The notes below the pieces were generated by a model. The model saw nothing but the letters and a program-made list of their open reading frames with translations, was not told where the DNA came from and ran no database searches. A program made the translations under genes and the position numbers. From NCBI GenBank assembly GCA_018266435.1, contig JAFEAL010000002.1, positions 1 through 64,000 on the forward strand: a stretch of 64,000 nt of DNA, written 5' to 3'. Source of the DNA: Bacteroidota bacterium (GTDB lineage: Bacteria; Bacteroidota; Bacteroidia; Cytophagales; Cyclobacteriaceae). Shown in pieces: positions 1 through 64,000 of this stretch; positions within the stretch are counted from its first letter, which is position 1, and each line of letters begins with the position of its first letter.

Positions 1-2
1 TG

Positions 3-75
3 TGATCCCGCTGGGATTCGAACCCAGGACCCTTACATTAAAAGTGTAATGCTCTACCGACTGAGCTACGAGATC
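3..75 (-). tRNA. tRNA-Lys (anticodon TTT)
   Basis: Read on the minus strand this folds into a full cloverleaf. The acceptor stem GATCTCG pairs with CGGGATC (one G-T pair) and is followed by discriminator A. The anticodon stem TTACA/TGTAA encloses the loop CTTTTAA with anticodon TTT, giving lysine. The T arm is CTGGG-TTCGAAT-CCCAG. CCA is not encoded; the genome has ACA at the 3' end. The gene is 73 nt and points out of the window. Confidence 0.95.
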
Positions 76-133
76 AATTACATTTGCCTTTTTATGGCCT
101 TTTTTGAAATTGAGGACGCAAAGGTAACCGAAT

Positions 134-862
134 ATGAAAAATTTACAAACCCTGCTTTTAAAATCTCTCATTACTTTTTTATTCTCCCTTTCAACCATTT
201 ATTGTTCAGCGCTACCCGCTAAAATAACACAAGCCGACTCCTTATTTAAAGCCAGGCAATACACCCAATCCGCTGAATTATATCAGTCTGCTATTCAAGA
301 AAAAAGCTACAGCCCGGCCATGCTGTTAAAACTGGCTTTCATTGAAGAAGGCTTAGGCAAAATCGGCATGACTCTCTATTATTTAAAACTTTATTACCGG
401 GCATCAGATGATAACCAGGCTCTTATTAAGATGGATGAGTTGGCGACCAAATATAATATCAGCGGGTATTCTCTGAAAGAAGTAAATCTCCCCGGCCATT
501 GGTTTGAACAACACAAAACATTAATCATATCAATACTGATTGCGCTTTTTTTGGTTACTGCCCTCTTGCTGTTCTACACGCTAAGAAAAAATCAAAAAAC
601 AACTGCGCCAACATGGGCTATGGGAATAATCTCAGTGTGTCTGTTGGTTGTCAACAACTATGAAGTACCTCAATCAATCATTATTAAACGCGACAACACC
701 TACCTGATGAGCGGCCCTTCTGCTGCTTCGTCTGTGGTAGCTATCCTTCCGGAAGGAAGCCAGTTGCAATCTATCGGGCAAGAAGATGTGTGGCTGAAAC
801 TGAAATGGACGAACCAACCTGTGTATGTTAAAAAGGAAGCCGTTCTCAATACTAATTTGTGA
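134..862 (+). CDS. TPR/SH3-domain membrane protein, BatE-like
   Basis: This 242-residue protein has an N-terminal signal peptide (about 1-27). A TPR-like helical stretch (about 32-105) follows, with typical 'ADSLFKARQYTQSAELYQSAI' spacing. Two hydrophobic segments lie near 127-149 and 160-177, and a C-terminal bacterial SH3-like domain covers about 183-240. The same order of signal, TPR, membrane and SH3 is known from BatE of the Bacteroidota Bat operons, but no batA-D genes are adjacent, so BatE is only the closest architecture. It probably sits in the inner membrane with a periplasmic SH3 domain. It is followed 18 bases later by rlmD in the same direction and may be co-transcribed with it. 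The exact function is unknown. Confidence 0.75.
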   Translation: MKNLQTLLLKSLITFLFSLSTIYCSALPAKITQADSLFKARQYTQSAELYQSAIQEKSYSPAMLLKLAFIEEGLGKIGMTLYYLKLYYRASDDNQALIKMDELATKYNISGYSLKEVNLPGHWFEQHKTLIISILIALFLVTALLLFYTLRKNQKTTAPTWAMGIISVCLLVVNNYEVPQSIIIKRDNTYLMSGPSAASSVVAILPEGSQLQSIGQEDVWLKLKWTNQPVYVKKEAVLNTNL

Positions 863-880
863 TATTGAATTGTTGATACC

Positions 881-2335
881 ATGCAATTAAAGAAAGGCGA
901 CCAACTGCACGATATTTTAATTGAAACTATGGCGGCCGAAGGCAAGTGTATTGCCCACCATAATGGTCAGGTAGTGTTTGTGTCAGGATGCGCTCCGGGT
1001 GATACCGTAGATCTTGAACTGACAAAAATCAAATCCGGCTTTTTAGAAGGAAAGACCGTGAAAATCAAAAATTTTTCACCGGCACGTGTGCAGCCATTCT
1101 GCTCTCATTTCGGACAGTGCGGAGGTTGCTCCTGGCAACATATTAACTATGAAACCCAGCTGAAATATAAACAGCAGCAGGTCATTGATAATTTAGAACG
1201 GATCGGTGGATTAACCCTGCCCGAAATTTACCCCATCATCGGCTCGGCACGCCAAACTCACTACCGCAATAAACTGGATTTCACCTTTACTTCGCACCGA
1301 TGGCTGACTAAAGAAGAACTTCAAAGCAAAATATCATCCTCCCATGAAGTTTCTACTCCTTTGGATAGACCTGGAGGAGAAGTTGGCTTGGGGTACCACA
1401 TTCCGCGTATGTATGACCGTGTGTTTGATGTGAGCGAATGTTTTCTGCAGCCCGAACCATCCAACTCCATCCGATTGCTGGCCCGAAAAATTGCTATCGA
1501 TAATAACATCCCGTTTTTTGATTTACGAAAACAAACCGGGTTCCTCCGCACGCTTACCATACGCACGACCAGTGCAGGTGAAACAATGGTTATCCTGCAG
1601 GTGACATACGAAAAAATGGAGTGGATAGAAAAAATTCTAAACGGATTGGCCAGCCAATTTCCACAACTTACTTCTATCAATTACATCATCAACGGCAAAC
1701 GAAACGACACGTTCCACGATTTGAACATCGTTTGCTGGAGAGGAAACCCCTTCATTACCGAAACCATGAAGAAACCAATTGGCACGGGTGAACTGCAATT
1801 TCGAATTGGCCCCAAATCTTTTTACCAAACCAATTCAGCCCAGGCTTTTGAACTTTACAAAACAGCCTTTCGGTTTGCTTCACTTTCGGAGAATGAATTA
1901 GTCTTTGATCTTTATACCGGAACAGGAACCATTGCCAACTTTGTGGCCGGGCATGCCAAAAAAGTAATTGGCCTGGAGTATGTGCCCGATGCAATTGAAG
2001 ATGCCAAGGTAAACTCTAGGCTGAACGGAATAACCAATACCAGTTTTTTTGCCGGAGATATCAAAGATTTGCTCAGCGAATCATTTTTGACCGAACACGG
2101 CCGGCCGCACGTGGTCATTACCGACCCACCCCGGTCAGGCATGCACGAAGGGGTTACCCGGATGTTGTTAAAAACCGAAGCTGAAAAAATAGTGTATGTC
2201 AGTTGTAATCCGGCCACCCAGGCACGTGACCTGAAAATACTTTCAGAAAAATATCAGGTTATACACATTCAGCCGGTAGATATGTTTCCGCAAACCAATC
2301 ACGTAGAGAATGTGGTATTGTTGAAGAAAGTGTAG
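881..2335 (+). CDS. rlmD: 23S rRNA (uracil-C5)-methyltransferase RlmD/RumA family
   Basis: The enzyme transfers a methyl group from SAM to C5 of a uridine in 23S rRNA (U1939 in E. coli for RlmD). Residues 1-62 form a TRAM RNA-binding domain. C74, C80 and C83 plus a Cys near 187 match the 4Fe-4S ligands of this family. The C-terminal Rossmann domain has '[14 protein letters not shown]', the 'DPPRSG' loop near 415 and the catalytic Cys in '[12 protein letters not shown]' near 441. At 484 residues it is slightly longer than E. coli RlmD. The family also contains RlmC and TrmA, and which uridine is modified cannot be read from the sequence. The ATG start gives a complete TRAM domain. Confidence 0.9.
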
Positions 2336-2376
2336 TACTTTTCGATCCCAAATTTATTTACATAACGTACACAACC

Positions 2377-3603
2377 ATGAGCGATCAAAAAATCAGTATC
2401 AGTAACGGCAAACTGAATGTGCCCGACAGGCCTACTATTCCTTTCATTGAAGGTGATGGAACAGGTGTGGATATTTGGCCAGCTGCAAAATATGTCTTCG
2501 ATTCTGCGATTGAAAAAGCATATTCAGGCAAACGCAAAATCAACTGGAAAGAAGTGTTAGCCGGTGAAAAGGCCTTCAACAAAATAGGCAGTTGGATGCC
2601 CGATGAAACAATGGCCGCTTTTCGCGAATACCTGGTTGGCATCAAGGGGCCGCTGACTACTCCCGTAGGAGGAGGCATTCGTTCATTGAATGTGGCCTTG
2701 CGTCAAGATTTGGATTTGTATGCCTGCGTACGCCCCGTACAGTGGTTTAAAGGAGTACCCTCTCCGGTAAAAGAACCGCAAAAAACCAACATGGTCATTT
2801 TTCGTGAAAACACGGAAGACATTTATGCCGGCATAGAATTTCAGCAAGGCAGTGATGAGAACAAAAAATTTCTGAGCCTGTTTCAAGAGAATTTTCCGAA
2901 AGGGTTTAAAAAAATCCGTTTCCCCGAGACCTCGGGCATCGGCATCAAACCCGTTTCAAAAGAAGGAACCGAACGGTTAGTAAGGTCGGCCATTGAATTT
3001 GCCATAACTCATAAAAAACCAAATGTTACGCTGGTACATAAAGGCAACATTATGAAGTTTACCGAGGGGGGATTCCGTGATTGGGGCTACGCGTTGGTAA
3101 AAAATGAATATGGCGGAAAAGAAATTGACGGAGGCCCATGGATGGAATTTACCAAAAACGGCCATAAAATCGTGGTGAAAGATTCCATTGCCGATGCCTT
3201 CTTACAACAAATTTTATTGCGGCCCGATGAATATTCGGTAGTTGCTACATTAAATCTGAATGGTGATTATATTTCAGATGCGCTGGCAGCCATCGTGGGC
3301 GGAATCGGAATTGCCCCCGGAGGCAACATTAACTACCTCACTGGCCACGCCATCTTTGAAGCTACCCACGGCACCGCGCCCAAGTATGCAGGGCAAGACA
3401 AAGTAAATCCGGGTTCAGTCATTCTTTCAGGCGTGATGATGCTGGAATACATGGGCTGGCAAGAAGCGGCTGATATGATTGTGAAAGGGTTGGAAGGAGC
3501 CATATCGGCCAAGCGTGTTACCTATGATTTCCACCGCCAGATGGAAGGTGCCACACTGCTCAAGTGTTCTGAATTTGGAAAGGAAGTGGTGAAAAATATG
3601 TAA
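2377..3603 (+). CDS. icd: isocitrate dehydrogenase, NADP-dependent
   Basis: This TCA-cycle enzyme oxidises isocitrate to 2-oxoglutarate and CO2. The 408 residues align over their length with the E. coli Icd type. The substrate loop '[20 protein letters not shown]' (about 99-118) holds the serine that AceK phosphorylates in enterics. '[12 protein letters not shown]' and '[19 protein letters not shown]' are family signatures. In '[17 protein letters not shown]' the Lys-Tyr pair occupies the positions that confer NADP specificity in E. coli, so NADP is the expected cofactor. A clear hairpin terminator follows the stop. No aceK is visible in this window, so control by phosphorylation is not implied. 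Confidence 0.95.
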
Positions 3604-3641
3604 TTACAGCAAGGTCAAATCAACTTGCTCAAAATTAATAC

Positions 3642-3671
3642 GCCCGGATCTTACTTGGTCCGGGCATTTTT
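3642..3671 (+). terminator. Rho-independent terminator after icd
   Basis: GCCCGGA and TCCGGGC form a perfect 7-bp stem with a 10-nt loop, followed by ATTTTTA. It starts about 40 bases after the icd stop. It also lies at the end of the convergent gene ending at 3680, so it may serve both strands. Confidence 0.8.
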
Positions 3672-3679
3672 ATACCCAA

Positions 3680-4252
3680 TCACTCATTGACATACACCGT
3701 GCTGGCCAGGTTAAACTCATCGCGCAAGCTCAGGCTCATCAACGAAAGGTGTTGAAGTTCTTTTTTGCGAAATTCAGAACCCGATTTTGTAGTTACCACC
3801 TCAACGTACCGTCCTTTTACCTCCCGTTCGGTACGAAGGTAGTCTGTACCCATTCTCACCGATTCAAAATAAAGAGCATACACCACTACCCGGTAAGCGT
3901 GGTCTTTGATTTCGAGTATAAACTTGCCCGTCCAGTCGCCATCGCAATAGATGCGGGGTGTATTGAAATACGATTTTCCATATTTCTTGCAATTCACCCG
4001 GTAATGCTTCAGTTCGCCATTGTAGCCCAACTCATTTCGAATCACATTGAAAGTATAATACTTTGATTTAAGCATTTGCACTATGGCAGCCCGAATGCTG
4101 TCAGCGCGGCCGGAGCACTCGTAAGTATTCTGCCAAACCAACTCTCCCTCTTTTATCTCAAACTTATCGTATTGAGTAAGTGCTTGGGCGTGTGTACCGA
4201 AAGCCAATAGCCAAAACAATCCAACAAAAAGCACGCGGCTCGTACTCATCAT
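3680..4252 (-). CDS. secreted protein of unknown function, possibly DUF4468-like
   Basis: The 190-residue protein has a signal peptide (about 1-23, ending GTHAQA) and otherwise looks like a single mixed alpha/beta domain. The order 'ADSIRAAIVQMLKSK', then 'GKFILEIKDHAYRVVVYALYFES', resembles the helix-then-strands layout of DUF4468 proteins, but the match is weak. The gene at 7221-7805, on the other side of amt and the porin, fits that family better. It is convergent with icd and divergent from amt across about 240 AT-rich bases. No function can be assigned. An alternative start one codon downstream (second Met) is possible. Confidence 0.7.
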   Translation of the reverse strand: MMSTSRVLFVGLFWLLAFGTHAQALTQYDKFEIKEGELVWQNTYECSGRADSIRAAIVQMLKSKYYTFNVIRNELGYNGELKHYRVNCKKYGKSYFNTPRIYCDGDWTGKFILEIKDHAYRVVVYALYFESVRMGTDYLRTEREVKGRYVEVVTTKSGSEFRKKELQHLSLMSLSLRDEFNLASTVYVNE

Positions 4253-4397
4253 GACCTGATTTTGATTCGAAAAAATAAATCATATCAGCGTTCTAAGCAA
4301 AACAATGGTTTTATCAACATTTGGTTAATATTTTACCATGATATTTAAAATATTGTATGAAATATTTAATTATAGCATCAAAATTTAACCTATTTCA

Positions 4398-4409
4398 AAC
4401 GAATTCGTT
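4398..4409. promoter_or_regulatory. 12-bp perfect palindrome upstream of amt
   Basis: AACGAATTCGTT is a perfect palindrome in the AT-rich divergent spacer, 86 bases before the amt ATG. Its size and position would suit a dimeric repressor or activator. The regulator is unknown and chance occurrence in AT-rich DNA is possible. Confidence 0.25.
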
Positions 4410-4494
4410 AATTTTTTTGACAATGTGCTTTAAATTTTAACTAATAAGTAAAATTTTTACATAGCTATTGTTAATCACCAACCCTTCATACGCT

Positions 4495-5847
4495 ATGAAA
4501 AAATCATTTATCTACTTTACACTCTTACTGGCTATCAGCACGCTGGCACTCTTTATTCCGGCCGTGCCCGGGTCTATTCACACCGAAGGCATTAACTCAG
4601 GCGATGTAGGCTGGATGCTTGCCGCTTCAGCCCTCGTTTTGTTAATGACACCCGGCCTGGCTTTTTTTTATGGAGGCATGATCGATACCAAAAACATCAT
4701 CTCTACCATGCTGCAAAGTTTTATTGCCATGGGCGTGGTGAGTGTGTTGTGGATTGTGGTGGGATTTAGTTTGGCTTTTGGCGACTCAATTGGTGGATAC
4801 ATCGGCAACCCGGCAACGTTTTTTATGTTTCAACATGTATTGGATGGAAAGCCGTGGTCATTGGCACCTACGATTCCACTGGTACTTTTTGCTTTCTTTC
4901 AATTGAAGTTCGCCATCATTGCTCCTGCATTGATTACGGGTACGTTTGCTGAGCGGGTTAAATTCAAATCGTACATTGTTTTTCTGGTTTTGTTCTGCCT
5001 GTTTATTTATGCTCCCTTGGCTCACTGGACATGGCACCCAAAAGGGTTCTTGTTTAAACTGGGCGTGTTGGATTTTGCCGGTGGCACAGTAGTACACATG
5101 TCGGCCGGGTTTGCTGCGCTCATCGCATCCATCTACTTGCGAGACAAGTCAGCAGGGAAAGAGGCCATCGCCCCAGCCAATATTCCCTTTGTGTTGTTGG
5201 GTACTGGCTTATTGTGGTTCGGGTGGTTTGGTTTCAATGCCGGAAGTGCAATGAGTGCAGGCACATTAGCGACTTCGGCTTTTGCCACTACCAACACGGC
5301 TTCGGCTGCTGCGGGGCTGTGCTGGGTATTGTTTGATGTCGTGCGCGGAAAAAAACCTTCGGCTTTAGGATTTTGCATTGGTGCCGTGGTAGGACTGGTG
5401 GCCATCACTCCGGCAGCAGGTTTTGTTACCATTCCTTCCAGTTTATTTATTGGTACAGTGGCTGCGTTGATCAGCAATGTGGTGGTTCACTGGAAATCCA
5501 AAACTTCATTGGAAGACACACTGGATGTTTTTCCCTGTCACGGTGTGGGCGGATTGGTGGGTATGATCATGACTGCCCTGTTTGCCAACACGGCTGTTAA
5601 CGGAGCAAACACAACGGGCAACGGATTATTTTTTGGAGAGACTGCCTTATTTAAAGTACACCTGATCGGCCTGGTGGTGGTTATTGCTTATGTGACTATC
5701 GGATCATTCATCATCCTTAAGATTACTGATCTGTTTTCTTCGTTACAGGTCAGCTCGGAAGAAAAATTGGTAGGAAACGATTTGAGCCAGCATGGAGAAA
5801 ATCTTTACCCGGTTGAAATAAGGAAACTCAATGAAAAAGCGGCATGA
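4495..5847 (+). CDS. amt: ammonium transporter (Amt/Mep/Rh family)
   Basis: This inner-membrane ammonium channel has a cleavable-looking N-terminal segment and the usual run of about 11 membrane helices over 450 residues. The pore twin histidines are present in 'GGTVVHMSAGFAA' (about H202) and 'FPCHGVGGLVGMI' (about H348). 'WFGWFGFNAGSA' is the family signature. I chose the ATG at 4495 over a TTG at 4468 because it gives a standard signal sequence (MKKSFIYFTLLL). No glnK/glnB PII gene follows, although amt is usually linked to one. Instead a porin gene begins 55 bases downstream, which suggests a joint outer- and inner-membrane uptake route. Confidence 0.95.
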   Translation: MKKSFIYFTLLLAISTLALFIPAVPGSIHTEGINSGDVGWMLAASALVLLMTPGLAFFYGGMIDTKNIISTMLQSFIAMGVVSVLWIVVGFSLAFGDSIGGYIGNPATFFMFQHVLDGKPWSLAPTIPLVLFAFFQLKFAIIAPALITGTFAERVKFKSYIVFLVLFCLFIYAPLAHWTWHPKGFLFKLGVLDFAGGTVVHMSAGFAALIASIYLRDKSAGKEAIAPANIPFVLLGTGLLWFGWFGFNAGSAMSAGTLATSAFATTNTASAAAGLCWVLFDVVRGKKPSALGFCIGAVVGLVAITPAAGFVTIPSSLFIGTVAALISNVVVHWKSKTSLEDTLDVFPCHGVGGLVGMIMTALFANTAVNGANTTGNGLFFGETALFKVHLIGLVVVIAYVTIGSFIILKITDLFSSLQVSSEEKLVGNDLSQHGENLYPVEIRKLNEKAA

Positions 5848-5902
5848 AGTGAATCCGTGAACACCACCTTGCCTTACTGGCAACCCCTAACCCCAAACCT
5901 AT

Positions 5903-7192
5903 ATGAAAAAATACCTACGCGCCATTTTGTTGTATTCATCAACCACCACAGTAGCTGTTCCTGTTTGCGCTCAGGCTGTAACCGAAGCGAAAGAGAAAGA
6001 AGAAAAGCCAAAAGTAACTTTGTCGGGGTATATCGATTCATACATCCTTCATGCCTTCAATAATCCCAAGTCAGGCACGTTGATGGGCAACCCGCAAGTA
6101 AATGACGGATCTCCGGCAGGCCGTGCATTTGATCGGTTAACCGATCAGTTCTCGCTTGGATTGGTGCAAACCAAGTTTACATATTCTGATAAGCAATCAG
6201 ATTTAGTAATTGATCTTACGTTTGGCCCCAATGCACAGTTGGGCAACTTTGGCAACACCCCGCCTGTTACCAACAACAGCAATTACAACACCAACCTTTG
6301 GTATGCCAGCGGTGCTAACAGCGGTTATGTCAATCAATTATATGGAACATCAGCAGCCATTAAGCAGGCCTATTTTACATATAAACCTACTGACCGGTTA
6401 AGTTTTACTGCCGGCCAATTTGGAACGCACATCGGCTACGAAGTGATTGATGCACCCATCAATTACAACTACTCGCTCTCCAATCTATTTAATAACGGAC
6501 CGTTCTATCATGTCGGGGTAAAGGCCAATTATGTGCTGACTGACCAGGTGGCTCTTATGGCCGGCTTAGTTAATAACTGGGATAACTTATTCGACAACAA
6601 TTCTCAAAAATCTGCGATCGGCCAACTCTACCTCACACCCATGAAGGGGTTAAATATTTATGTAAACTATATTGGCGGTTACGGAGATGACACCCATCTG
6701 GCCTCGGTAGCAACCGCTACCGGTCATGCTTATCTGAATAACTATGTGCGCCAGTTGTTTGATGTGGTTGCGGGCTATCAAATCACCTCTTCGTTTTATG
6801 TGGGGCTCAATGCTGCCTACGGAGTCTATCATTTTCACGCAACTGGCTCAGATGCCAATGCAATTCGGGCTGCTTACGGAAGCACCCAACCCGGTTGGGG
6901 TGGAGTAGCCTTATACTCCAATTATGCCATCACTGATGTCATTGGCATTGGGGCTCGTTGTGAATATTTTAATGATCAAAATGGTGTGCGCTATTTGGGA
7001 ACCATCAATCGGTCGCTCACGATTACTGCGCCAATCACGTTGGCGGATGGTCACCTCACGGTAAAACCCGAATTGCGAATAGATGTTGCTGCAAATACGA
7101 GAAATGGAGAATATTCTTACTATGAAAACAGCAAAGGCAATGGTGTAAACGGACAACAAACCTTTGGTGCTGCATTCATTTATAAGTATTGA
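5903..7192 (+). CDS. outer-membrane porin, bbp2 (OmpL-like) family
   Basis: The 429-residue protein has a signal peptide (about 1-24, ending VCAQA), a short charged linker (EAKEKEEKP) and then amphipathic strands to the end. 'GYIDSYILHAFNNP' near the start, 'LTDQFSLGLVQTKFTY', 'SFTAGQFGTHIGYEVID' and a terminal aromatic strand (QQTFGAAFIYKY) fit the putative beta-barrel porin-2 family. Its place directly after amt suggests it lets ammonium or a related nitrogen compound across the outer membrane; this is inference from context. The TTG/GTG candidate starts of the next gene overlap or follow its end closely. Confidence 0.85.
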   Translation: MKKYLRAILLYSSTTTVAVPVCAQAVTEAKEKEEKPKVTLSGYIDSYILHAFNNPKSGTLMGNPQVNDGSPAGRAFDRLTDQFSLGLVQTKFTYSDKQSDLVIDLTFGPNAQLGNFGNTPPVTNNSNYNTNLWYASGANSGYVNQLYGTSAAIKQAYFTYKPTDRLSFTAGQFGTHIGYEVIDAPINYNYSLSNLFNNGPFYHVGVKANYVLTDQVALMAGLVNNWDNLFDNNSQKSAIGQLYLTPMKGLNIYVNYIGGYGDDTHLASVATATGHAYLNNYVRQLFDVVAGYQITSSFYVGLNAAYGVYHFHATGSDANAIRAAYGSTQPGWGGVALYSNYAITDVIGIGARCEYFNDQNGVRYLGTINRSLTITAPITLADGHLTVKPELRIDVAANTRNGEYSYYENSKGNGVNGQQTFGAAFIYKY

Positions 7193-7220
7193 ATTTTATG
7201 CGATTATAAAAAAATGGTTA

Positions 7221-7805
7221 GTGATAAAGCCTTCTTTTATTTTCATATTGATTTTTAGCGTCACACGAATTAATGTTGAGGCTCAATTAGTTGCCGGATC
7301 TTCCGTTTCTCAAGAGGTAAAATTTGAAAATGTGGTACTGGCTGACTCGCTAACAAAAAGTCAGTTGTTCAAAAACGCGATGGCATGGATTAGAAAGCTG
7401 GACCAAAACGATGAGCATTTTGACCTGAAACTAAAAGATTCCATCGATGGTAAAATGAACGGCCTGTGTTCATTTTTTGTGTATTCACAAAACGGGATTC
7501 TCAAAAAAATTTCAGGAACGGTCAGCTATGATCTTTCCATAGATGTGAAGGATAAAAAATACCGCTATCAATTCAATCATTTTCTTTTTCATTATTATAA
7601 ACAAGACCGGTATTATAACATGGTGGCCACTGGCAAGGTCAAATCCTTACAAGAAATAAAAGCCCCGGGGTGGCAAAGATTATGGACGAGCCACCGCTTG
7701 AATACCATCAATAAAATGATCGTAAACTGTCGGCAGTTAGAGCTGCAAATGAACGTGAAGGAGAAAAAAATATCCAATAAAATTCAAAAAGAGGTAGAAT
7801 GGTAA
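7221..7805 (+). CDS. secreted DUF4468-type protein
   Basis: A hydrophobic segment (IKPSFIFILIFSVTR) acts as signal or anchor and is followed by 'VKFENVVLADSLTKSQLFKNAMAWIRKL'. Then come strand-like stretches including 'YDLSIDVKDKKYRYQFNHFLFHYY'. This order matches the DUF4468 domain (TBP-like fold) common in Bacteroidota. No ATG precedes the domain in this frame. I placed the start at GTG 7221, which gives a compact signal peptide; TTG 7164 would overlap the porin gene by 29 bases. The role is unknown. It may be the last gene of an amt-porin transcript. Confidence 0.65.
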   Translation: MIKPSFIFILIFSVTRINVEAQLVAGSSVSQEVKFENVVLADSLTKSQLFKNAMAWIRKLDQNDEHFDLKLKDSIDGKMNGLCSFFVYSQNGILKKISGTVSYDLSIDVKDKKYRYQFNHFLFHYYKQDRYYNMVATGKVKSLQEIKAPGWQRLWTSHRLNTINKMIVNCRQLELQMNVKEKKISNKIQKEVEW

Positions 7806-7838
7806 GCAAAGAATTTGCCCGGACTCTACCTCTGATAA

Positions 7839-8906
7839 TCAAATTTTTTCTACGCCCAGTCCCGGTTTGTCTGAGCAGCTCATGATTCCGTCTTTCAAAA
7901 TAAATCCACCCTTCACAGCATCACGGGCCAGGTCAAGACTTCCATCAAGATCAATGTACTTGGTGTTGGCACATGAGAACGCCACATGCAGTGCAGCCGT
8001 GATACTTACAATGCTCTCGTCATTGCAGCCCCAGAAAAGTTCAACCCCCTCTTGTGCTCCAATGTCAGCAATCTTCAGGGCCTGACTCACACCCCCGCAC
8101 TTCATCAGTTTGATATTGAAAATGCCTGTAGCACGCGGAGGTTTCACCAACTCAAGCGCGCTCTTTGGGGTTAATAACGATTCATCGGCTGCAATAATTT
8201 TCCTGATCTCATCCGGCAATTTTCTGGTTGCCTCCACTTCTTTGGCCGGAAGTGGTTGCTCAATCAGTTCAATGTCCAGGTGCTTGGTTTTATTGTAAAA
8301 CTCAATGGTTTTTTCAGGTGTGTACCCTTGGTTGGCATCAATACGGATAACAAATTTTTTACCAAACTTCTCGCGCAACTTCACCATGCGCTCAATGTCT
8401 TCGTGCAGGTCAATGCCCAATTTTACTTTCAATACTTTAAACCCGCGTTCGCCATATTCTTGTGCTTCTTTAAGTGTTTCTTCTACATTTTTAATTCCGA
8501 TGGTATTAGAAGTGGGGAGCGACTGTATTTTTTGTCCCAAGTATTTAACCAGGGGGATTCCTAAAAATTTTGTAAACGCATCGTATAAGGCAATATCCAG
8601 GGCAGCACGGGCAGCCGGGTTTTTAGGAAACTTCTGCCAAACCTCAAACGTGAGTTGATTGAGCTCGCGAATATCGCGCCCAACTAAAAATGAAATATTG
8701 TTTTCAGTCAATGCAGCAGCACACTGTTCAAAACTTTCTCCCGTTACGTATTCACTGGGGTTTCCGGCTCCGATACCCGTCACCCCATTGTCCAGGGTGA
8801 TCTCAACAAAAGCGTTATTCACTTCGTCAACAGTTTTGAAGGCGATGGTGTAGGGTTTGGTGTTGCCCAGGTCAGCTGACCAGGATTTGATGGATTTGAT
8901 TTTCAT
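7839..8906 (-). CDS. enolase-superfamily epimerase (L-Ala-D/L-Glu epimerase or N-acetyl-D-Glu racemase type)
   Basis: This muconate-lactonising subgroup enzyme interconverts stereochemistry next to a carboxylate. The KxK acid/base motif is K160-V-K162. Metal ligands are D190 (RIDANQ), E216 (IEQPLP) and D241 (AADES). The second catalytic Lys is K266 (IKLMK). The C-terminal D319-L-D321 is the DxD motif of dipeptide epimerases. The 355-residue length is normal. The next gene upstream encodes a DUF1611 protein. In the described DgcN-DgcA pathway this pair uses D-glutamate through N-acetyl-D-glutamate, so the substrate may be N-acetyl-Glu rather than L-Ala-D-Glu from peptidoglycan. Both are compatible with the sequence. 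Confidence 0.85.
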   Translation of the reverse strand: MKIKSIKSWSADLGNTKPYTIAFKTVDEVNNAFVEITLDNGVTGIGAGNPSEYVTGESFEQCAAALTENNISFLVGRDIRELNQLTFEVWQKFPKNPAARAALDIALYDAFTKFLGIPLVKYLGQKIQSLPTSNTIGIKNVEETLKEAQEYGERGFKVLKVKLGIDLHEDIERMVKLREKFGKKFVIRIDANQGYTPEKTIEFYNKTKHLDIELIEQPLPAKEVEATRKLPDEIRKIIAADESLLTPKSALELVKPPRATGIFNIKLMKCGGVSQALKIADIGAQEGVELFWGCNDESIVSITAALHVAFSCANTKYIDLDGSLDLARDAVKGGFILKDGIMSCSDKPGLGVEKI

Positions 8907-8967
8907 GAATGTGCAGTAGGTATAAAGGGTTAGTACAAAAAATTGAAAAATGTAATATAATAGTTTA

Positions 8968-10032
8968 TTATCTCTTCTTAATCATCTTTTCAAATAACGG
9001 CACGAGTTTTTCAACACCATCTTCCAATGGAAGAATCACCGGTATACCCAGTTCATTTTCTTTTGTTGTTGCCCATTCGCGGGCTTCTGCTTCTTTCATC
9101 TTTAATGAATTTACTGTTACGGCTACTGTTGGTGCGCCATAGATTTTGATGAGGTCAATTTCATCTTTCACATCCGGAATAGTGGCTTTGTAATTTTCAA
9201 GGCCTTTGTATTTTTTACGTGGTGGGTTATGCTGTAGTATGGCTGCATCGGCATCGGCACTCACGATCCATTCTGACCCGGCTGGTCCGCTCGGGTTTCT
9301 TAAACTGGATTGACCTTCTATGAAAATAATATCGGGTTTAGCTTCGCGCCAGCATTTTACAATGGCGTGTTCCATCTCACCTGAAATAAAATCGTTGAGT
9401 GTGCTGTCGAAAATAAAACCATACTTCGCTCCTTGCATCCATCCGGTTTGGCCGGTGTAAATCATTTCTGCTTTGTAGCCTGCTGCGCGCATGGCTTGCA
9501 TCAAAAAGCGGGTGGTCGTGCGTTTACCTAAGGCACAGTCGGTGCCAAGAACGGCAATCTTCGGGCATTTTACTTTGCTGATATCGCCTGACCAGAAATG
9601 AAGGTCTTTAAACTTTTTAGGCTTGCGCACATCTACGATCTGCACTTTTTTCTTTTTAGCCAGTGCAACCAAATCCGGATGGTCTGAAACATAATCGTGC
9701 AGCCCGTTCACAATACCATAGCCCATGCTTATGGCCTCGCGCAACATGGCCTGAAATTCTTTGGGCAGCACACCGCCTTTGGTGGCTACTCCGATAATGC
9801 AAAACTTGACTTTCTTTTTTGATTGTTTGGCAAACTCTTTCAGTGAGGCATACACCGGTATATTTCTTTTTTTTCCATCCAGCACCTCACCGGCATCTTG
9901 GCCGGGATGTTTTTTGTCGATGACACCAAGAATGTTGAACCGCTCGGTTCCGCGGATCAGACCATGAGCCGTTTTACCGTGTTCTGTATTTAAGTAACCG
10001 GCCGTGATGATGAGAGCATTGCTTTTTGGCAT
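8968..10032 (-). CDS. DUF1611 protein, DgcN-like (D-glutamate N-acetyltransferase family)
   Basis: The 354 residues comprise an N-terminal Rossmann-like region (about 1-155) and a C-terminal P-loop-like domain with 'GTDCALGKRTTT' (about 163-174). 'IFIEGQSSLRNPSGPAGSEW' is a conserved DUF1611 stretch. DgcN of this family has been reported to N-acetylate D-glutamate, working with an enolase-superfamily racemase. The adjacent epimerase (61 bases downstream, same strand) gives exactly that pair. It is probably cytoplasmic. Whether the substrate here is D-Glu, or D-Glu released from cell-wall peptides, is inference. Confidence 0.8.
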   Translation of the reverse strand: MPKSNALIITAGYLNTEHGKTAHGLIRGTERFNILGVIDKKHPGQDAGEVLDGKKRNIPVYASLKEFAKQSKKKVKFCIIGVATKGGVLPKEFQAMLREAISMGYGIVNGLHDYVSDHPDLVALAKKKKVQIVDVRKPKKFKDLHFWSGDISKVKCPKIAVLGTDCALGKRTTTRFLMQAMRAAGYKAEMIYTGQTGWMQGAKYGFIFDSTLNDFISGEMEHAIVKCWREAKPDIIFIEGQSSLRNPSGPAGSEWIVSADADAAILQHNPPRKKYKGLENYKATIPDVKDEIDLIKIYGAPTVAVTVNSLKMKEAEAREWATTKENELGIPVILPLEDGVEKLVPLFEKMIKKR

Positions 10033-10086
10033 AGGGTAGATTTTAGCGTGCGAAAATACGTTGAAAGTTTGTTGTTGCGCAAGTGG

Positions 10087-11334
10087 TTAGTGATCGTAAT
10101 GTAACCGAAAATTGGAAAGATCAGGGGTTTGCTTGCGTTTTCGTTTCAACTCATATTTATAAACCATCTTTCCCAGGTTTTTCATAAACGGGTAGCCGAG
10201 TTCTTTGTATTCATACGTGCTGTCGTTGTAGATACCATCGGTATTGGTATTGATTACGGCCGAAAGCATAAATTCAATATTGTTTTTAAAATCAACGATA
10301 TAGGCATTATCCAGCAAATACCCGTAGGCATCTCCTACTTTATTGAAAATGCGGATGTGGTCAGGAATTTTACCATGACCATCGCCATGCATCAAGAATT
10401 TGCAGTAAGCATCAATATAGTTTTTGTCATTTTGATAAGCCGGGTACTTTGTTTCGCGTGGCAACTGCGACATGTATTTCATAACAAACTGGTGTTGGCT
10501 TTCAGTGAGGTTAAATCGTTTTTTAGGATTGATCATTTCTGGGAATAACACTGCTTTCAAAATTTCCTGTTGTTCTTGCAGCGGGTAAAAATTTTTGTAA
10601 GTAAAATTGAAAGGCCGATGAATAATCTTACCGTCTTTTTCATACCCTATGCCTTTGAAGACCTTGCGGGTGGGTTTGATGGAATCAGGATTAATGAGCA
10701 TGGGCTGAGAATAAATCAATGAATCGTGGCGAACAAAACGAACGGCTTCGGTGTGCCGGTTTTGGTCAGGTGTAAGTGGCCGCTCAAGCCGGTGGAGTAC
10801 ACGCATATTGTATCCTTTGGCTTTAAGTCGTTCATTCGTTTCTTTTTGCCCAACAAACTCATACAGTCGGTTAAACGCATCATTGTCACTCACAATTAAG
10901 ATTTTTTTAGCATAATGAGCCACAGACGGTAACCCGTTTTCTGAAGTGGAGTCTTTTTTGACCGAAAACTGCCCGGCATAAACACTGTCATTAAACATGG
11001 GTGTAAATTCATTCAGTCCGCGTATCTGCAGCTGGTTCAATTTTTCAAAAGCCAGCAAAACCTGAGGTAACTTCACTGTGCTGGCCGGATAAAAATAATT
11101 AGTTGAGTCAACATTAAAATAAAATGATTTGAAATGGGCGCGATTCAGAGAGTCACGGTTGATCTGCGTATAAATGATTTGTACCTGCAGCGTGTCGCGG
11201 TCTTTTAATATGCGTTTAAATTGGTGCGGGTGTTGCTTCATCATGTTTTCCACCAGTGCCTGGTTTTCAGTCAACCGTGGAGTACACGAAGTAACCGCCC
11301 ACCCCACTACTGCTGCTGCTATAATTTTTTTCAT
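10087..11334 (-). CDS. class A beta-lactamase-like serine hydrolase lipoprotein
   Basis: The lipoprotein signal is MKKIIAAAVV..VTSC with the lipid Cys at 17, so I start at 11334 rather than the in-frame ATG seven codons upstream. The serine hydrolase motifs are S85-T-V-K88, S149-D150-N151 and a late 'KVG' (in 'FNKVGDAYGYLLD') in place of KTG. The rest is longer than a resistance beta-lactamase (415 residues), and I see no clear Glu166-type omega loop. A role on peptidoglycan peptides or a small amide is more likely than drug resistance. It lies 54 bases before the DgcN-like gene on the same strand, so the three minus-strand genes may form a cell-wall fragment or D-amino-acid operon. Confidence 0.8.
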   Translation of the reverse strand: MKKIIAAAVVGWAVTSCTPRLTENQALVENMMKQHPHQFKRILKDRDTLQVQIIYTQINRDSLNRAHFKSFYFNVDSTNYFYPASTVKLPQVLLAFEKLNQLQIRGLNEFTPMFNDSVYAGQFSVKKDSTSENGLPSVAHYAKKILIVSDNDAFNRLYEFVGQKETNERLKAKGYNMRVLHRLERPLTPDQNRHTEAVRFVRHDSLIYSQPMLINPDSIKPTRKVFKGIGYEKDGKIIHRPFNFTYKNFYPLQEQQEILKAVLFPEMINPKKRFNLTESQHQFVMKYMSQLPRETKYPAYQNDKNYIDAYCKFLMHGDGHGKIPDHIRIFNKVGDAYGYLLDNAYIVDFKNNIEFMLSAVINTNTDGIYNDSTYEYKELGYPFMKNLGKMVYKYELKRKRKQTPDLSNFRLHYDH

Positions 11335-11356
11335 GTATAAGATTCGTTCTTTCAAT

Positions 11357-11364
11357 TATCTTTG
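11357..11364 (+). promoter_or_regulatory. Bacteroidota -7 box (TATCTTTG)
   Basis: TATCTTTG matches the TAnnTTTG -7 consensus, 31 bases before the ATG at 11395. It lies in the 60-base divergent spacer between the two serine hydrolase genes. A -33 element is not obvious. Confidence 0.45.
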
Positions 11365-11394
11365 AAAAACAAGGTAGCAATTTATTGAAATACG

Positions 11395-13815
11395 ATGAGC
11401 AGGATTTATTTGGTCTTATTTTTATTTCTGTTTTTCCAAACGGGCCACGCACAAGATAGGCGGGCAAAGTGGGTCGATAGTATTTTTAACAAACTTTCAA
11501 AAACTGAAAAAATCGGACAACTCATTTCTGTTTCCTACGCTTCAAACTCTTCTACTGAAGAGGCAAAGTTGCTAACCGAACTGGTACATGAAAATAAAAT
11601 CGGAGCGTTAACCCTGGCACACGGCAGTCCGGTTTTTCAGGTAAAATTTGTCAACACCATTCAATCATTAGCCAAAATACCGGTGCTGATCGGTGCCCAA
11701 CTTTCTGACGGGTTGCCATCGGTGATGGACAGCACCATGAGTTTCTATAATCCGGCTGTAGTAAACGCGCTTACCAATGACACCCTGGTAAGTGAACTGA
11801 ATGCAGAGATTGCCCGACAAATAAAATTATTGGGTATTAATCAAGTCATAAAAAAAAGAGCAGAACCCCTGACTGACTTAACCCCGTTTCAAGATAAAAA
11901 AAATGGTGACTTAGAATTGCAGAGGCTGATAGCCAACTCTGAATTTATTTTTTTGTCTCCTTCATCTGTTGATCCGTTTATCAAATTGGTTTTAAAGACA
12001 ACGAAGAAAAAGAATTTTCCTGTTTTCCTTCTTGATAGCGCTGCGAAAAAAATCCTGACAAAGAAGTACGAAGCTCATGTTGATCATTTTGAAAAACTAT
12101 CAACGGATAATTTAATTGAAAAACTTCACCAGCCCTCAGCCCTCTTGTTGAAAGAACAAATAGCGGCTGCTTCAATAAAAATTGCCGGCAATGCAGCAGG
12201 AGTAATTCCAGTCAAAAGACTGGATGACAAAACATTTTCAGTAATTAACATTGGTGAGCCTGACGAAAATGAATTTACCCGGTATCTGCAAAAATATGCA
12301 GCGTTTAATCCTTTATCCATAAAAGCCTTGGCCGACACATCAATCATTCATTCACAAGTAAAAGCATCTGATTTTTTAGTCATTGGTTTGTTTTCTAAAG
12401 TGCTGGCTGAACAACCCGCTGTCAAAAACCTGATTGGCCGGTTGAGCAAGCAACACCAAATCAGTATTTGTCAGTTCTATACGGCCGATTCTGTTTATAC
12501 AAAAAATTTGCTCGTAATACTATGTCATGATCGTGCAGAGGGAATTCCCAAAGCAGCCGTTGAAAAAATTTTTGGCGGAAGCCAATGGAATCGTTTCTCT
12601 TATGCCATACCTGAGGATGGTGGCATGGATAGCCACACCTTGGATAAGATTGAATCAATAGCCAACGAAGCCATTGCCATGGGCGCTACTCCGGGCTGCC
12701 ATGTACTCATTGCCCGCCACGAAAAAGTGGTGTACGAAAGATCATTTGGCTCGCTCTCCTATAACAAAAAAAATCCGGTTACTGATGAAACAATTTACGA
12801 CCTCGCCTCGGTTACAAAAGTTTCGGCAACCCTACAGGCCATCATGTACCTCTACGACAAAGGGATGATTGACCTCAACAAAAAAGCTTCGGTGTATTTG
12901 CCCGAATTGAAAGGCTCAAACAAAGAAGACATGATCATCAAAGACATTCTTACTCACCAAGCCGGGCTTTGGCCGTACCTGCCTTTTTGGGAAAAGACTG
13001 TAAAAGACTCAGTAGTACACAATATCTATTACGGCCACAAAGCAAGCCCTGATTTTCCCTTCCCGGTTGCTGATCATTTGTTTGCCGCCAAGTCAATGAA
13101 AGACTCGTTGTGGCAATGGATCATTAAATCCAAGATTCGTGATAAGTCTGCCCGATCGGTTTATGATTACCGATACAGCGACATGGGGTTTTACATCATG
13201 CAGCACCTGGCCGAAAAAATGCTGAATATGCCGTTAGAAATTTTTCTGCAAAAAATAATTTACCAGCCCATCGGGGCATATACTACTGGCTACTTGCCGT
13301 TGCAAAAGTTTCAACCCGATCGAATTGCACCCACCGAAAATGACACGCTCTTTAGAAAAAGTTTGTTGGTGGGCTATGTTCATGATCAGGGTGCGGCCAT
13401 GCACGGAGGCATTGCCGGTCATGCCGGGCTATTCAGTTCGGCCAACGACCTTGCCAAACTTGGTCAGCTCTGGCTGAACAAGGGCAGTTATGGAGGTGTG
13501 CAAATTTTTAAACCCGAAACGGTTGATTTCTTTACGGCCAAGCAGTATGAAGGCAGCAGGCGCGGACTTGGTTGGGACAAACCCGTGCTCAACGACTGGA
13601 GCAGCCCCACTTCGTTATTTGCTTCATCCAAAACATTTGGTCACACCGGCTTCACTGGCACGTGCATTTGGGTAGACCCTGAGTTTGATTTGATTTATGT
13701 TTTTCTTTCTAACCGGGTCAATCCTGATATGAACAATGCAAAACTCATCCGTGCCAACATTCGTCCGCGCATTCAAGACGTAGTTTATCAATCCATCTTT
13801 AATTATTGCAAATAG
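11395..13815 (+). CDS. degenerate GH3 domain fused to a class C beta-lactamase-like domain, exported
   Basis: After a signal peptide (about 1-19) comes a GH3-type N-terminus: 'WVDSIFNKLSKTEKIGQLISV', then 'LNAEIARQIKLLGI' near 140. The usual GH3 centre with KHFPGHG and the acid/base His-Asp is absent. The sequence jumps within about 90 residues to the distal part ('STDNLIEKLHQPSALLLKEQIAAASIKI' near 235-265). The C-terminal serine hydrolase (about 415-800) is intact: S472-V-T-K475, Y594-S-D596 in the YxN position, and H750-T-G752. Bacteroidota full-length fusions of N-acetylglucosaminidase and beta-lactamase domains are near 1000 residues; this one is 806. It probably acts on peptidoglycan in the periplasm through the serine hydrolase only. 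Confidence 0.85.
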   Translation: MSRIYLVLFLFLFFQTGHAQDRRAKWVDSIFNKLSKTEKIGQLISVSYASNSSTEEAKLLTELVHENKIGALTLAHGSPVFQVKFVNTIQSLAKIPVLIGAQLSDGLPSVMDSTMSFYNPAVVNALTNDTLVSELNAEIARQIKLLGINQVIKKRAEPLTDLTPFQDKKNGDLELQRLIANSEFIFLSPSSVDPFIKLVLKTTKKKNFPVFLLDSAAKKILTKKYEAHVDHFEKLSTDNLIEKLHQPSALLLKEQIAAASIKIAGNAAGVIPVKRLDDKTFSVINIGEPDENEFTRYLQKYAAFNPLSIKALADTSIIHSQVKASDFLVIGLFSKVLAEQPAVKNLIGRLSKQHQISICQFYTADSVYTKNLLVILCHDRAEGIPKAAVEKIFGGSQWNRFSYAIPEDGGMDSHTLDKIESIANEAIAMGATPGCHVLIARHEKVVYERSFGSLSYNKKNPVTDETIYDLASVTKVSATLQAIMYLYDKGMIDLNKKASVYLPELKGSNKEDMIIKDILTHQAGLWPYLPFWEKTVKDSVVHNIYYGHKASPDFPFPVADHLFAAKSMKDSLWQWIIKSKIRDKSARSVYDYRYSDMGFYIMQHLAEKMLNMPLEIFLQKIIYQPIGAYTTGYLPLQKFQPDRIAPTENDTLFRKSLLVGYVHDQGAAMHGGIAGHAGLFSSANDLAKLGQLWLNKGSYGGVQIFKPETVDFFTAKQYEGSRRGLGWDKPVLNDWSSPTSLFASSKTFGHTGFTGTCIWVDPEFDLIYVFLSNRVNPDMNNAKLIRANIRPRIQDVVYQSIFNYCK

Positions 13816-13845
13816 ACGCCTTCGGTGAGTTCGTTGTTTAATAAA

Positions 13846-14226
13846 TTATCGTTTTGCTTTGCGCCTTTCACGCATGTCTTCTATGCGTTGTTTTTTTGCT
13901 GCTGCATAAGCGGTGTATTGATCGGCCGTTAAAACACTTTTAAGCTCGGCATCTTTTTGCTGATTTTCTGCCTGGATATCTTTCCATAAAGCTTTGCGGT
14001 CGTTTTGCACTGAGTCTTTTGTTTCGTGCATCAGGTTAATGTATTTCAGGTTTATCGCATACACTTTTGTTTTTTGGTCAGGCGATAATTTTACGGTTTG
14101 ATCAACCCAGTTGGTCAGGCGCTGGGCACGTTGTTCTGGTGTAGCCCTTGGCCGGGTGCGCCCGCCCTGAGCAATTGAACTGTACGCCAAACCTATGATG
14201 GCAATGAGCAAAAAGTATTTTTTCAT
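13846..14226 (-). CDS. small secreted Spy/LTXXQ-like helical protein
   Basis: The 126-residue protein has a signal peptide (MKKYFLLIAIIGLAYSSIAQ) and a charged, all-helical mature part. 'RAQRLTNWVDQTVKLSPDQKTKVYAI' and 'LKSVLTADQYTAYAAAKKQR' have the paired LTxxQ/LSPDQ pattern of Spy/CpxP-like periplasmic proteins common in Bacteroidota (DUF4890-like). It ends in a very basic tail (RMRERRKAKR-like). I chose the second Met (14226) because it begins the signal peptide. It is convergent with the preceding fusion gene. A periplasmic chaperone or stress role is suggested by family only. Confidence 0.75.
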   Translation of the reverse strand: MKKYFLLIAIIGLAYSSIAQGGRTRPRATPEQRAQRLTNWVDQTVKLSPDQKTKVYAINLKYINLMHETKDSVQNDRKALWKDIQAENQQKDAELKSVLTADQYTAYAAAKKQRIEDMRERRKAKR

Positions 14227-14368
14227 AGAAGTCATCTTTTGAATTTTAAACTCAATAGACTAAAGTTGCAATAAAAAGTTTAATCGACTATTAAAATAAA
14301 ATAAAAGAATAAGCGGCCGTGAAACTAAATAGAACGTAAAAAGGTTAATAAAACGTAAAATTCAATTT

Positions 14369-15520
14369 TTGAAACACATTAATATAGGTATTGTTTGCTA
14401 CCCCACCTTTGGCGGTAGCGGTGTAGTGGCCACCGAACTGGGCAAAGCCTTAGCTAAAGAAGGACACAAAGTTCATTTCATTACCTACAACCAACCCAGC
14501 CGGTTAGATTTTTTGAATGAAAATCTGTTTTATCACGAAGTGGAGTTTCGGTCGTACCCTTTGTTTGAATATCCTCCGTACGAGTTGGCATTGGCCAGCA
14601 AAATGGTAAGCGTGGTAAAAAACGAAAAGCTGGATTTGTTGCACGTACACTATGCCATTCCTCATGCGTCAGCCGCATACATGGCCAAACAAATTTTAAA
14701 GAGCCAGGGAATTTACATTCCGGTAGTCACCACCCTGCACGGTACTGACATTACCCTGGTGGGCCGCGATGCTTCGTACGAGCCGGTGGTTACTTTCAGC
14801 ATTAACCAATCAGATGGCGTTACTTCTGTTTCGCACGACTTAAAAAAAGAAACCTACGAATTTTTTGATATTCAAAAACATATTGAAGTCATTCCCAACT
14901 TCATTGATTTAGAAAAATTTAAAAAGCAAAAGAAAGATCACTTTAAAAAAGCCATTTGTCCACACGGTGAAATGTTAATTGTACACACGTCTAATTTTCG
15001 CAAGGTAAAACGGGTGGGCGATGTGATCAGTATTTTCAGCAACATTCACAAAGAAATTCCGTCCAAACTTTTAATGATTGGCGATGGGCCCGAGCGGAGC
15101 GGAGCCGAGCAACTGTGCCGCGAAATAGGTATTTGTGATGACATCCGTTTCTTGGGCAAACTGGAGGCGGTGGAAGAAGTTCTTTCGGTGGCCGATTTAT
15201 TTTTGATGCCCTCCGAAAAAGAAAGTTTTGGCCTGGCCGCTTTGGAAGCCATGGCGTGCGAAGTACCTGTGATCAGCTCCAACTCAGGTGGGTTGCCTGA
15301 GTTGCAAGTGCAGGGCGTTACTGGTTTTATGAGCAACGTAGGCGACATAGAAGACATGACCCGAAAGGCTTTGTTCATTCTCGATAAAAACAATTTGCCT
15401 TCGTTCAAAGCCAGCGCACTAAAACGTGCCCAGGAGTTTGACATCTCAAATATCCTTCCGCAATACGAAAATTATTATCAGCAAATTTTGGAGTTAGCCA
15501 AACAACAAGAAGCTGTTTAG
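14369..15520 (+). CDS. bshA: N-acetyl-alpha-D-glucosaminyl L-malate synthase BshA
   Basis: This GT4 glycosyltransferase joins GlcNAc from UDP-GlcNAc to L-malate, the first step of bacillithiol synthesis. The N-terminus 'IGIVCYPTFGGSGVVATELG' and 'LHVHYAIPHA' are characteristic of BshA. The C-terminal nucleotide-sugar site 'SEKESFGLAALEAMACEVPV' has the Ex7E motif. The protein begins at TTG 14369, because the conserved N-terminus starts immediately and no ATG precedes it in frame. The 383-residue length is normal. A bacillithiol-linked ytxJ lies at 32812 in the same window. bshB and bshC are not seen here. Confidence 0.93.
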   Translation: MKHINIGIVCYPTFGGSGVVATELGKALAKEGHKVHFITYNQPSRLDFLNENLFYHEVEFRSYPLFEYPPYELALASKMVSVVKNEKLDLLHVHYAIPHASAAYMAKQILKSQGIYIPVVTTLHGTDITLVGRDASYEPVVTFSINQSDGVTSVSHDLKKETYEFFDIQKHIEVIPNFIDLEKFKKQKKDHFKKAICPHGEMLIVHTSNFRKVKRVGDVISIFSNIHKEIPSKLLMIGDGPERSGAEQLCREIGICDDIRFLGKLEAVEEVLSVADLFLMPSEKESFGLAALEAMACEVPVISSNSGGLPELQVQGVTGFMSNVGDIEDMTRKALFILDKNNLPSFKASALKRAQEFDISNILPQYENYYQQILELAKQQEAV

Positions 15521-15568
15521 AAAAATAAAAAGGTGATACCGCACGGTACAGGTTTTATGATGTTGAAT

Positions 15569-15576
15569 TAAATTTG
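15569..15576 (+). promoter_or_regulatory. Bacteroidota -7 box (TAAATTTG)
   Basis: TAAATTTG fits the TAnnTTTG -7 consensus 15 bases before the ATG at 15592. This suggests that the lipid hydroxylase has its own promoter and a very short 5' leader. Confidence 0.4.
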
Positions 15577-15591
15577 CAGCAGTTGAGAATT

Positions 15592-16215
15592 ATGGAAACG
15601 ATCAAGCCACAAGCCAAGGGAACAAAACGACTTTTTAAAAATCCCATTTTAGAAAAAATGACGCATACCCACATTTCCGTGCCACTGGTCATTTTCTTTT
15701 TGTACTCTTCGGGTCTTTTGTATTGGAGCATCACCCACACCAGCCTTTCAGTGGGTATTACCCTGGTTATGTTTTTTTTCGGGCTGCTCTTCTTCACATG
15801 GGTAGAATACGTGGTGCACCGGTATGTTTTTCACATGTCAACGCAAACTGAGAAACGAGCTGAAATGCAATACATCATACATGGGGTACACCACGAATAT
15901 CCGAAAGACAAAAGCCGGCTGGCCATGCCTCCCGTACTTAGCCTAACAATTGCTACTCTTTTACTTTTTATTTTTCGCCTGATCCTGGGAGACTTGGTAT
16001 TTTCTTTTTTGCCGGGCTTTATCGTGGGCTACGCGCTTTACCTGCTTATTCATTATATGATTCATGCTTTTCAACCTCCTAAAAATTTTTTTAAACTGCT
16101 TTGGGTCAATCACAGCATCCATCATTATAAAACGGATGAAGAGGTGATTTTTGGTGTGTCTTCTCCCTTATGGGATTATGTGTTTGGCACAATGCCAAAA
16201 AAAAAGAAAGTCTGA
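15592..16215 (+). CDS. FA2H-like fatty acid hydroxylase (sterol desaturase superfamily)
   Basis: This is a di-iron membrane oxygenase of 207 residues with four membrane segments. The histidine clusters are H76/H81 (HRYVFH), H97/H100/H101 (HGVHH), H154/H158 (HYMIH) and H174/H177/H178 (HSIHH). The run 'HGVHHEYPKDKSRLAMPPV' followed by 'LWDYVFGT' parallels eukaryotic fatty acid 2-hydroxylase (FA2H/Scs7) rather than carotenoid or sterol enzymes. The probable reaction is 2-hydroxylation of the acyl chain of a ceramide or amino lipid. ATG 15592 was chosen over TTG 15574. A terminator follows. A DEGS-like desaturase lies at 26206 and may act in the same lipid pathway. Confidence 0.85.
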   Translation: METIKPQAKGTKRLFKNPILEKMTHTHISVPLVIFFLYSSGLLYWSITHTSLSVGITLVMFFFGLLFFTWVEYVVHRYVFHMSTQTEKRAEMQYIIHGVHHEYPKDKSRLAMPPVLSLTIATLLLFIFRLILGDLVFSFLPGFIVGYALYLLIHYMIHAFQPPKNFFKLLWVNHSIHHYKTDEEVIFGVSSPLWDYVFGTMPKKKKV

Positions 16216-16221
16216 TCTAAA

Positions 16222-16250
16222 AAAAGCCGCCCCTTGCGGAAACGGCTTTT
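16222..16250. terminator. Rho-independent terminator between convergent genes
   Basis: AAAAGCCG and CGGCTTTT form an 8-bp stem around a 13-nt loop just after the hydroxylase stop. The A-run before and T-run after make it usable on both strands, and it also lies downstream of the minus-strand gene ending at 16291. Confidence 0.75.
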
Positions 16251-16290
16251 CGATCAAAACCAACCAACAACACTAATCAATTTTGCTCTG

Positions 16291-16602
16291 TTATTTTTTG
16301 ACGTATTCAAACTCCTGAACGTATTCTCCTTTTGATATTTTAATGGTGTAGGTACCCGCCTTCACATCCTGAAAGTTGATCACCATTTTTCTTCTCATCA
16401 GTGTTTGGCAACTCACACAGTCACCGTTAACAGCCAATACCTCCACATGCGCATACTGCCAGGGTTTGCTCACTTTAAATGCAAACAGGTTATTTCCTTT
16501 CTGAGTAATAAGTTGTACCGGCTTTTCCTTATGGGTGGCAAACACCGTAACAGAGGTGGTAAACAAGCTTAAGCAAATAATAATAGCAATAGCGGCTTTC
16601 AT
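16291..16602 (-). CDS. small secreted protein, beta-rich
   Basis: The 103-residue protein has a signal peptide (about 1-22, ending VFATH). The mature part is short and strand-rich, with 'NNLFAFKVSKPWQYAHVEVLAVNGD' and 'DVKAGTYTIKISKGEYVQEFEYVKK'. That last stretch resembles the final strands of Bacteroidota secretion-tail or DUF3244-like Ig domains. Two cysteines in 'CVSC' could form a disulfide or redox pair. I do not recognise a specific family. The gene is monocistronic between a terminator and the alkyltransferase-like gene. Confidence 0.7.
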   Translation of the reverse strand: MKAAIAIIICLSLFTTSVTVFATHKEKPVQLITQKGNNLFAFKVSKPWQYAHVEVLAVNGDCVSCQTLMRRKMVINFQDVKAGTYTIKISKGEYVQEFEYVKK

Positions 16603-16724
16603 GGGTTTTCGTTTTTTTCGAAATCACGAAATGCTAATTCTATACCATTCAAAAAAGCATTGATTTTAGTTTAATTTATACGATTTGCTTTGCCTGCGAA
16701 TCCCTTTTTGGGAACGAGTTTCCC

Positions 16725-17105
16725 TCAAATCAATTCTTGAGAAGGATTCCAAAACTTTTTTTCAAAGTCAACAACCTGATCATTTTTAACTTTCACCCCT
16801 TCCTTTTCCAACAACCGCTGCATGGTGACAGGTGTTTTAAAGTGGTGCTTACCCGTGAGGAGTCCCTGGCTATTAATTACCCGGTGAGCCGGGATGTTTT
16901 TATCCGTAAGGGTGGCGTTCATTGCCCAGCCCACCATTCGTGCGCTCATTTTTGTACCAAGGTATTGGGCAATTGCCCCATAACTTGTAACGCGGCCTTT
17001 GGGGATAAGCCTGACTACCTGGTGCACTTCTTCGAAGAAATTTGTCCGGTCGTATTTTTTCGTTGAATCTGCTTTTTTTTCTTTCAATGAGTTTCGCCCG
17101 GCCAT
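16725..17105 (-). CDS. alkyltransferase-like (ATL) protein, cysteine-less MGMT homologue
   Basis: The protein has only the DNA-binding domain of O6-alkylguanine-DNA alkyltransferase, in 126 residues. 'VTSYGAIAQYLG' carries the Tyr (Y42), and R56 in 'SARMVGWAM' is the arginine finger. The active-site PCHR motif is replaced by P72-A73-H74-R75, so it cannot accept an alkyl group. ATL proteins bind alkylated guanine and hand it to nucleotide excision repair. Most carry PWHR, and a PAHR variant is described from Thermus. The N-terminal 20 residues are very basic. It is transcribed away from the gene at 17166, with no repair gene adjacent. Confidence 0.9.
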   Translation of the reverse strand: MAGRNSLKEKKADSTKKYDRTNFFEEVHQVVRLIPKGRVTSYGAIAQYLGTKMSARMVGWAMNATLTDKNIPAHRVINSQGLLTGKHHFKTPVTMQRLLEKEGVKVKNDQVVDFEKKFWNPSQELI

Positions 17106-17134
17106 AAAATGGTTTTATAAAGATTCTAAACCCT

Positions 17135-17142
17135 TACCTTTG
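17135..17142 (+). promoter_or_regulatory. Bacteroidota -7 box (TACCTTTG)
   Basis: TACCTTTG is a full match to TAnnTTTG, 24 bases before the ATG at 17166. An 8-bp inverted repeat (TGCTGACT, 7-nt spacer, AGTCAGCA; 17141-17162) begins within it and ends just before the start codon. Confidence 0.55.
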
Positions 17143-17165
17143 CTGACTCAAATTTAGTCAGCAAA

Positions 17166-18695
17166 ATGAATGTTCGTCTCACACTTGTTTTTTTTATTCT
17201 CATTATTCAATGGGGGTTCTCGCAGCAATTGATTTTTCCTTCAACTGCAAATTGGAACACCCTTAAAGAAGGACAGACCCTTACCTTTCAGGTAAAGTCA
17301 GGCGAAACCATAAACCCGAAGTTTTCACTTCAGGGCATAAATGGGTATACGATACAGTTTGATACACTGGGAAATTTTTCGTGGACTCCTTCTTACGATT
17401 TGGTAGATCGGCTCGAAAAACAAAAAGAAATTAATTTGATTTTCCAGGCTGAATGGAAAGACGGGCGAAAAATTAATGCTCCCATCACCTTCACGGTGCT
17501 GCACCAAAATCGCCCGCCAGAGGTGAGTGAGCTTCCTATTTTTTATGTGAAGCAAGCCACACTTAATAAATATCAAGTTCCGTCAGACTATGTACATGAC
17601 CCGGATGACGATCCTCTTGTCTTTAAGATTTCTCCTGCCCAACTGCCTGAAGGGATGACCTTGAACTCAACCGGAATGATCTCGTGGACACCCTCACGCA
17701 AGCAATTCATCGACTTAAAAAATAATCCGCTCACGGTAGAGTTTACTGTACAAGACCAACCGGAAAAAGCCGAGGCCATTGGCAAAGTGAAAGTAATGCA
17801 AACCCAGCAAGATCTACCCCCTGAGTTATTGCTCGTGCCCAGCGACTCAGTTATTTCAATCAAAGAAAACGAACGGGTTAATTTTAAAATTTATGTGTCA
17901 GATCCTAACGGAGATGATGATGTGGGTAGTGCCGGCTTTCTTTCGTCAGACGAACGCGTGGCAAAAAATTCATTGAAAGAAAATACCAAAGTTCAATACG
18001 AATTTACCTGGTCGCCCGGATATTCATTTACTGATGATGCTGAAAAAGAAAAAACCGTTGAACTGATATTTTTTGCGCTGGACAAATCCAACAACCGCAT
18101 TCAACGAAAAGTAAAAGTAAAAGTATCGGATACCGAAAACTTGGAAGAGAAAGACAAGTTTCTCTATCAAAAATACAGGGCTACCTTGGTGCAGGCCAAA
18201 GCCTTGATTGCACAACTAAATGAAAAACACAAATCGCTGGAGCGTGCTTATCATCAAGCCAAAAAAGGAAAAAAGAATCGTTCAATATTCGGGGCCTCTA
18301 TCGGTGCAGGCACAGCTGTTTCTTCTGCTTTGATTACCAATCCGTCAGCGATCAAACCGGTTACGGTAATTGGTGGATCAACCACTGCCACCATTGGCAC
18401 ACTTGAAGCGGCCGAAGTACTGGGTAAATCTAAAAACGACATTCTGGAGTTGATCAAAACAGAAACAGAAATACGAAACCAACTTCAGCTGGAGGGGGAA
18501 CTCTTTGCCCGAAAATATGCGCTGAAATCAAACCGAAGATCAGGTGAATTTGACAACGATCGCGATAAGTTTTTACCCATTATCAACCATCAAAAACTGG
18601 CTACGCTTGAGCTGGATGCTTCTCATTCGTTAAACGCTAACTACACCGACAAAGAAATCAAAAGGACGTTTGCTGATTTTAGCGAAGAGCAATAG
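17166..18695 (+). CDS. exported protein with cadherin-like/putative Ig repeats and a C-terminal hydrophobic helix pair
   Basis: The 509-residue protein has a signal peptide (about 1-19). Three beta-sandwich repeats follow, ending in 'GNFSWTPSYDLVD', 'GMISWTPSRKQFID' and 'YEFTWSPGYSFTD', the typical close of putative-Ig/cadherin-like domains. 'HDPDDDPLVFKI' and 'SDPNGDDDVGS' look like calcium-binding loops. After about residue 325 comes a charged coiled coil, then a glycine/alanine/threonine-rich hydrophobic segment (about 380-420) and a hydrophilic tail. It is probably surface-exposed or periplasmic and membrane-inserted. Its function is unknown. Convergent with the next gene, 6 bases apart. 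Confidence 0.8.
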   Translation: MNVRLTLVFFILIIQWGFSQQLIFPSTANWNTLKEGQTLTFQVKSGETINPKFSLQGINGYTIQFDTLGNFSWTPSYDLVDRLEKQKEINLIFQAEWKDGRKINAPITFTVLHQNRPPEVSELPIFYVKQATLNKYQVPSDYVHDPDDDPLVFKISPAQLPEGMTLNSTGMISWTPSRKQFIDLKNNPLTVEFTVQDQPEKAEAIGKVKVMQTQQDLPPELLLVPSDSVISIKENERVNFKIYVSDPNGDDDVGSAGFLSSDERVAKNSLKENTKVQYEFTWSPGYSFTDDAEKEKTVELIFFALDKSNNRIQRKVKVKVSDTENLEEKDKFLYQKYRATLVQAKALIAQLNEKHKSLERAYHQAKKGKKNRSIFGASIGAGTAVSSALITNPSAIKPVTVIGGSTTATIGTLEAAEVLGKSKNDILELIKTETEIRNQLQLEGELFARKYALKSNRRSGEFDNDRDKFLPIINHQKLATLELDASHSLNANYTDKEIKRTFADFSEEQ

Positions 18696-18701
18696 CCAGC
18701 A

Positions 18702-19793
18702 TCAGGCGTCTAACTTCCACCAGGTTTTATTCGGGTAAGACGAACCTACAATTACTGGTTCTCCAATCATCGGAGTGGTGATCGGCTGACCGAGTTCATT
18801 GGCTTTGATCACTACGCGCTTAATCGGATCGTCCCAGTCATGAAAGGCCAGATCAAACTTAGCCCAATGTACGGGCATCAGCATTTTTGCGTTTACATCT
18901 TTTGCTGCCTGCACGGTTTCTTCGGGCAACATGTGGATCAATGGCCAATCCTTTCCGTACTGTCCGCATTCAAGTATCGCCACCTCAAACGGGCCTAGTT
19001 TATCCCCAATCTTTTTAAAATGATCGCCATATCCTGAATCTCCTCCAAGCAACAACCGGTGGCCATGTATGTTCAATGCAAACCCACTCCATAACGTTTG
19101 GCCTCGTTTAAAACTGCGTCCTGAAAAATGACGTGCCGGCACTGCGGTGAATTTTATTTCACCAGCATACGTTTTTGTTTCCCACCAATCGAGTTCGGTT
19201 ATTTTTTCCGGAGGTACACCCCAGTATTCTAAATGCTCGCCTACCCCCAACGACACACAAAATTGCCTGGCCGTGTGGGCGAGTTTTTTTATGCTTTCGT
19301 AATGCAGGTGGTCATAGTGATCGTGTGTGAGCAGCACCACATCTATAGCTGGCAAATCTTCTATTGAATAAATATCTGTTCCCTTAAACGGCTTTACCAA
19401 AAATGAAACGGGCGATGCATTGCCCCTCATAACCGGGTCAACCAGTATAGTACTATTTTTTGATTGAATAAAATACGAAGAGTGTCCAAACCAAACGATG
19501 GTCGGCATTTCAGCTTTCAGAGTATTTAAATCTGTTTTATCAGAAGGAAGAATCTGAGGGGGTTTTACCGAAGCAGGCTTATTAAACGAATTGACAATCA
19601 TGTTTATATAGGATGCTTCCGGACGCATCACTGATGTTTCTTCAAGGTTTTGAAAGGATCCGTTTTTGTAATGGGATAAATTGATAATCCGTTGCTTTCG
19701 TCTGCCCGTAGGATTTTTACCAAACGTGTTACGCTGAAAAAAAGCTATGACCCCCACAGCGCCTAGCGTAAGAATCACAAGGAATAAATACAT
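18702..19793 (-). CDS. metallo-beta-lactamase-fold hydrolase, NAPE-PLD/UlaG-like
   Basis: An N-terminal membrane anchor (about 1-20) and a basic linker precede a metallo-beta-lactamase domain. The metal motif is H157-D-H159-Y-D161-H162 in 'LLTHDHYDHLH'. Later ligands lie in 'VPARHFSGR', 'LLGGDSGYG' and 'MPVHWAKFD'. 'PTIVWFGHSSYFIQ' and 'GFALNIHGHRLLLGGDSGYG' are typical of the N-acyl-phosphatidylethanolamine phospholipase D-like group. A membrane phospholipase D-like role is possible, but this group has many unknown substrates. It is preceded by glgP-like (72 bases upstream, same strand), though the functions do not obviously connect. Confidence 0.85.
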   Translation of the reverse strand: MYLFLVILTLGAVGVIAFFQRNTFGKNPTGRRKQRIINLSHYKNGSFQNLEETSVMRPEASYINMIVNSFNKPASVKPPQILPSDKTDLNTLKAEMPTIVWFGHSSYFIQSKNSTILVDPVMRGNASPVSFLVKPFKGTDIYSIEDLPAIDVVLLTHDHYDHLHYESIKKLAHTARQFCVSLGVGEHLEYWGVPPEKITELDWWETKTYAGEIKFTAVPARHFSGRSFKRGQTLWSGFALNIHGHRLLLGGDSGYGDHFKKIGDKLGPFEVAILECGQYGKDWPLIHMLPEETVQAAKDVNAKMLMPVHWAKFDLAFHDWDDPIKRVVIKANELGQPITTPMIGEPVIVGSSYPNKTWWKLDA

Positions 19794-19864
19794 ACCAACT
19801 TATTTTATTTTATAATTGATAGACGCAGGCCAATCAATTTTTATTTTTTTTAAGTCCTGTTTTT

Positions 19865-21517
19865 TTAGTCTGAGTACATCTTTTCATAGTATTCATCTGC
19901 CATTCTTCCGGAATCGAATTGAGGCACCACTTCTTTCGCTGCTGTTTTTACCAACTTGACCCATTTGGCTGGCGACTTGTAATACGTGGGTATTACTTCC
20001 TTTTCTAAAAGGTCATATAAATTATTTGCTTCGATCCGGTCTCGCTCATCAACCGGCAGTTGATCATTGGCTGTTTGAATGATAAAACAATTTTTCCCAT
20101 GCCTGGCAAACTCGGGCACCCAGCCATCGGGGATGGAGACATTCACGCTCCCGTTCATGGCGGCAGTCATGCCCGAAGTTCCTGATGCTTCATGGTAAAG
20201 CCTCGGGTTATTGAGCCACACATCCGATCCTCTTTTCAAATAGCCAGATAGCCAAAGCTCGTAGCCCGTCAATATTGCACAGCTGGGTAAGCTCTTGGTC
20301 TTCCAGTAAATGTCATTAAAAATGGCAATGGCACCATCGTCTTCCGGGTAAGGCTTGCCCGCCCAAATCACTTGCACGGGGTACTCTTTGTTGGTTACCA
20401 TCTTCTCAAATCGGGCAAAGTCGCTGAGCAGTAAGTTGGCTCGTTTGTAAGCCGCAAATCGCCTGGCCCACACAATGGTGAGTACATTGGGGTCGAGTAG
20501 TTTGCCGGTCTGGTTGGCAACGATGCTAAACAACTTTTGTTTAAGTTCTTTCTTCCGTTTCTGCAGCATTTTATCATGGTCTGAATCAATCGCTTTTTTT
20601 AAATCCTGATCAGCCCAGTACTTGTGATTTTGAGCATTGGTGATGGCGGTAATCTCACAAATTCCGTCAAACTCCTTCCACATTTTTTGAGATACCTTTC
20701 CATGCAGTTGAGATACGCCATTGGCCTTTCGTGCCATGCGCAATGCTGCGAGTGTGTAGTTTAGTGTGTGCTCATCCGGTGCCGTAATTTTATGCATGGT
20801 CTTTTCATCTGCCTCTTGAAAAAAGCCCAGCACTTCCAGGGTGCGTACGGAGTGTTCTTCGTTGCCTGCTTTCTCAGGTGTGTGGGTAGTAAACACTACC
20901 CGCTTTTTTACTTCATTTAGATCATTGTATTTTTTGAGTAAGTAAAAACACAGTGGTAACGCATGGCCTTCGTTCATGTGGTACACTTCAGTTTCGCGTT
21001 CCAGCTCATCCATAAGTTTTGCCCCTCCCACTCCCAATAAAATGGACTGGGCAATGCGTGCCGACTCGTGTGAATCATACAACCGGTGGCAAATGGTTTG
21101 AGCGAGATAATCGTTTTCGGCTACATCGGTGCTCAGTAAAAAAACAGGAGCCGACTGAAATACCTCGGGCTTTAACAACCACACTTTTACATGCACGGGA
21201 TGATTGTGAATGGAAATCGTAAAGAGAATTCCGGTGTCAGTTAAAAACGAATAATCTTTCTGAACATAATCAACCGCCAGGGTTCCGTCTTTGTTTGGCT
21301 TTTGGTCATAGTATCCGTACTTCCACAAAATGCCGATGCCAATCATATTTTGCTTTAGCTCATAGGCACTGCGCATGTGCGAGCCGGCCAGGAAACCGAG
21401 TCCACCGCTGTAAATTTTCAGCGGCTGCTCGATGGCAAACTCCATTGAAAAATAAGCCACCGGTTTGGAATATTTTTTGTCAAATTTGTACGGGAAGAGA
21501 TTGAAAAGCTGAGCCAT
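19865..21517 (-). CDS. alpha-glucan phosphorylase-family protein (GT35) lacking the PLP lysine
   Basis: The 550 residues begin directly at the catalytic domain ('PVAYFSMEFAIEQPLKIYSGG') and have no N-terminal DUF3417 region. 'VYHMNEGHALPLC', 'VWARRFAAYKRANLL' and 'LYHEASGTSGM' match short GT35 phosphorylases. The lysine that forms the Schiff base with pyridoxal phosphate (the K of MK in 'GTSGMK') is Thr451 here (GTSGMTAAMNG). If the alignment is right it cannot hold PLP in the normal way. It may be a non-phosphorolytic or differently working glucan enzyme. No other glycogen gene is adjacent. It is cytoplasmic, with no signal peptide. Confidence 0.8.
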   Translation of the reverse strand: MAQLFNLFPYKFDKKYSKPVAYFSMEFAIEQPLKIYSGGLGFLAGSHMRSAYELKQNMIGIGILWKYGYYDQKPNKDGTLAVDYVQKDYSFLTDTGILFTISIHNHPVHVKVWLLKPEVFQSAPVFLLSTDVAENDYLAQTICHRLYDSHESARIAQSILLGVGGAKLMDELERETEVYHMNEGHALPLCFYLLKKYNDLNEVKKRVVFTTHTPEKAGNEEHSVRTLEVLGFFQEADEKTMHKITAPDEHTLNYTLAALRMARKANGVSQLHGKVSQKMWKEFDGICEITAITNAQNHKYWADQDLKKAIDSDHDKMLQKRKKELKQKLFSIVANQTGKLLDPNVLTIVWARRFAAYKRANLLLSDFARFEKMVTNKEYPVQVIWAGKPYPEDDGAIAIFNDIYWKTKSLPSCAILTGYELWLSGYLKRGSDVWLNNPRLYHEASGTSGMTAAMNGSVNVSIPDGWVPEFARHGKNCFIIQTANDQLPVDERDRIEANNLYDLLEKEVIPTYYKSPAKWVKLVKTAAKEVVPQFDSGRMADEYYEKMYSD

Positions 21518-21630
21518 TAATTAATTTGAGTTTTTGGTTAAGCCGCGAAGCTAATACAAGATGCGAATATGCAAACAACGAAGTGTATTTTTGGTTATGC
21601 AAACGTTTGTGCCGTTTAGTCAAAGTTTCA

Positions 21631-22104
21631 ATGAAAATAGAAATTGCTCGTACCTCTGATGCTGTCGAGCTGGCCAGGTGTGCCAAATTAATGGCCTCAT
21701 CTGACCCCTGGCTCACTTTAAAGCGGACGTATAGCGACTGCTTGAAATCTCTTGAAGGAAATTTCAGAGAGGTATATATAACCCGCCAAAACACCGAGCT
21801 GCTTGGCGTGATGGTGCTGCAGATGCAAGGCAGCTTCTCGGGATATTTGCAAAGTATTTGTGTTTCTGCCAACATGCGCGGGTTGGGGTTGGGGAAAAAA
21901 ATGATTCAATTTGCTGAAGAACGGGTTTTTAAATGTTCCCCCAATTTTTTTCTGTGTGTTTCTGATTTTAATACCGAAGCGATAAGACTGTACGAAGAGT
22001 TGGGGTATGTGCGCATTGGTGAAATCAACGATTTTGTTGAAAAAGGATTTCATGAAATTCTGATGCGAAAAACCATCGGTTCGTGGAATGAATTTAAAAA
22101 ATGA
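21631..22104 (+). CDS. GNAT-family N-acetyltransferase
   Basis: The 157-residue acyltransferase opens with 'MKIEIARTSDAVELARCAKL'. The acetyl-CoA-binding loop 'VSANMRGLGLGKKMIQFAEERV' (Q/RxxGxG/A type) and 'CVSDFNTEAIRLYEELGYVRIG' are both typical of RimI-like GNATs. I used ATG 21631; upstream in-frame codons extend into the divergent spacer and do not look like protein. The substrate is unknown, and a free amine or protein N-terminus is possible. It runs in the same direction as the HAD gene 51 bases downstream, which however has its own -7 box. Confidence 0.85.
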   Translation: MKIEIARTSDAVELARCAKLMASSDPWLTLKRTYSDCLKSLEGNFREVYITRQNTELLGVMVLQMQGSFSGYLQSICVSANMRGLGLGKKMIQFAEERVFKCSPNFFLCVSDFNTEAIRLYEELGYVRIGEINDFVEKGFHEILMRKTIGSWNEFKK

Positions 22105-22130
22105 CCTCGCCACCATTCACCCGTGCTCAT

Positions 22131-22138
22131 TATTTTTG
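22131..22138 (+). promoter_or_regulatory. Bacteroidota -7 box (TATTTTTG)
   Basis: TATTTTTG fits TAnnTTTG and lies 17 bases before the HAD gene ATG at 22156. The -33 region is weak. Confidence 0.4.
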
Positions 22139-22155
22139 TCGCTTAATTTTTTTTA

Positions 22156-22809
22156 ATGAATTCTTTTGCTTTTGTATTTGATATGGACGGTGTGATTGTT
22201 GACACCAACCCCTTTCATAAAATAGCCCTTAAACAATTTGCCGAAAAATACGGCTACACGCTTTCAGAAGAAGAGTTAGTAAAAAAAATCTATGGCCGCA
22301 CCAACAAAGAATGGATTGCCAATTTATTTCAGCGCTCCATGTCACCGGCTGAACTCTCACACTATGGCGAAGAGAAAGAAGCCCTGTTCAGGGCTATTTA
22401 TGAAAAAGATATTGTAGAGGTAAAAGGGCTGACTTCATTTTTGAAAGAAGCATTCCGATTGGGAATTACTATGGCCATCGGCACATCCGCTCCGCGCAGC
22501 AACGTGGATTTTGTATTGAAGCATACAGGCATTGAAAAATTCTTTTCCTCCATTCTGGACGAATCACATGTTACACATGGCAAGCCCAATCCTGAAATTT
22601 ATATCAACTGTGCAAAAGTTTTGAACATGCCCACTTCGCACTGCATTGTGTTTGAAGATTCTCTTTCAGGCATTGCTTCGGGCAAAGCTGCCGGCTGCCC
22701 GGTAGTAGGTGTTGCTACTACACACACGGCTGCAGAACTTGGAACAAAAGTGGTAATTAAAGATTTTACGGAGATGACTGCGCAAGAAATTATCAGCGCA
22801 TATTCTTAA
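22156..22809 (+). CDS. HAD-superfamily hydrolase, beta-phosphoglucomutase-like
   Basis: The nucleophile motif 'FDMDGVIVDT' places the catalytic D9 and D11. The helical cap follows, with 'KIYGRTNKEWIANLF'. Motif II is 'IGTSAPRSN', with the Lys in 'HGKPNPEIY', and motif IV is 'VFEDSLSGIASGKAAG'. The 217-residue length and cap type match beta-phosphoglucomutase and sugar-phosphate phosphatases. The substrate is not readable; the nearby glucan phosphorylase homologue makes a sugar phosphate plausible. Its stop overlaps the end of the convergent amidase gene by 4 bases. Confidence 0.85.
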   Translation: MNSFAFVFDMDGVIVDTNPFHKIALKQFAEKYGYTLSEEELVKKIYGRTNKEWIANLFQRSMSPAELSHYGEEKEALFRAIYEKDIVEVKGLTSFLKEAFRLGITMAIGTSAPRSNVDFVLKHTGIEKFFSSILDESHVTHGKPNPEIYINCAKVLNMPTSHCIVFEDSLSGIASGKAAGCPVVGVATTHTAAELGTKVVIKDFTEMTAQEIISAYS

Positions 22810-23684
22810 TTCTCGTCTATAAACCGCTTCGTGATCGGTTGATACGAATCAATTCTTCTATCGCGCATAAATGGCCAATGCACACGCACGCTGTCGGTAC
22901 GATCAAGATCTATTTCTGTGACTGTAACTTCTTCTTGGTCGTGCGAAGCGAGATACAACAATCTGCCAAGCGGATTGGCCACAAATGAACCTCCCCAAAA
23001 TTTCATCGCTCCGTTTTGTTCAAGCCCAACCCTGTTCACACTTACCACATGCACACCATTGGCTACTGCATGACTGCGTTGAATGGTTTGCCAAGCGTTG
23101 TACTGCTCACTATTAGTAGCTTCATCTTGCGAAGTGGCCCATCCAATGGCGGTTGGGTAAAATAAAATCTCCGCGCCCATTAAAGATGTGATGCGTGCCC
23201 CTTCCGGGTACCATTGATCCCAGCAAATCAAAACTCCGATGGTGGCAAATTTTGTTTTGAAGATTTTATACCCAAGATCGCCCGGGGTGAAATAAAATTT
23301 TTCGTAGTAAGCCGGGTCATCAGGGATGTGCATTTTACGATACTTGCCAAGGTATGTTCCATCGGCATCTAACACAGCCGTGGTGTTGTGATAAATGCCT
23401 TGTGCCCGTTTTTCAAACAACGAAGCAATGATGACTACGCCAAGTTCTTTTGCAACTGTCGACAGTTTATCGGATGACGGACCGGGAATTGATTCGGCCA
23501 ATTTAAAATTTTCATAATCTTCCACATCGCAAAAATAAAGTGACGTGAATAGTTCTTGCAGGCAAACAATCTGTGCACCTTTTTGCGCGGCTTCACGAAT
23601 TTTAATTATTGCTTTCGCAAGGTTTTCTTCTTTGTTGGCGGTGCAGCTCATCTGCACGGTTCCGATTTTCACAAGTTTTGACAC
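22806..23684 (-). CDS. aguB: carbon-nitrogen hydrolase, N-carbamoylputrescine amidase type
   Basis: This nitrilase-superfamily amidase has the triad E44 (CLQELF), K117 (KYRKMHIPD) and C154 (ICWDQWYPEGARI). The 292 residues and the signatures 'YFTPGDLGYKIFKTKFATIGVLICWDQW' (split by family motifs) and 'GGSFVANPLGRLLY' match AguB. AguB converts N-carbamoylputrescine to putrescine in agmatine degradation. The partner agmatine deiminase (aguA) is not in the window, so the polyamine role is inferred from similarity. It is cytoplasmic. It lies 47 bases downstream of mnmD on the same strand. Confidence 0.88.
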   Translation of the reverse strand: MSKLVKIGTVQMSCTANKEENLAKAIIKIREAAQKGAQIVCLQELFTSLYFCDVEDYENFKLAESIPGPSSDKLSTVAKELGVVIIASLFEKRAQGIYHNTTAVLDADGTYLGKYRKMHIPDDPAYYEKFYFTPGDLGYKIFKTKFATIGVLICWDQWYPEGARITSLMGAEILFYPTAIGWATSQDEATNSEQYNAWQTIQRSHAVANGVHVVSVNRVGLEQNGAMKFWGGSFVANPLGRLLYLASHDQEEVTVTEIDLDRTDSVRVHWPFMRDRRIDSYQPITKRFIDEN

Positions 23685-23731
23685 GCTGTTATATTTTCAC
23701 AAAACTACAATCGTAATTGAGAAATCTAAAA

Positions 23732-24409
23732 TCATTTTACTGCCCTCACCATTTCTCTTTTACCCGGAGGGCCGGGCAGTGTTTCAACGGTAAGTCTTAA
23801 TGTTTTCAAATCTCTTTTAAGCTGGCCTTTGGCACAATAGGTAACAAATACACCACGCGGTTTTAATGCATTAACTGTTTTTTCTAAAACAGAAAGTTTC
23901 CACATGTCGGGTTGCTTGGCCGGTGCAAAGGCATCAAAAAAAATGATTTCAAAAGTTTCGTTCGGTAATTCAATTTCGTAAATAGATTGTTCTGTTTTTT
24001 TTAAACAAAAAAAATCATTGATTTGAATTGATTCTTCCCACGGGCTTGCATGAATCTCTTGAAAAAGAGTTTTTCCGTTACTAAAGAAAATCAAGTCTGC
24101 ATAGTTCAATTGGCCGGCTATTTCTTTTTTAACCGGAAATGCTTCGATGGAGGTATACTTAATTTTTATTTTATTTTTTGTTGCAAACTCTAATGCCAGC
24201 AGCACATTTAATCCGGTGCCCAATCCCACTTCAAAAATATTTACACTTTGCGTTTTATTTTCATTCAAAAAATATTCAAGTCCGTTTTTTATAAAAACAT
24301 ATCTCGACTCTTGAATGGCTCCGTGGGTAGAATGATAGGTTTCGTTTAATATTTCATTCAGTAAAGAATGAGAACCATCTTTTGTTTCGATGATTTTTAT
24401 TGAATTCAT
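23732..24409 (-). CDS. mnmD: tRNA 5-methylaminomethyl-2-thiouridine methyltransferase MnmD
   Basis: The SAM-dependent methyltransferase makes the last step of mnm5s2U34 in tRNA. 'IFEVGLGTGLNVLLALEFA' is the SAM loop. 'IIFFDAFAPAKQPDMWKLSVLEK' and 'VFVTYCAKGQLKRDLK' are the DAFAP and YCAKG signatures of MnmD, and 'PGPPGKREMVRA' is the usual C-terminus. At 225 residues it is the stand-alone MnmD, not the fused MnmC of proteobacteria. Its start overlaps the ispF stop by 4 bases (translational coupling). Order on the minus strand: M16 peptidase, ispF, mnmD, aguB. Confidence 0.93.
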   Translation of the reverse strand: MNSIKIIETKDGSHSLLNEILNETYHSTHGAIQESRYVFIKNGLEYFLNENKTQSVNIFEVGLGTGLNVLLALEFATKNKIKIKYTSIEAFPVKKEIAGQLNYADLIFFSNGKTLFQEIHASPWEESIQINDFFCLKKTEQSIYEIELPNETFEIIFFDAFAPAKQPDMWKLSVLEKTVNALKPRGVFVTYCAKGQLKRDLKTLRLTVETLPGPPGKREMVRAVK

Positions 24410-24885
24410 TTTTTCGAAATCAATGCAACGGCATAGGCGTTCACACCTTCTTCGCGCCCCACATAACCCAGTCCTTCGTTGGTGGTGGCTTTGATCGAGA
24501 CATCGTCTTCAGAAATATTCATCAACGGTGCCAGTGTTTTTTTCATTGCGGGGATAAACGGATTCACTTTTGGTTTTTCGAGTGTAAGCGTGCAGTCTAC
24601 GTTTTCAATTTGCCATCCCCTTTCTGAGAGCATGCTTGTTATCTCTTGCAAAAAGAATTTTGAATCCTTCCCTTTCCAGCGTGGATCTTTGTTGGAGAAA
24701 TGAAACCCAATATCTCCCAGGTTAGCGGCACCCAGCAAGGCATCGCAAATGGCGTGAATGAGCACATCGGCATCGCTGTGGCCAACGGCTCCTTTATCAG
24801 ATGGTAGTTTGATTCCGCCCAGCCAGAAATCTTTTCCGGTTTCCAGTGGGTGCACATCAAAACCAAGGCCTACGCGCAGTTTCAT
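24406..24885 (-). CDS. ispF: 2-C-methyl-D-erythritol 2,4-cyclodiphosphate synthase
   Basis: This MEP-pathway enzyme cyclises CDP-ME 2-phosphate to MEcPP for isoprenoid synthesis. Metal ligands are D10 and H12 in 'GFDVHPLE' and H44 in 'DVLIHAICDALLGAANLGDIG'. 'SIKATTNEGLGYVGREEGVNAYAVALI' is the conserved C-terminus. The 159-residue length is standard. It overlaps its neighbours on both sides by 4 bases, which indicates a tightly coupled operon with the M16 peptidase and mnmD. It is cytoplasmic and forms a trimer in the family. Confidence 0.97.
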   Translation of the reverse strand: MKLRVGLGFDVHPLETGKDFWLGGIKLPSDKGAVGHSDADVLIHAICDALLGAANLGDIGFHFSNKDPRWKGKDSKFFLQEITSMLSERGWQIENVDCTLTLEKPKVNPFIPAMKKTLAPLMNISEDDVSIKATTNEGLGYVGREEGVNAYAVALISKK

Positions 24886-26120
24886 TGGGTGGCGTGATAA
24901 TACATGGTGCAGGAGTTATTTTCAGTAAAGATTTCTTGTGCTGTACGGTAAATATCCTCTTCCGATACATTTTCTGTTAATTCTATTTCCTGGTTTACCC
25001 GGTTAATGTCTCCGCACAACGAGGCGAAGGCCAGGTTCATGGCACGGTTCAAAATTTCCACTTCTCCAAAGATATGTGTGGAGAGTGCCTGATTTTTTAC
25101 TTTTTGAAGTTCGTGTTTAGCCACTCCTTCGCTCACAATGGTCTGAAGAATTTTATCCACCTCCTTTTCTGCATCGAGTAAATCAATTCCTTCGCACACT
25201 CGCCCGCTTACCACTAACAATCCCGGGTCAATTGTGCCCGTTACAAAAGAGGAGATGGATGCAAAGATTTCTTTTTCTTTTACCAGTGTGCGATACAACC
25301 GGCTGGATTCGCCCCGGCTTAGCACATCGCTCAATAAATCTGAAGCATAGTAATCGGGGTGAAACCGGCCAGCCATGTGAAAGGTTTTGTACAAGGCGTT
25401 AGCCGGAACTTTTGCGTACACATGTTCTGCGCGTTTGTGTGTGTGTCGGGGCTCGTGTGCCAAATTTCTCGTTTTCTTTTTTCCGGCCGGAATGGGTGCA
25501 AACCATTTCTCTGATAATTTCTTCACCTGATCTACCGTTACATTGCCTGCCACAACCAGCACGGCATTGTTAGGAGTATAGTGGGTGAAGAAAAATTTTT
25601 TTACATCATCCATCGTAGCATTTTCGATGTGAGAAATTTCTTTGCCAATGGTTGCCCATTGATACGGATGTGCCTGGTAGGCCAACGGTCGAAGTTTGAG
25701 CCACACGTCTCCGTACGGTTGATTCAAGTATCGTTGTTTAAACTCTTCAATCACCACTTTGCGTTGCACTTCCAGCACCTTGGGGTCAAACGACAAACTC
25801 AGCATGCGGTCGCTTTCCAGCCAAAACCCGGTTTCAAGATTCGATGCGGGTACTGTCAGATAATAATTGGTAATGTCGGTGTTGGTAAAGGCATTGTTTT
25901 CACCGCCTACCAATTGTAACGGTTCATCATAGCTGGGAATATTTTTTGAGCCGCCAAACATCAGGTGTTCAAATAAATGAGCGAAGCCTGTTTTATTTGG
26001 GTCTTCATCGCGTGAGCCCACATCGTATAAAATATTCATCACGGCAATTTGTACGGAATGATCTTCGTGTACAATCACCCGCAGGCCGTTGTCGAGGGTA
26101 AATTCGTTAAACAAAATCAT
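24882..26120 (-). CDS. M16 family zinc peptidase, cytoplasmic
   Basis: This pitrilysin/processing-peptidase-like protein carries the inverted zinc motif HxxEH as H48-L-F-E51-H52, with 'YDVGSRDEDPNKTGFAHL' before it. The downstream Glu ligand lies in 'EVQRKVVIEEFKQRYLN'. It has 412 residues with the usual two M16 half-domains and no signal peptide, unlike the exported pair at 48841-51620. It is first in the minus-strand ispF-mnmD-aguB run and overlaps ispF by 4 bases. Its substrate is unknown; YmxG-like peptidases of this type are common next to housekeeping genes. Confidence 0.9.
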   Translation of the reverse strand: MILFNEFTLDNGLRVIVHEDHSVQIAVMNILYDVGSRDEDPNKTGFAHLFEHLMFGGSKNIPSYDEPLQLVGGENNAFTNTDITNYYLTVPASNLETGFWLESDRMLSLSFDPKVLEVQRKVVIEEFKQRYLNQPYGDVWLKLRPLAYQAHPYQWATIGKEISHIENATMDDVKKFFFTHYTPNNAVLVVAGNVTVDQVKKLSEKWFAPIPAGKKKTRNLAHEPRHTHKRAEHVYAKVPANALYKTFHMAGRFHPDYYASDLLSDVLSRGESSRLYRTLVKEKEIFASISSFVTGTIDPGLLVVSGRVCEGIDLLDAEKEVDKILQTIVSEGVAKHELQKVKNQALSTHIFGEVEILNRAMNLAFASLCGDINRVNQEIELTENVSEEDIYRTAQEIFTENNSCTMYYHATQ

Positions 26121-26133
26121 AGCTGCCCAAAAT

Positions 26134-26141
26134 TACCTTTG
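26134..26141 (+). promoter_or_regulatory. Bacteroidota -7 box (TACCTTTG)
   Basis: TACCTTTG is a full TAnnTTTG match in the 85-base divergent spacer, 65 bases before the desaturase ATG at 26206. Confidence 0.5.
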
Positions 26142-26205
26142 TTTTTGTAAATCGTACAGTAAAAGATTTTGTCTTTCCATAATAAATAACAACCTTGACC
26201 TACTT

Positions 26206-27213
26206 ATGAGAGAAACCACCTTCCGATTTTCTGAAAGCCCGGAACCCCATCGCATTCGCACGCTCCTGATTTTAAAACAATATCCCGATGTAAAAAAACT
26301 GATGGGCAAAAACCCTGCGACCATTTTTGCCATAGCAGGGCTGGTTGGAGGCATGATCGGTCTTTCGTACTGGGTAAAAGACAGTGCCTGGTGGGTTGTT
26401 TTTCTGGTAGCCTATTGTGTGGGGGCGTTTTTCAATCACGCGCTGTTTGTGATGATTCACGAATGTTCGCATCATTTGCTTTTTAAAAATAAATCAATGA
26501 ACCGGCTGGCCGCTATTGTGGCCAACCTGCCTCATGTTTTTCCATCAGCCATTTCATTTGAACGCTACCATATCAAACACCATTCGTTTCAGGGTGTGCA
26601 TGAACTGGATGCCGACCTGCCTGATTTTTGGGAAGCCAAATTGTTCAACAATACAGTGATCGGAAAAGCATTTTGGCTGTTGCTCTTCCCGGTATTTCAG
26701 GTGATCCGCACGTTTCGTTTGAAAGAAATCAAACCGGTGGATGGATGGATAGTTACCAATTGGATTATTCAAATTGCCTTCAATGTAGCACTCTGGGTTT
26801 TCTTCGGACCAAAAGCACTGCTGTTTATGTTACTGAGTTTCTTTTTTTCGGTAGGCCTGCACCCGTTGGGTGCCCGGTGGATTCAAGAACATTACCTGAC
26901 ACTGAGTGAAACACAGGAAACATACAGTTATTATGGAGGATTGAATGCCGTAGCATTTAATGTAGGCTACCACAACGAGCACCACGATTTTCCTTCCATC
27001 CCGTGGAATAAATTACCTAAGCTAAAGCAAACGGCCCCTGCATTTTATGATTCATTGCTCGCTCACCGGTCTTGGACAAGGCTTTTTTTTCGCTTTTTGT
27101 TCGATAAAAATATTTCACTCTACTCGCGCATTACCCGCAACGAGCGTGGCAAAGTAAAACTGAGCGATGAAAGCAAACCTGACGCTGAGTTCATTGCAGA
27201 AAAAGTGATTTAG
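26206..27213 (+). CDS. DEGS-like sphingolipid delta-4 desaturase homologue
   Basis: This membrane di-iron desaturase of 335 residues has the histidine boxes H85-ECS-H89-H90, H122-IK-H125-H126 and H256-NE-H259-H260. 'FNVGYHNEHHDFPSIPW' and 'ETYSYYGGLN' just before it are almost the same as in eukaryotic dihydroceramide desaturase DEGS1. The N-terminal 'LKQYPDVKKLMGKNP' also parallels the DEGS1 region 'KYPEIKSLMKPDP', and the length fits. Its likely product is a delta-4 unsaturated ceramide or sphingoid base. The start is ATG 26206; an upstream in-frame extension reaches into the M16 gene. Bacteroidota make sphingolipids, so a substrate should exist in the cell. Confidence 0.85.
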   Translation: MRETTFRFSESPEPHRIRTLLILKQYPDVKKLMGKNPATIFAIAGLVGGMIGLSYWVKDSAWWVVFLVAYCVGAFFNHALFVMIHECSHHLLFKNKSMNRLAAIVANLPHVFPSAISFERYHIKHHSFQGVHELDADLPDFWEAKLFNNTVIGKAFWLLLFPVFQVIRTFRLKEIKPVDGWIVTNWIIQIAFNVALWVFFGPKALLFMLLSFFFSVGLHPLGARWIQEHYLTLSETQETYSYYGGLNAVAFNVGYHNEHHDFPSIPWNKLPKLKQTAPAFYDSLLAHRSWTRLFFRFLFDKNISLYSRITRNERGKVKLSDESKPDAEFIAEKVI

Positions 27214-27270
27214 GTAAAGTACTTCGTACGTTAACGATCTCGTTTTAACTTTACGCCTTTCCTAGGAACT

Positions 27271-29271
27271 ATGAAATTCTCACGCAATAAATATTCAGAC
27301 GAAACGCTCATTGAGCTATATGAGCGATTACTCAAACCCCGGTTGATCGAAGAAAAAATGCTGATCCTGCTTCGCCAAAACAAAATCAGTAAATGGTTTA
27401 GCGGTATCGGGCAGGAGGCCATCTCAGTGGGCATCTGTGCGGCATTGGACAAAGACGAATACATTTTGCCCATGCACCGTAACCTGGGCGTGTTTACGGG
27501 TCGTGATATGCCCTTCGAAAAATTATTTGCCCAATGGCAAGGCACTTTAAGCGGCTACACCCAGGGCCGCGACCGCTCGTTTCACTTTGGCACCAACGAG
27601 CACCACATCGTGGGTATGATTTCTCACCTCGGTCCGCAAAACGGTGTGGCTGATGGCATAGCCCTGGCCACCAAACTAAAAAAAGACAACCTGCCTGCCG
27701 GGCAAGCGGGCAAAGTTACCGTGGTGTTTAATGGCGATGGTGGTACCAGCGAAGGCGATTTTCATGAAGGCATAAACGTGGCAGCCGTGTGGGACCTCCC
27801 TGTAATTTTTGTCATTGAAAATAACGGCTACGGATTAAGTACACCAAGCAACGAGCAATTTCGTTGCAAACAATTTATTGATAAAGCCATCGGCTACGGC
27901 ATCGAGGGCGTGCAAATAGATGGCAACAATATTTTAGAAGTGTACGACACAGTGAAAAACTTAGCAGAAAATATTCGTAAAAAACCGCGGCCTGTTTTGC
28001 TGGAGTGCCTCACCTTTCGTATGCGTGGCCATGAAGAAGCCAGCGGCACCAAATATGTGCCTAAGGAATTGATGGAAGCGTGGGCTAAAAAAGATCCGGT
28101 TGATAACTACGAAAAATATTTGCTGAATAAAAAAATCATCGATCAAAAGACAATTGACAGCATTCGTAAAAAAACAAAAAAAGAAATTGAAGATGGACTG
28201 GCTATTGCCTTCGCAGAAAAACTTCCTGAGGCCAGTACAGAAAAAGAAATGAACGATGTGTACGCCCCGTTCATCCCAGTAACCATTAATCCGTCATCAG
28301 AAAAAAAATCAGAAAAACGTTTCATTGATGCCATCAGTGACGGACTGCGGCAGAGCATGGAGAAATACACCAATCTGGTGTTGATGGGGCAAGATATTGC
28401 CGACTATGGCGGTGTGTTTAAAATCACCGAAGGTTTTGTAAAACAATTTGGCAAAGACCGCGTGCGCAATACACCACTTTGCGAGTCGGCCATTGTTGGG
28501 GCGGGGTTGGGGCTTTCCATTAAAGGCATGAAGGCCATGGTGGAAATGCAGTTTGCCGATTTTGTTACCGAAGGATTTAACCAGATCATAAACAACCTGG
28601 CCAAAGCACATTGGCGCTGGGGGCAAAATGCCGATGTAGTGGTGCGCATGCCTACGGGAGCAGGTACGGCCGCAGGACCATACCATTCACAGAGCAACGA
28701 AGCCTGGTTCTTCCACACGCCCGGGTTGAAAATTGTTTATCCGTCCAATCCTTACGATGCCAAAGGATTGTTGTGTGCGGCCATCGAAGACCCCAACCCG
28801 TATATGTATTTTGAGCATAAACTGCTATACCGCTCAGTAAAAGAATTCGTGCCCGATGATTATTATACAATTGAAATCGGCAAAGCAAAATTAGTGAGCG
28901 AAGGAAATGATCTCTCCATCATCACTTACGGTATGGGTGTGCACTGGGCAAACGAAATACTCACCTCGATGCCCGATGTAAAAGCCGATGTGCTCGACTT
29001 GCGCACCTTGTTGCCGTGGGACAAAGAAGCCGTGGAGCAAACCGTGAAAAAAACCAACCGCGTGTTGATTTTGCATGAAGATACCCTAACCGGAGGAATC
29101 GGGGCAGAGCTATCCGCGTGGATTACCGAGCATTGTTTTAACCACCTCGATGCACCCGTGATGCGTGTTGCCGGTTTGGATACAGCCATTCCATTTGCTC
29201 CTACCCTGGAAAATAATTTTTTGCCGAAAGGGCGGCTAAAGGGGAAGATTGAAGAGTTGATAAAATATTGA
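27271..29271 (+). CDS. 2-oxoacid dehydrogenase E1 component, fused alpha and beta subunits
   Basis: This thiamine-diphosphate enzyme decarboxylates a branched-chain 2-oxoacid or similar substrate and passes the acyl group to lipoyl E2. The alpha part (about 1-340) has the ThDP motif 'GDGGTSEGDFHEG...ENNGYG'. The beta part (about 345-666) begins 'EKRFIDAISDGLRQSMEKY' and contains 'GQDIADYGGVFK' and 'PYHSQSNEAWFFHTPGLKIV'. The fused form of 666 residues is common in Bacteroidota. Residues 141-147 (LPAGQAG) interrupt a conserved stretch and look like a short in-frame repeat insertion. E2 and E3 genes are not adjacent. Confidence 0.9.
   Translation: MKFSRNKYSDETLIELYERLLKPRLIEEKMLILLRQNKISKWFSGIGQEAISVGICAALDKDEYILPMHRNLGVFTGRDMPFEKLFAQWQGTLSGYTQGRDRSFHFGTNEHHIVGMISHLGPQNGVADGIALATKLKKDNLPAGQAGKVTVVFNGDGGTSEGDFHEGINVAAVWDLPVIFVIENNGYGLSTPSNEQFRCKQFIDKAIGYGIEGVQIDGNNILEVYDTVKNLAENIRKKPRPVLLECLTFRMRGHEEASGTKYVPKELMEAWAKKDPVDNYEKYLLNKKIIDQKTIDSIRKKTKKEIEDGLAIAFAEKLPEASTEKEMNDVYAPFIPVTINPSSEKKSEKRFIDAISDGLRQSMEKYTNLVLMGQDIADYGGVFKITEGFVKQFGKDRVRNTPLCESAIVGAGLGLSIKGMKAMVEMQFADFVTEGFNQIINNLAKAHWRWGQNADVVVRMPTGAGTAAGPYHSQSNEAWFFHTPGLKIVYPSNPYDAKGLLCAAIEDPNPYMYFEHKLLYRSVKEFVPDDYYTIEIGKAKLVSEGNDLSIITYGMGVHWANEILTSMPDVKADVLDLRTLLPWDKEAVEQTVKKTNRVLILHEDTLTGGIGAELSAWITEHCFNHLDAPVMRVAGLDTAIPFAPTLENNFLPKGRLKGKIEELIKY
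27691..27711 (+). repeat. short in-frame palindromic-type insert encoding LPAGQAG
   Basis: The 21 bases CTGCCTGCCGGGCAAGCGGGC encode seven residues exactly where E1 relatives run from 'LATKLKK-(D/E)N' straight into 'KVTVVF'. The GC-rich CTGCC..GGGC composition is unlike the surrounding gene. Similar LPAGRQAG-coding inserts occur in other Bacteroidota proteins, from memory. No second copy was seen in this window. Confidence 0.5.
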
Positions 29272-29315
29272 TCCGTCAACGGTAAATTAACATTGCAATT
29301 AACAAATCTAAGACG

Positions 29316-29702
29316 GTGAAACTCGTTCCAACATTTCGTTGTCTCAACTTTCAAGAGTCCTTGGATTTTTATACCAAAATATTGGAGTTCAACATTGACT
29401 TTATTCATGAAACCCCTACGCCAGACCGAATTGTTCACTTTGCAGGATTAGACAAAAATGGTTGTGAACTGCATCTATCAGAACACCGTGGTGATGGGGT
29501 ATTTGGCAGTGTAGCTTATGTACGCGTGGATGAAGTGGATGAGCTTTTCAAGCGGTTTGTCAGGAATGGATTACCAAAATCTCACAAAAAAGATTCGCCC
29601 GTGCATCACGAACCAACCGATCAAACGTGGGGCATGAGGGAGTTTTATGTAGATGACCCAAGCGGCAATACATTGCGCTTCGGCTGTGCTATTCGCGGCT
29701 GA
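29316..29702 (+). CDS. VOC-family (glyoxalase/bleomycin-resistance-like) protein
   Basis: The 128-residue protein shows the paired beta-alpha-beta3 modules of the vicinal-oxygen-chelate fold: 'VPTFRCLNFQESLDFYTKILEF' at the start and 'MREFYVDDPSGNTLRFG' at the end. The final Glu/His metal-like positions (ELHLSEH, REFYVDDPSGN) match bleomycin-resistance-type proteins, but drug binding cannot be inferred. It starts with GTG 29316. The 3' end overlaps the convergent gene by 14 bases. The function may be as a lyase, dioxygenase or binding protein; unassigned. Confidence 0.85.
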   Translation: MKLVPTFRCLNFQESLDFYTKILEFNIDFIHETPTPDRIVHFAGLDKNGCELHLSEHRGDGVFGSVAYVRVDEVDELFKRFVRNGLPKSHKKDSPVHHEPTDQTWGMREFYVDDPSGNTLRFGCAIRG

Positions 29703-29988
29703 GAAGTTCTGTCACAATTTCTTCCCATTCTTTGCCCAACCTGATCGTTGGAAATTGTTTGCCGGCACGAGTATACCAGTAGCGTGCATTTGATGGGTCT
29801 CCTTCCCTGCGGTGCAAGTACGCGTGCACCCATGAGCCGTCTTTACTTTCAATTTCCTGCGCCAGGGCGTGGGCATGTTCCCAGTTCTCTTTCGCCTCGT
29901 GCCACAATGCTTTTAGGAGCACAGACACCTGATCGGGGGGTTCATTGCCTTTAATGGATGACTTAAATTCTTCGAGGTTCATTTTCAA
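29689..29988 (-). CDS. small helical protein of unknown function
   Basis: The 99-residue cytoplasmic protein looks all-alpha: 'LLKALWHEAKENWEHAHALAQEIESKDGSWVHAYLHRREGDPSNARYWY' (in segments) has the pattern of conserved proteins with Trp and His in TPR-like helices. I recognise it as a type often seen as 'hypothetical protein' in bacteria, without a function. The ATG gives MKMNLEE; the second Met at 29982 is an alternative start. Its 3' end overlaps the VOC gene. Confidence 0.7.
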   Translation of the reverse strand: MKMNLEEFKSSIKGNEPPDQVSVLLKALWHEAKENWEHAHALAQEIESKDGSWVHAYLHRREGDPSNARYWYTRAGKQFPTIRLGKEWEEIVTELLSRE

Positions 29989-30071
29989 TCACGTGTTCAA
30001 AGTAATCAGAATAAATGGGGCGAAACAATTTTTATTAACTTAGCCTGTTTAATTAAGAGACTAACCTTTTT

Positions 30072-32819
30072 TTGAACCACCAGAAAGCATATCGCTTTAT
30101 TATACTAATGACCGCCCTGGTCATCGGTTCTTCTGTTTTTGCCCAAAATACAAAAGGTGATAAACCGACATCCCCGCAAACTGCGAGAGGTAAAAAAATC
30201 AAAACCAAGTCAAGATCAAAATCAACCATTACTCTTAAAAAAATTTTCAGCAGAAGAGTAAATGTTCATAGCGAATCAAGAGCCGCGCGCATTGCCTACA
30301 ACAAGCCCATGCCTTATGCCCGTAAAAATGTGCCTGACCGCAGCCGTTCGGGTAAACCTATCGGTGGCCGACAGGTACGCGTGCGTTCTTCTTCGGCAGA
30401 AGTAGCCCGTAATAATATTTATCCAAAAAACTACCGGTGGAATTTCAACCCCACACCTAACGCACCGAAAGATAATTACCGTGGTTTTTCTAACCGGGAA
30501 CAACTTGCCAAAATAAACTCGATGGTTACCCGCAGAGAACCACCGCAGGGCAGGCGCATCGTGCCCAAATCAAACTCAAGTCCTTTCAGAACCAGAAGAA
30601 AAACAAATGCCAATGTGTATTGGGGCAAAATCAGGCGGGGCGTTGAAAAATCAGTTACAACTGATATTGCCGGAAGACCCTTGAGAACACGAGATTTTCA
30701 TTCGGCTAATCCGGGATTGGTACTCGAAAAAAGAATCATTCCTAAAAAAACACAGCGGGGCGATCGGCCCTATCGCGGATCGTTTATCAACCATTTTGTA
30801 GTGGCCTCACCAACCCGCACACAGCGGGCATGGAAAGGAGACATCTCGGGGCATCCGCTCCGCAAAATTCAACCGCGGCCAACTGAATCATCAGGGGTTG
30901 ATGTTTCGGCCTATCCGCGAAGACTTTCTAATTCAGGTAAGGCACGGAACTTCACCTCGCCCGTGCCTACACGCTACCCGGGGCAAGGTATATCTGTCTT
31001 CCAAAAATTCTTAAATAAAGTTACCGGGCTAAGAACAATGAAAGGCGGAGGCAGCAACAGTAAACGATACAACAACAACGGCAGGCCCATTCAGGTAAGA
31101 ACACCCGGCATCGGGGCCAACATGGGCAACTTTTCAGGGAAAATTAAAAGTCAAGGCAAGTTGTTTAGCCAAAGCGGCTTGAGTTATTCGGGAGACCTGC
31201 GTGCAGGCCGGCCACTCAAAGGGGGAGGCAGTAACAGCAAGTCGTTCAACAACAACGGTCACGCTATCCAGGTAAGAACACCCGGCATCGGAGCCAACAT
31301 GGGCAATTTCAGTGGCAACATACGCGGTGGCCAAAAATCATTCAATCAAACCGGCTATAGTTTTTCGGGTAACATCAAAGGGAGAAGGCCATTGAAGGGC
31401 GGTGGAAGCAACAGTGGGCAACTGTTTAATAACAACGGTCACGCTATCCAGGTAAGAACACCCGGCATTGGGGCCAACATGGGCAATTTCAGTGGCAACA
31501 TGAGAGGTGGAATAAAATCATTTAATCGAGACGGCTACAGTTATACCGGCAATATGAGGGGTGGCGAAAAAACGTTCAGTCAATCTGGGTATGGTTTTGC
31601 CGGAAACATCAAAGCAAGACGCCCGCTGAAAGGCGGTGGAAGCAACAGTGGGCAACTGTTTAATAACAACGGTCACGCTATCCAGGTAAGAACGCCCGGC
31701 ATTGGGGCCAACATGGGCAATTTCAGTGGCAATATGAAGGGTGGAATAAAATCATTTAGCCGGGATGGCTACAGTTATACCGGCAACATGAGGGGTGGCG
31801 AAAAAATGTTCAGTCAATCTGGGTATGGTTTTGCCGGAAACATCAAAGCAAGACGCCCGCTGAAAGGCGGTGGAAGCAACAGCCGCTCGTGGAACAATGA
31901 CGGCAAGCCAATCATTGTTCGGGGCATTGCTTCAGGGGCAAGGCTTCAGGGCAGTTACCAAGGTAGTTATAAACTGCGCGAGTTGTCACCAGGGTTTGGT
32001 TATCAGGGCGAGCTTTACAAAGGATCCATGAAAGCCCACGGACCTAAAAAAGGAGGAGGCAGCATCAGCGGAAAGTTATGGAACAACGATGGCAAGCCAA
32101 TCCTGACGAAAGCACCCGGTCTTGCCGAAGCAAAAGAAATTGGGTACTCAGGCAAAATAAAATTGCCTTTCTTCAAAAAGAAATATGTGCGCAACCCCAA
32201 TGCAGTGAAAGAAGGATTGAAAACCGTCAGGCCTTCAAAATATGTAGAGACAGTGGGTGAGCTACAGGTAAAAGTGAAGCAACCCAAATCGGGCAAAAAT
32301 CCGTTGAGTGCAAAGGCTGCAATAAATGGATTGGCGCCTTCCAAAAATTCGGTGAGAGCCATCGAGTATGTAGGCAAAATGAAAATGACATGGGCGTATG
32401 TCAGAAACCCGAGCGGTTATCGAGAGGCACTCAAGTCAATTAAACCAACGACTTCGTTTATGAAGGGGAATGACTTTGCCGGCAGACAGAAAATGAAGCG
32501 ATATGTTCACAATCCAGCCAGCAACAAGTATGCATTGAAAGTTTTGGCTCCGGCCCGGGTAGTGGCTCGCATCCGCGATTATCAGGGAAATGTTAAAATG
32601 AACAAAGCCCATGGCAGCGGCTTGCATCCGGATTCAGAGTTTGCCCATGGGTTCCGAAATAATGTAAAAAAAGACCGAACTATTTTAATCAATATCAAGT
32701 TGATGTGGTCAAAACTCTTTCGAAAAAATGCCACACAGCCGGCTGTGGTAAAAGAAAAAGTACGCAGGCCGCGGTACGACAAAAAAGAACGGGAACTTTG
32801 GAAAGATTTATATGACTGA
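30072..32819 (+). CDS. secreted, very basic, Gly/Asn-rich repeat protein
   Basis: The 915-residue protein starts with TTG 30072 and has a signal peptide (about 1-24, SSVFA-Q). The first 300 residues are rich in Arg, Lys, Pro and Ser. Residues about 324-680 hold six tandem units that open with KGGGSN or KGGGSI, mostly carrying 'NNNGHAIQVRTPGIGANMGN' and ending in short 'YxG...G' hairpins (FSGNMRGG, YTGNMRGG, FAGNIKAR). The last 200 residues repeat 'YVRNP....ALK..KP' and 'EYVGKMKM'. The hairpins resemble MORN-type strands. The mature protein is strongly positively charged, so binding to DNA, polysaccharide or LPS at the surface is possible. I know no family for it. Confidence 0.85.
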   Translation: MNHQKAYRFIILMTALVIGSSVFAQNTKGDKPTSPQTARGKKIKTKSRSKSTITLKKIFSRRVNVHSESRAARIAYNKPMPYARKNVPDRSRSGKPIGGRQVRVRSSSAEVARNNIYPKNYRWNFNPTPNAPKDNYRGFSNREQLAKINSMVTRREPPQGRRIVPKSNSSPFRTRRKTNANVYWGKIRRGVEKSVTTDIAGRPLRTRDFHSANPGLVLEKRIIPKKTQRGDRPYRGSFINHFVVASPTRTQRAWKGDISGHPLRKIQPRPTESSGVDVSAYPRRLSNSGKARNFTSPVPTRYPGQGISVFQKFLNKVTGLRTMKGGGSNSKRYNNNGRPIQVRTPGIGANMGNFSGKIKSQGKLFSQSGLSYSGDLRAGRPLKGGGSNSKSFNNNGHAIQVRTPGIGANMGNFSGNIRGGQKSFNQTGYSFSGNIKGRRPLKGGGSNSGQLFNNNGHAIQVRTPGIGANMGNFSGNMRGGIKSFNRDGYSYTGNMRGGEKTFSQSGYGFAGNIKARRPLKGGGSNSGQLFNNNGHAIQVRTPGIGANMGNFSGNMKGGIKSFSRDGYSYTGNMRGGEKMFSQSGYGFAGNIKARRPLKGGGSNSRSWNNDGKPIIVRGIASGARLQGSYQGSYKLRELSPGFGYQGELYKGSMKAHGPKKGGGSISGKLWNNDGKPILTKAPGLAEAKEIGYSGKIKLPFFKKKYVRNPNAVKEGLKTVRPSKYVETVGELQVKVKQPKSGKNPLSAKAAINGLAPSKNSVRAIEYVGKMKMTWAYVRNPSGYREALKSIKPTTSFMKGNDFAGRQKMKRYVHNPASNKYALKVLAPARVVARIRDYQGNVKMNKAHGSGLHPDSEFAHGFRNNVKKDRTILINIKLMWSKLFRKNATQPAVVKEKVRRPRYDKKERELWKDLYD
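31041..32234 (+). repeat. six in-frame tandem repeat units of 59, 59, 78, 78, 62 and about 62 codons
   Basis: Units begin at 31041, 31218, 31395, 31629, 31863 and 32049, each at codons for KGGGS. Units 3 and 4 are 234 bases long and differ at about 11 positions (about 95% identity), so they are a recent duplication. They exceed the 177-base units by exactly 57 bases, a 19-residue extra hairpin module. Units 5 and 6 are more diverged, and the 3' limit of unit 6 is approximate. Confidence 0.85.
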
Positions 32820-33162
32820 ACTACAATGGACCGAACTCACTTCTGACGAACAGGTTGAATCCATTCCGGAAGAATCGCAGAAACACCCGGTGTTGATATT
32901 TAAGCACAGCACCCGCTGCTCCATCAGCAAAACCGTACTTAATCGGTTAGAGCGAAACTGGAAAAACGATCATATCAAAACATATTACCTGGACCTTCTG
33001 GCTCACCGCCCCTTATCAAACCGGGTAGCCGAGTATTTTCAGGTGCATCACGAATCGCCCCAGGCATTGCTGTTTAACAAAGGGAAACTGGTGCTGGTGC
33101 GCTCACATTTTGATATTCAACCGGAAGAACTGCTCTCTGCTGTTATAGAAACTAAAAATTAA
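32812..33162 (+). CDS. ytxJ: bacillithiol-system thioredoxin-like protein YtxJ
   Basis: The 116-residue thioredoxin-fold protein carries the signature 'FKHSTRCSISKTVLNRLE', with one active-site Cys (TRCSIS) as in YtxJ (DUF2847). The strand and helix pattern to 'SPQALLFNKGKLVLVRSHFDI' fits a monothiol bacilliredoxin-like role, removing bacillithiol from proteins. The family is linked to bacillithiol producers, and bshA is in this window at 14369. Its ATG overlaps the end of the repeat-protein gene by 8 bases, so it is probably translated from the same mRNA. Confidence 0.88.
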   Translation: MTELQWTELTSDEQVESIPEESQKHPVLIFKHSTRCSISKTVLNRLERNWKNDHIKTYYLDLLAHRPLSNRVAEYFQVHHESPQALLFNKGKLVLVRSHFDIQPEELLSAVIETKN

Positions 33163-33562
33163 AAACTACAGTCTGCTTCAAATTTTCATTGAGACTGTAC
33201 GCAACCGGGCAAGTCATCGCTCCGTTTTTCAGTTTTTGTTTCTGTACATCAGTGGCCACCAGTGTGGGATGAGAAAAACTGATTTTGATTTCGGCAATTC
33301 TGCGGGGAGTCTGTGCCATAATTTTTACAATATCCGCCTTTAACCCTTTCAACTCTATGCCTTCGCGTTGAGCTACCTGCCCCATAATTGTCATCATGCA
33401 ACTGCACAAAGAAGTGCTCGCCAAATCAGTAGGACTGAACGCTTCGCCTTTGCCCATATTGTCTGTGGGGGCATCTGTTGTTAATTTTTGCCCTGATTTT
33501 AAATGAGTAGCTTGGGTGCGTAAATCGCCCAGGTACTCTACCGATGCCATGATTGTATCCAT
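33152..33562 (-). CDS. OsmC-family peroxiredoxin-like protein
   Basis: The OsmC/Ohr-fold protein has the two redox cysteines in 'TSLCSCMMTIMGQVAQREGI' and 'AMTCPVAYSLNENL', and 'DNMGKGEAFSPTDLASTSL' is the typical central loop. OsmC proteins reduce organic hydroperoxides with a thiol cofactor. Here bacillithiol-related genes are next door, which is suggestive. I start at ATG 33562 (136 residues); a TTG at 33595 would add 11 residues. The 3' end overlaps convergent ytxJ by 11 bases. Confidence 0.88.
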   Translation of the reverse strand: MDTIMASVEYLGDLRTQATHLKSGQKLTTDAPTDNMGKGEAFSPTDLASTSLCSCMMTIMGQVAQREGIELKGLKADIVKIMAQTPRRIAEIKISFSHPTLVATDVQKQKLKNGAMTCPVAYSLNENLKQTVVFNF

Positions 33563-33639
33563 AATGCCTTGGTTTTGTTTTTTTTCGTTTGCCAATATCC
33601 TCTTAAATTTCGAAATAATTTAATGATCCCAAGTTTAGA

Positions 33640-34371
33640 ATGAAAAAGTTGGCGTTGATAATATTTTGGGGGATAAGTTGTGCGCTGCATGCGCAGACAA
33701 ATGACAGCTATGATTATACTTCTGAATTTAACTGGGGGATCAACAAGAATTCGTACGGAGGCCTGATTGGTGGGTTTACACTTAAAAAGGCCCGTAGGCT
33801 GAACGATAAAATTTTTGAGACGTTCGGCCTTGAGTTGATGAACGTAAAAAATCCGCACGAAGTACGGATGTCGGCCTATAACAGCGGCAGCTTTTTTATC
33901 TGGGGGAAAACCAATTACCTGTATGCCATCCGGCTGCAATATGGCAGAGACCGAATTCTGTTTAAGAAAGGACCTCAGCAAGGTGTGGAAGTCAAAGCCG
34001 TTTTTGCCGTTGGCCCTACAATAGGAGTGGTTACCCCTTACTATGTACAAGTGGATCCTACCGGCCAGGGCATTTACACCTACAACACACCTTATAATGG
34101 TCAGCCTTACACCTACATTCAGGGAACAGGAAATTTATTTGAAGGAATCGGCCAGTCGAAAATTCAAATGGGTGGTAATTTTAAAGTTGCCTTAAATTTT
34201 GAATTAGGTGTAGTGAAAAGTCAAGTAACCGGATTTGAAGCCGGATTTTTACTGGATGCCTATTTCAAAAAAGTTCCGCTGATGGGCTTTGGCCCGGGTA
34301 CAACTCCGGTTGAAAATTATTCCCTCTACCCTACTGTCTTCTTAACTATTTTCTACGGAAGCCGGAATTAG
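33640..34371 (+). CDS. predicted outer-membrane beta-barrel protein
   Basis: The 243-residue protein has a signal peptide (about 1-18, ALHAQ). The mature part is aromatic and glycine-rich with alternating strands ('YDYTSEFNWGINKNSYGGLIGG', 'NYLYAIRLQYGRDRILF', 'KVALNFELGVVKSQVTGFEAGFLLDAYF') and a final strand ending in FLTIFYGSRN. I do not recognise a named family. It is a lone gene, convergent with rodA across a 2-base gap. A membrane barrel of 8-10 strands is the best guess. Confidence 0.7.
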   Translation: MKKLALIIFWGISCALHAQTNDSYDYTSEFNWGINKNSYGGLIGGFTLKKARRLNDKIFETFGLELMNVKNPHEVRMSAYNSGSFFIWGKTNYLYAIRLQYGRDRILFKKGPQQGVEVKAVFAVGPTIGVVTPYYVQVDPTGQGIYTYNTPYNGQPYTYIQGTGNLFEGIGQSKIQMGGNFKVALNFELGVVKSQVTGFEAGFLLDAYFKKVPLMGFGPGTTPVENYSLYPTVFLTIFYGSRN

Positions 34372-34373
34372 TT

Positions 34374-35648
34374 TCATATCCGTTGCAGCACTTCGCCCCG
34401 GTGTGCGTCTAATTTTAACAGAATAAAAAGCAATATGGTAAAGCCCCACAAGGCTGACCCCCCGTAACTGAAAAACGGAAGCGGAATTCCGATCACCGGA
34501 AACAAACCAATGGTCATTCCGATGTTCACGGCAAAATGAAAAAAGAAAATACTCGCCACACTGTAAGCATATACCCGGTTAAAACGGTTCTTTTGTCGCT
34601 CAGCCAAAAAAATAATTCTTAACAGCAGGGCTACAAAAAGGGTAATCACAATAAAGCTTCCAATCCATCCATGCTCTTCACCAATCGTGCAAAAAATAAA
34701 ATCAGTGCTTTGAGCGGGCACAAAATCAAATTTTGTTTGGGTGCCTTTTAAAAATCCTTTACCAAAAAAACCTCCGCTTCCGATAGCAATTTTAGATTGC
34801 GTTACATTCCAGCCAAAACCAAGCGGGTCAGCATCCGGATTAATCAGGGCTTTAACTCGGTTTTGCTGATGTGGTTTTAAAACGTGATGCACCACATAGT
34901 CCACACTTTCTATCACCCCGCTGATCAGCAAAGCGCCCACTGTCAGCAGTACGATTCGCCTGAGTCTCTTTTTTCCCATAACAATCAACCCAAGCAGCAC
35001 CACCCCTATGGCTATGTGTAAATAAATTGGGTGAGGAATTAACAAAGTCAAAATAAAAATCACGGCAGCGCATATCCCAACAATCAGGAGAAAGGGCGAC
35101 ATACCTTCGCGAAAAAAAACCAAAATGAACGAAGTGAAAACCAAAGCTGTACCGGTATCTTTTTGCAGAAGAATCAGTCCCATCGGCACGCCAATCAAAA
35201 TAAATAACATGGCTTGGTTTCTCAGGTTATCCATCCTAAACCCCACCGAGCCCATGTACTTGGCTACAGCCAGTGCTGTAACAAACTTGGCAAACTCTGA
35301 GGGTTGCACACCAAACGAACCGATGCCGATCCACGCTTTGTTGCCGCCCACCTCTTTGCCGATGATCGGAACACTCAATAAAACCAATAATAAAATGCCA
35401 TATAAAATGTAAGCAAATGTTTCATAAAACCGCATGTCGATAATAGTGATGACCAGTGCAATCAATGCCGATGCAACAATAAATAATAATTGCCTGCCTG
35501 AGTTGAGCGATAAATCAAAAATAGATTGGTTGGCATTTTCATCGTACACGGCTGCAAACACATTCATCCAGCCAAACGTTACCAACACCAGGTAAAGCAT
35601 TACGGTAACCCAATCAATCGAACCCGATATGTCATCGCCTCTTCTCAT
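34374..35648 (-). CDS. rodA: rod-shape peptidoglycan glycosyltransferase RodA
   Basis: This SEDS-family membrane protein polymerises lipid II for cell elongation together with PBP2. The 424 residues hold about ten membrane helices. Signatures include 'IGSFGVQPSEFAKF' and 'LQKDTGTALVF' and, at the end, 'TIGLFPVIGIPLPFFSYGGSA'. It is the last gene of the minus-strand mreB-mreC-mreD-mrdA-rodA operon and overlaps the mrdA stop by 4 bases. It is slightly longer than E. coli RodA (370), as usual in Bacteroidota. Confidence 0.96.
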   Translation of the reverse strand: MRRGDDISGSIDWVTVMLYLVLVTFGWMNVFAAVYDENANQSIFDLSLNSGRQLLFIVASALIALVITIIDMRFYETFAYILYGILLLVLLSVPIIGKEVGGNKAWIGIGSFGVQPSEFAKFVTALAVAKYMGSVGFRMDNLRNQAMLFILIGVPMGLILLQKDTGTALVFTSFILVFFREGMSPFLLIVGICAAVIFILTLLIPHPIYLHIAIGVVLLGLIVMGKKRLRRIVLLTVGALLISGVIESVDYVVHHVLKPHQQNRVKALINPDADPLGFGWNVTQSKIAIGSGGFFGKGFLKGTQTKFDFVPAQSTDFIFCTIGEEHGWIGSFIVITLFVALLLRIIFLAERQKNRFNRVYAYSVASIFFFHFAVNIGMTIGLFPVIGIPLPFFSYGGSALWGFTILLFILLKLDAHRGEVLQRI

Positions 35649-37462
35649 TTCGCAAAAATTCCGGCCATGACATAATCTTCAATGTATTGCCTGCGTGTTT
35701 TCTTAAACAAATACTGTTCTATCATCAGGCTGGCGATGCTCGCTGCTGCACCGGCACCTTGCCCACCGTGTTCTACATAAACTGAAATAGCAATTTTAGG
35801 ATTTACTCGTGGCGCAAAAGCGATAAAAACGGAATGCGCAGGAAACGGATCATTTTGCACGGTGCCGGTTTTTCCGCACACCACCACATCGGGCAGTTTG
35901 GCATACCATTGGCCTGTGCCTGCATCAACTACTTGCTGCATGGCATCTACGGCTATCTTAAAATAAGACGAATCGATCGTGGTGTAGTGCCGCTCGGTGT
36001 ATTGCGGCAAGGGCTTATTCTCTTTACCAATTCCTTTGATTAGATGTGGTGTATAATAAAACCCACGGTTGGCTACCGTGGCGGCAAAATTGGCCATCTG
36101 CAGTGGCACCACCAGATTTTCACCCTCACCAATCGCTATCGAATAAATGTTAGAAAATTTCCACGGCCGGTTGTTGTAGGCTTTGTCATAGTAAGCAGGT
36201 GTGGGAATCAGCCCGTCTTTTTCGTTAGGCAGATCAATGCCAAGCCGGTTACCAAAACCAAAGCTGGTGATGTGCGAGTCCCACTCTTTCAGACCGATGC
36301 GCGCATCGCTGAACGGATCGTTGGCCTTGCCTTGATTGAGCATCCTGCGAAGCACCGTATAAAAATAAACGTTGCACGAGTTAGCAATGGCGCCACGTAA
36401 ATCTTCGTTGGTGTGGGGGCCGTGGCAGCCAATGATGGTTCGGTCGCACACAATTCGTGTTTCAGGGGTGATCACTTTTTCCTGAAGGGCTGTCATGGCC
36501 TGGGCAATTTTAAATATAGAGCCAGGGCGGTACTGCGCCATGAGTGGCCGGTTGAACAACGGCTTCATCGTATCAGTACTGATGAGTTTATAGTTAGAAC
36601 TGTATTTTTTTCCGGTTAGCAAATTCGGGTCATACGAAGGACCCGACACCAGCGCTAGAACTTCTCCGGTAGCCGGCTCAATGGCAACAATGCTTCCGGC
36701 TTTTCCTTTCATTAATTTTTCACCATACCGTTGTAAATTCAAGTCAATGCTCGAAGTCAAATCTTGACCGGGCACAGAAATGGTGTCATATTCTCCGTTT
36801 TTAAATGAGCCTTTTTCAATTCCTTGTACATCGCGTAGTTTGAAGCGCACACCCCGTTGCCCGCGCAATTGTTTTTCGTAAAAGGCTTCTATACCACTCT
36901 GTCCGATATAGTCGCCTTGCTTGTAAATTTTTGATTCGTCATTTTTCAGTTGTTCCTTACTGATCTCGCTCACATAACCTAGCGCATTGGCCAATGCCGG
37001 AGTAGAATAAGCTCTGGTGGTACGAGCTTGGATATAAAAACCGGGAAATTCTTCTATCCGATCTTGAACTCGTGCCCATTCTTCAGAAGATAACTGACTC
37101 AAAAATCGCATGGGTTTTACAGCCGAGTATTCTTTCTTTTTTGCCCTAAGGTCTTTGAAATGTTTTCTCAACTCCTGACGTGTCAGGTTAAATACCTGGC
37201 AGAATTTTGCCGAATCAAAATTTTTTATGTCTTTAACAATCACTTGCAAATCGTACTCGGGTGTATTGAATACAATCAGCTTTCCATTGCGGTCGGTTAT
37301 CAATCCACGAAACGGATATTCAATAACCCGCAAAATTGAATTACTGTTAGCTAAATCGGCATATCGGTTATCCACCACCTGAACAAAAAATAACTTGGTG
37401 AGGAAGACAAAACCTACCAGCACAAATACAACTTGAAATATTTCTTTTCTGCCCTCGTTCAT
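35645..37462 (-). CDS. mrdA: penicillin-binding protein 2 (elongation transpeptidase)
   Basis: This is a periplasmic class B PBP anchored by one helix (about 8-25 after MNEGRKEIFQ). The transpeptidase motifs are S-I-F-K in 'RPGSIFKIAQ' (about 317-320), S-C-N in 'ANSCNVYFY' and K-T-G in 'VCGKTGTVQN' (about 530). The pedestal domain has 'YSTPALANALGYVSEI'. I start at ATG 37462 (605 residues), which overlaps mreD by 4 bases; a longer frame upstream reaches into mreD and lacks protein character. It forms the elongasome with RodA and MreBCD. Confidence 0.95.
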   Translation of the reverse strand: MNEGRKEIFQVVFVLVGFVFLTKLFFVQVVDNRYADLANSNSILRVIEYPFRGLITDRNGKLIVFNTPEYDLQVIVKDIKNFDSAKFCQVFNLTRQELRKHFKDLRAKKKEYSAVKPMRFLSQLSSEEWARVQDRIEEFPGFYIQARTTRAYSTPALANALGYVSEISKEQLKNDESKIYKQGDYIGQSGIEAFYEKQLRGQRGVRFKLRDVQGIEKGSFKNGEYDTISVPGQDLTSSIDLNLQRYGEKLMKGKAGSIVAIEPATGEVLALVSGPSYDPNLLTGKKYSSNYKLISTDTMKPLFNRPLMAQYRPGSIFKIAQAMTALQEKVITPETRIVCDRTIIGCHGPHTNEDLRGAIANSCNVYFYTVLRRMLNQGKANDPFSDARIGLKEWDSHITSFGFGNRLGIDLPNEKDGLIPTPAYYDKAYNNRPWKFSNIYSIAIGEGENLVVPLQMANFAATVANRGFYYTPHLIKGIGKENKPLPQYTERHYTTIDSSYFKIAVDAMQQVVDAGTGQWYAKLPDVVVCGKTGTVQNDPFPAHSVFIAFAPRVNPKIAISVYVEHGGQGAGAAASIASLMIEQYLFKKTRRQYIEDYVMAGIFAK

Positions 37463-37974
37463 ATTCTTCTGCGTCTGGGCGACAAATATTGAAGCACCAC
37501 CAGTATTGTCAGGGTAAACAGTAAACTTCCAATTGTTTTGAGCATGGAATACCAAAACAAAGAAAAGCCAGCTGACTCTACCAGAAACAAAGTTAAGTGA
37601 TGTAGAAACACGAGCGGCACGGTATAAACTAAAAACCACTGCAGGCCATGTTCGGCCATCGATGGTGAGGCTCCCGCGTCATATCCGCCTTGTGGAGTGA
37701 TCACGGCCAGCCAATAATTACGGATATACCCAATCAGTACGAGCGTAAATGCATGCAGGCCCAAACTGTTATAAAAAATATCGATGAAGAAACCCATGGT
37801 AAAACCCAGAAGCATCAGCACCAGGCTATTGGTCTCGATGGGTAATAGCAAAATAAATGCGATGTAAAAAAAACAAAAACCAGTATTGAACAGCACAAGG
37901 TTTTTAAACAGTACTACCTGCACCAAAATATAGACAAAGAATGAAAAGAATTGAATAAGGATGGATCGGTTCAT
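37459..37974 (-). CDS. mreD: rod-shape-determining protein MreD
   Basis: The 171-residue integral membrane protein has about five helices ('LIQFFSFFVYILVQVVLFKNL', 'FYIAFILLLPIETNSLVLML', 'GFTMGFFIDIFYNSLGLHAF'). 'GFFIDIFYNSLGLH' matches the conserved MreD centre. It lies between mreC and mrdA, overlapping each by 4 bases, so the coupled order is as expected for the elongasome. MreD helps position MreC and PBP2. Confidence 0.9.
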   Translation of the reverse strand: MNRSILIQFFSFFVYILVQVVLFKNLVLFNTGFCFFYIAFILLLPIETNSLVLMLLGFTMGFFIDIFYNSLGLHAFTLVLIGYIRNYWLAVITPQGGYDAGASPSMAEHGLQWFLVYTVPLVFLHHLTLFLVESAGFSLFWYSMLKTIGSLLFTLTILVVLQYLSPRRRRI

Positions 37975-38810
37975 TTTGGTTCGCCAATAGTTTTTGTTTC
38001 CAATGAATCACGTTCTTTTTTCAGATTGTTTTTTATCACTTCCACAAATGAAAGTTTGCTGAAATCAAGACCCAACTCTACTTTAATATCATAAAAGAGT
38101 GATTCTTCTTTCAGTTCAATTTCTTTAATCTTACCAACAAAAATACCCCGGGGAAAAATGGCATTGTATTCTGAGGTTACAATAGAATCGCCCACCACGG
38201 GCTTTACGTGTCGGGGGATGTATTTAAGATTTGTGAGCTGCGGGTTGGTACCGTCCCACTGAACGGTGCCAAAGTGGCCCGTGCGTTTGATCAGGCACGA
38301 AACCTGTTCATCTAAATTCAGGATGGAAATCAATACGGCATAATGAGGAGAAACTGATTTTACTTTGCCCACTACATTGTTTGCACTGATTACGGCCATG
38401 CCGGGTTTTATTCCTGAGTTTTCGCCCCGGTCAATCGTGATAAAATTTTTATAGTACTTCGTTGAATTGTTGATTACCCGCGCACTGATAAAATCATATT
38501 GGTTGATGAGTGCTGAATCTGTATTAGCTTTTGTTGGGCTGAAGTGAAGTGCCTGATTTTGTCTTTCTACTTTTTTGCGGAGTTGGTTATTCTCTTGTGC
38601 CAACAACGCGTTAATACTTGTTAAAGCAAAATAATCGCGAATGTTTTGCGAGGTGGTATGTATCCGGGCAAAAAAAGCATTGGAGGTATTGAAATAAGCT
38701 GCACTTTGGTACTGATTGTTTTTTACGACCAGCCAAATGCAAAATAATTCCAGCAGCAAAAAGGTGAAAAAGGCCCGGTAGGTATAAACAAAATTGAGCA
38801 GCCGTTCCAT
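37971..38810 (-). CDS. mreC: rod-shape-determining protein MreC
   Basis: A single N-terminal membrane helix (about 10-30) is followed by a coiled coil ('ALLAQENNQLRKKVERQN', about 64-85). Then comes the periplasmic double beta-barrel with 'GENSGIKPGMAVISANNVVGKVKSV' and 'GDSIVTSEYNAIFPRGIFVGKI', the hallmark of MreC. The 279 residues are normal. MreC links MreB to PBP2. It sits 4 bases downstream of mreB and overlaps mreD by 4 bases. Confidence 0.93.
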   Translation of the reverse strand: MERLLNFVYTYRAFFTFLLLELFCIWLVVKNNQYQSAAYFNTSNAFFARIHTTSQNIRDYFALTSINALLAQENNQLRKKVERQNQALHFSPTKANTDSALINQYDFISARVINNSTKYYKNFITIDRGENSGIKPGMAVISANNVVGKVKSVSPHYAVLISILNLDEQVSCLIKRTGHFGTVQWDGTNPQLTNLKYIPRHVKPVVGDSIVTSEYNAIFPRGIFVGKIKEIELKEESLFYDIKVELGLDFSKLSFVEVIKNNLKKERDSLETKTIGEPK

Positions 38811-38814
38811 GCTG

Positions 38815-39840
38815 TCAGGTCATAAGCACTTTGCGGTAATGGTTAAGGTTTTTCAAGGTTACGCCCGTGCCGCGCACCACTGCCCTGAGTGGATCTTCGG
38901 CTACGTGAATGGGTAGTTTGGTTTTCAAAGCCAGGCGTTTGTCTAACCCGCGCAACAGAGCACCTCCGCCAGTCAAGTAAATACCTCGTTCATAAATATC
39001 GGCCGAGAGTTCGGGGGGTGAAAGCTCCAAGGCCTTCAACACCGCCTCTTCCAATTTGGAAATGGATTTATCCAAGGCAAAGGCTATTTCCGAGTATGAA
39101 ATTTTGATTGTTTTCGGGATGCCTGTCATCAAATCGCGGCCGCGGATTTCATAATCATCGGGGCCGTCATCCAACTCTGTCATAGCAGAGCCGGCTTCAA
39201 TTTTTACACGTTCGGCTGAGCGCTCACCGATCAATAGGTTATGCTGCCTGCGCATGTAATCCAAAATGTCGCGGTTAAAGGTATCGCCCGCGATGCGGAT
39301 GGATTGATCGCATACAATTCCTGAAAGGGCAATCACGGCAATATCAGTCGTTCCTCCACCGATGTCCACTACCATGTTTCCGATCGGTTGTTCAATATCA
39401 ATACCCGAGCCGATGGCTGCCGCAATGGGCTCGTAGATCATATACACTTCTTTGGCATTGGCGTGCTCGGCCGAATCGCGCACGGCACGTTTCTCCACCT
39501 CAGTAATGGCCGCAGGAATACAGATCACCATGCGCAACGAGGGTGGAAAAAATCTGCGGCCTGTGTCAATCATTTTGATCAATCCGCGAATCATCATCTC
39601 GGCTGCGTGAAAATCGGCAATCACGCCTTCTTTCAGCGGACGGATGGTCTTGATGTTGTCGTGTGTTTTTTCGTGCATCTGCATGGCCTCGCGCCCGATG
39701 GCCAGTACCTTGTTGTTGATTTTATCAATCGCAATAATGCTCGGCTCATCCACCACTACTTTGTCTTTGTGGATGATGAGTGTATTGGCGGTGCCCAGAT
39801 CTATGGCAATGTCGCTGGTGAAAAAGTCAAAAAGTCCCAT
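38815..39840 (-). CDS. mreB: rod-shape-determining actin homologue MreB
   Basis: The 341-residue cytoplasmic actin-like filament protein begins 'MGLFDFFTSDIAIDLGTANTL' (phosphate-1). Phosphate-2 is 'VVDIGGGTTDIAVIAL', and the adenosine motif region is 'GIYLTGGGALLRGLD'. It organises cell-wall elongation along the membrane. It is first in the mreBCD-mrdA-rodA operon; the 457-base region before it should hold its promoter. The cell is therefore likely rod-shaped, at least in part of its life. Confidence 0.97.
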   Translation of the reverse strand: MGLFDFFTSDIAIDLGTANTLIIHKDKVVVDEPSIIAIDKINNKVLAIGREAMQMHEKTHDNIKTIRPLKEGVIADFHAAEMMIRGLIKMIDTGRRFFPPSLRMVICIPAAITEVEKRAVRDSAEHANAKEVYMIYEPIAAAIGSGIDIEQPIGNMVVDIGGGTTDIAVIALSGIVCDQSIRIAGDTFNRDILDYMRRQHNLLIGERSAERVKIEAGSAMTELDDGPDDYEIRGRDLMTGIPKTIKISYSEIAFALDKSISKLEEAVLKALELSPPELSADIYERGIYLTGGGALLRGLDKRLALKTKLPIHVAEDPLRAVVRGTGVTLKNLNHYRKVLMT

Positions 39841-39925
39841 GTATTAAATATCCCTCCTGCTAATTTTAGCGTGAAATTAAAAGAAATAATTAAGGCAAAC
39901 TTGTTTCGGGTGAATATTTGATAAT

Positions 39926-40128
39926 CTATCTAAAATCGACATTCATCAACCCCTTATCGGCTGTTAGGAGGGAGATGTTTTCGGTGAAGGTTATTGCCAC
40001 CATCTTTGCATCAGTCAGTCAATACTGCACAAATGCCTGAGTTTAGCTGTTTGTCTATTGATTTTTGTACTGCTTTGAATGATTTGGCAATCGTCCAAAA
40101 ATTCTTCGATAAGTTTTTTGTGTTTAAC
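39926..40128 (-). pseudogene. remnant of a PIN-domain (VapC-like) toxin gene
   Basis: Two minus-strand frames read as consecutive parts of a PIN ribonuclease. The first, from about 40128, is 'KHKKLIEEFLDDCQIIQ' continuing to 'NRQTAKLRHLCSI'. After a frameshift at the CAGTCAGTC run (40012-40020) the second reads 'LTDAKMVAITFTENISLL' and 'TADKGLMNVDFR', then stop. The order, with acidic D in LTDA and T/D in TADK, matches VapC C-terminal halves. The N-terminal metal site is missing and stops interrupt it upstream. It lies in the 457-base mreB-purH spacer; 40129-40297 shows only possible further debris. No antitoxin was seen. Confidence 0.5.
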
Positions 40129-40297
40129 ACCCGCCTAAAAAGCCGGTTGTTCTTTTGGAGGTGAATATTTTGGGTACGAAAGCAGCCATGGCTTTTCTTG
40201 GCAAGCAACTTAATTTTTCGTCAATTAATATTTCTGAATCACACCTCTTTTTTGATAACTGCCGCTTGCAGGGTTATTTTTTAGTTATGAATAGAAC

Positions 40298-41824
40298 TCA
40301 ATGTTTAAAATGCCTGAACCCGGTAAAGACCATGGCCATGTTATGCGCATCACAAAAATTGATGGAGTCTTGGTCTTTGATGGAACCTCCGGGCTGGATG
40401 ACGGCTTCAATGCCTTGCTGATGGGCAATCTCCACACAATCCGGAAAAGGAAAAAACGCATCGGATGCCATCACTGCGCCCTTCAGGCTAAACCCAAACG
40501 ACTTTGCTTTTTCAATCGCTTGCCTGAGTGCATCTACCCGGCTGGTTTGCCCCACTCCGCTCGATAGCATTTGTCCTTCTACAGCCAATATGATTGTATT
40601 GGACTTGGTATGTTTGCAAATTTTACTGGCAAACAAAAGTGCGTTCACCTCGGCCGATGAAGGCGTTCGCTTCGTCATCGTTTTTAAATCATTCTTTGTG
40701 TCGGTATGCAAATCCAAATCCTGTTCTATCACTCCGTTTAATAAACTCTTGAATTGTTTGGTGGCGGAAAGTCTTTGCTTTTGTTTTAAAATAATTCGGT
40801 TTTTTTTCGATTTCAAAAGTTCAAGAGCTGAGAGTTCATAGTCCGGGGCAATTAATATCTCAAAGAATAATTTATTCATCTCTTCAGCCGCGGCAAGATT
40901 AACTTTTTGGTTGGAGGCCAGCACACCACCAAAGGCTGAAACGGTGTCGGCCTGAAATGCTTTGAGGTAAGCTTCTTTAACAGATGAGCCGGTTGCCACT
41001 CCGCACGCATTAGTATGTTTGATAATGACAAACGCGGTTTCACCTTCAAACTCCCTCACCAGGTTAACGGCCGCATCAACATCAACTAAATTATTATATG
41101 AAAGTTCTTTGCCGTTTAGCTGATCGAAAAGTCCATCCAGATTGCCAAAGTAAATTCCTTTTTGGTGCGGGTTCTCACCATAGCGAAGGGCTTTTCCATT
41201 AGAGTAGCTCGACTTAAAGCTTGGGATATTTTGTTCCTGGTTAAAATACCCAAAGATGGCTGTATCGTAATGTGAGGTGACATTAAAAGCCAGCGCGGCA
41301 AATCGTTTGCGATCAGAAAGATCGGTTGATGAGTTTTTGTTTTTCAGCAATTCAAGGACTTCTGCATACTGATTGCGCGATGAAACAATGAGCACATCGT
41401 TGAAGTTTTTTGCTGCACCCCGAATGAGTGAAATACCCCCGATATCAATTTTCTCAACAATATCTTCTTCGCTTCCGCCCTTGGCTACGGTTTCTTCAAA
41501 TGGATAAAGATCAACGATCACCAAATCAAGGGGAGCGATTTTAAATTCTGCCGCTTGTTTCACATCACCCGCATCTGCTCTGCGATAAAGAATGCCACCA
41601 AAAACTGCGGGGTGCAACGTTTTCACGCGACCGCCAAAAATAGAAGGATAGCCTGTCAGGTGCTCTACGGGCGTTACTTTGTAACCGAGCTTCTCAATAA
41701 ACTCTTGTGTACCTCCGGTGGAAATAAATTCTACGTTGTGCTTAGCCAGTTGATGAACGATGGGCTCAAGGCCATCTTTATAGAAGACTGAAATCAGTGC
41801 TCGGGTAATTTTTTTACTGCTCAT
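40298..41824 (-). CDS. purH: bifunctional AICAR transformylase/IMP cyclohydrolase
   Basis: PurH carries out the last two steps of IMP synthesis. The N-terminal IMP cyclohydrolase domain (about 1-190) starts 'RALISVFYKDGLEPIVHQLA' and has 'STGGTQEFIEKLGYKVTPVE'. The AICAR transformylase domain (about 195-508) has 'ALRYGENPHQ' and the catalytic Lys-His in 'VIIKHTNACGVA'. The 508 residues are standard, and the C-terminus 'GFRHFKH' is the usual end. A full TACCTTTG box lies 21 bases before its ATG. It precedes mreB on the same strand. Confidence 0.97.
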   Translation of the reverse strand: MSSKKITRALISVFYKDGLEPIVHQLAKHNVEFISTGGTQEFIEKLGYKVTPVEHLTGYPSIFGGRVKTLHPAVFGGILYRRADAGDVKQAAEFKIAPLDLVIVDLYPFEETVAKGGSEEDIVEKIDIGGISLIRGAAKNFNDVLIVSSRNQYAEVLELLKNKNSSTDLSDRKRFAALAFNVTSHYDTAIFGYFNQEQNIPSFKSSYSNGKALRYGENPHQKGIYFGNLDGLFDQLNGKELSYNNLVDVDAAVNLVREFEGETAFVIIKHTNACGVATGSSVKEAYLKAFQADTVSAFGGVLASNQKVNLAAAEEMNKLFFEILIAPDYELSALELLKSKKNRIILKQKQRLSATKQFKSLLNGVIEQDLDLHTDTKNDLKTMTKRTPSSAEVNALLFASKICKHTKSNTIILAVEGQMLSSGVGQTSRVDALRQAIEKAKSFGFSLKGAVMASDAFFPFPDCVEIAHQQGIEAVIQPGGSIKDQDSINFCDAHNMAMVFTGFRHFKH

Positions 41825-41844
41825 GAAAGAAAATTTTGGGAGTG

Positions 41845-41852
41845 CAAAGGTA
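41845..41852 (-). promoter_or_regulatory. Bacteroidota -7 box for purH (TACCTTTG)
   Basis: On the minus strand TACCTTTG ends about 21 bases before the purH ATG and matches TAnnTTTG in full. The -33 element is not clear. Confidence 0.5.
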
Positions 41853-42193
41853 ATTGATTGTAGAAATTTGAGGCTTCATTTTTCAACAACAAGCAAAAGT
41901 GTCGATAAAAGCTAATAAACTTTGTTTTTACACAGTTTCCTAATAGCCTGAAAGTGTTTGATTAGGTGACCCGATAAAAAGCGCGTCTTTAACTAGAAAT
42001 AACTCAAAGGAATTAGTTGATTTTACACGGGCAGAGTGCAGAAAATTCTTGCCCGAATTACCAGAAGAGTTTTATAGAAAGTAATGCCTGAACTTCGTCA
42101 AAAAGAATAATCAAACACTCGTTAGTTAAAAAAACTTAAAAAACAGTAAGTCATTAGTTGCATGAAGTTTTTTTTTCCTTTTTCTTTACGCCC
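41853..42193. other. AT-rich spacer upstream of the aromatic operon leader
   Basis: About 340 bases between the purH promoter box and the leader peptide. The operon promoter must lie here, but no exact TAnnTTTG match with a proper -33 element stands out; TAAACTTTG near 41915 is one base too long. A 41-codon open stretch on the plus strand (about 41967-42082, ending 'CRKFLPELPEEFYRK') looks protein-like but has no start or recognised family, so it is not called as a gene. No RNA gene was identified. Confidence 0.5.
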
Positions 42194-42259
42194 ATGAACA
42201 ACACCCAGCGATTTTATTTTTGGTTTTACTTTTATCAACTCCACCGGGGCTTGAGGTAA
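42194..42259 (+). CDS. aromatic leader peptide for attenuation of the Phe/Tyr operon
   Basis: This 21-codon ORF (ATG to TAA) begins MNNTQ and continues RFYFWFYFYQLHRGLR. It has eight aromatic codons in a row: four Phe, three Tyr, one Trp. It ends 45 bases before a terminator hairpin and 84 bases before pheA. The run of Phe and Tyr codons would stall a ribosome when charged tRNA-Phe or tRNA-Tyr is short, as in E. coli pheL or the trp leader. Its coding also contributes RNA segments: GCGATTTTA at 42208-42216 and CGGGGCTT at 42245-42252 take part in the alternative structures described for the attenuator. Confidence 0.85.
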   Translation: MNNTQRFYFWFYFYQLHRGLR

Positions 42260-42330
42260 AATCGCTTAGTCATAGTTAGAAAAAGACAAACGAAAATAAC
42301 AACAAAAGCCCCGACCCTATCGGGGCTTTT
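42208..42330 (+). promoter_or_regulatory. transcription attenuator: alternative RNA structures before pheA
   Basis: Four pairing segments are visible. (1) GCGATTTTA 42208-42216 is complementary to TAAAATCGC 42257-42265, a 9-bp stem that straddles the aromatic codons and the stop. (2) CGGGGCTT 42245-42252 is complementary to AAGCCCCG 42306-42313, the 5' arm of the terminator, and can act as antiterminator. (3) AAAAGCCCCG 42304-42313 pairs with CGGGGCTTTT 42321-42330 as terminator. A ribosome stalled in the aromatic run leaves segment 2 free to form the antiterminator. A ribosome reaching the stop would cover it, so the terminator forms. Confidence 0.8.
42304..42330 (+). terminator. attenuator terminator before pheA
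   Basis: AAAAGCCCCG and CGGGGCTTTT make a perfect 10-bp stem with a 7-nt loop (ACCCTAT) and a T-run inside the 3' arm. It stands 13 bases before the pheA ATG, so it acts inside the operon leader, not at an operon end. Confidence 0.92.
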
Positions 42331-42342
42331 CATTTGTACCCT

Positions 42343-43206
42343 ATGAATAAAAACAAAAAACTAAAAATAGCCATACAAGGTATTGCCACCAGCTTTCACG
42401 AAGTAGCAGCTCTCACCTATTTTACTGAGCCTTTTGTGTCAGTAGAATGCCTCACATTTCATGCACTGTGTGAATCACTAAAAAAAGACGAAAGTGATTT
42501 CGCCATGATGGCCATTGAAAATTCCATTGCCGGCAGCATCCTGCCCAACTACTTTCTCTTACAAGAATATCATTTCTCTATCATCGGAGAAGTGTACCTG
42601 CCCATCCACATGCACTTGCTGGCCTTGCCTGGCGTGACGATGAAAGACATTAAAAACATTGAAAGCCACCCAATGGCCATACGCCAATGTTCGGATTACC
42701 TGCACCGGTTGAACGGAGTCGATATTCGAGAAAGCGATGACACAGCTTACTCGGCAAAAAAAGTGGCTGACAAAAAACTAAAAGACACTGCGGCCATTGC
42801 CAACGAGTATGCCGCTAAAAAATTTGGATTGGCGATTTTGGAAAAACGCATCGAAACACACAAGAAAAATTTCACACGGTTCCTCGTATTGTCACGCAAA
42901 ACCACTGCTTCGGGCGAAGCTCAGCCTGGCCAGCTGGCCAGCAACAAAGCTTCATTGTGTTTTGAAGTGGCCAACGAAGTGGGAAGCCTGGCCGAAGCAT
43001 TGATGACTTTTAAAACCAACGCCATCAACCTTACTAAAATTCAGTCCATCCCAATCATTGGCAAACCTAACGAATACTCCATCCACATTGATGTAGAGTG
43101 GAAAAGCAGAAAAAATTATGACAATGCCATAAACCAGGTATTGAGGCAAGTGAGAAACCTGAACATTTTAGGAGAATACAAAAAAGGAAAAATAGAATAT
43201 AAATAG
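42343..43206 (+). CDS. pheA: prephenate dehydratase with ACT domain
   Basis: The enzyme converts prephenate to phenylpyruvate for Phe synthesis. The 287 residues have the dehydratase domain (about 1-185) with 'ESHPMAIRQCSDYL', 'DDTAYSAKKVAD', 'AAIANEYAAKKFGL' and the catalytic T-R-F in 'HKKNFTRFLVL'. The C-terminal ACT domain (about 205-287) binds Phe for feedback inhibition. It has no chorismate mutase part; that is in the aroF-type fusion at the end of the operon. ATG 42343 is preferred over TTG 42334. It is the first structural gene behind the attenuator. Confidence 0.94.
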   Translation: MNKNKKLKIAIQGIATSFHEVAALTYFTEPFVSVECLTFHALCESLKKDESDFAMMAIENSIAGSILPNYFLLQEYHFSIIGEVYLPIHMHLLALPGVTMKDIKNIESHPMAIRQCSDYLHRLNGVDIRESDDTAYSAKKVADKKLKDTAAIANEYAAKKFGLAILEKRIETHKKNFTRFLVLSRKTTASGEAQPGQLASNKASLCFEVANEVGSLAEALMTFKTNAINLTKIQSIPIIGKPNEYSIHIDVEWKSRKNYDNAINQVLRQVRNLNILGEYKKGKIEYK

Positions 43207-43247
43207 GTATTTAGTAGTCTGACACAATACATAAGTAGCAAAACAAC

Positions 43248-44459
43248 ATGATTGCAACGGCAAATAGAATAAAAGGAGTTGAAGAATATTATTTCAGCAA
43301 AAAATTAGCTGAAGTACGCACCCTTGATACAGGTGATCTGCGCGTAATTAACCTCGGCATCGGCAGCCCTGATCTTGCACCAAGTGCCGAAACTATCAAT
43401 GCGCTCAGCACATCGGCAAAAAACCCGGCTAACCACGGGTATCAAAACTACAAAGGCATTCTACCGTTGCGGCAAGCCATTGCCGACTTCTATTCAAAAA
43501 CCTATTCAGTCAACCTCAATCCTGAAACAGAGATTCTTCCGCTAATGGGCTCGAAGGAGGGTATCATGCATATCAGCATGGCATTTGTGAACGAAGGCGA
43601 GCAAGTACTCATTCCTAACCCCGGCTACCCAACCTACTCATCGGTTTCCAACCTGGTTGGAGCAAAACTGATTTCCTATGAAATGAAAGAAGAACTGAAT
43701 TGGGGAATAGACCTCGAGGTACTTAAGAAAAAAGATTTATCTCAGGTAAAAGTAATGTGGGTAAACTTTCCGCACATGCCCACCGGTAGAATTGCTTCGA
43801 GAGAAGAATTGAAAATACTCGTTGACCTGGCACGTCAAAACAATTTTCTTATTGTGAACGACAACCCGTACAGTTTGATCTTGAATGAGAGCCCGCAAAG
43901 TATTTTATCGATAGAGGGGGCATGCGATGTGGCCCTTGAATTGAACTCACTCAGCAAAAGCCACAACATGGCCGGCTGGCGCATTGGTTGGCTGGCCGGC
44001 AAAAAAGAATTAATTGATGCCGTATTGAAAGTAAAGAGCAACATGGACTCGGGCATGTTTCTCGGCCTGCAACACGCAGCCGTAGAAGCTTTGAAGAGCG
44101 GCAACGAATGGTTTCAGAAACAAAATGAAATCTACCGCAAGCGGCAACAGGCGGCCTGTGCCATCCTCCAAAAACTCGGCTGTACTTTTTCAACCAAACA
44201 ATCCGGTCTGTTTGTTTGGGCAAAGGCCCCCGATGCTGTTGCCGATGTTGAAAAATGGATTGATGAAATTTTATACGGCACAAAAGTCTTCATCACTCCC
44301 GGCTTCATCTTTGGTGATGCCGGAAAACGATTCATCCGCATTTCGCTTTGCGCTACAGAAGAAAAATTGAATGAAGCCCTATCAAGAATTTCAGATTACA
44401 AGTTTAAAACTTCAAATTCTAAAACGGTAATGCCGGATGGATCAACAGTTTCAATATGA
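43248..44459 (+). CDS. class I/II pyridoxal-phosphate aminotransferase, aromatic or aspartate type
   Basis: The fold-type I aminotransferase has the PLP lysine in 'LNSLSKSHNMAGWRIGWLAG', the Asn/Tyr site 'VNDNPYSLIL', and 'GIGSPDLAPSAETINAL' at the start. Its position between prephenate dehydratase and prephenate dehydrogenase implies transamination of phenylpyruvate and 4-hydroxyphenylpyruvate to Phe and Tyr, or of prephenate to arogenate. This is inferred from context. The 403 residues include an unusual polar C-terminal tail after about residue 385 (FKTSNSKTVMPDGSTVSI). The gap to pheA is 41 bases. Confidence 0.9.
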   Translation: MIATANRIKGVEEYYFSKKLAEVRTLDTGDLRVINLGIGSPDLAPSAETINALSTSAKNPANHGYQNYKGILPLRQAIADFYSKTYSVNLNPETEILPLMGSKEGIMHISMAFVNEGEQVLIPNPGYPTYSSVSNLVGAKLISYEMKEELNWGIDLEVLKKKDLSQVKVMWVNFPHMPTGRIASREELKILVDLARQNNFLIVNDNPYSLILNESPQSILSIEGACDVALELNSLSKSHNMAGWRIGWLAGKKELIDAVLKVKSNMDSGMFLGLQHAAVEALKSGNEWFQKQNEIYRKRQQAACAILQKLGCTFSTKQSGLFVWAKAPDAVADVEKWIDEILYGTKVFITPGFIFGDAGKRFIRISLCATEEKLNEALSRISDYKFKTSNSKTVMPDGSTVSI

Positions 44460-44490
44460 CATCTAAAGTTTTTAAATCTGCAATTAGGGT

Positions 44491-45348
44491 ATGAAAGTAA
44501 CAGTTATTGGTTTAGGATTAATTGGCGGCTCAATGGCCATTACACTGCGCAAGTCAGGCCTGGCCACTGAGTTGTTTGGTGTCGACCAAAACGAAGCCAA
44601 TGCTAAAAAAGCCATTGACCTTAACCTCATTGACCACGTGCTGCCGGTGCATGATGTTTTGCCACAAAGCGATCTGGTGCTCATCTCCATTCCGGTAAAT
44701 GCCACCGCAGCCTTGTTGCCTTCGGTATTAGAAAATGTAAATGAACAAGCCGTAGTGATTGATGTGGGTTCCACCAAAAACCTGATCTGTAAATCCGTGA
44801 GCCACCACCCCAGGCGGAAACAATTTGTAGCCGCTCACCCAATTGCCGGAACGGAATTTTCAGGGCCATCTGCTGCCTTTGACGGATTGTTTGAAAATAA
44901 AACCAATATTATCTGCGAGCGTGAAAAATCATCACCCGCAGCCCTATCCAAAGCACTCAATATTTTTGAGGCTCTGAAAATGAAAACCATTTTTATGGAT
45001 CCTGTAGAGCACGACAAACACGTGGCTTATGTTTCGCACCTTTCGCACGTAAGCTCGTTCTTGCTGGGACAAACCGTGCTGGATATTGAAAAGGATGAAA
45101 AAAATATTTTTGACCTGGCCGGCAGCGGGTTTGCCTCCACCGTGCGGTTAGCCAAAAGTTCGCCCGATATGTGGGCCCCCATCTTCGAACAAAACTCAGA
45201 ATACCTCAGCCAGGCACTGGCCGAATACATCATGCACCTGCAAAAATTTCAATACCATTTAATGAAAAAAGATGGCCTGGAGTTGCACAAGATCATGACC
45301 AAGGCCAATGCCATAAAGCATGTACTCAATAAAGAAAATAAATCGTAG
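44491..45348 (+). CDS. tyrA: prephenate dehydrogenase
   Basis: The NAD(P)-dependent enzyme oxidises prephenate to 4-hydroxyphenylpyruvate for Tyr synthesis. The N-terminal Rossmann motif is 'VIGLGLIGGSMAITLRKSG'. The catalytic His lies in 'HPIAGTEFSGPSAA', and 'VAYVSHLSHVSSFLL' belongs to the helical dimer domain. The 285 residues are the mono-functional form without ACT or chorismate mutase. The 31-base gap to the aminotransferase and 19-base gap to the next gene indicate one operon. Confidence 0.95.
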   Translation: MKVTVIGLGLIGGSMAITLRKSGLATELFGVDQNEANAKKAIDLNLIDHVLPVHDVLPQSDLVLISIPVNATAALLPSVLENVNEQAVVIDVGSTKNLICKSVSHHPRRKQFVAAHPIAGTEFSGPSAAFDGLFENKTNIICEREKSSPAALSKALNIFEALKMKTIFMDPVEHDKHVAYVSHLSHVSSFLLGQTVLDIEKDEKNIFDLAGSGFASTVRLAKSSPDMWAPIFEQNSEYLSQALAEYIMHLQKFQYHLMKKDGLELHKIMTKANAIKHVLNKENKS

Positions 45349-45367
45349 AACAATAAATTCACCCACC

Positions 45368-46456
45368 ATGAAACTAAAATCGATCTCTCAATTTTTAAAC
45401 GTACAAAAGCCGATCCTCATCAGCGGACCTTGCAGCGCTGAAACAGAAGAACAAACCATAGCCACAGCCAAACAAATTGCCGCCACCGGAAAAGTACACG
45501 CCCTGCGTGCGGGCATCTGGAAACCCCGCACACGGCCCGGTCAGTATGAAGGTGCAGGCGATGTAGGCTTGCAATGGTTAGTGTCTGCCAAAAAAGAAAC
45601 CGGTCTTCCTATCACCACCGAAGTGGCTAATGCCGCGCATGTTGAAGCTGCACTAAAAGCCGGTGTGGACATTCTTTGGATCGGTGCACGCACTACCGTC
45701 AATCCATTTTCTGTGCAGGAAGTGGCTGACTCGCTAAAAGGAGTTGACATACCCGTGATGGTAAAGAACCCCGTTAACCCTGATTTAGAATTATGGATCG
45801 GTGCGTTAGAACGCCTGAGTAAAGCAGGCATCACTACGATGGCTGCTATTCATCGTGGGTTTTCATCTTCTGAAAAAGGACCCTTCCGAAATTTGCCCAT
45901 GTGGGACATTGCCATCGAATTAAAAACACGTTTTCCCGAACTTGAAATTATCTGTGACCCCAGCCACATCAGCGGCAACCGCGACCTGATTGCATTCATC
46001 TCACAAAAAGCGCTCGACCTCGACATGGCAGGCCTGATGATTGAAAGCCACATCAACCCCGATGCTGCGTGGAGCGATGCCAAGCAGCAAGTAACACCTT
46101 CCGTACTCGGAAAAATTGTGAGCGAACTGGTGGTGCGCAAACCCGATAGTGAAAACAAAACATTTAAAGATACCCTGGGCCTGTTGCGTGAACAGATTGA
46201 TCACCTCGATGACGAGATCATGCAGAAAATGGCCGCCCGTATGAAAATCTCAGAAAAAATAGGCCAATACAAAAAAGAAAATAACGTAACAATTCTTCAG
46301 GTAAACCGGTGGGAAGAAATCATTAAAACCCGCGTAGCCCTGTGTAAAGCCATGGGCCTTGACGAAGGCTTTACTCGCGATTTGCTGCGATTGGTACACC
46401 ACGAATCCATTCAGGTGCAAGAGAAAGTGATGAACAAAACGGAAGTAAAAGTATAG
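45368..46456 (+). CDS. bifunctional DAHP synthase / chorismate mutase (AroQ type)
   Basis: The N-terminal DAHP synthase (about 1-265) makes the first shikimate-pathway step. It has 'PILISGPCSAETEEQT', 'LRAGIWKPRTRPGQYEG', 'CDPSHISGNRDLI' and the metal-site Glu and Asp in 'IESHINPDAAWSDAKQQ'. The C-terminal all-helical chorismate mutase (about 272-362) starts 'LGLLREQIDHLDDEIMQKMA' and contains 'RMKISEKIGQYKKENNV', an AroQ pattern. This fusion is common in Bacteroidota. The mutase supplies prephenate for the two genes upstream. ATG 45368 is used; an upstream frame runs into tyrA. Confidence 0.94.
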   Translation: MKLKSISQFLNVQKPILISGPCSAETEEQTIATAKQIAATGKVHALRAGIWKPRTRPGQYEGAGDVGLQWLVSAKKETGLPITTEVANAAHVEAALKAGVDILWIGARTTVNPFSVQEVADSLKGVDIPVMVKNPVNPDLELWIGALERLSKAGITTMAAIHRGFSSSEKGPFRNLPMWDIAIELKTRFPELEIICDPSHISGNRDLIAFISQKALDLDMAGLMIESHINPDAAWSDAKQQVTPSVLGKIVSELVVRKPDSENKTFKDTLGLLREQIDHLDDEIMQKMAARMKISEKIGQYKKENNVTILQVNRWEEIIKTRVALCKAMGLDEGFTRDLLRLVHHESIQVQEKVMNKTEVKV

Positions 46457-46482
46457 CCGTTCTTCAAAAAGAGAATTTACTT

Positions 46483-46490
46483 TACCTTTG
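46483..46490 (+). promoter_or_regulatory. Bacteroidota -7 box for ffh (TACCTTTG)
   Basis: TACCTTTG is a full TAnnTTTG match 46 bases before the ffh ATG. This suggests that ffh is transcribed separately from the aromatic operon. Confidence 0.5.
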
Positions 46491-46535
46491 TCGCCCTATT
46501 TATTTCTTCCAGTTCATTAAGAAAAATTTCGTTCC

Positions 46536-47867
46536 ATGTTCGATAATCTAAGTCTCAAACTCGAAAAAGCCTTTCAAAACCTGCGTGGTCAGGGGCGTAT
46601 TTCAGAAATTAATGTGGCCGGCACCATCAAGGAAATCCGCAAGGCCCTGATGGATGCTGATGTAAACTACAAAGTAGCCAAAGAAGTAACTGACGACATC
46701 AAGGCTAAAGCCATGGGTATGAATGTGCTCACAGCCATTAGCCCGGGGCAATTGTTGACTAAAATAACCAACGATGAGCTGACGCAACTCATGGGCGGCC
46801 TGGGCGAAGAAATAAAAATAGAAGGCAACCCCGCTGTGATTTTGATTGCGGGTTTGCAGGGCTCGGGTAAAACAACATTCAGCGGTAAGCTGGCTAATTA
46901 CTTAAAACGACAAGGCCGAAGTGTGCTGCTAACCGCCTGTGATATTTACCGGCCGGCTGCGATTGACCAGCTAAAAGTATTGGGTACACAAATTGACGTA
47001 GAGGTGTATGCCGAACCAGAAAATAAAGACGCAGTAAAAATAGCCCAGGCAGCCATTGAGCATGCTAAGAAAAATAACCACCGCATTGTCATTGTTGATA
47101 CAGCCGGGCGGCTGGCAGTAGATGAAGAGATGATGAGCGAGATTGCAAAGCTGAAAGAAACACTGAAACCTTCAGAAACTTTGTTTGTGGTAGACTCCAT
47201 GACCGGCCAAGATGCCGTTAACACCGCTAAAACATTTAACGACCGCTTGAATTTTGATGGCGTAGTATTAACCAAACTGGATGGCGATACGCGCGGAGGT
47301 GCCGCACTTTCCATTCGCAGGGTGGTGGAGAAGCCCATCAAGTTTATTTCTTCTGGAGAGAAGATGGAAGCCATCGACCGTTTTTATCCTGACCGTATGG
47401 CCAGCCGCATTCTCGGCATGGGTGATGTGGTAAGTTTAGTTGAAAAAGCTCAGCAATCTTTCGATCAGGAAGAAGCCCGCAGACTCAATGCCAAGATGCG
47501 CAAAAACCAATTCGACTTCAATGATTTCTTGTCGCAACTGGAGCAGATAAAAAAGATGGGCAACATGAAAGACATGCTCAGCATGATACCCGGCATGGGC
47601 AAAGCAATGAAGAATGTTGACTTTGACGAAAATGCCTTTAAGCCGGTAGAAGCAATCATCAAATCAATGACATTAAAAGAACGTCAGAATCCGGACCTGC
47701 TAAACAGCAGCCGCAAAAGCCGGCTGGCCAAAGGTAGCGGCACCAGCATTCAGCAAGTGAACCAATTGCTCAAACAATTTGAAGACATGCGCAAGATGAT
47801 GAAGACGATGAACAAAATGGGCGGAGGGAAACGAGCTTTGGGTGCATTAAATCCGTTTGGCAGATAA
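46536..47867 (+). CDS. ffh: signal recognition particle protein Ffh
   Basis: This GTPase delivers nascent membrane proteins to FtsY and the Sec translocon. The N domain (about 1-85) precedes the G domain, with the P-loop 'AGLQGSGKTTFSGKLA', 'DTAGRLAVDEEMM' and 'TKLDGDTRGGAAL'. The methionine-rich M domain (about 300-443) has 'MGNMKDMLSMIPGMGKAM' and 'RKSRLAKGSGTSIQQVNQLL' for 4.5S RNA binding. The 443 residues are normal. It is followed by a convergent gene only 6 bases away, with no terminator visible. Confidence 0.97.
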   Translation: MFDNLSLKLEKAFQNLRGQGRISEINVAGTIKEIRKALMDADVNYKVAKEVTDDIKAKAMGMNVLTAISPGQLLTKITNDELTQLMGGLGEEIKIEGNPAVILIAGLQGSGKTTFSGKLANYLKRQGRSVLLTACDIYRPAAIDQLKVLGTQIDVEVYAEPENKDAVKIAQAAIEHAKKNNHRIVIVDTAGRLAVDEEMMSEIAKLKETLKPSETLFVVDSMTGQDAVNTAKTFNDRLNFDGVVLTKLDGDTRGGAALSIRRVVEKPIKFISSGEKMEAIDRFYPDRMASRILGMGDVVSLVEKAQQSFDQEEARRLNAKMRKNQFDFNDFLSQLEQIKKMGNMKDMLSMIPGMGKAMKNVDFDENAFKPVEAIIKSMTLKERQNPDLLNSSRKSRLAKGSGTSIQQVNQLLKQFEDMRKMMKTMNKMGGGKRALGALNPFGR

Positions 47868-47872
47868 CCGGT

Positions 47873-48238
47873 TTAATCGTGTTCGCTTATTAAATAAGCT
47901 ATCGCTTCATCATAGTGGTCAAAAGCTACATAGTTTTCACTGCCGATAAAAAGCCGGAAACCTTTTAGGATCATTCGCTGTGGGGAGCTTAAGTTGATGA
48001 AAGCATTTTTTTTAATAAGATGTTTTAGGGGGGTCATCTCCCGCTCAGCATGACGCACAAATTGTGGCGTGATAAATGTTTTTCCAAAGTTGGCCAGCAA
48101 CAAACATTCTTTGTTATTGCTCACTACTAATTTTTTAGTTTCATTAAACAACTCAATCATAGCATCCGGCTTAAGGCCCGAATAATCGATGGAGATAATT
48201 TTCTTGCCAGAAACCGTTATTGTCTTTAATCGCTCCAT
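47873..48238 (-). CDS. small STAS/SpoIIAA-like protein of unknown function
   Basis: The 121-residue cytoplasmic protein runs 'KIISIDYSGLKPDAMIELFNETKKLV', then 'KECLLLANFGKTFITPQFV', then 'FINLSSPQRMILKGFRLFIG' and 'YVAFDHYDEAIAYLI'. The strand-helix alternation is reminiscent of SpoIIAA/STAS-like folds that Bacteroidota use in regulatory proteins. No catalytic motif is visible. It runs in the same direction as the gene upstream at 48272, with a 33-base gap. The function is unknown. Confidence 0.65.
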   Translation of the reverse strand: MERLKTITVSGKKIISIDYSGLKPDAMIELFNETKKLVVSNNKECLLLANFGKTFITPQFVRHAEREMTPLKHLIKKNAFINLSSPQRMILKGFRLFIGSENYVAFDHYDEAIAYLISEHD

Positions 48239-48271
48239 TGGTTAAAAGCTATTTTCTATTTTATTGGCATT

Positions 48272-48748
48272 TCAAAATTTAATCACCAGACAGGCACCGG
48301 TTCCATAAAATCGTAACTGTGGTTTGATCTGCGATATTTTCTGAGGAAGATCTGCGTTGTATAAATCTAACGAATAAAGTGCGCGGGCTTTGTACACCTG
48401 GTTACAGATCAGCCCAACCGCAATTAAAGCAGAGCCACCAATGGCATAGCCCCAATCTGCCCGCTCGCCAAACGCGAGTGTGGCCAGCGGAATAGCGACC
48501 ATAGCCGCTCCTGCAAATCCGGTTACCGCTGATGTTGTTGACCATCGTCTTGCTTTTTTAAATTCGGAATATGCCTGTGGATGGGTAAATAAAATTGTGG
48601 CCGTTTGTTTGGGGCTGATTTCGAGCGAGTCGCTCAACATATAAATCACGCTTCCAAAAGTTTTGTACATCGTGAGTTTTTTTTGGGCCTGCGTTTTTAA
48701 TCCAACCAGGGCAATGCCCGCAAAAAATAGAATTCTTAACTTATTCAT
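48272..48748 (-). CDS. small exported membrane protein of unknown function
   Basis: The 158-residue protein has a signal peptide (about 1-21, ending LKTQA). A central hydrophobic hairpin at about 72-114 ('SAVTGFAGAAMVAIPLATLAFG', 'GGSALIAVGLICNQVY') follows. The flanks are polar with 'FTHPQAYSEFKKARRW' and 'LYSLDLYNADLPQKISQI'. The overall layout is found in Bacteroidota proteins of unknown function. No family is recognised. The cytoplasmic STAS-like gene follows downstream. Confidence 0.65.
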   Translation of the reverse strand: MNKLRILFFAGIALVGLKTQAQKKLTMYKTFGSVIYMLSDSLEISPKQTATILFTHPQAYSEFKKARRWSTTSAVTGFAGAAMVAIPLATLAFGERADWGYAIGGSALIAVGLICNQVYKARALYSLDLYNADLPQKISQIKPQLRFYGTGACLVIKF

Positions 48749-48790
48749 TATGTAAAAATAAACATTCGGCCGATTATGTCATGAATCAAA

Positions 48791-48820
48791 AAAAGAAGCC
48801 GGATTACTCCGGCTTCTTTT
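48791..48820. terminator. Rho-independent terminator, both strands
   Basis: AAAAGAAGCCGGA and TCCGGCTTCTTTT form a 13-bp perfect stem with a 4-nt loop (TTAC). On the minus strand it lies 20 bases past the M16 peptidase stop and separates it from the next gene. Confidence 0.85.
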
Positions 48821-48840
48821 AAAGTAAGAGTATTGCGTTA

Positions 48841-50235
48841 CTACTTTAGTTTTTTTGCAGCCTCGTGCATTTTAATCTGTCTCTCCAAAAGTTTTTTATC
48901 GCCTACTAAAACGAGGGTCATGTCTTCGTACTTAAAATAATCTTTAGTCATCTGCGACACTTTTTCCGGAGTCACGGCATAAATGTTTTTTACCCGATCA
49001 GTAAGGTAGCTGTCGTCCATCCCGTGTAGGTCAAGAAAATTCAGTTGGTTGATAATTCCATTGGGGTTTGAGTTTTGCAACACAAACGTGCCGGCCATGT
49101 AGCGTTGTATTCCTTCCAACTCTGCTTTGGGTGGTGCTTCTGATTGCAGGCGTTTGATTTCTTTCGCAATCTCTTGCAACGAGGCGCCTGTATCTTTACT
49201 GGTTACGTCTGCTTCCTCATACCAAACGGATACTCCTTTTCTGTTTTGAATTGTGCTGAAGGGTGAGTACGTGTAGCCTTTGTCTTCGCGAATGTTACTG
49301 GTGATGCGTGAGCCAAACGATCCGCCCAAAAGTGAGTTGGTGACTTGAAGCGCAACTACATCTTTGTCTTTAGGGGTCAGCGTTGGTGTTCCTAAAATCA
49401 CAGTTGTCTGTGGAGCATCTTTGCGATCGATCATGGCGATCTCATTGGTGTACACCGGAGTTGCAGGCGGATAACTCACTTCAGGGCCGGCAGTCCATTT
49501 TGTAAATGCTTCTTCAATCGCCTTTGTTACGGCTTGCTCATCAAATTTTCCAACCACATAGACCACCGAGCGCTTTGCGCCAAAGTTTTTATTGTAAAAA
49601 CCTTTCGCCATATCGAGCGTGTAGCTGCTGAGCATTTCTTCGGTTGGGAATGTTCTTCCATACGGATGGTCTTTATAAATCATCTGAAAGAATTTTTCTG
49701 AGGCTTGCGATTGAGGTACCGATTTTTGGACTACCAGTTGTCTTTTCAAATCCGATTTCAACCGTTCCACTTCACTGGCCGGGAATGCGGGGTTCATTAC
49801 AATGTCGGCAATCACTTTGATCAGATCAGGTGCAAATTCTGAAAGTACCGCGCCTGAAATGGTTACGTTATCGGCCCCGGTATTGATGTTCACCTCCCCA
49901 CCCATGCCGGCTACTTTTTTCGAAATGGTTTTAAAGTTCATAGTGGCTGTTCCTTCTTTCATCAGTGCGCTTGTTAAGTCAGCCAGCCAAACTTCGTTAG
50001 CGGCTTCATGCACATTTCCGGTTTTGATGATCAGGTTCACATTCACTTTTGGCAATACGCCATATTGCACTAATGTTGAGCGCAGGCCGTTAGCCAATGT
50101 TTTCCCTGTTTTTGCAGGGAGATGAAAATCTTTCGGGGTTCCACCGGCAGGAGGCGTTTCCTTTTGTGCAAACAATTGAATCGCAAAAACGGAAATAAGC
50201 AGTGCGGTTAATATATTTTTGGTTATCGTTTTCAT
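48841..50235 (-). CDS. M16 peptidase-like protein, exported, zinc motif lost
   Basis: The 464-residue protein has a signal peptide (about 1-23). The M16 fold is clear: 'KTLANGLRSTLVQYGVLPKVNVNLIIKTG', 'KSDLKRQLVVQKSVP', 'YKDHPYGRTFPTEEML' and 'NSLLGGSFGSRITSNIREDKGYTYS' (partner-binding R/Y loop). The HxxEH site is missing; the equivalent place reads 'LADLTSALMKEGT'. Together with the active protein encoded just upstream (4-base overlap) it should form the two-subunit periplasmic protease known for M16B pairs. This subunit gives the substrate-binding R and Y. Confidence 0.92.
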   Translation of the reverse strand: MKTITKNILTALLISVFAIQLFAQKETPPAGGTPKDFHLPAKTGKTLANGLRSTLVQYGVLPKVNVNLIIKTGNVHEAANEVWLADLTSALMKEGTATMNFKTISKKVAGMGGEVNINTGADNVTISGAVLSEFAPDLIKVIADIVMNPAFPASEVERLKSDLKRQLVVQKSVPQSQASEKFFQMIYKDHPYGRTFPTEEMLSSYTLDMAKGFYNKNFGAKRSVVYVVGKFDEQAVTKAIEEAFTKWTAGPEVSYPPATPVYTNEIAMIDRKDAPQTTVILGTPTLTPKDKDVVALQVTNSLLGGSFGSRITSNIREDKGYTYSPFSTIQNRKGVSVWYEEADVTSKDTGASLQEIAKEIKRLQSEAPPKAELEGIQRYMAGTFVLQNSNPNGIINQLNFLDLHGMDDSYLTDRVKNIYAVTPEKVSQMTKDYFKYEDMTLVLVGDKKLLERQIKMHEAAKKLK

Positions 50236-51620
50236 TTTGCTTTTGCTTTGGGGTCAACTATTATTATCGTACGGTTGGTTTGACGCAAATATTCTTGTGC
50301 TGTTTGTTGAATCAACGCAGGTGTTACTTTTCTAAATTCATCTTCCAGTGAATTGATTCTGCCCGGGTCGTCATCAAATAATGCAAAACAAGCCAGCATA
50401 TCGGCACGGCCAATACCAAAGAACCCTCCAAGATCATCATAAAGTTTTGAGCGGATCTTTACTACGGCCAAATCCAAATCTTCTTGGGTCACATTGGTCT
50501 GCAGTTCACTCACCGCTTTATCCACCTGGTATAAAATTGAATCGGGTGAAACTTTTGAATCATAAATCAGGTCGGCCATCCACACCATCGGCCCCTGATA
50601 ATTATACATATTGCCCAGGTAATTGATACCCCCGCTTATACTCCCCGTATATCCTTTTCCTTGTACCAATGACAAATACAATTTGCTGTCCTGGCCTTGC
50701 ACCAGCATTTGGTCAATCAACCCCATGGCATAATACTCGGGTGTGTTGCGTTCTGGCATTTTGTAGGCTACGGCAATAGCGGGTTTTTCGGCCAGCTTAT
50801 CTTCTTTGGTAAAACGTTTTTCTTTTTCTTGTTTTGGTTCAGAGATATCAGGCTTAGCCGGAAGGTTCGATGAAGCTATCCCTCCAAAATATTTTTCAAT
50901 CCAGTTCTTTGCCTCCTCCATTTCAAAATCTCCCACTACAGCAATCGATGCGTTGTTAGGAGCGTAAAATGTTTTAAAAAAACTATTCACATCTTCAAGC
51001 TTGGCCGAATCCAGATCTTTCAGGTCGCCATAAAAGTTGTGGGCATTAAACCAGTTTTCATTGGCATACTGGGGCATATCCAGCCAGGGGAATCCGCCAT
51101 AAGGCTGGTTGAGCACATTTACTCTCACTTCATTTTTTACTACACCTTGTTGGTTGGTCAAATTATCTTGTGTAATAGCCAGGCCTTTCATCCGGTCTGC
51201 CTCAGCCCAAAGTGCAGTTTCTAACTTGTGTGCCGGCATCACTTCAAAATAATTCGTAAAATCGAAGCGAGTTGAACCATTAAGTATTCCGCCATTGGAT
51301 TGTACCAACTTGATAAACTCCATCTTACCCAGATTTTGTGAGCCCTGAAACATCATGTGTTCAAACAAATGTGCAAAGCCGGTGCGGTCTTTCGGCTCGA
51401 TGCGAAAGCCGATGTTGTAATACACCGCGATGGCCACCGTGGGCGAAGTTTTGTCTTGCGACAACGCTACCTTAAGGCCATTCTTTAATTTATAGTATTC
51501 AACAGGAACTTTGAATGTGCCCGTTGCCTGTTCATCTTTTTTTACATTGCAACTGCTGATAGTCATTGCAATAAAAGACACGAACACAAGTTGACGAATG
51601 AAATGATGAGGTTGGTGCAT
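50232..51620 (-). CDS. M16 zinc peptidase, exported, active subunit
   Basis: The 462-residue protein has an N-terminal signal ending in 'MTISSC', so it is probably a lipoprotein. The zinc motif HxxEH is in 'GFAHLFEHMMFQGSQN', with the remote Glu in 'NQQGVVKNEVRVNV'. 'YAPNNASIAVVGDFEM' is a family signature. It has the catalytic site but lacks the usual R/Y substrate loop that the partner carries. It overlaps the partner gene by 4 bases. It probably degrades peptides in the periplasm. Confidence 0.93.
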   Translation of the reverse strand: MHQPHHFIRQLVFVSFIAMTISSCNVKKDEQATGTFKVPVEYYKLKNGLKVALSQDKTSPTVAIAVYYNIGFRIEPKDRTGFAHLFEHMMFQGSQNLGKMEFIKLVQSNGGILNGSTRFDFTNYFEVMPAHKLETALWAEADRMKGLAITQDNLTNQQGVVKNEVRVNVLNQPYGGFPWLDMPQYANENWFNAHNFYGDLKDLDSAKLEDVNSFFKTFYAPNNASIAVVGDFEMEEAKNWIEKYFGGIASSNLPAKPDISEPKQEKEKRFTKEDKLAEKPAIAVAYKMPERNTPEYYAMGLIDQMLVQGQDSKLYLSLVQGKGYTGSISGGINYLGNMYNYQGPMVWMADLIYDSKVSPDSILYQVDKAVSELQTNVTQEDLDLAVVKIRSKLYDDLGGFFGIGRADMLACFALFDDDPGRINSLEDEFRKVTPALIQQTAQEYLRQTNRTIIIVDPKAKAK

Positions 51621-51676
51621 AATAAATTTTTAAGAATATTAAAATTGAGAAAATGCTATTGAAAGAAACTTGCTGG

Positions 51677-52384
51677 TCAACCTAGCCGTTTGGCAGCCTC
51701 CTCCCAGTTGACCAAGCTCCACCAATTAGCAACATACTCGTTTCGCTTGTTTTGGTACTTGAGGTAGTAGGCATGCTCCCACACATCAAGGCCAAGCAAT
51801 GGGGTGCCTTTCAGTTCTGAATGATCCATCATTGGGTTATCTTGATTGGGGGTGCTTCCTATTTTCAGTTTTCCTTCGTGCTTGACCAGCCAAGCCCAAC
51901 CTGAGCCAAAGCGGGTCATTGCTGCTTTGGTAAACTCTTCTTTGAATTTATCGAACGAGCCAAATGACCCGCTGATCGCTTCACCAATTTTTCCGGAGGG
52001 CATTCCTCCTCCGTTTGGTTTCATCACTTGCCAGAAAAAATTATGGTTCCACGCACCTCCCATATTATTCTTCACTTTGGAAGATAGTTTGGAAGCGTGA
52101 TCAAAAAATTCTTTTTCGTTTTCATACGAAATTTTTTCTGTGACAATCGCTTCATTTACATTCTTGACATACGCAGCATGGTGCTTGGTGTAGTGAATTT
52201 CCATGGTTAGTGCATCAATGTGAGGCTCTAAGGCGGCATACGGATAGGGCAAGGTTACTTGCGAAAACTGAAAAGCAACCGGCCAAGCATAACCTTCAGA
52301 ACTCAAAAGTGGAGTAACGATAGAAGCAACTGCAACAGTTTTGACAGAGTCTTTTACAAATTTTCTTCGACTAATGTTTTTCAT
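51677..52384 (-). CDS. Fe/Mn superoxide dismutase with Tat signal
   Basis: The enzyme converts superoxide to oxygen and peroxide. Metal ligands are His in 'HYTKHHAAYVKNVNEA', His in 'GAWNHNFFWQVM', and Asp and His in 'LLGLDVWEHAYYLKYQN'. The N-terminus 'SRRKFVKDSVKTVAVASIVTP' is a twin-arginine signal, so it is exported folded with its metal to the periplasm. The mature part (about 35-235) has normal length. It is a single gene. Which metal is used cannot be read safely; the Gln/Gly context is mixed. Confidence 0.93.
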   Translation of the reverse strand: MKNISRRKFVKDSVKTVAVASIVTPLLSSEGYAWPVAFQFSQVTLPYPYAALEPHIDALTMEIHYTKHHAAYVKNVNEAIVTEKISYENEKEFFDHASKLSSKVKNNMGGAWNHNFFWQVMKPNGGGMPSGKIGEAISGSFGSFDKFKEEFTKAAMTRFGSGWAWLVKHEGKLKIGSTPNQDNPMMDHSELKGTPLLGLDVWEHAYYLKYQNKRNEYVANWWSLVNWEEAAKRLG

Positions 52385-52514
52385 GTTATTTTAATTTAAA
52401 GGAGGTCAGAGAAAGAATAAATTTACTCAATTTTTTTTAGCTTGCATTTACGCTGATTCTCAAGAAACCTTTTCCTAAAGGAAAAAAATTTAGAGGCTGA
52501 AAAAATAAAGAACT

Positions 52515-53486
52515 ATGAATGATACACTCTACAATGAAATACCCTCACTCGACTTAGCCGATTTTACCGGAAACGATCCGGTCAAAAAGAAAAAATTTGT
52601 GGCTGACCTCGGAGCTGCATACAATAACATTGGATTTGTGGCGGTTCGCAACCATTATCTTTCCGATGAATTGAGTGCAAAATTATATGCCGTGATCAAA
52701 AAGTTTTTTGCTCAGCCTGATGCCGTTAAGCAAAACTATGAAATAGCAGGGTTGGCCGGTCAGCGTGGCTACATCGGCAAGGGGAAAGAACACGCCAAAG
52801 GTCGCAACACCGGTGACCTGAAAGAATTTTATCACGTAGGCCAAACGGTGGAAGATAACGATCCGATCAAAAAAGAATACCCCGATAATGTGTGGCCAAA
52901 CGAACTACCCGAGTTCAAAGAAATTTCGCTGGAGGTATACACACAGTTGGAAAAAACCGGTGTGCAAATGCTACGTGCCATTGCGTTGTATTTAGGCTTG
53001 CCCGAAAATTATTTCGATGCCAAAGTAAAACACGGCAACAGCATCTTACGTCCAATTCATTACTTCCCCATCGAAAATCCCGATGCTGTTCCGCCTGATG
53101 CCGTACGCGCTGCCGAACATGGCGATATTAATTTGATCACACTTTTGATGGGCGCCAGTGCCGATGGCTTGCAAGTGCTGAGGCGTGACGGAAAATGGAT
53201 ACCCATTACTGCGCTACCCGATCAGTTGGTGGTAAACGTGGGCGATATGCTTGAGCGGCTCACCAATAAAAAATTAAAGTCCACCATTCACCGCGTGGTT
53301 AACCCTCCACGTCATTTGATGAACCACCCGCGCTATTCTATTCCTTTTTTCATGCACCCACGCTCAGAAATGGACCTAACTGCTTTGCCCTCGTGTGTGG
53401 ACATTGAACATCCCAAACTGTGGGACGATACCACGGCTGGTGAGTTTCTCAACCAGCGATTGAAAGAAATCGGTTTAAAAAAATAA
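52515..53486 (+). CDS. 2-oxoglutarate/Fe(II) oxygenase, isopenicillin-N-synthase-like
   Basis: The N-terminal DIOX_N-like region starts 'IPSLDLADFTGNDPVKKKKF', and the C-terminal jelly-roll has the iron site H-x-D in 'AEHGDINLITLLM' (about H202, D204). The distal His is in 'STIHRVVNPPRH' and the 2OG-binding R-x-S in 'NHPRYSIPFFMHP'. The 323 residues match proteins of the plant-type or IPNS-type oxygenases found singly in bacteria. 'GLQVLRRDGKWIPI' is typical. The substrate is unknown. It is followed 5 bases later by the chromate-transporter family gene, probably co-transcribed. Confidence 0.88.
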   Translation: MNDTLYNEIPSLDLADFTGNDPVKKKKFVADLGAAYNNIGFVAVRNHYLSDELSAKLYAVIKKFFAQPDAVKQNYEIAGLAGQRGYIGKGKEHAKGRNTGDLKEFYHVGQTVEDNDPIKKEYPDNVWPNELPEFKEISLEVYTQLEKTGVQMLRAIALYLGLPENYFDAKVKHGNSILRPIHYFPIENPDAVPPDAVRAAEHGDINLITLLMGASADGLQVLRRDGKWIPITALPDQLVVNVGDMLERLTNKKLKSTIHRVVNPPRHLMNHPRYSIPFFMHPRSEMDLTALPSCVDIEHPKLWDDTTAGEFLNQRLKEIGLKK

Positions 53487-53491
53487 CAGCC

Positions 53492-54697
53492 TTGAAAGAG
53501 AAGGTTCGTTATACCGATTTTCTCAAAGATGTTTTGGTGTTATCGGTTTCCTGCTTTGGCGGACCCCAGGCACACTTTGCTCATTTTGAACACCTGCTGG
53601 TAGAAAAAAGAAAATACCTGACCGAAGAAGAACTGATTGAAGTGAATGCATTGGGCCAGGTATTGCCGGGGCCTACTTCCACTCAAACATTAACGGCCAT
53701 TGCTTATCGTTTAGGTGGGCCGAATTTAGCTTACCTCACCTTGCTGATCTGGATGTTACCGTCTGTGATAATCATGACGGCTGCCGGTATGTTGATTGCC
53801 AGTTTTCAGGCCAAACAAATTTCCCTGCAGTTTACGCGGTTCATCCAGCCAATGGCTGTGGGGTTTATTGCTTACAGCGCGTTTGTTATCATTAACAAAA
53901 CAGTAAAACACAAACGCACTTTTATCATTATGTTGCTGGCCGGTATCCTTTCATTCATCATTCAGTCTCCTTACATATTCCCCACCATTCTGTTGATTGC
54001 GGGCTGTGTTACGGCCTTCAATTACAAAGCACACCCACGTGAGCCTAAACGCAAGGTGGAAGTATATTGGTCGAATCTGTTTTTGTGGATCGGTGTGTTG
54101 ATCTTTGCGGCTCTGCTTGGAAGTTTGACTAAAGCCACACCGGAGCTATTGCCCATTCGTCTGTTTGAAAATTTTTACCGTAACGGAAGTCTGGTATTTG
54201 GCGGAGGGTCCGTACTTACACCGATGTTATACACCGAGTTTGTGCAGTTTAAAAAATATTTGTCGTCAGAAGATTTTCTCTCAGGCTATGCACTGGTGCA
54301 GGCATTGCCAGGCCCGGTGTATTCGTTCAGTTCATACATTGGTGCTATATCCATGAGCCCGTTTGGCAAAAGCGGAGAAATGCTGGGTGCTGTTTCGGCT
54401 GCGGCCGGGATTTTTTTGCCCGGCACCTTTTTGATATTCTTTATGATTCGCGTGTGGGATCGGCTGAAATCGTTTCGCGCCATCCGCGCCTCACTGGAAG
54501 GAATCTTAGCGGCCAATGCCGGGCTGGTAGCCACAGCCGCAGTGATCTTATTTCTTCCTTTAGTGAAAGACGAGCCGCTGAAAAATATTCTACTCAATAC
54601 TGGCATAACACTGGCAACTCTTGCACTTACCCTGTTCACCCGTGTGCCTTCCTGGGCGGTGATTGCAGGCGGATTAATTTTGGGAGTCGTGCTGTAG
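53492..54697 (+). CDS. chrA: chromate transporter (CHR) family membrane protein
   Basis: The 401 residues contain two homologous halves. The first has 'VSCFGGPQAHFAHFEHLLVEK' and 'LGQVLPGPTSTQTLTAIAYRLGG'; the second has 'VFGGGSVLTPMLYTEF' and 'ALVQALPGPVYSFSSYIG'. The FGG...PGP pattern defines the CHR family (long, two-domain type, about ten helices). CHR members export chromate, but in many bacteria the real anion is unknown (sulfate-like). The start is TTG 53492. It follows the oxygenase gene closely. Confidence 0.87.
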   Translation: MKEKVRYTDFLKDVLVLSVSCFGGPQAHFAHFEHLLVEKRKYLTEEELIEVNALGQVLPGPTSTQTLTAIAYRLGGPNLAYLTLLIWMLPSVIIMTAAGMLIASFQAKQISLQFTRFIQPMAVGFIAYSAFVIINKTVKHKRTFIIMLLAGILSFIIQSPYIFPTILLIAGCVTAFNYKAHPREPKRKVEVYWSNLFLWIGVLIFAALLGSLTKATPELLPIRLFENFYRNGSLVFGGGSVLTPMLYTEFVQFKKYLSSEDFLSGYALVQALPGPVYSFSSYIGAISMSPFGKSGEMLGAVSAAAGIFLPGTFLIFFMIRVWDRLKSFRAIRASLEGILAANAGLVATAAVILFLPLVKDEPLKNILLNTGITLATLALTLFTRVPSWAVIAGGLILGVVL

Positions 54698-54785
54698 CCT
54701 TTTCAAACACGATTGGTTGTCAGTCATCCTATTGAAAAGTATCCCGCAATAAGTAAAAAAATCAATGAGTTGAAAATTCAAAACA

Positions 54786-56120
54786 TCATTGTTTCTTCGT
54801 GCGCTTGATGAAAATAAAATCTCCACCCTCATCGCCTGTGCTTTGCACCACACCAAACTGCGGTGTAGCCGGAGAGTTATTGGTAACGGGTTCGTAGATG
54901 CGGTAGAAAAGAGTTTGTGCCGGCAGAAATGGATCGTTGTTATCTTCCAACCGTTTGATGAGGTAATCGGCAAAAATACTTTTGTCGGGCACTTGTGATA
55001 AACTGCCGCTGGTCATGGCCCGTCTGCTCGGGTATTTGTACATCTCGCTGATCTTGGTAGCCATAAACTCCATCACCCCGCGCGTCCTGAAAATGCTGCC
55101 GCTGAAACACGCATCGCTGATCAGCAAAGTGTGTTTGGCCGAAATAGCGCCCAGGTAATCGCGCACAATGGTGTTGGGGATCCAATCGCTTTTGGATGTG
55201 GACCGGGCATCGGAAGGAAGCCAATACCCAAATCCTTTTTCTTTGTCATAAAAACCATGGCCCGCATAAAATATCAACACGTTGTCTTTGGGTGTAACCT
55301 CAGCCGAAAGTTGTTCAAACGCATCGATCACAGCCGAGCGTGGTGGGTTTTCGAGCAACCTGACATTTTTTGCATCAAACGCATATCGCTCCACCAACAA
55401 TTTTTTAATTCGGTTGGCGTCTTTAACCGGAAAAGCTAAGCCCGGTATATTGGGGCTCTCGTATTTGTACTCGCTCTCACCTATAATTAGCGCATAGTAA
55501 GTGGGTATGGCGCCTGTGTACTCTTGCCCCAGGTTATCCTTCAACAGGCGGTCAGTAGCTTCGCCTGTTTTATCGGCAAGTTTGCCGGTATTATCCTGAA
55601 TGGTTGGTTTGGGAGTTTCAGTTTTAGTGGCTTCTGGTTGGGGTGTGGCCGTAACAACCGGCTCACTTTGTTTTTGTCTTTGTGGTACAGGTTGGTTGGC
55701 CACAACCTTGATCGTGTCTGTTGCTTTTTTTGTTGTGGGTGATGTTATTCCGACTGCTTGTTGACTTAATGCATTCTTATCAATCTGATTTTCACTTTGG
55801 TTTTTCGAGGGATCTTTAACTGTCTTATTGGCCTGAAGTTGTGTTTCATCTGTTCGTTGTTTGGAATAATCTTTTACTTCAGATATTTTTTGATCTTGCT
55901 TGTGATGCTGAACTGTTGAACCTTCAGTATGCAATGATTGCTCAGCTACAGTGGACAGCCCAATGATGATTTTATTTGAAATCCCAAAAGGCATAGATTT
56001 TTTCAGCGGTGCTGAGCCCTCAGATGAACTGCGGCTAAGTGTATTGTTTATTGAAAATGTTTGAGAAAACCCATCTGTGGTAACACAATAAATAAAAAAA
56101 ATAAAAAAGAATATTTTCAT
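54786..56120 (-). CDS. exported caspase-like (C14) cysteine protease
   Basis: The signal peptide is followed by a long low-complexity linker rich in Gln, Thr, Lys and Pro (about 30-200). The caspase-fold domain (about 205-444) starts 'YYALIIGESEYKYESPNIPG'. The catalytic His is in 'VLIFYAGHGFYD' (about H288) and the Cys in 'LLISDACFSGSIFRTRG' (about C337). The dyad is intact. It overlaps the secreted beta-sandwich gene upstream by 4 bases, so the two are translationally coupled. Being exported, it is more likely a periplasmic or surface protease than an intracellular death effector. Confidence 0.88.
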   Translation of the reverse strand: MKIFFFIFFIYCVTTDGFSQTFSINNTLSRSSSEGSAPLKKSMPFGISNKIIIGLSTVAEQSLHTEGSTVQHHKQDQKISEVKDYSKQRTDETQLQANKTVKDPSKNQSENQIDKNALSQQAVGITSPTTKKATDTIKVVANQPVPQRQKQSEPVVTATPQPEATKTETPKPTIQDNTGKLADKTGEATDRLLKDNLGQEYTGAIPTYYALIIGESEYKYESPNIPGLAFPVKDANRIKKLLVERYAFDAKNVRLLENPPRSAVIDAFEQLSAEVTPKDNVLIFYAGHGFYDKEKGFGYWLPSDARSTSKSDWIPNTIVRDYLGAISAKHTLLISDACFSGSIFRTRGVMEFMATKISEMYKYPSRRAMTSGSLSQVPDKSIFADYLIKRLEDNNDPFLPAQTLFYRIYEPVTNNSPATPQFGVVQSTGDEGGDFIFIKRTKKQ

Positions 56121-56749
56121 TTTTCTATGTTGATGTTATAAAACACCAAATGATTTTCTGACAATGTAAACTCAATAGATGCTAAGCTATCAAACTCTGG
56201 CGGCACATTTTTGAGAATTATCTGATGCCGTGTACGTTTGTTTTTACTTCCTTCTAAAACGTTATTTTTAATAGTAGCTATCTTATTGCTTTCATTTTTT
56301 AGGTTGGTCAATATAAAATTAACAGCTAAAAAATTTCGGTCAGATTGACTATCAATTTCAAAAACCATCAATATATCATTACCCTGTCGGGTTAGGCTGA
56401 TCATTTCAAAATTTGACTTATCACTCAAAATAAAACTCTGAGCTACCACTACTTTGAAACTCATCCCCTTTCCTTCCATATTTTTTCCTGGCCAATTAAT
56501 CTGTTTATTGGATCCCGCTTTAATATACTTGTCAACATCACCATCGGCATCTAAAATTTGGCTATACGTTTTTCCATCATCTGATGAGACAAATAATCTA
56601 ATATAAAATTCTCTACTCAATTGCTTATTGGTGAACAAATCATACAGCACAATGACCGTTCCGTTTTCATCAAAAGCCCTCACATTGGTTACAATTTGCG
56701 CATGGGCAGAGAAGCCAAGGCTGAGCAGAGCGAAAATCAATTTATTCAT
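56117..56749 (-). CDS. secreted beta-sandwich protein coupled to the caspase-like gene
   Basis: The 210-residue protein has a signal peptide (about 1-17, SAHAQ). The N-terminal half is a beta-sandwich: 'VTNVRAFDENGTVIVLYDLF', 'LFVSSDDGKTYSQI' and 'YIKAGSNKQINWPG', a layout seen in Bacteroidota proteins that accompany caspase-family genes (DGGKTY..GDVG..GxNKxIxW type). The second half ('NDILMVFEIDSQSDRNFLAV') is also strand-rich. The overlap with the caspase gene suggests a partner, substrate or adaptor. The function is unknown. Confidence 0.75.
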   Translation of the reverse strand: MNKLIFALLSLGFSAHAQIVTNVRAFDENGTVIVLYDLFTNKQLSREFYIRLFVSSDDGKTYSQILDADGDVDKYIKAGSNKQINWPGKNMEGKGMSFKVVVAQSFILSDKSNFEMISLTRQGNDILMVFEIDSQSDRNFLAVNFILTNLKNESNKIATIKNNVLEGSKNKRTRHQIILKNVPPEFDSLASIEFTLSENHLVFYNINIEK

Positions 56750-56859
56750 GTTTAATTTTCATTGTTTAGGGTCGCCTGCCGTATGCTTGTCATGCGGCAT
56801 TTTATGCGGTAAAAATCAAAAAAACCAGGCAATAATACCAACTTGTTGTTTTGAAATAA

Positions 56860-58434
56860 CTACTTCGCATACGCCACACTGCGCATTTCGCGGATGACGG
56901 TCACTTTGATCTGGCCGGGGTATTGCATATCGCGTTCTATTTTTTGCGAGATATCAAAACTGAGTTTGCTGGCGCGCTCATCGGTGGCTTTTTCAGCATC
57001 TACAATCACGCGCAGTTCGCGGCCTGCCTGGATGGCATAACATTTTTCAACTCCTTCAAAACTCAACCCTACCTGCTCCAGTTCTTTTAGTCGTTTCATG
57101 TATTGCTCCATCACTTCACGTCTTGCACCGGGCCGGGCCCCAGAGATGGCATCGCACGCTTGTATTATGGGTGATATGATGCTGGTCATTTCAATTTCAT
57201 CGTGGTGCGCCCCGATGGCATTGCAAATCACCGGGTGTTCTTTGTATTTCTGGGCGAGTTCCATGCCCACAATGGCGTGGGGTTTTTCCAGTTCTTCGGG
57301 CCACACTTTGCCGATGTCGTGCAAGAGGCCTGCCCGTTTGGCTTGCTTTACATTCAGCCCCAATTCTGAAGCCATGATGGCACAGAGGTTGGCCACTTCG
57401 CGCGAGTGTTGCAATAAATTTTGTCCATACGATGAGCGGAAGCGCATGCGTCCAATCATCCGCACCAAGTCAGGGTGCAGCCCGTGGATACCCAAGTCAA
57501 TGACGGTGCGCTCGCCAATCTCATTTATTTCGTCTTCAATATTTTTAGCGGTCTTGGCTACAATTTCTTCAATTCGTGCCGGGTGAATACGACCGTCTTG
57601 CACCAGGCGGTGTAATGAGAGGCGAGCTACTTCTCTCCGTACCGGGTCAAATCCTGAAATGATAATGGCTTCGGGTGTATCGTCTACAATAAATTCAACA
57701 CCCGTGGCGGCTTCTAAAGTTCTGATGTTGCGCCCTTCCCGGCCAATGATTTTTCCTTTGATGTCATCGCTCTCGATGTTGAAAATAGAAACACAGTTTT
57801 CTACGGCCTGCTCAGATGCTGTGCGTTGAATGGTTTGTACAATAATTTTTTTAGCTTCTTTGGTGGCGCTCAGTTTGGCTTGTTCCATGATGTCTTTGAT
57901 GTAGCTGCTCGCCTTGGTCTGTGCTTCTTCTTTCATTGACTCAACCAACTGATCGCGCGCCTGATCGGCCGTGAGTTTTGAGATGCCCTCCAGCACGGCT
58001 ACTTTTTGAGCATTGAATCGGTCCAGTTCTTCTTTTCGTTTTTTTACTAATTCATGTTGTTGAGCCAGGCTCTGGCGCTCTTCATCTACATCTGCTTCTT
58101 TGCGTTTGAGTTGTTCCAGTTCTTTGTTGAGTTGTGCTTCCCGTTGTTTAACTTTTTGTTCGTTGGCAATGATCTGGCTTTTTTTACGGTTGGCCTCGTC
58201 TTCAAACTCCTGCTTCATCTTGATGAGTTTTTCTTTAGCTTCGATGATGCGGTCTTTCTTAATGTTTTCGGCCTGAAGTTCGGCTTCTTTGATGATTAGC
58301 TTTGATTTTTCTTCGAGTTCAATTTTGTTTCTGCGCAGTCTTCTTTTGTAGATAAAATTTCCGAAAAGCAATGCCAAAATAATAGTCGCAGCGAGGGCAA
58401 TCGATGCGATCGTGATGATTTCCATGGATTCCAT
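56860..58434 (-). CDS. rny: ribonuclease Y
   Basis: This membrane-bound endoribonuclease begins mRNA decay. An N-terminal helix (about 6-28) is followed by a long charged coiled coil (about 35-200). Then come a KH domain with '[21 protein letters not shown]' and an HD domain with '[17 protein letters not shown]' and '[15 protein letters not shown]'. The C-terminus ends '[17 protein letters not shown]', as usual. The 524 residues are standard. It is downstream of zapA on the same strand (80-base gap). Confidence 0.97.
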
Positions 58435-58514
58435 AAAAAGGTATTAGGTGTTAAACAATCACCCGTTTGAGCTGATAACTCGAAGTTGAAAGGAATGGAA
58501 TGAGAGGGGATAAA

Positions 58515-58802
58515 TCAGATTGCCTGCGAAACCAGCCGGTTAAGGTTATCCAGCTTTTCCAGCACGGTTTGGTCTATGCTGTTCAGGTTTTCTTCGTCCG
58601 CTATTTTATCTACCAGGCAATCAAAAGCTACCATTGCCAGCAGGTCTTGTTTATCATCAATGCCGAATTTTTCGCGGTAAATTTTTATTTTTTCATTGAT
58701 GGTCTTTCCCGCCATCCGCACGCGCTCTTCTTCGGAGCGCTTTACCTTCATCGGATACTCGCGGTCTGCAATTTTTATTTTAACAGATAGTTCGTCCATC
58801 AA
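58515..58802 (-). CDS. zapA: cell division protein ZapA
   Basis: The 95-residue FtsZ-associated protein starts 'MDELSVKIKIADREYPMKV', with the typical globular head of ZapA ('SEEERVRMAGKTINEKIKIY'). 'DKQDLLAMVAFDCLVDK' follows, and the C-terminal coiled coil is 'DQTVLEKLDNLNRLV'. It bundles FtsZ protofilaments at the division ring. It lies 8 bases downstream of a coiled-coil gene and upstream of rny, an arrangement common in Bacteroidota. An alternative start is the first Met at 58802. Confidence 0.9.
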   Translation of the reverse strand: MMDELSVKIKIADREYPMKVKRSEEERVRMAGKTINEKIKIYREKFGIDDKQDLLAMVAFDCLVDKIADEENLNSIDQTVLEKLDNLNRLVSQAI

Positions 58803-58810
58803 AGTTTACC

Positions 58811-59107
58811 TTATCGGCTTACGTTAGCGATACATTTATCTATTTCGCGGATATACTCATCCACTTTTGCTCTCAAATCCGAAATACTTTCATCTTCCGG
58901 GTTTATATAATCTACAATTTTAGTGATTTTAATCTGATTTTTAAAATTGGTCAGCTGTTCCTCGCGTTTGCGCAAGTCGGTGCGCAATTCGTGGTTCTCC
59001 AGTTTGATGGTGCGGATTTCGTCTTTCAGTGATTTCTGTTCATTGATCAACAGCATGATCTTGCGCTCGAGGCCGTTGAGGTTGGTTTTTATTGCTTCTT
59101 GATCCAT
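58811..59107 (-). CDS. small coiled-coil protein, ZapB-like position
   Basis: The 98-residue protein is a single heptad-rich coiled coil: 'LNGLERKIMLLINEQKSLKDE' then 'LENHELRTDLRKREEQLTNF', with a C-terminal helix 'LRAKVDEYIREIDKCIANVS'. It resembles ZapB-type division coiled coils by size and composition only. It is 8 bases before zapA on the same strand, so a divisome partner is plausible. There is no catalytic motif. It is conserved before zapA in Bacteroidota as far as I recall. Confidence 0.75.
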   Translation of the reverse strand: MDQEAIKTNLNGLERKIMLLINEQKSLKDEIRTIKLENHELRTDLRKREEQLTNFKNQIKITKIVDYINPEDESISDLRAKVDEYIREIDKCIANVSR

Positions 59108-59202
59108 TTGATGTGCTTATGTGTGTGTGTTGACGTTTGCCACTGGCTAATTTATATCCTGAATTCTGTCAACTGCTTACTTTTTTATTACTTGTCATAA
59201 TC

Positions 59203-61629
59203 TTACTTTCTGATTACCGCTCCCATCTTTCCTTCAAATGCGCTCATTAGTTTATTCATCACGCTGTCAATCTGCTCATCGGTCAGGGTTTTGTTTTCAT
59301 CTTGCAGGGTAAAGCCGAGTGCATACGCTTTTTTTCCTGATTCAATTTTGTCTCCTTCGTACACATCAAATGCGATGATTTCTTTAATCAGTCGCTGCTC
59401 CGTAGCCCTGGCCACCGCTTCAATTTCAGCAAACTTTACCCGATTGTCAAGCACCAATGATAAATCCCTGCGCACTTCGGGGAACTTGGGAACTTCCTGC
59501 ACAACGAACTTAGGGTTTGCCGACTTGAAAAGCAAATCAACTGACAGGTCTGCATAAAAAATTTCTTGTTTAATGCCCGCCTGTTTAAGCAGCGCACTTC
59601 TCACTTTTCCCAGTTTGCCCAATTCGGTTTTGCCTGTATAAATTTTGATTCCATATTGAAACACATCATCCGAAAGTGGTTCTTCTTTTATTTTGAATAG
59701 CGATGACCGCTCGGTAATTTGTTTTACAGCTTGGGCCAGGTCATAATAATTAACCAGCCGGGTTTTGTTTTGCCAGTTTTCAGTTTCGTAATTGCCGGTG
59801 AGGAAAATGGCGAGCCGTTCTTCTTCAACGTATTTTTTTAATCCTTCGTGACCGGTCTGCTTTCCATAAATTTTTCCAAACTCGAATAGCTTCAAATCCT
59901 TCTGTTTACGGTTGATGTTGTGACCACAAACCTCTAAACCACTGAAAAGCATGGTCTGCCGCAATATCCCCTGTTCTTCGCTCAGCTTATTTAAAATCTC
60001 GACTGCTTCGCCCGAAGTTTTTATGCGATTGTGGTACGCAATATTGGTTAATGAGTTAGTCAGGATTTCGTAAAATCCATTGGCTGCTAACAGTGCACCG
60101 ATTGTTTTTTTGTACAGGGTCAGATCCTTCTCGGGGAAATGTGCCAGGTAATCTGAGCTTGCATCGGTAGCTAGTTCTATATTGTTCAATCCATAGATGC
60201 GCAGAATTTCTTCAATGATATCAACCTCTTGAGCAACGTCCACACGGTAAGGCGGAACGGAAGCCGTAAATCCTTCTTCCGTCTTGTCTAAAATTTTAAT
60301 ATCCAATCGCTCAAGGATGGTGTACATCTCCTCGTGGTTGATTTTTTTTCCGATCAGCCGATCCACGTTTTTAAATTTGACTGCGATGGGCTGATGCTCA
60401 ATTTTTTTGGGGTAATTATCTACCCACTCAGAAGCTATCTCACCACCGGCTATTTCAACAATCAACCCGGCTGCACGTTTTACGGCATAAAGGGTTTGGT
60501 TTACATCTGTTCCGCGTTCAAACCGGAATGAAGCATCGGTTTTGAGTCCATGATGCATCGAGGTTTTGCGAATGCCATCGGGTGTCCAGTAGGCTCCTTC
60601 CAAAAATACGTTTGTTGTTTTTTCGGTAATGCCGGAATTCATGCCGCCAAAAACACCTGCCATGCACATTCCTTTCTCCTCACCATCGCATACCATCAGA
60701 TCGGCATTCGTCAGCAATCGTTCTTTGCCATCAAGTGTTTTAAATTTTGTTCCGGCCGGCAGGGTTTTCACTATGATTTTTTTTCCGCTAATTTCATTTA
60801 CGTCATACGCATGAAGCGGCTGGCCGATTTCGTGGCAAACAAAATTGGTGATGTCTACCACATTATTGATTGGCGTTAAGCCAATGGCTTTTAATCGGTT
60901 TTTCAACCAGTCGGGTGATTCGGCCACTTTTACGTTGGAGAGTGTCACCCCGGAAAAACGGGGGCATAGCGCAGGCTCTTCTACTGAAACCGGAATGGGT
61001 AGTTGGGTATTGGAAATTTTTACTGCATCAACTGATGGAAAAGTTACGTTCCGGTTTTTCACCGCCTTGATGTCGCGCGCTACCCCGATGTGCGAGGCCG
61101 CATCCGCACGGTTGGGTGTCAGGCCAATTTCAAAAACAGAATCCGATTCAACATTAAAATATGTTGCTGCCGGTGTTCCGTTTTTTACTGAAGTGTTCAG
61201 CACCATAATTCCTGCGTGGCTTTTGCCCAAGCCTATTTCATCTTCGGCACAGATCATTCCTTCGCTTAGTTCTCCGCGAATCTTAGCCGACTTGATCGTG
61301 AAGGGTTCTCCTTGTGTAGGGTAAATGGTAGTGCCTGGCAGTGCCACCACTACTTTTTGCCCGGCCGCCACGTTGGGTGCACCGCATACAATCTGCGAGG
61401 GATTGTCCTTTCCCACATTCACCGTAGTGACAGAAAGTTTATCGGCATTGGGATGTTTGGTGCACGTCAGCACTTCGCCAATCACCAAGCCTTTCAATCC
61501 GCCTTTGATGGTTTCGATGGATTCAATGCTTTCTACTTCCAAACCGGTAGAAGTAAGCGTTTGCCCGATTTCTTCAGGCGTTTCGGGAAGATCAATATAT
61601 TGTTTAAGCCAGTTGTAAGAGATTTTCAT
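59203..61629 (-). CDS. pheT: phenylalanyl-tRNA synthetase beta subunit
   Basis: The beta subunit charges tRNA-Phe with the alpha subunit (not in this window). The N-terminal tRNA-binding domain (about 40-150) has 'GLVIGEVLTCTKHPNADKL' and 'IVCGAPNVAAGQKVVVA'. The B3/B4 editing domain follows ('CPRFSGVTLSNVKV'), then B5 ('VDVAQEVDIIEEILRIYG') and the C-terminal anticodon-binding FDX-ACB domain ('VPKFPEVRRDLSLVLDN'). The 808 residues are full length. It ends the minus-strand run with the coiled-coil, zapA and rny genes. Charging of tRNA-Phe connects indirectly to the aromatic attenuator. Confidence 0.97.
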   Translation of the reverse strand: MKISYNWLKQYIDLPETPEEIGQTLTSTGLEVESIESIETIKGGLKGLVIGEVLTCTKHPNADKLSVTTVNVGKDNPSQIVCGAPNVAAGQKVVVALPGTTIYPTQGEPFTIKSAKIRGELSEGMICAEDEIGLGKSHAGIMVLNTSVKNGTPAATYFNVESDSVFEIGLTPNRADAASHIGVARDIKAVKNRNVTFPSVDAVKISNTQLPIPVSVEEPALCPRFSGVTLSNVKVAESPDWLKNRLKAIGLTPINNVVDITNFVCHEIGQPLHAYDVNEISGKKIIVKTLPAGTKFKTLDGKERLLTNADLMVCDGEEKGMCMAGVFGGMNSGITEKTTNVFLEGAYWTPDGIRKTSMHHGLKTDASFRFERGTDVNQTLYAVKRAAGLIVEIAGGEIASEWVDNYPKKIEHQPIAVKFKNVDRLIGKKINHEEMYTILERLDIKILDKTEEGFTASVPPYRVDVAQEVDIIEEILRIYGLNNIELATDASSDYLAHFPEKDLTLYKKTIGALLAANGFYEILTNSLTNIAYHNRIKTSGEAVEILNKLSEEQGILRQTMLFSGLEVCGHNINRKQKDLKLFEFGKIYGKQTGHEGLKKYVEEERLAIFLTGNYETENWQNKTRLVNYYDLAQAVKQITERSSLFKIKEEPLSDDVFQYGIKIYTGKTELGKLGKVRSALLKQAGIKQEIFYADLSVDLLFKSANPKFVVQEVPKFPEVRRDLSLVLDNRVKFAEIEAVARATEQRLIKEIIAFDVYEGDKIESGKKAYALGFTLQDENKTLTDEQIDSVMNKLMSAFEGKMGAVIRK

Positions 61630-61681
61630 GAAAAAGCTAAAAATAGAAAAGCAAAATTAAAGGTTTTACAAGACTTGGCCT

Positions 61682-62554
61682 TCAATAAAATTTACCTGCC
61701 GTTTCATGGCGGAACGTTTCAACACATTTGCGGTCTTGCAGGGTAACATAACAGGTTTTGCCATCTTTACCGCCAAAACAAATATTACTGGTTTTTTTTC
61801 CTTTGGTATTTACCTCGCGAATCAATTGACCTTTGGGTGAAAAAACGGCAACCGCTCCTTTGTCATACCGTGTCACTAAAAGATTGCCTGCCTTATCACA
61901 CTTCATTCCATCGAGGCCGAAATCAGGAAACTCAACAAATTTTCGTTTGTTGCTCAGGTTGCCTTGCTCATCCACATCAAATGCCCAAATTGTTCGCTGC
62001 ACACTTTCGTTGACATAAAGTATTTTCTCTTCGGGGCTCAACTCAATACCGTTGGTTGTGCCCATGTCATCCTGAAGCAGAAAAGAATTTCCATCAGGTT
62101 CAATGCGCCAGATTTTTCCGGTGCTGTTCTTCCAGTTAGGGTCAGAGGCAAACACTTGCCCCTTTTTGTTGATGCAGAGATCGTTGGGCTGATTAAACGA
62201 TTCGTTGTGTACCCATACCGAAATATTTTTGGTTTGGGTGTTTACTTTCAGGATGTTGTGGCCGCTAAAATCAGCCACCAGCATATTTCCTTGCCGGTCA
62301 AATTGAATGGCGTTGCCAATGCTGCCTGTGGGCAAGGCAACAAATAATTTTACGTTTCCATTGGCTGAGACCTGACCGATCGTTCCGTCTTTTTGAAAAT
62401 TGACAACAAATAAATTTCCTTTTTGGTCAACAGCCGGGCCTTCGCAGTTGGTGGTAAAAAGATTTTCTTTGGTGAGGTCACGTGCCTGATAAAAATCCTG
62501 AGCCCAGGCAGGAGAAAGTAGCAGAAGTGTAATGATTGTATTATACCATTTCAT
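61682..62554 (-). CDS. exported SMP-30/gluconolactonase-like beta-propeller protein
   Basis: The 290-residue protein has a signal peptide (about 1-18, SPAWAQ). The six-bladed propeller pattern of SMP-30/gluconolactonase shows in 'EGPAVDQKGNLFVVNFQKDGTIG', 'QPNDLCINKKGQVFASDPNW', 'TTNGIELSPEEKILYVNES' and 'PDFGLDGMKCDKAGNLLVT'. The metal-site Glu (EGPA), Asn (TTNG) and Asp (LDGM) are present. It may hydrolyse a sugar lactone in the periplasm. It overlaps the upstream sugar transporter gene by 4 bases. Confidence 0.88.
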   Translation of the reverse strand: MKWYNTIITLLLLSPAWAQDFYQARDLTKENLFTTNCEGPAVDQKGNLFVVNFQKDGTIGQVSANGNVKLFVALPTGSIGNAIQFDRQGNMLVADFSGHNILKVNTQTKNISVWVHNESFNQPNDLCINKKGQVFASDPNWKNSTGKIWRIEPDGNSFLLQDDMGTTNGIELSPEEKILYVNESVQRTIWAFDVDEQGNLSNKRKFVEFPDFGLDGMKCDKAGNLLVTRYDKGAVAVFSPKGQLIREVNTKGKKTSNICFGGKDGKTCYVTLQDRKCVETFRHETAGKFY

Positions 62555-63819
62555 TTGATCAATGTTTTGCCCACGTTGTGTCCTTTTACAGAATAGAAAA
62601 GAATATACAAATAGCAGCCTGCCGTGCAGATAAAAAATGCGGTTTGAGCCGACAAAATACCTGCCAAGTGGCCGTACACTTGCGGAATCACCGCTCCTCC
62701 TGCTATGCCCATGATGAGAAGTGCTGAGCCGATCTTGGTAAACTTTCCCAATCCTTCAATGGCCAACGGAAAAATGGCAGGCCACATGAGCGAATTGGCC
62801 AGGCCCATAATGGCGATAAAAAAAATTGAAGTATAACCCTTTGTCAAGAAAGCCAACAAGGAAAAGGCTACGCCAACAATAGCACAAATTCTTAACGCCA
62901 CATCTTGCTTTAAATACTTGGGGATAGTGGCCACACCGATGATGTAGCCGATCACCATTGAAACCAATGTATAAGAAGTAAAAATTTTTGTTTCATCCAG
63001 GCTCAGGCCCATTGAGCGACCATACTGTCCTATAACATCGCCTGCCATCACCTCCACACCTACATAAAGAAAAAGGCAAATCACACCGAGCAGCAAATGC
63101 GGAAACTGAAACACGCTGGTTTTGGGTGTTGACCCGAACTTCCCGTCTTCAGAAGATGCAGTTTCAATTTCGGGCAAAGGCGATACCCAAATCAGCAGGG
63201 CTAACGCTACCAACACAATACCCATAACCAGGTACGGATTAATCACCCGGTGTGAGAGTTCCTGCAACAGTTGAATGCGTTGGGCGGGATCTGTTGCCGT
63301 TTTAATTTGGTTCTCAATATCAGCCGCTCCTTTTAATACTACAGCTCCCAAAATCAAAGGGCTTAGGGCTCCTGCTACTTTGTTGCAAATGCCCATGATG
63401 CTGATACGCTTAGCTGCCGACTCCATCGGGCCGATTACGGCAATGTATGGATTAGAGGCCGTTTGTAACAAGGCCAGACCCATACCCTGAATAAACAAGC
63501 CGGTTAAAAACAATCCAAAATTCCGCTCACGTGCAGCCGGAATAAACAGAAATGCACCCACGGCCATGATCATCAACCCCAGCGACATGCCTTTTTTATA
63601 ACCGGTCTTTCCTAAAATAAAAGAAGAAGGGATAGCTAAAAAAAAGTATGCCATGTAAAAGGCAAATGTCACCAGCAGTGCCTGCGAATCAGATTGCAGG
63701 TCGCATGAAAGTTTTAAGAAAGGAATCAGTGTGCCATTGAGCCAGGTAATAAAACCGAAAATAAAAAAAAGCGCCCCGATAATGACTATAGAAACAGCAT
63801 AGTTTTTTGAATCCCTCAT
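62551..63819 (-). CDS. FucP-family sugar:H+ symporter (MFS)
   Basis: The 422 residues have 12 membrane helices. 'FFIFGFITWLNGTLIPFLKLSCDL' is the FucP-type start, with Asn and Thr at pore positions. 'GLALLQTASNPYIAVIGP' is the family motif, and 'GLANSLMWPAIFPLAIEGLG' lies in the second half. Known members carry L-fucose, glucose, galactose or GlcNAc. The overlap with a lactonase-like gene suggests uptake of a sugar or its acid. It is divergent from the nucleotidyltransferase gene. Confidence 0.92.
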   Translation of the reverse strand: MRDSKNYAVSIVIIGALFFIFGFITWLNGTLIPFLKLSCDLQSDSQALLVTFAFYMAYFFLAIPSSFILGKTGYKKGMSLGLMIMAVGAFLFIPAARERNFGLFLTGLFIQGMGLALLQTASNPYIAVIGPMESAAKRISIMGICNKVAGALSPLILGAVVLKGAADIENQIKTATDPAQRIQLLQELSHRVINPYLVMGIVLVALALLIWVSPLPEIETASSEDGKFGSTPKTSVFQFPHLLLGVICLFLYVGVEVMAGDVIGQYGRSMGLSLDETKIFTSYTLVSMVIGYIIGVATIPKYLKQDVALRICAIVGVAFSLLAFLTKGYTSIFFIAIMGLANSLMWPAIFPLAIEGLGKFTKIGSALLIMGIAGGAVIPQVYGHLAGILSAQTAFFICTAGCYLYILFYSVKGHNVGKTLIK

Positions 63820-63900
63820 TTTGTTCAGTTTTAAATAATTAAAATCTTAAATTTGAAAACTACAATCTCGTACGATTTAATTCAAAAAAACCAAACTACA

Positions 63901-64000
63901 ATGGCTGCAGATAAAAGACTTAGCTTATTGGTTCTCGCGGCAGGCATGGGCAGCCGCTACGGAGGGATCAAGCAGATTGACGGCTTTGGTCCATCGGGCG
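63901..64000 (+). CDS. nucleotidyltransferase, 5' fragment cut by the window end
   Basis: The first 33 codons are visible. 'LLVLAAGMGSRYGGIKQ' is the GxGxR...K signature of NTP-transferases of the GlmU/RmlA/UGP type, and 'IDGFGPSG' matches a Bacteroidota nucleotidyltransferase subgroup. It transfers a nucleotide to a sugar phosphate or similar. The rest lies outside the window. It is divergent from the sugar transporter across 81 bases. Confidence 0.85.
   Translation, partial: MAADKRLSLLVLAAGMGSRYGGIKQIDGFGPSG

Follow-up and report, generated by a model that had tools for sequence, protein, structure and literature searches.

A conserved element before pheA in Bacteroidia with the features of a Phe/Tyr leader-peptide attenuator

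Background

Leader-peptide attenuation of transcription has been described mostly from Proteobacteria. In E. coli, for example, pheL is the attenuator of pheA, and the leader of ilvGMEDA is rich in codons for several end products of its operon. To go by its title, a work by Lopatovskaya in 2010 is reportedly a comparative survey of attenuation in bacteria. The Bacteroid-trp RNA is presumably a Trp-codon attenuator. Table 1 of PMC2864571 gives RF01692 (Bacteroid-trp) as a cis-regulatory motif of Bacteroidetes and RF01743, Leu/phe, as a leader of Lactococcus lactis. Both belong to a different operon or phylum from the element described here, and neither gave a match in our Rfam search of the window. 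The ilvBNC uORF likewise combines codons for several end products of its operon (PMC10272879); ilvGMEDA and ilvBNC differ from the present case in concerning branched-chain amino acids and other phyla. Long 5′ UTRs in B. thetaiotaomicron contain sORFs that are reminiscent of leader peptides, as a passage of PMC7366714 puts it.

The closest report concerns Flavobacterium psychrophilum, which is also a member of the Bacteroidota, and the same gene, pheA. According to the relevant section of PMC9723704, there are strong clues that amino-acid operons of this species are preceded by leader-peptide attenuators; as a separate point, it describes 5′ elements of pheA and hisG that are conserved in other Flavobacteriaceae genera and have no Rfam matches. 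The section contains neither a leader sequence nor a pairing or codon analysis for pheA, and it stops short of calling the pheA element an attenuator outright; the present analysis resolves the pheA element and detects it in 14 families. The statement in the first-pass annotation that attenuation is much less described in Bacteroidota has to allow for the clues already published for F. psychrophilum (PMC9723704, same section). A literature search aimed at papers that join Phe or Tyr codons with leader-peptide attenuation found none.

We analyzed a window of 64,000 nucleotides (positions 1 to 64,000 of contig JAFEAL010000002.1, assembly GCA_018266435.1) from a member of the Cyclobacteriaceae. 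The region before pheA is, we are confident, a transcription attenuator of the ribosome-mediated type, with charged tRNA-Phe and tRNA-Tyr as the signals sensed. An attenuator of this type had been proposed in the first-pass annotation, and the proposal has been borne out, in that leader, terminator, and antiterminator are conserved in relatives and can be followed across 14 families. The Phe/Tyr attenuator is real, conserved, ordinary in its logic, and under-described. Its mechanism is known and its presence in Bacteroidota had been suggested earlier; what this work adds is the resolved pheA element and its spread. With E. coli pheL and the corresponding Rfam family, RF01859 (Phe_leader), it shares a Phe-rich leader peptide, a terminator before pheA, and an alternative antiterminator. 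In contrast to these, Phe and Tyr codons alternate in the leader, the antiterminator strand lies within the coding sequence, and the operon spans both the Phe and the Tyr branches.

Anatomy of the pheA leader

The features of the element and of the operon behind it are as follows.

42194-42259, + strand: leader ORF of 21 codons, MNNTQRFYFWFYFYQLHRGLR then stop (from translation; leader kept in relatives)
42207-42216, + strand: enclosing stem, strand 1, AGCGATTTTA
42212-42235, + strand: sensing codons 7-14, Phe Tyr Phe Trp Phe Tyr Phe Tyr
42239-42242, + strand: C-rich spacer CTCC, possible local partner of GGGG at 42246-42249
42245-42252, + strand: antiterminator strand CGGGGCTT, a copy of the terminator 3′ arm, in codons 18-20
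42257-42266, + strand: enclosing stem, strand 1′, TAAAATCGCT, starting at the leader stop codon
42304-42314, + strand: terminator 5′ arm AAAAGCCCCGA, also the antiterminator partner
42320-42330, + strand: terminator 3′ arm with U-run, TCGGGGCTTTT
42343-43206, + strand: pheA, prephenate dehydratase, first gene of the operon (Pfam)
43248-44459, + strand: class I/II aminotransferase (Pfam)
44491-45348, + strand: tyrA, prephenate dehydrogenase (Pfam)
45320-46456, + strand: DAHP synthase fused to chorismate mutase (Pfam; ORF as listed)

Many of these parts had been recognized by the first-pass annotation, and translation confirms its 21-codon leader with eight consecutive aromatic codons. The 8-base copy of the terminator arm within the leader is exactly complementary to 42306-42313, as had been claimed. 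It had been placed in the codons for His-Arg-Gly-Leu, of which it occupies Arg18, Gly19, and the first two bases of Leu20, while His17 (42242-42244) lies just outside. The terminator does pair perfectly, although over 11 bp and not 10, and it ends 12 nt before the ATG of pheA instead of 13; similarly, a further pair described as 9 bp (42208-42216 with 42257-42265) is present as a stem of 10 bp.

The four genes had been assigned to DAHP synthase, chorismate mutase, prephenate dehydratase, prephenate dehydrogenase, and transamination, and Pfam supports every one of these functions. Translation of the last ORF may well begin instead at an inner ATG, at 45368. With genes for the Phe branch as well as the Tyr branch, the operon fits a leader that bears both kinds of codon. 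Upstream of the leader, purH lies on the opposite strand, so the terminator is not that of a same-strand upstream gene.

Aromatic short ORFs occur elsewhere in the window. Ten with at least six aromatic residues in nine are found on its two strands, compared with 2.25 per shuffled window, and a terminator together with a copy of at least 7 nt accompanies only the leader at 42194-42259. The combination of ORF, terminator, and copy was seen 0 times in 20 dinucleotide-shuffled windows, and the 171-nt leader region folds with z = -2.81 relative to shuffles.

Two further candidate sensors, the mini-ORF MKFFFPFSLRP (42162-42197) and an upstream in-frame TTG extension, were set aside because the same place carries a promoter-like TTG-N(17-21)-TAnnTTTG in 11 Chryseolinea-type relatives (L053-L056, L060, L061, L066-L069, and L098), where it ends 17-20 nt 5′ of the leader ATG. 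The TAnnTTTG motif is present in 17/70 regions (6.6% when shuffled). It was not found in the window, where there is a T-rich stretch alone at about 42155-42190.

Conservation in the genus and order

The sequence of the window and its comparison with relatives establish the anatomy, conservation, covariation, and geometry of the element. Within the genus, pheA was detected in 20 of the 24 genomes other than the window's own, which has it too; the four that gave no match are drafts of 76-79% completeness. All 21 loci have an aromatic-run leader, with terminator and copy readable in each. In one genome (L014 / L077) the leader is frameshifted within the run and pheA contains stops, perhaps through sequencing error.

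A second set comprised 76 loci from Chryseolinea, Ohtaekwangia, Dawidia, Chryseosolibacter, and many Cytophagales MAGs. It shares genomes and contigs with the same-genus set, and the two are not independent. Among its members are the cultured Chryseolinea serpens (L056) and Ohtaekwangia koreensis (L066), each of which has the element. The 76 regions scanned were the 75 loci with upstream sequence together with the window, using a leader threshold of at least five aromatic residues in nine. An ATG-started aromatic leader is present in 72 of them and three more have one with a GTG or TTG start, leaving a single region (L104) where no aromatic leader was found. A scan for terminators with perfect arms returned none in seven rows (L037, L038, L039, L045, L103, L104, and L106) and the wrong one in L043; the imperfect hairpins of L037-L039, L043, and L045 were anchored by sequence pattern and are included in the terminator counts. 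In the same way, the exact-match search for the copy overlooked copies containing G-U pairs in L035, L036, and L047. Leaders and a complementary strand are present in L103 and L106. The alignment used below has 72 rows, leaving out L101 (no upstream sequence), L103, L104, and L106 (distant or none), and L050 (a duplicate).

All 72 aligned leaders have an aromatic run of 7-10 residues, with one non-aromatic residue permitted. Both Phe and Tyr are present in every run, and Trp in just 20/72. The suggestion that the leader senses overall aromatic supply is therefore better narrowed to Phe and Tyr. In L031 and L033 the run appears one base shorter than in close relatives, which shifts the frame after seven aromatic codons; the copy and the terminator are retained in both.

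The peptide is alike among close relatives, as would be expected if it were a small protein with a function of its own at a distance from the ribosome, and there is a precedent in the attenuator leader peptide peTrpL, which is reported to work in trans (PMC7298713). Against such a role, positions within the run interchange Phe, Tyr, and sometimes Trp, and the C-terminal end of the leader tracks the needs of the antiterminator and the stem. We consider a small protein of this kind highly improbable.

A 5′ region that is structured and ends in a terminator might also be a riboswitch or T-box, that is, an RNA that senses a ligand or tRNA directly, with the ORF incidental. Searches with Rfam 15 at curated thresholds found one tRNA in the window and nothing else, with no family reaching its gathering score in the element. 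When the loci of 20 relatives were searched whole, the sole match was to IRE_II, in L051 at 5008-5038 and well away from the element, and Phe_leader reached its cut-off in 0/20. The coding run, the terminator, and the antiterminator are kept while the remaining sequence changes, which also argues against a riboswitch or T-box, and we find that explanation scarcely credible.

Covariation of the competing helices

Conserved pairing was assessed helix by helix, because RNAalifold cannot hold mutually exclusive helices; applied to the 72 rows, it recovers the terminator and a 3-bp spacer hairpin alone. The terminator is paired in 99.5% of cells, with double changes in seven of its 11 pairs and 56 double-change cells compared with 10.2 when shuffled. 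In the antiterminator 92.5% of cells are paired, which drops to 61% when the partner is slid by one column. It has 10 double-change cells with 2.8 expected, a number reached by 0/500 shuffles; counted by pairs, there is no excess of those with double changes (2 vs 2.0 shuffled) or of further pair types (9 vs 8.4). The local pairing of the CTCC spacer with GGGG is paired in 83.7% of cells with little covariation, and is suggestive only.

The enclosing stem was compared as a duplex. Native arms reach -15.4 kcal/mol, with -11.3 for arms swapped between relatives and -9.1 for shuffled arms, and the native stem is better than the swapped mean in 65/72 relatives. Its sequence varies by group, for example AGCGATTTTA/TAAAATCGCT as opposed to CAACAACACA/TGTGTTGTTG, and this retention of predicted pairing as the sequence changes in relatives supports a stem between 42207-42216 and 42257-42266.

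A device of the same class could instead use a different competing stem, as in Rfam Phe_leader, in which the aromatic run (42214-42233) pairs with an A-rich spacer (42280-42299). With lax thresholds, RF01859 aligns over its full length at 40.8 bits, below its gathering cut-off of 55, and this sub-threshold alignment pairs the run with the spacer; the two 20-nt arms are 75% complementary. However, U-rich codons and an A-rich spacer will pair through composition, whereas the 42207-42216/42257-42266 stem is a perfect 10 bp and keeps its pairing with changed sequence in relatives. The Phe_leader type of stem is therefore an unlikely alternative to the enclosing stem.

In many relatives a GAG 3′ of the copy can pair with an ACTC 5′ of the terminator, as a possible inner extension of the antiterminator, and variants include GCG/CGC, AGTAG/CTACT, and GATA/TATC. 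Such an extension has at least 3 bp in 59/72 leaders (33% of shuffles) and just 2 bp in the window. We do not claim it, as it was spotted by eye first and swapping separates it poorly (3.17 vs 2.86).

Ribosome position and the proposed mechanism

The copy follows the last aromatic codon at a nearly constant distance, which is 11 nt in 47/72 leaders and 8-14 nt in 69/72. The three outliers have either an extra aromatic codon (L044 and L079) or a misplaced G-run anchor (L041). Toeprinting places the front edge of the ribosome 15 nt past the first P-site base, so that a ribosome whose A site holds the last aromatic codon would end at about the start of the copy.

From these positions and pairings a mechanism can be proposed in which leader translation, ribosome stalling, termination, and regulation by amino-acid supply are, we infer, connected as in known attenuators. 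RNA polymerase would transcribe the leader while a ribosome translates it. When Phe or Tyr is scarce, the ribosome would stall in the run at 42212-42235 with its front edge just before 42245. The antiterminator strand, still free, would bind the terminator 5′ arm while the 3′ arm has yet to be transcribed, allowing transcription of pheA. With a good supply, the ribosome would cover 42245-42252 and reach the stop codon, so that the antiterminator is blocked, the terminator folds, and transcription would stop near 42330. The 42207-42216/42257-42266 stem would probably be the first to form on ribosome-free RNA, for pausing or superattenuation, and this is the least certain part of the proposal.

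A folding model of the ribosome edge was applied to these leaders, in which folding is confined to the RNA between the ribosome and the terminator 3′ arm; the footprint is assumed, and pairing across the ribosome is excluded by assumption. For the window, the antiterminator has a probability of about 0.72 with A-site codons 2-13 and 0.63 at codon 14, the last aromatic one, falling to 0.32 at codon 15, 0.01 at codon 16, and 0 beyond. The shut-off boundary predicted by the model coincides with the end of the aromatic run. The model marks this shut-off and not the sensing codons, as stalls at codons 2-6 also permit the antiterminator. Across the alignment, a stall at the last aromatic codon leaves the antiterminator probability above 0.5 in 58/72 leaders; for a stall seven codons earlier the count is 64/72, and for a ribosome at the stop it is 0/71.

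When ribosome-free RNA is folded at equilibrium up to but not including the 3′ arm, the antiterminator is favored in 44/72 leaders, with a probability of 0.70 in the window. A default-off state would thus need kinetics or prompt translation, and the enclosing stem would be no simple equilibrium shield.

The stop codon starts within 17 nt of the copy start in 31/72 leaders and 19-29 nt after it in 40/72, with one leader having none. At the larger distance a terminating ribosome would not cover the copy. Completed translation is predicted by the model to block the antiterminator in the window, and is assumed to do so in the 40/72 leaders with a distant stop. Leaders of the 19-29 nt class often end in Cys codons.

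Spread across the class Bacteroidia

The class set contained 149 genomes, of which 39 have a prephenate dehydratase match. One partial match (G442) was left out, and the 38 remaining loci were combined with seven class loci (one of the same family) among the phylum-search matches listed, giving 45 regions. An ORF with at least six aromatic residues in nine lies within 300 nt in 27/45 regions (1.7% when shuffled), and at the stricter threshold of at least seven in nine in 19/45 (0.2% when shuffled). A control for His runs gave 0/45. The 27 leader-bearing regions span 14 families, including the window's own. In a phylum-wide search, the best 30 prephenate dehydratase loci, of which 29 are from outside the window's class, had leaders in 0/30.

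The other 18 class regions have no leader at the 6/9 threshold, and two of them have one at 5/9. In 10 of the 18, a same-strand ORF ends within 100 nt of the prephenate dehydratase match, which suggests that pheA is probably internal to an operon there.

The antiterminator was examined by swapping terminator arms between families in 25 of the 27 regions, leaving out L176 and L183 (the window's own), which have no T-run of five. Native duplexes reach -14.7 kcal/mol, those with arms from other families -9.4, and shuffled ones -7.1. In 25/25 regions the antiterminator strand does better with its own terminator arm than the mean of the swapped other-family arms, and the share of other-family arms that do equally well has a median of 4%, with a worst case of 48%. 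Examples of these duplexes are GAGACTTT/AAAGTCTC (L189), AGGATT/AATCCT (L170), and GGCAGGA/TCCTGCC (L191). The enclosing stem is weaker class-wide, being above the swapped mean in 17/25. Aligning relatives, as the first-pass annotation had advised, thus upholds the leader, terminator, and antiterminator; the third stem keeps its predicted pairing in close relatives, with weak support across the class.

These comparisons also bear on the idea that a constitutive terminator sets a fixed low level of pheA and that the T-rich ORF is fortuitous and untranslated. It gains from the ease with which T-rich sequence yields Phe codons and from the nine other aromatic short ORFs in the window. Yet chance would hardly account for the excess of aromatic leaders over shuffled regions with a blank His control, for a copy that follows the terminator sequence across families, or for the near-constant distance from run to copy, so that a constitutive terminator is a very improbable explanation.

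A wider reading, which we offer tentatively and with some doubt, is that a Phe/Tyr attenuator was ancestral in Bacteroidia and has been kept across at least 14 families with nearly all of its sequence replaced. The front edge of the ribosome would be the main switch, with the antiterminator strand in the last leader codons about 11 nt past the run, and the protector stem would be secondary or dispensable. If the attenuator functions as proposed, a single Phe/Tyr device would govern aromatic synthesis in many lineages of Bacteroidia, at shared and at terminal steps alike, would be one that Rfam 15 does not match at the cut-offs used, and would provide a natural series of covarying switches for direct tests of ribosome-edge geometry.

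His and Trp leaders in the same lineage

Leaders of a similar kind are found before other amino-acid operons of the window's own genome, both on contig C11.

L125, position 1203 of the reverse complement: hisG leader, His run MFNNTHTLHHHHTFLTDGRMMF, followed by a terminator before hisG
L214, locus position 1308: trpE leader, Trp run MKLHSINAWWWHRSIIDRCMTMYC, followed by a terminator before trpE

A His-run leader precedes hisG at 16/16 same-genus loci scanned (G013, with hisG fragments alone, was left out, and two same-genus genomes had no match), and five same-order hisG loci include one clear His run (L114) and one weak one (L112). A WWW leader precedes trpE at 9/9 testable same-genus loci, the tenth (L207) beginning at a contig end, and at 1/3 same-order loci scanned. 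Nothing convincing was found in a search for branched-chain leaders before ilvD. In the His leader of the window's genome, GGCAGG repeats the 3′ arm of the hisG terminator. Pairing of the leader end with the 5′ side of the terminator, which was sought by eye and without a control, reaches -10.2 (his) and -12.6 kcal/mol (trp). With His and Trp leaders in the same genome, attenuation appears to be a way in which this lineage generally controls its amino-acid operons.
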